From: a bacterium
GTDB taxonomy: Bacteria > Blakebacterota > Blakebacteria > Blakebacterales > Blakebacteraceae
DNA: 12,986 nucleotides
Assembly (NCBI GenBank): GCA_025774615.1
Contig: JALGVQ010000088.1
Location: 1-12,986, forward strand
Direction: 5' to 3'
The translations under genes were made by a program, and so were the position numbers. Shown piece after piece: positions 1-12,986 of the stretch (positions are counted from its first letter, which is position 1; each line of letters starts with the position of its first letter). The notes under the pieces are model-generated. The model was not told where the DNA came from, ran no database searches, and saw only the letters and a program-made list of their open reading frames with translations.

Positions 1-207
1 GCCTTCATCAGCGTCAACCTGGGTGTGCTGAACCTCATGCCGATCCCGGTGCTCGATGGCGGTCACCTGGTCTTTCTGGGTGCCGAAGCGATACGGGGGA
101 AACCGCTTTCACTGAAATTCCGACTCATCGCGACCCAGGTGGGCATGGCCTTCATCATCCTGATCATGCTCTATGTCACGGTGAATGATTTTATGAGGCT
201 CTTTTAA
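1..207 (+). CDS. rseP: RseP-type site-2 metalloprotease, C-terminal fragment
   Basis: Only the last 68 codons are present; the gene begins left of the window and reads from base 1 in frame 1. The fragment contains NLMPIPVLDGGH, the conserved membrane-embedded LDG motif of M50 site-2 proteases, whose Asp is one of the zinc ligands. A hydrophobic final segment follows (about residues 48-63, GMAFIILIMLYVTV) and the protein ends NDFMRLF. Proteins of this family sit in the inner membrane and cut anti-sigma factors or other membrane substrates; in Gram-negative bacteria this is RseP of the envelope-stress pathway. The HExxH site and PDZ domains would lie upstream and cannot be seen. The product is not encoded in an obvious operon with the next gene, because hairpins follow its stop. 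Family assignment is firm; the exact substrate is unknown. Confidence 0.88.
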   Translation, partial: AFISVNLGVLNLMPIPVLDGGHLVFLGAEAIRGKPLSLKFRLIATQVGMAFIILIMLYVTVNDFMRLF

Positions 208-243
208 GAGCCTCTTGAAACGCGCCCCGTTTTTCAGGGGCGC
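195..243 (+). terminator. Two consecutive hairpins after rseP, possible weak terminator
   Basis: A 9-bp inverted repeat (195-203 pairing with 206-214) spans the rseP stop codon. A second perfect 7-bp GC stem (GCGCCCC at 222-228 with GGGGCGC at 237-243, 8-nt loop) follows. Neither is followed directly by a T-run; the nearest is six Ts at 256-261. They may attenuate transcription or protect the 3' end of the rseP message, but this is not a textbook intrinsic terminator. Confidence 0.4.
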
Positions 244-306
244 ACTTCGCATGGCTTTTTTAGGGCGTGTGAACAATGAAGCGTTCCGAACGTCGTATCA
301 GGTGAG

Positions 307-1560
307 ATGGCGAAACAACCACGAATAAAGACAATCACGCGACGCGCGCTCCTGATCGGCTCTCTGGCGCTGATCATCGCGCTGCCGACCGATCGTGCAC
401 GGGCGGCCTCGCCCATACCCTTCCGGCAGGCTGGACAGGACACCGCAAGGGTCATAGATCTATCGGTCCAGAACGTATTCAACCGGCTCTACAGCACCGG
501 CATGCAGTATTACGAACTGCAGGAATACGGCAGTGCCATTCCCTCACTGAAGCGGTGCAGTGAAATAGATTCCACCAACTTCGACATTCTGTATCTGCTC
601 GGTACCTGTTACTACCAGGTCGAGGACCTCGCCTCCGCGATCGGAGCCTTCCAGCAGGTCGTCCGGCAGGACCCGGAAGAGGTGCTGGCGATCCAGAACC
701 TGGCGTCCATCTACTGGGAACAGGGGGATGAAGAGCTCCATACCACCATGTATGAACGACTCCTGAAGCTGCAGCCGGAGAACCCTGAATTTCGCGATCA
801 CCTGCTCGCTCTCTATCAGCGCGCGGGCAACCGGGAAGGGGAGATGCGCCTCCTGCAGGAGCAGGCCGATGACAATCCCGATGATCCCGCCCTGCATCGA
901 CGGCTTGCCGCCCTCCATCGCGAAGGGGGCGACCAGGACGCGCAGATAGAAGCTCTCGAAAACGCCATCCGGCTCGATCCGACAAATCTTCAGAATCTGG
1001 AGCAGCTGGCCAGGATCTACGCCATCGACCTCAACCAGCCGGTCGAGGCTGTTCGGCTCTACGGCATGATCGTGAATGTCCAGCCGGAGAATCCCGTTGC
1101 CTGGCAGATATGGGGCCGGTATCTCACCAGGACAGGGAAAGCGGACAGCGCGGTGGTCGCGCTCCAGCGTTCCCTTGAACTCGATCCCGGACAGGCGGGC
1201 GCCTACAGTGAGCTGGCGCTGGTCCTCTCCGACCAGCAGCGGTACGATGAGGCTGCCTCCTGGATCGAGAAAGCGCTTGAACACCAGCCTGAGGATGCTT
1301 ACGCCTATGTAGCCTGGGGGGATATACTGCAGGCGAAAGCGTTCGACCAGGCGGACGAGGACGGGATAATACCCTACGATGCAAAGATCATCCTCGAAGA
1401 AGCCATCGAGAAGTATCAGAGGGCGCTCGAGCTCGGGGGTGTCTCAGCCGAGATCCTGCGGTATGCCACCGCCGAGGCGGAAAAACTCGAACCGTACCGA
1501 CGGACCCAGGCCGAGATCTTCATGGAGCGGGCGCGCAGACAGATCCCGCCCCGGATATAA
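307..1560 (+). CDS. Exported tetratricopeptide-repeat (TPR) protein
   Basis: 417 residues. Residues 1-33 look like a cleavable signal peptide: basic n-region (KTITRR), hydrophobic core ALLIGSLALIIAL, and a likely cut after ARA (about residue 33). The protein would therefore be periplasmic or surface-facing. From about residue 58 to 375 there are roughly nine degenerate TPR units, for example the A-Y/F spacing and the 'LDP' or 'QPEN' turn at repeat ends (residues 85-92, 155-160, 222-226, 258-262, 291-294, 325-330). TPR arrays are protein-protein scaffolds; no catalytic domain is seen. The ATG at 307 is chosen because it gives the intact signal peptide and no in-frame start lies between it and the upstream stop at 277-279. 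A ribosome-binding site is poor: GGTGAG touches the start codon. Position next to rseP may mean an envelope role, which is inference. No gene name can be given. Confidence 0.85.
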   Translation: MAKQPRIKTITRRALLIGSLALIIALPTDRARAASPIPFRQAGQDTARVIDLSVQNVFNRLYSTGMQYYELQEYGSAIPSLKRCSEIDSTNFDILYLLGTCYYQVEDLASAIGAFQQVVRQDPEEVLAIQNLASIYWEQGDEELHTTMYERLLKLQPENPEFRDHLLALYQRAGNREGEMRLLQEQADDNPDDPALHRRLAALHREGGDQDAQIEALENAIRLDPTNLQNLEQLARIYAIDLNQPVEAVRLYGMIVNVQPENPVAWQIWGRYLTRTGKADSAVVALQRSLELDPGQAGAYSELALVLSDQQRYDEAASWIEKALEHQPEDAYAYVAWGDILQAKAFDQADEDGIIPYDAKIILEEAIEKYQRALELGGVSAEILRYATAEAEKLEPYRRTQAEIFMERARRQIPPRI

Positions 1561-1629
1561 TCCCGACTCCTCTCCGGACACCACTGACGTTACTGGCAGA
1601 GCCGTCCGTAAGGCGGCCGGAAAGATGGT

Positions 1630-2925
1630 ATGACCATGGCACTCCCTGAACCTGCGGCCCAGAGAGCGGCCGAGGCACTCCAGAAGACCGATCCCGAGAT
1701 ATTCGCCGTGCTCCGTGAAGAGGAGAAGCGTCAGCGATCACAGCTCGAACTGATCGCTTCGGAGAACTTCGTCAGTCCGGCAGTCCTCGAGGCGCTCGGT
1801 TCGGTACTGACGAACAAGTACGCCGAGGGTCTGCCCGGAAAGCGTTACTACGGGGGCTGCGAAGTGGTCGACCGGGCCGAGCAGGCCGCGATCGACCGGG
1901 CGTGCGCGCTTTTCGACGCCGAGGGGGCGAACGTCCAGCCCCACTCGGGCGCCCAGGCGAACATGGCGGTCTACCTGGCCTTCATGAAGGCGGGCGATAC
2001 GCTGATGGGCCTGAACCTGTCGCACGGTGGGCACCTGACACACGGGCATCCGGTCAATTTCTCGGGGATCCTCTACAACGTTGTGCAGTACGGGGTCGCT
2101 CCCGAGACCGAGATGATCGACTGGGACGCTTTCGAGAAGATGGCGCACGAGGCGAAGCCTCAGGTGATCGTGGGAGGCGCGAGCGCTTACCCGCGGTCCT
2201 GGGATTTTGAACGGATGCGTAACGTAGCCGATGACGTGGGCGCGAAGCTCGTGATCGACATGGCCCACTTCGCCGGGCTGGTCGCTACCGGGCACCATTC
2301 ATCACCTGTACCGTGGGCAGACGCGGTGACCACCACGACCCACAAGACACTGCGCGGTCCGCGGTCGGGGCTGATCCTCTTCCGTGAAGAGCACGCAAAG
2401 GCGATCAACAGCGCGGTATTCCCCGGCACCCAGGGCGGTCCGCTGATGCACGTTATCGCGGCCAAGGCGGTCGCCTTCAAGGAAGCCTCGACCGAGGCAT
2501 TCGTCGAATACAGCGGCAGGGTCGTCGCGAACGCGGCCGCGATGGCCGAGACCCTCACCGAGCGTGGTGTCAAGCTGGTGAGCGGCGGAACCGACAATCA
2601 CCTTCTGCTGATCGACCTCAGGCCGCAGGGGCTCACCGGCAAGAACATCGAAGCGGTACTCGAATCGGCCGGGATCACGGTGAACAAGAACACCGTTCCC
2701 TTCGATGAGCAGTCGCCCTTCGTAACCAGCGGCATCCGGCTCGGCACTCCGGCCCTGACGACACGGGGTATGCGGGAGGCCGAATTCGAGCAGATCGCCA
2801 CCTTCATCGCCGATATCATCCACGATCCCGAGGGAGAGGCGACCAGAGAGCGGGTGGAGGCGGAAACGAAGGAGATGTGTACCCACTTCCCTCACTTTGC
2901 CTGGGCTGACGGAGTCCCCGATTAA
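1630..2925 (+). CDS. glyA: Serine hydroxymethyltransferase
   Basis: 431 residues, close to the usual 415-430. It converts serine and tetrahydrofolate to glycine and 5,10-methylene-tetrahydrofolate in the cytoplasm, supplying one-carbon units for thymidylate and purines. Clear family signatures are [12 protein letters not shown] (41-52), the KRYYGG stretch (71-76), PHSGAQAN (104-111), SHGGHLTHG (131-139), the PLP-contacting D210 and H213 in VIDMAHFAG, the Schiff-base lysine K239 in [12 protein letters not shown], and [14 protein letters not shown] (367-380). All key residues are intact. Two ATGs compete (1630 and 1636): GGAAAG at 1619-1624 lies 5 or 11 bases away, so either could be used. The stop TAA (2923-2925) is separated by one base from the next gene, which implies co-transcription with the dCMP deaminase and nrdR. 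No strong promoter was recognised in the 69-bp gap upstream. Confidence 0.97.
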
Positions 2926-2926
2926 T

Positions 2927-3415
2927 ATGACAAGTCGTCCCGACTGGCCGTACTACTTCATGGACATCGCCGAACGCGTGGCTCAGCGTTCGACCTGTCC
3001 GCGGCGCGCGGTCGGCGCGGTGATCGTGAAGCAGAAGCGGATCCTCGCGACCGGATACAACGGCGCTCCCTCCGGGATGGACCACTGCGTGGACGTCGGG
3101 TGCCTGATGGTGGATGACCACTGTGTCCGCACCCTGCACGCTGAACAGAACGCCATCATCCAGGCCGCCCAGTTCGGCGTGAGTACCGAGGGAGCCGAGA
3201 TCTACAGCACCAGCAGTCCCTGCCTGTCGTGTGCCAAGATGATCATTAATGCCGGTGTAGAGAAGGTATGGTACACCGAAGGGTATCCGGATGAGACGGC
3301 GTTCCGTTTTCTGAAGGAAGCGGGGGTCGCAGTCGAGCAGATCGATACCGGGATCACGGCGAGCGCGGAGTCTGGAACCGATGAGACCGCGCTCTCCCCA
3401 GGCGAGGGGAACTGA
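2927..3415 (+). CDS. Deoxycytidylate (dCMP) deaminase
   Basis: 162 residues. Zinc-dependent deaminase of the cytidine/deoxycytidylate superfamily, related to Bacillus ComEB and eukaryotic DCTD. It converts dCMP to dUMP, the substrate of thymidylate synthase. The zinc site is complete: H71 and catalytic E73 in HAEQNAI, and C99/C102 in PCLSCAK. The ATGYNGAPSG segment (41-50) is typical of dCMP deaminases and separates the protein from tRNA adenosine deaminase and riboflavin RibD. The ATG at 2927 is preferred to an in-frame upstream start at 2897 because it lies one base after the glyA stop and begins at the conserved RPDWPYYFMDIA start of the domain; GGAG at 2911-2914 is a distant Shine-Dalgarno. 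The last 20 residues (TASAESGTDETALSPGEGN) are polar, poorly conserved-looking tail. The context with glyA and nrdR fits thymidylate and dNTP supply. Confidence 0.93.
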   Translation: MTSRPDWPYYFMDIAERVAQRSTCPRRAVGAVIVKQKRILATGYNGAPSGMDHCVDVGCLMVDDHCVRTLHAEQNAIIQAAQFGVSTEGAEIYSTSSPCLSCAKMIINAGVEKVWYTEGYPDETAFRFLKEAGVAVEQIDTGITASAESGTDETALSPGEGN

Positions 3416-3416
3416 G

Positions 3417-3866
3417 ATGCGCTGTCCCCACTGTGGTGAGAACGATGACAAGGTTGTCGATTCACGGGCGAGCCAGAGGGGTGGTTCGATCCGCAGGCGG
3501 CGGGAGTGTCTCAAGTGTGGAGAACGGTTCACCACCTATGAATACGTGGAGGTGTTCAGTCTCGTATTGATAAAGCGGGACGGCCGACGGGAACCGTACG
3601 ATCGCCGGAAACTGCAGACGGGGATCCTGACGGCATGCATCAAGCGTCCCGTCTCCACCGAACAGATCGATGGGATGGTGCTGAGGATCGAGGCGGCACT
3701 GCAGAATCTGGGACAGCGGGAAGTTGCCGGTCGCGAACTGGGAGACCTCGTGATGCGGGAACTCCGCGCGATCGATCACGTCGCGTACGTCCGGTTCGCG
3801 AGTGTCTATCACGATTTCAAGACGGCTGACGAGTTCCGACAGGAACTCGATCGGCTGTCGGAATAA
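3417..3866 (+). CDS. nrdR: Transcriptional repressor NrdR
   Basis: 149 residues, the usual family length. NrdR senses ATP/dATP through its ATP-cone and represses ribonucleotide reductase genes by binding NrdR boxes. The N-terminal zinc ribbon has C3/C6 (MRCPHCG) and C31/C34 (CLKCGERFTTYE), with the basic DNA-contacting region SIRRRRE between them. The ATP-cone follows from about residue 49 (VLIKRDGRREPYDRRKL) to about 137 (YVRFASVYHDF). The ATG at 3417 begins exactly at the zinc ribbon and has the strong Shine-Dalgarno GAGGGGA at 3404-3410; an in-frame upstream start at 3381 would lie inside the previous gene. It starts two bases after the dCMP deaminase stop, so the two are almost certainly one transcript. 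No ribonucleotide reductase gene lies in the window, so its target sites must be elsewhere. Confidence 0.97.
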   Translation: MRCPHCGENDDKVVDSRASQRGGSIRRRRECLKCGERFTTYEYVEVFSLVLIKRDGRREPYDRRKLQTGILTACIKRPVSTEQIDGMVLRIEAALQNLGQREVAGRELGDLVMRELRAIDHVAYVRFASVYHDFKTADEFRQELDRLSE

Positions 3867-3891
3867 CGGCCCGGGAAGGATCGGCACAGTC

Positions 3892-5340
3892 ATGCCGGAT
3901 GAACCGATCAGCGGAACGATCCTGGTGATCGATGATGAGAAGGGGATCCGGGATTCCCTCCAGCTCGTCCTCGAATACGAGGGGTATCCCGTGCAGAAGG
4001 CGGTGACCGGCCAGGAGGGGCTCGATGCTGTTGAGATGAGCGAACCCCATGTCATCCTGCTCGATGTCAAGATGCCGGGACTCGACGGCATGGAAGTGCT
4101 GGAACGACTCAATCCGATTGAGACCGGACAGGTAGTCATCATGATAAGCGGACACGCTGATATCGCCACTGCGGTGGAGGCAACCCGGATGGGAGCCTTC
4201 GATTTCCTCGAGAAACCGCTCGATCAGGAGAAGGTCCTGCTCACGGTCAGGAACGGCATGGCCAGGGCGATGCTCGAACGCCAGAACAGGCTGTTGCGTA
4301 ACCAGGTAGAGGAACGGTTCACCCTCGTGACGGTGGGCAAGGCGATGGAGTCGGTTCTCGATCAGGTGGCGCGTGTTGCCGCGACCGATACCCGGGTTCT
4401 GATAAGCGGCGAGAACGGCACCGGCAAGGAGCTGATCGCGCGCCGGATCCACGCTCTCTCCGGGCGGGAAGCCTTCCCATTCATCCCGGTCAACTGTGCC
4501 GCCATACCGGGTGAGCTCATCGAATCGGAACTTTTCGGGCACGTGAAGGGTGCCTTCACCGGTGCCTATGCCAACAAGGTGGGGAAGTTCGAGCTGGCAT
4601 CGGGGGGAACACTCTTTCTCGATGAAGTGGGGGATATGAGTCTCCCGGCGCAGGCAAAGGTGCTCCGGGCGCTCGAAGAAGGGGTCGTGGAGCAGGTCGG
4701 CGGCGACCGGGCGATCCGGGTAGACACGCGTGTTGTGGCAGCGACGAACAAGGATCTCGAATACGAGATCGCACAGGGAAATTTCAGGCAGGACCTCCTC
4801 TATCGGCTCCGCGTGGTACCGCTCCATATCCCGCCGCTGCGGGAGAGAAGGAGCGACATCATGCCGCTCTGCGAGCACTTCCTGGCATACTACTGCGCCA
4901 CGAGCAAGCGGCAGTTGACCCTGCCGTTCGGTGAGATACGGGTGATGCTTGAGGAGTATCCCTGGCCGGGAAACGTCAGGGAGCTCCGCAACGCGATGGA
5001 ACGGCTCGTCATCATGAGCGAGGACGACACCATCTCCACCGCGGATGTGGAGGGCGTGCTCGGTCCGGTGTCGGGCAGTCCGGTCGGGGAGGGACCGGAT
5101 GATTCCGAGGTCACCAGGGATCTGCCGAAGGGGATAGAGGGGCTTGCCAGGATGATGGAGGATGAGCCCGATCTTGGCAGGTTCAGGGATGAAGCGGAGA
5201 AGATCTATCTTCTCAGGGTCCTTGAAGAGCACCGGTGGAATGTCAAGGCGACGGCTGACTTCCTCGGTATCCAGCGCTCGAATCTGTACCGGAAACTGGT
5301 GAAGCATGGTATCGAACGAGGCGATATATTGGAGCAATGA
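3892..5340 (+). CDS. NtrX-like sigma-54-dependent response regulator
   Basis: 482 residues in three domains. The receiver domain (about 8-125) has D14/D15, phospho-acceptor D58 in LLDVKMPG, the MISGH segment near residue 84 and K108 in EKPL. The AAA+ activator domain (about 145-385) has Walker A GENGTGKE (173-180), the sigma-54-contacting GAFTGA loop intact (220-225), Walker B around GGTLFLDEVGD (238-248), VVAATNKDL, FRQDLLYRL and YPWPGNVREL. The Fis-type helix-turn-helix lies at about 447-474 (WNVKATADFLGIQRSNLYRKL). The FRDEAEKIYLLRVLEEH linker before the HTH resembles NtrX more than NtrC or AtoC. When phosphorylated it should activate RNA polymerase with sigma-54. ATG 3892 is chosen over in-frame 3802 because 3802 lies inside nrdR and AAGGA at 3876-3880 precedes 3892. 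No histidine kinase is encoded nearby, so its partner is not known. Confidence 0.93.
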   Translation: MPDEPISGTILVIDDEKGIRDSLQLVLEYEGYPVQKAVTGQEGLDAVEMSEPHVILLDVKMPGLDGMEVLERLNPIETGQVVIMISGHADIATAVEATRMGAFDFLEKPLDQEKVLLTVRNGMARAMLERQNRLLRNQVEERFTLVTVGKAMESVLDQVARVAATDTRVLISGENGTGKELIARRIHALSGREAFPFIPVNCAAIPGELIESELFGHVKGAFTGAYANKVGKFELASGGTLFLDEVGDMSLPAQAKVLRALEEGVVEQVGGDRAIRVDTRVVAATNKDLEYEIAQGNFRQDLLYRLRVVPLHIPPLRERRSDIMPLCEHFLAYYCATSKRQLTLPFGEIRVMLEEYPWPGNVRELRNAMERLVIMSEDDTISTADVEGVLGPVSGSPVGEGPDDSEVTRDLPKGIEGLARMMEDEPDLGRFRDEAEKIYLLRVLEEHRWNVKATADFLGIQRSNLYRKLVKHGIERGDILEQ

Positions 5341-5400
5341 TCCCGCGCGGCGGTCCCGATCACGGACCCCGTCCGATCCCGAACACAGGAGTTGAACGAA

Positions 5401-5766
5401 ATGTTCGTCAAGCACGCTGATGAGGAGCCGGTCAACGAGGTTGCCGCCGGTACGAATACCTCGATGCAGGTCCTGGTGAGTTCCGACGAGGGGCCGAATT
5501 TTGCCCTGAGACGCTTCCTCATGGAGCCGGGTGGGGGGATGCCCCTGCATACCAATGCGGTTGAACACGAACAGTACGTGCTTCGTGGAAGCGCCCGGAT
5601 CAGGATCGGAGAGGAGACCTTCGATGTCTCGGCCGATGACGTGACGTTCATACCGGCAGGAGTACCTCACTCCTATGAGGTAACGGGTGATGAACGATTC
5701 GAATTCATCTGCGTGGTACCGAATCAACCTGACACGATCGAACTGGTGGAGGAGTGGGGCTGCTGA
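5401..5766 (+). CDS. Small single-domain cupin, TM1459-like
   Basis: 121 residues forming one cupin beta-barrel. The order of motifs matches the Thermotoga TM1459 type: APNF-like GPNFALRRF (31-39), EPGG (42-45), first metal motif HTNAVEHEQYVLRG (50-63), second motif FIPAGVPHSYEV (83-94), and the ending FEFICVVPNQ (100-109). TM1459 binds its metal with four histidines; the equivalents here are H50, N52, H56 and H90, so one ligand is Asn. The substrate is unknown: such proteins range from dioxygenase-like enzymes to simple metal- or sugar-binding barrels. ATG 5401 has CAGGAG at 5386-5391 (9-base spacing); a TTG at 5392 is too close to it. The gene stands alone between the regulator and the redox operon. 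Whether the upstream regulator controls it is not visible; no sigma-54 promoter was recognised in the 60-bp gap. Confidence 0.85.
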   Translation: MFVKHADEEPVNEVAAGTNTSMQVLVSSDEGPNFALRRFLMEPGGGMPLHTNAVEHEQYVLRGSARIRIGEETFDVSADDVTFIPAGVPHSYEVTGDERFEFICVVPNQPDTIELVEEWGC

Positions 5767-5785
5767 TCTGACGGGTACCGGTCGA

Positions 5786-5805
5786 ATTCAGGCGGATTCA
5801 GGCGG
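5786..5805. repeat. Tandem 10-bp duplication
   Basis: ATTCAGGCGG occurs twice head to tail in the gap between the cupin and the nuoE-like gene. It is perfect and isolated; most likely a small slippage duplication, though a repeated binding half-site cannot be excluded. Confidence 0.6.
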
Positions 5806-5806
5806 G

Positions 5807-5830
5807 AAGACCGCTCGAAGGGGCGGTTTA
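5807..5830 (+). terminator. Possible weak terminator after the cupin gene
   Basis: A stem of about seven pairs including one G-U (5808-5814 with 5823-5829, core ACCGC/GCGGT) encloses an 8-nt loop and is followed by only TTTA. It could end cupin transcription inefficiently. The stem is short and the T-run minimal. Confidence 0.3.
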
Positions 5831-5835
5831 TCGTG

Positions 5836-5862
5836 GGAACAGGTTCCTTTGCTGAATATATT
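5836..5862 (+). promoter_or_regulatory. Candidate promoter/operator upstream of the redox operon
   Basis: TATATT at 5857-5862 is close to a sigma-70 -10 box and sits in a locally AT-rich stretch. No convincing -35 is seen (TGGGAA or GGGAAC at the right distance). Immediately upstream is the near-perfect palindrome GGAAC-AG-GTTCC at 5836-5847, placed where a repressor or activator would overlap the -35/spacer region. The first gene starts 68 bases downstream at 5930. This is pattern recognition only; no regulator was identified. Confidence 0.35.
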
Positions 5863-5929
5863 ACCTCGATGAAATCGGCGATTCGCACCCTCTGGCAGGG
5901 CTGGAAATTCGACGACGTGAAAGGTGCCT

Positions 5930-6850
5930 ATGGCTACTGGATCGCTGCAGACAGATCAGGATGAGAGAAGCACGGTTGCTGGTATCCTCGAAGCGCATCG
6001 CTCGCGTGGAACCACCGACAGGATCAACCTCGTCTCAGTCCTCGAGGCGATACAGGAAGCCTTCGGATTCATCCCTGAGGGCGCGCTCGATGCCCTCTCG
6101 GAGGAGACGGGTGAGTCGTTCAACAGCCTCTATGGGCTGGCATCCTTCTACAAGTCGTTCTCCTTCAAGCCGAAAGGCAGGCATGTCGTCTCCATCTGCC
6201 TGGGGACTGCCTGCCACGTTCGCAAGTCGCCTGAGCTGGTAGACGAATTCTCGAACGAACTCGGGATCGAACCGGGCGAGACCACCGGGGATAACGAGTT
6301 CACCCTCGAGACGGTCAATTGTGTCGGTGCCTGCGCGCTCGGGCCGGTCGCCGTCATCGACGGAACGTACTATCCGAAATTGAGGCGACCGAAGGTCAAG
6401 GGCATCCTCAAGAATCTGCTGAAGGATGCAGTTGAAGTGGACCTCGCGCACGATCCGCGTGTATTCCCCGTCAGCATTTCGTGTCCGCATTGCGGCCAGT
6501 CGTTGATGGATGGTGAGCGTCTGATAGATGAACACCCCTCATGCCACTTCACCATCGGTCATGACGGTGAGGAGGGAGACCTCTGGCTCTCTGGTCTGTG
6601 GGGGAGCCCGCACGCTCACCTCGACATGGAAGTGCCCGACGGCGCCGTAACCGAATTTTCCTGTCCCGGTTGTCACGCCTCCCTGAAGGCCTCGATCCTC
6701 TGCCCGAAGTGCGAGGCGCCCCAGGTGCCTCTCCTCCTTGCTGAGGGCGGTGCCGCCTCGATCTGTTCGCGGCGGGGATGCGGGGAACATCTTCTCGACC
6801 TCGAGGGAACCACGCTCGATTCCCTCATGATGAAAATAGACGATCGATGA
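5930..6850 (+). CDS. nuoE: NuoE-like [2Fe-2S] subunit with Cys-rich C-terminal extension
   Basis: 306 residues, about twice the usual 160 of NuoE. Residues 15-165 are the thioredoxin-like [2Fe-2S] domain: the helical start ends IQEAFGFIPEGAL (41-53), then LYGLASFYKSF, and the cluster ligands C90/C95 (CLGTAC) and C131/C135 (CVGAC). In complex I and HydC-type enzymes this domain passes electrons to or from the NuoF flavin. Residues 180-306 are an added module with zinc-ribbon-like pairs: CPHC (185-188), C205 with nearby His, CPGC (245-248), CPKC (258-261) and C279/C284 in CSRRGC. I have an impression of similar tails on other NuoE-like proteins but cannot verify it. ATG 5930 is chosen because AAAGG (5920-5924) is well spaced; an in-frame GTG at 5924 overlaps that site. 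The stop overlaps the nuoF start as ATGA, showing translational coupling. Confidence 0.9.
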   Translation: MATGSLQTDQDERSTVAGILEAHRSRGTTDRINLVSVLEAIQEAFGFIPEGALDALSEETGESFNSLYGLASFYKSFSFKPKGRHVVSICLGTACHVRKSPELVDEFSNELGIEPGETTGDNEFTLETVNCVGACALGPVAVIDGTYYPKLRRPKVKGILKNLLKDAVEVDLAHDPRVFPVSISCPHCGQSLMDGERLIDEHPSCHFTIGHDGEEGDLWLSGLWGSPHAHLDMEVPDGAVTEFSCPGCHASLKASILCPKCEAPQVPLLLAEGGAASICSRRGCGEHLLDLEGTTLDSLMMKIDDR

Positions 6851-8760
6851 TATTCGCCACACCAACGGACCTGAAGAACCATATCGAGAGCCTCTCTGCC
6901 GGCACCGGAGCGGGGGAGAAGCCGACCCTGGTATTGTGCGCCGGAACCGCCGGACAGGCCAGCGGCGCCAATGACGTCCTCAGGGTCGCCAAGCGCCACA
7001 TCATGGAAAACGGTCTCCACGACCGGATATCCCTGCGGATAACCGGGTGCCAGGGATTCTGTGAAATGGATCCCTTCGTGATCATCGATCCGGGAAATCA
7101 CCTCTATCCCCAGCTCGGCATGGATGACATCGGCCGGATCATCGACTCGGCCATCGAAGGGCAGGTCGTCGAAGATCTGCTCTACCGCGAGCCGGAGGAG
7201 GAGAAGAGGTACGAACACAAGGAAGAGATCCCCTTCTTCAAGGATCAGGTACGCACGATCCTGGGACGGAACGAGCATGTCGATCCTCTCCGGATCTCAG
7301 ACTACTTCCGCCAGGGTGGCTACGGCCCGCTGGCGAGGGTGCTCGATGATCCCGATCCGGAATGGGTCATCGGGGAGATCGTGAAGTCGGACCTGCGCGG
7401 CCGGGGTGGCGCGGGCTTCCGGGTCGGCGCCAAATGGCGCATGGCCCGCGATAACGGCGATGATTCCGGTCCCACCTACCTTGTCTGCAACGCAGACGAG
7501 GGGGATCCCGGCGCGTTCATGGACCGGTCGATCCTTGAGGGGAACCCCCACCTGGTCATAGAGGGAATGGTGATCGCTGCCGTGGCGATCGGGGCCAGTG
7601 AAGGATTCATCTTCGTCCGCACCGAATACCCGCTGGCTATCAAGCACGCCACGGTCGCCCTCCAGCACGCGCGCAACCACGGCCTGCTCGGCAGGAACAT
7701 CCTCGGCAGTGGTATCGACTTCGACATCGAGATCATCCGGGGCGCGGGAGCGTATGTCTGCGGGGAAGAGACCGCTCTGATCGCCTCGATCGAAGGGCGT
7801 CGCGGCATGCCGCGGCCCCGTCCTCCCTACCCGGTGGTGAGCGGATTGTGGGGACGACCCACCTGCATCAACAACGTCGAGACGCTCGCCAACGTCCCCG
7901 TGGTTATCGAGAAGGGGGGCGATGGGTACGCCGAGATAGGCGTCGAGGGCAACCGGGGTACGAAGATCTTCTCCCTGGTCGGCAAGATCCGCAATACCGG
8001 TCTGGTCGAGGTGCCGCTGGGCATCCCGATCAGAAAGGTCGTCTACGATATCGGCGGGGGAGCTCCAGAGGGCAAGAAGGTCAAGGCGGTGCAGACCGGC
8101 GGGCCCTCAGGCGGGTGCATCCCCGAGGAACTCTTCGATCTGCCGATCAGTTTCGACAGTCTGGTGGAAGCCGGCTCGATCATGGGTTCGGGCGGATTGA
8201 TCGTGATCGATGAAGACACCTGCGTCGTTGATCTGGCCAAGTACTTCTTAACCTTCACCCAGGAAGAGAGCTGCGGCCAGTGTCCGCCGTGCCGGGTGGG
8301 CAGCCGGGCCATGCTGGTATTGCTCGACAGGATCACGGGCGGCACCGCGACCATGGAGGATCTCGACAAACTCGAACAGCTTGCCACTACGGTTCGTGAG
8401 ACATCCCTCTGCGGTCTGGGCAAGAACGCGCCAAATCCGGTCAGCACGACACTGCGCTACTTCCGGGACGAGTATATCGAGCATATCGAGAAGGGGCAGT
8501 GCCGGTCATTCACCTGCAAACCACTGATCAGGTATTACGTCGACGCCGAGCGCTGCAACGGCTGTGGAGCCTGCCTCCGGGCGTGCAATGATGAAGCCGT
8601 CATCGGGGAACCGAAACAGCTCCATGAGATAGATCAGGAACGCTGTGTTCAGTGCGGGAACTGTTTCGTCGCCTGCCCGGAGAGTCTTGCAGCGATCTAC
8701 CGGACGAGCGGCGAGTTGACCCGCCATGAAGAGCCGAAGAAAAAAGTGAAGAAAGCGTGA
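6847..8760 (+). CDS. nuoF: NuoF-like NAD(H)/FMN subunit with N- and C-terminal Fe-S domains (HydB/HndC type)
   Basis: 637 residues, the length of HydB/HndC-type subunits rather than the about 430 of plain NuoF. Residues 25-105 are a second thioredoxin-like [2Fe-2S] domain, but only C31, C68 and C72 of the four ligands are present (position 36 is Gly). The flavin/NAD core (about 150-470) has GRGGAGFRVGAKW (184-196), NADEGDPGAFMDR (215-227), and GAYVCGEETALIASIEGRRG (301-320). The N3-type [4Fe-4S] site has C476, C479, C482 (SCGQCPPCR) and C522 (SLCGLG). The C-terminus carries a 2x[4Fe-4S] ferredoxin: C570/C573/C576/C580 and C600/C603/C606/C610. It ends in a Lys-rich tail (EEPKKKVKKA). It should exchange hydride between NAD(H) and FMN and feed the Fe-S chain. 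ATG 6847 overlaps the preceding stop; earlier in-frame starts lie within the upstream gene. Confidence 0.93.
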   Translation: MIFATPTDLKNHIESLSAGTGAGEKPTLVLCAGTAGQASGANDVLRVAKRHIMENGLHDRISLRITGCQGFCEMDPFVIIDPGNHLYPQLGMDDIGRIIDSAIEGQVVEDLLYREPEEEKRYEHKEEIPFFKDQVRTILGRNEHVDPLRISDYFRQGGYGPLARVLDDPDPEWVIGEIVKSDLRGRGGAGFRVGAKWRMARDNGDDSGPTYLVCNADEGDPGAFMDRSILEGNPHLVIEGMVIAAVAIGASEGFIFVRTEYPLAIKHATVALQHARNHGLLGRNILGSGIDFDIEIIRGAGAYVCGEETALIASIEGRRGMPRPRPPYPVVSGLWGRPTCINNVETLANVPVVIEKGGDGYAEIGVEGNRGTKIFSLVGKIRNTGLVEVPLGIPIRKVVYDIGGGAPEGKKVKAVQTGGPSGGCIPEELFDLPISFDSLVEAGSIMGSGGLIVIDEDTCVVDLAKYFLTFTQEESCGQCPPCRVGSRAMLVLLDRITGGTATMEDLDKLEQLATTVRETSLCGLGKNAPNPVSTTLRYFRDEYIEHIEKGQCRSFTCKPLIRYYVDAERCNGCGACLRACNDEAVIGEPKQLHEIDQERCVQCGNCFVACPESLAAIYRTSGELTRHEEPKKKVKKA

Positions 8761-8767
8761 GGCGGAC

Positions 8768-10399
8768 GTGAAGATCACCCTGAATGGAACGAGCGTGACC
8801 GCCTTTGAGGGGGAGAACGTCCTGGAGGTAGCCCTGCGAAGTGGTGTCGACATCCCGCACCTCTGCTACCACCCGGTAATGCCCAGCATCGGCGCCTGTC
8901 GTATGTGCCTGGTCGAGATCGACGGCATCAACGGATATCCGGCTTCCTGTACAACAACGGTTGCCGACGGCATGGTGGTTCGAACCCGTACCGAGGCCGT
9001 CCGTGACCGCCAGCGCGAGAACCTGGAACTGATCCTGCTCGAACATCCCTCATCCTGTCTTGTCTGTTACAAGAAAGAGGCGTGTCAGCTCTTCCGGCCC
9101 GATAAGGAGAAAGCGGGAACGACGACCGGATGCCAGAGCTGCAGCAACAAGCACGACTGTGAAGTACAGCGACTGACGGTCGAGCTCAACGTCACCAGCC
9201 TGCCGGTTGGCAGCTTCTATCGCAACGTCGAGCCGATCCGTACCGATCCCTTCATCGAGAACGATCCGAACCTCTGTATCCTCTGCGGACGGTGTGAACA
9301 TATCTGCAGGCATCATCACGAATCACCGGTCATCGTCTTCACCGGACGGGGCCCCGATGCGAGGGCCGGCCAGGCGTTCGACCATACCCTGAGCCAGACC
9401 GGGTGCCGGTTCTGCGGTTCGTGCGTCGATCTCTGTCCCACCGGCTCACTCGCTGAACGTTTTGCCAAGTGGTACGATCAGCCCGAACACACCTTCGAAA
9501 CCACCTGTGCCTTCTGTGACGCCGCCTGCGCCCTGACGGTCATGGAGACCGAGGGACGGGTGTTCTCAGCGGCCGGCCTCGACCAGAAGTTGCCGATCTG
9601 TGTCCTCGGCCGGTTCACAATCCCCTATTTCCTGAGCAGCCGTGACCGCCTCACCCATCCCGAGATCAAGGTGGGAGAGGTAATGCGTGAGGTGTCGTGG
9701 GAGGCTGCCTTCGAGAAGGCGACCGCGATCCTCACACCGTTGCGAGGCGAGGCCTTCGCATTCGTCTGCGATCGATCGGGCACCGTGGAGGATCGACTGG
9801 CCGCCAGGACATTCACCGAAGAGGTGATGGGGTCAACACACTACATCGAGATCGAGGATGGCGAAGACGCCACCCCCGTGAAGCTGCCTGATGGAGTACG
9901 GGCGGTCATGCTGACCGGAGATTTCGTCGATAGAAAGACACTTGCCGGACTGGACGCGGTCGTTATGCTCGACTGTTTCCCGACAGAAGCTGGTGGTGAG
10001 GCGACTGTCCTTCTTCCCGCCGCGGTTCTGCTCGAAACAGCGGGACACATGGTCGATGAGACCGGAACCGAACGTCCGATGGTGAAGTGCGCCAGGGCGC
10101 CCGGGCAGGCGAGGCAGGACTGGGAGATCATCTGTGGACTCATCAGCGCCATGGGGGATGAGGAGAGAGCCGGGGGGCTGGCCGATGAGATCGCCGCGCG
10201 GATCGATGGTTCTGACGCGGTAATAGTGGTCGACCGGCAGCGGGCTCCCGACCCAGCCCTCGATATCACGAAGATCAGGACCCGTTATCGCGGCCACGTG
10301 ATCGCTGAGCGGGTACCACCCCTTCAGGAAGTACAAACACCCAGGGGTGCAACAACCGAGGAAGCGCTTTCGGAGGTGTCGACGTGTTCAGAGTGCTAG
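8768..10399 (+). CDS. nuoG: Compact NuoG-like Fe-S subunit with a truncated, apparently non-catalytic molybdopterin-fold end
   Basis: 543 residues, against roughly 700-900 for NuoG or formate dehydrogenase. In order: plant-type [2Fe-2S] (C33, C44, C47, C61); His-Cys region (H93, C97, C100) with an insert containing C106, C122, C125 and then C131 in CEVQ; two [4Fe-4S] motifs (C170/173/176/180 and C213/216/219/223); and a molybdopterin-oxidoreductase type [4Fe-4S] motif (C247, C250, C254, C278). After residue 280 only about 260 residues remain. They retain the late segment LLPAAVLLETAGHMVDETGTE-like (415-435) and QDWEIICGLI of the fold but lack room for a Mo-cofactor site. The H-cluster motifs of [FeFe]-hydrogenase are absent, so it is not HydA. 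The role is probably an electron wire from NuoF to another acceptor. Start GTG 8768 has GAGG at 8759-8762. It ends with a Cys pair (C540, C543) and overlaps the next gene by 16 bases. Confidence 0.88.
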   Translation: MKITLNGTSVTAFEGENVLEVALRSGVDIPHLCYHPVMPSIGACRMCLVEIDGINGYPASCTTTVADGMVVRTRTEAVRDRQRENLELILLEHPSSCLVCYKKEACQLFRPDKEKAGTTTGCQSCSNKHDCEVQRLTVELNVTSLPVGSFYRNVEPIRTDPFIENDPNLCILCGRCEHICRHHHESPVIVFTGRGPDARAGQAFDHTLSQTGCRFCGSCVDLCPTGSLAERFAKWYDQPEHTFETTCAFCDAACALTVMETEGRVFSAAGLDQKLPICVLGRFTIPYFLSSRDRLTHPEIKVGEVMREVSWEAAFEKATAILTPLRGEAFAFVCDRSGTVEDRLAARTFTEEVMGSTHYIEIEDGEDATPVKLPDGVRAVMLTGDFVDRKTLAGLDAVVMLDCFPTEAGGEATVLLPAAVLLETAGHMVDETGTERPMVKCARAPGQARQDWEIICGLISAMGDEERAGGLADEIAARIDGSDAVIVVDRQRAPDPALDITKIRTRYRGHVIAERVPPLQEVQTPRGATTEEALSEVSTCSEC

Positions 10400-11193
10400 G
10401 TAACCGCAAGGTCACCCCGAATGCCCACGAGATGATCGTGGAGGCGCCTGAAGTCGCCCGCAAGGCGCAGGCGGGGCAGTTCGCGCTCCTCATGGTGAAC
10501 GAGCACTCCGAGCGTATCCCCTACACGCTCTCCGACTGGGATAAGGAGGCGGGATCGGTGACCTTCATCGTCCTGGAGGTCGGCAAGTCGACCAGTGATT
10601 TCGTGCGTCTCCAGCCGGGTGATGAAGTGGCCCATGTCACGGGGCCTCTGGGGATGCCGCTCGAGGTCGACAATTTTGGAACCGTCGCCCTGATCGGCGG
10701 CTGTTACGGGCTCGGTGGTGTGGTTCCGGTGGGACGGACGATGAAGGCGGCCGGAAACCGCGTGATCACATTCGTGGAAGCCCGCATGGAGGGAATGCAC
10801 TACTACCTCGACAAGTATGAATCCTTCTCCGACGAGGTCGTTCAGACAACCACCGACGGCTCGAACGGCATCAAGGGGCACGGTGTCGACATCCTCGAGG
10901 CAAGGCTGAAAGAAGGGGTGCAGGTCGATCGCGTCTTCGCCGTGGGCTGCCCCTTCATGATGATGATCACCGCCCAGTTGACACAACCGTACGAGATCAA
11001 GACATTCGCTGCTCTGAACCCGATCATGCTCGACGGGACCGGCATGTGCGGGGCGTGCCGCTGTACGGTCGGCGAGGAGACAAAGTTCGCCTGTGTGGAT
11101 GGACCGTTCTTCGATGCCCACCTTGTGGACTGGCATGAACTGAGGGACCGCCGCGCGGCCTATATCCGTATCGAACGGGACGTGTGCAAGTGA
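10384..11193 (+). CDS. nfnA: NfnA/SudB-like FAD- and NAD-binding [2Fe-2S] subunit
   Basis: 269 residues, normal for the family related to PyrK, NfnA and sulfide dehydrogenase beta. It has the ferredoxin-reductase fold: FAD-binding RIPYTLSD (44-51), the GDEVAHVTGPLG turn (79-90), nucleotide-binding GGCYGLGGVVPV (105-116), and a C-terminal [2Fe-2S] site. In PyrK the cluster motif begins with Cys; here that place is D217 in LDGTGMCGACRC, followed by C222, C225 and C237. To my knowledge an Asp ligand is a mark of NfnA rather than PyrK, and no pyrD lies beside it. It would carry electrons between NAD(H) and the NfnB flavin. Start GTG 10384 has an excellent Shine-Dalgarno, GGAGGTG at 10372-10378, inside the upstream gene. 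The stop overlaps a downstream GTG (GTGA). Confidence 0.9.
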   Translation: MFRVLGNRKVTPNAHEMIVEAPEVARKAQAGQFALLMVNEHSERIPYTLSDWDKEAGSVTFIVLEVGKSTSDFVRLQPGDEVAHVTGPLGMPLEVDNFGTVALIGGCYGLGGVVPVGRTMKAAGNRVITFVEARMEGMHYYLDKYESFSDEVVQTTTDGSNGIKGHGVDILEARLKEGVQVDRVFAVGCPFMMMITAQLTQPYEIKTFAALNPIMLDGTGMCGACRCTVGEETKFACVDGPFFDAHLVDWHELRDRRAAYIRIERDVCK

Positions 11194-11284
11194 CCGACAA
11201 GAAACCAGCAGAGCTGAACAGGCTCCTGAAGACAGGAAGTACAACTACGACGAGGTTACCTTCGGCTACTCCGAAGAAACCGCC
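11190..11284 (+). other. Displaced N-terminal coding segment of the nfnB-like gene (apparent one-base frameshift)
   Basis: A GTG at 11190, overlapping the previous stop as GTGA, opens with MTDKKPAELNRLLK, then turns into low-complexity sequence (TGSTTTTRLP...) and stops at 11286-11288. In the frame used by the downstream protein, the bases from 11231 read DRKYNYDEVTFGYSEETAM, which is what family members carry before the first Cys cluster. The two frames meet at 11229-11231 (AAG) and 11231-11233 (GAC). One missing base, most simply a G, would rejoin them. This is either a sequencing/assembly error, a real mutation, or less likely recoding. Confidence 0.75.
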
Positions 11285-12634
11285 ATGATCGAGGCCGCGC
11301 GCTGCCTGGCCTGCAAGAAGCCGAAATGCGTAGCGGGCTGTCCGGTCAATATCGATATACCCAGCTTCCTGCACCTCATCGAGGAAGGCAAATTCGTCGA
11401 GGCGGCGCAGAAGATCAAGGAGACCAACCCGTTGCCTGCGGTCTGCGGCCGCGTCTGCCCGCAGGAGGAGCAGTGCGAGAAGGTCTGTGTCCTGACGATC
11501 AAGCATGAGTCGGTGGCCATCGGGCGTCTGGAGCGGTTCGCCGCGGATTATGAGCGGAATGCGGGGAAGATCAAACTCCCCGAGATAGCGGAAAAGACCG
11601 GCAAGAACGTGGCCATCGTCGGGGCAGGACCAGCCGGGCTCTGCGTCGCGGGTGACCTTATCATAGCCGGTCACGAGGTCACGGTGTTCGAGGCGCTCCA
11701 GAAGCCGGGCGGAGTGCTCATGTACGGCATACCCGATTTCCGCCTCCCCGAAGAAATCATCAATGCCGAGGTGCAGACACTCAGCGATCTCGGAGTGAAC
11801 TTCAGGTACGATTACGTCGTCGGGCGTAACGACACCATCCCGGAGATGCTGGCCGGTGACTTCGACGCGGTCTTCATCGGCAGTGGAGCGGGGCTCCCAT
11901 CCTTCCAGGGGATACCGGGTGAGAACCTGATCGGTGTCTTCTCGGCCAACGAATACCTGACCCGTGCCAACCTGATGAAGGCATACCGCTTCCCCGAATA
12001 CGACACACCGCCTATCGAAGCCGGACACGTGACCACGATCGGCGGCGGGAACGTCGCCATGGATTCGGCCCGGACCGCCCTCCGCCTGGGCAGTCGTTCC
12101 ACCATCGTCTACCGTCGCGCCAGGGAACAGATGCCGGCCAGGGACGAAGAGATCCATCACGCCGAGGAAGAGGGGATCAAGTTCAACCTGCTCACCAACC
12201 CCACGAAGATACTGGGAAACTCCAGACGTGAAGTCATCGGCATGGAGTGCATCCGCATGGAACTGGGCGAGCCGGATGATTCAGGTCGCCGTCGACCGGT
12301 CCCGATCGAGGGATCGGAGTTCGAGATCGAGTGCGACGCCGTGGTCGTCGCGATCGGCAACAAGCCGAACCCGCTCATTCCCCAGACCATGGAGGGGCTC
12401 GAGCTCACCCGCTGGGGCACCGTCGTCACCGAAGAACACACGATGCAGACTTCGGTAGAAGGGGTGTACGCAGGCGGAGACATCGTCTCGGGCGCCGCGA
12501 CCGTCATCTCGGCAATGGGGCAGGGCAAGGTCGCCGCCCGGGCCATGGATCACTACCTGAGGACCGGGAAGAATCCTGATCCGCCGCCTCCTCCCCCTCC
12601 TCCGAAAGAGAAATCGAAGAAGAAGAAGGAGTAG
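11285..12634 (+). CDS. nfnB: NfnB/GltD-like FAD and [4Fe-4S] pyridine-nucleotide oxidoreductase
   Basis: 449 residues from ATG 11285, the only start in this frame; about 32 N-terminal residues are displaced by the frameshift just upstream. The family is the glutamate synthase small-subunit type, which includes NfnB, SudA and the archaeal 'GltA'. The N-terminal domain carries two [4Fe-4S] sets: C7/C10/C15/C19 (RCLACKKPKCVAGCP) and C54/C58/C64/C68. The first dinucleotide-binding motif is VGAGPAGLC (112-120, FAD); the second is GGGNVAMD (253-260, NADP(H)), followed by VYRRAREQMPAR. A third FAD contact is YAGGDIVSGAATVISAMGQGK (395-415). In Nfn enzymes this subunit holds the bifurcating FAD and reacts with NADPH and ferredoxin. 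The absence of a glutamate synthase large subunit and the adjoining NfnA-like gene favour the Nfn reading. The tail is unusual: eight prolines then KEKSKKKKE. Confidence 0.92.
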   Translation: MIEAARCLACKKPKCVAGCPVNIDIPSFLHLIEEGKFVEAAQKIKETNPLPAVCGRVCPQEEQCEKVCVLTIKHESVAIGRLERFAADYERNAGKIKLPEIAEKTGKNVAIVGAGPAGLCVAGDLIIAGHEVTVFEALQKPGGVLMYGIPDFRLPEEIINAEVQTLSDLGVNFRYDYVVGRNDTIPEMLAGDFDAVFIGSGAGLPSFQGIPGENLIGVFSANEYLTRANLMKAYRFPEYDTPPIEAGHVTTIGGGNVAMDSARTALRLGSRSTIVYRRAREQMPARDEEIHHAEEEGIKFNLLTNPTKILGNSRREVIGMECIRMELGEPDDSGRRRPVPIEGSEFEIECDAVVVAIGNKPNPLIPQTMEGLELTRWGTVVTEEHTMQTSVEGVYAGGDIVSGAATVISAMGQGKVAARAMDHYLRTGKNPDPPPPPPPPKEKSKKKKE

Positions 12635-12694
12635 GAGAAGGAATAGCGGTTCCCGGTTGCAGACCGGTCGCTGAATATCCATCGTTATAAGCAG

Positions 12695-12720
12695 AAACCC
12701 CGTGTAACAGCGGGGTTTTT
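12695..12720 (+). terminator. Rho-independent terminator of the redox operon
   Basis: A perfect 8-bp stem, AAACCCCG at 12695-12702 with CGGGGTTT at 12711-12718, encloses the loop TGTAACAG and runs into five Ts (12716-12720). It lies 60 bases past the nfnB stop and before the next gene. This is the clearest intrinsic terminator in the window. Confidence 0.9.
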
Positions 12721-12805
12721 CATTGGTGAGGCGGTATAGTACAGTCGATCTATGCCACCCCTGGCGCGGGTCCGGAAAGGACCTGAGCCTTTTCGCGGAG
12801 CGTAT

Positions 12806-12986
12806 ATGATGGCTGAACCAGGTAAAAAAATAGTGATGGCGATCATCCCGGCCCTGATCGTGGGGGGGGCGACGATACTCGCCACCGTCGTCGCCAACAA
12901 CAACGATGAACAGTCGGGACCTCTTCCGGAGACGGGTCGTCACGGCATGGTGAGCAGTGCGAGCGCGTTCGCGACCGAAGCCGGAG
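12806..12986 (+). CDS. ggt: Gamma-glutamyltransferase, N-terminal fragment
   Basis: The first 60 codons of a gene cut by the right edge. Residues 1-31 look like a signal peptide or anchor (MMAEPGKKIV then hydrophobic AIIPALIVGGATILATVVA), so the product would be periplasmic or membrane-attached. The segment GRHGMVSSASAFATEAG (about 44-60) matches the start of the mature gamma-glutamyltranspeptidase domain, which in the family continues into the GGNAxDAA motif. The catalytic Thr would lie far beyond the edge. Family members cleave glutathione and other gamma-glutamyl compounds. The start at 12806 has GGAG at 12797-12800 with good spacing; an in-frame ATG at 12752 has no ribosome site. A short inverted repeat (12769-12773 with 12779-12783) sits in its leader. 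It follows the operon terminator and is a separate transcription unit. Confidence 0.75.
   Translation, partial: MMAEPGKKIVMAIIPALIVGGATILATVVANNNDEQSGPLPETGRHGMVSSASAFATEAG

Follow-up and report, generated by a model that had tools for sequence, protein, structure and literature searches.

Five neighbouring plus-strand genes in the 12,986-nucleotide stretch of DNA analysed here (the window) probably encode a single soluble complex of the Bfu (HydABC-like) type, with a modified Nfn pair in the place of the hydrogenase. We favour this reading because the gene order is conserved, NuoG and NfnA are fused in five genomes, and a private clade of modified NfnA co-occurs with NuoF and NuoG; the domain content of the five genes and the loss of NAD motifs in NfnA complete its observed basis.

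The genes fill window positions 5924-12634, each abutting or overlapping the next in our ORF survey. All five products scored above the Pfam cut-off, and Pfam and NCBIfam assigned NuoE, NuoF, a NuoG-like protein, a NfnA-like protein and NfnB, bearing out the trio and pair of domains that an initial annotation had read from the sequence. The first gene (5924..6850, +) encodes a NuoE/BfuC (HydC, StnA)-like protein (PF01257, 1.1e-40) and may begin at GTG 5924 or at ATG 5930, the start chosen in that annotation. The nuoF ORF opens at 6778, with a likely start at ATG 6847 that overlaps the nuoE stop, and its NuoF/BfuB (HydB, StnB)-like product (6847..8760, +) matches PF01512 and PF10589. Next come a truncated NuoG/BfuA-like gene (8768..10399, +), assigned by Pfam and by conservation of its ligand Cys and His residues, which is without a catalytic Cys-His motif; a NfnA-like gene (10384..11193, +; PRK06222, 1.2e-96) that overlaps nuoG by 16 bases; and a GltD-like nfnB (11194..12634, +; TIGR01316, 1.1e-172; 4ylf_B, 1.5e-145) whose 5′ end lies in another frame. 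ATG 11285, previously taken as the NfnB start, is not the true one: the frame is open upstream, and the homologous same-genus protein starts overlapping nfnA. Because this upstream frame matches the same-genus NfnB, a one-base shift, be it an assembly error or real, lies near 11190-11230. Window positions 307-5766 hold genes for a TPR protein, glyA, dCMP deaminase, nrdR, a sigma-54 response regulator and a cupin, none of them obviously part of the enzyme.

Conserved gene order and NuoG-NfnA fusion

NfnA was searched for over 386 genomes, neighbourhoods of the matches were compared, and named genomes were scanned in addition. The order NuoE-NuoF-NuoG-NfnA-NfnB, whose conservation the initial annotation had proposed as a check, recurred in at least about 20 additional genomes spread over six or more bacterial phyla and, in part, in archaea; a genome of the same genus (G001) has it as well. 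Among the matches listed, the set occurred in Planctomycetota (among them the single-record chromosome CP070827.1), Hydrogenedentota, Bacteroidota, Verrucomicrobiota, WOR-3, Thorarchaeota and, within Thermodesulfobacteriota, Desulfocapsaceae, Desulfobacteraceae and Desulfobulbaceae; drawn from best matches only, this taxonomic spread is a lower bound. The NfnA genes most like that of the window were preceded by NuoE-NuoF-NuoG and followed by NfnB, apart from some contigs that ended inside the set, and most other NfnA genes among the best matches from the 386 genomes stood alone with NfnB. Chance adjacency of the five genes is ruled out, as both the order and the NfnA signature recur in many phyla. 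Nor did NuoEFG regularly adjoin a different catalytic subunit among the closest homologues, an arrangement that had been named in advance as evidence against a joint enzyme.

NuoG and NfnA form a single ORF of 829-848 aa at five loci (L091, L093, L110, L114 and L115). In the tree, four of the fused NfnA group together and that of L110 lies apart, nearer the window NfnA, so the fusion represents one or two events. Such fusions are strong sequence evidence that the unfused pair would also associate. Pairwise-distance correlations were 0.72 for NuoG-NfnA, 0.73 for NuoG-NfnB and 0.68 for NfnA-NfnB, the links to NuoG being equally strong. An AlphaFold prediction of the fused NuoG-NfnA, given three sequences as input, reached a pLDDT of 50, too low for the model to be of use. 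As for the host, the list of relatives of the window genome passes from two same-family genomes straight to the same domain, and the lineage looks isolated at high rank.

A private clade of modified NfnA

The most informative new fact of the locus is its modified NfnA. The initial annotation had counted both Nfn subunits as present, which holds for the canonical NfnB and for the fold of NfnA; NfnA is nevertheless not ordinary, since its NAD(H)-site motifs have been replaced (C107, E132 and C189 in the window protein). It keeps the FAD motif ERxPxT and the Asp-Cys3 set for one [2Fe-2S] cluster. GGGxG has become GGC[YF]G and GPxxM has become GC in all NfnA of this clade, and GAR...D has mostly become EAR...Y/F; these changes never occurred in the ordinary NfnA of the aligned set.

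Across an alignment of 115 NfnA sequences (two being duplicate entries of the same locus), positions 107 and 189 were Cys/Cys or Gly/Pro without exception. With duplicates removed, both cysteines were present in 27/27 modified versus 0/86 ordinary NfnA. C107/C189 NfnA occurred at 26 of 29 loci with NuoF and NuoG upstream versus 2 of 86 others, a comparison in which the modified sequences form one clade and are non-independent. The context accounts for the two of the 28 Cys-form rows that are without upstream NuoF and NuoG: one row repeats a cluster locus in short form, and the other is a locus with NuoF downstream. Support for the clade of 27 Cys-form sequences was 100/98, with an SH-aLRT of 87 when the motif columns were left out. 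Further strongest differences were E132 for Gly, mostly Tyr/Phe137 for Asp/Glu, loss of Asp157, and Phe/Tyr191, and nearly all sites most divergent from ordinary NfnA fell in the NAD domain.

The AlphaFold model of NfnA (pLDDT 88) has the Nfn fold (Z 37 to 5jca_S) and places C107 and C189 each at the start of a helix that follows a NAD-domain beta strand. FNR-type proteins use their GGGxG and GP loops to bind the NAD pyrophosphate, and these loops meet the nicotinamide end; because these are the loops altered here, the usual NAD(H) binding of modified NfnA is probably lost or changed. One subunit, NfnA, is visibly re-fitted for the proposed partnership. Five cluster-bearing genomes also contain an ordinary NfnA beside NfnB, and the ordinary and modified forms are therefore not interchangeable. 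The Cys/Glu signature provides a simple sequence test separating ordinary Nfn from the cluster form, a difference to which automatic annotation is blind: the window NfnA matches the general NCBIfam model PRK06222.

Archaeal and exceptional loci help to define what this subunit accompanies. In Methanothrix harundinacea UBA1 (L211:3274-9498), a formate transporter and a formate dehydrogenase alpha subunit (FdhA) with catalytic CHAS are followed by NfnB and, between FdhA and NfnB, a modified NfnA; NuoEF is absent from this stretch, which may encode a formate-linked Nfn. Another modified NfnA of Methanothrix follows NuoE-F-G with no NfnB adjoining, and a third copy stands alone, so partnership with NfnB is not strict. 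Since Methanothrix copies follow either FdhA or NuoG, modified NfnA tracks a NuoG/FdhA-type subunit as its common partner. L126 (Chloroflexi) is the sole E-F-G-A-B set with ordinary NfnA and a separate NuoG; its G subunit is a formate dehydrogenase with CHxP present, ordinary nfnAB follows, and the two may be independent enzymes. L175, an exception to the NfnA rule, has its NuoG match ~5 kb away. At L102:148-6380, a further exception, a Stn-like E-F-(NuoG+GltD) set is directly followed by ordinary nfnAB.

Predicted iron-sulfur wiring of the five subunits

Our recount of motifs in NuoE, NuoF, NuoG, NfnA and NfnB agrees with the ~12 Fe-S clusters first proposed. All four ligand Cys of the NuoE [2Fe-2S] cluster are present and invariant in 19 aligned sequences. 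NuoE also carries a Cys-rich, zinc-ribbon-like C-terminal extension of ~140 aa (aa 180-308), absent from the initial annotation and kept in the same-genus genome. At a Bacteroidales locus (L121:9349-9729), a 293-aa two-copy homologue of this extension adjoins ordinary nfnAB, hinting at an Nfn-linked accessory domain.

NuoF contains an N3-type [4Fe-4S] site (C499/C502/C505/C545), a C-terminal ferredoxin-like domain for two [4Fe-4S] clusters, a Zn-site Cys pair and an FMN/NAD site, with its ligand Cys conserved in aligned relatives; an N-terminal [2Fe-2S] cluster is doubtful, three of four Cys being left. The alignment with its best PDB match, 7t2r_B (BfuB of NiFe-Bfu; E 1.4e-212), spans most of NuoF and takes in the C-terminal double [4Fe-4S] region. 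The subunit and cluster features of the Bfu family are found here: a BfuB with FMN domain, N3-type cluster and two C-terminal [4Fe-4S] clusters, a BfuC [2Fe-2S] subunit and, in NuoG, the at least two ferredoxin-type [4Fe-4S] clusters of a BfuA. At four loci (L091, L108, L109 and L110), a second GltD-like domain replaces the C-terminal ferredoxin domain of NuoF and has a reduced Fe-S motif, so electron routing must vary among loci. The same replacement, again with a reduced Fe-S motif, is seen in NuoF of L048 (G001:C53). The window genome itself contains a second HydBC-like set (L037:9312-14073, contig C318), perhaps a further Bfu variant, in which NuoE and NuoF are joined by a HoxU-like protein and a glutamate-synthase-domain protein (PF01645).

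In NuoG we found five full motifs, for a [2Fe-2S], a His-ligated [4Fe-4S], two [4Fe-4S] and one [4Fe-4S] of the Mo-type domain, and an additional invariant C122-C125-C131 triad. All Fe-S ligand Cys and His are invariant in 22 aligned sequences (the window NuoG and 21 relatives). The molybdopterin part is truncated and catalytically dead: the catalytic CHxP, present in L126, is missing from the window NuoG and every other G protein of the alignment (21 in all). The claim that NuoG has neither a hydrogenase nor a Mo catalytic end proved correct, with PF02906 and CHxP both absent. A formate dehydrogenase at the window locus is ruled out by the missing Cys-His motif, and an [FeFe]-hydrogenase HydABC by the missing H-cluster domain (PF02906), the sole copy of which in the window genome sits on another contig. 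NfnB keeps both [4Fe-4S] motifs (RCx2Cx4Cx3CPV and GRVCPQExQC) along with its flavin Arg and NADP motif, judged against the Nfn reference motifs of PMC6405883.

Proposed mechanism and alternative readings

For the complex as a whole we infer physical assembly in the host, an electron route, its direction and its stoichiometry along the following lines. NuoE and NuoF would supply the NAD(H) site, the FMN/Fe-S bifurcating core and a ferredoxin-facing C-terminal domain, and NuoG would be a pure Fe-S wire. NfnA would serve as a FAD/[2Fe-2S] adaptor exchanging electrons with NuoG and not with NADH, and NfnB would handle NADP(H) on its canonical FAD, its two [4Fe-4S] clusters perhaps offering a second exit to ferredoxin. 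Overall, the enzyme would reduce NADP+ with NADH and reduced ferredoxin, or run in reverse. Were only NuoF or only NfnB to bifurcate, the reaction would be as in Stn and Nfn, with 1 NADH to 1 two-electron ferredoxin equivalent; were both to do so, arithmetic on the assumed route would have about three quarters of the electrons reaching NADP+ come from ferredoxin. Two bifurcation centres in series (NuoF FMN/Fe-S and NfnB FAD), joined via NuoG and a NfnA with a paired-cysteine site, are a tentative and rather doubtful extension; if true, the enzyme would draw a larger ferredoxin share than Nfn or Stn and could push NADPH to lower potential.

Anaerobes balance NADH, NADPH and ferredoxin by a few bifurcating enzymes. 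Besides complex I and an [FeFe] hydrogenase, the window genome has Rnf-like genes and several pyruvate/2-oxoacid oxidoreductase-type genes, and its 82% complete assembly yielded no further nfnAB; this content fits a ferredoxin-based anaerobe needing an NADPH source.

The locus might instead hold two enzymes in one operon, NuoEFG (Bfu) with another partner and a self-standing ordinary Nfn transhydrogenase. Each half is known as an enzyme in its own right, redox genes are often grouped in bacterial operons, L126 looks exactly so, and the host yielded no second nfnAB; yet this is unlikely given the NuoG-NfnA fusions, the tie of modified NfnA to a G subunit, its replaced NAD motifs and the five genomes that keep ordinary nfnAB in addition. 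The modified site also invites a different function, as a new active site: C107 and C189 would be redox partners next to the FAD and react with a disulfide or another acceptor of high potential, NfnAB would bifurcate NADPH to ferredoxin and this acceptor, and NuoEFG would supply or draw on the same pool. The strict confinement of both cysteines to modified NfnA (27/27 versus 0/86) would suit this, as would their modelled position at helix starts, where FNR-type GGGxG/GP loops meet the nicotinamide end. P. furiosus NfnII, moreover, is an Nfn without NAD use (PMC6405883, PMC8097209). We nonetheless hold such a function improbable, NuoG fusion and co-inheritance already accounting for the loss of the NAD site.

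Stn is assembled from the same modules, and no bifurcation takes place at its GltD-like FAD (PMC10482914), which raises the prospect that here, too, only NuoF bifurcates, with NfnB a plain NADPH module and NfnA a mere linker. We give this little credence: the Fe-S ligand changes typical of Stn are absent, NfnB retains the full Nfn motifs, and a NfnA with its [2Fe-2S] cluster, missing in Stn, is retained. The joint NuoEFG-NfnAB complex first suggested in the initial annotation is well supported by the conserved order, the NuoG-NfnA fusions and the private NfnA clade with its remodelled NAD site. It would represent a third transhydrogenase architecture, shared by Planctomycetota, Bacteroidota, sulfate reducers and archaea, would explain genomes that contain both the set and ordinary Nfn, and would open the chaining of two bifurcating sites in one enzyme to testing.

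Comparison with known systems

In the literature searched, mainly that outside subscription journals, we found no description of NuoEFG and NfnAB as one enzyme, and Nuo partners go unmentioned in the Nfn review (PMC6405883). The initial expectation that HydABC cores normally end in a hydrogenase or formate dehydrogenase, and that Nfn normally works alone, needs qualifying, as the Bfu family and Stn already show other outputs. Both are close precedents for a NuoEFG-Nfn enzyme: the Bfu family includes HydBC cores that serve other outputs, and in Stn a NfnB-like domain is already attached to NuoEFG.

Nfn (NfnAB; 5jca, 4ylf) shares the NfnB motifs, the NfnA fold, the FAD motif and the Asp-Cys3 [2Fe-2S] motif; it differs in that window-type NfnA has replaced NAD(H)-site motifs, its genes are tied to NuoEFG, and NfnA is fused to NuoG in five genomes. 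P. furiosus NfnII/Xfn (5vj7) is an Nfn paralogue whose NfnA-type subunit likewise no longer uses NAD, but it has no Cys pair in the aligned loops and is not known to have a NuoEFG partner. Its acceptor is one other than NAD (PMC6405883, PMC8097209). Bfu types 2/3 (NiFe-Bfu HydABCSL, 7t2r; Bam-Bfu) resemble the window set in having a BfuB/BfuC core and a BfuA fed by extra subunits. Bam-Bfu adds a second bifurcating module (HdrA), the only such combination found in the accessible part of PMC9304861; the third module here is NfnAB, which is absent from the partner types given in that part.

The nearest known enzyme is Stn (StnABC; also Nfn-Bfu or NfnABC of Thermococcus sibiricus), which has a NuoEF-like core, NuoG-like clusters and an NADPH-binding GltD/NfnB-like FAD domain. 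Its design is different: it has three genes, GltD and NuoG are fused in one protein, NfnA is lacking and the Fe-S ligands are changed (PMC10482914, PMC7483475). In Stn the FAD-proximal cluster is altered, with Lys for Glu, and the ligand set of the GltD-like part is reduced; the window NfnB, by contrast, is canonical with a full set, and NuoG and NfnB are separate genes in the window and its relatives instead of the single polypeptide of StnC.
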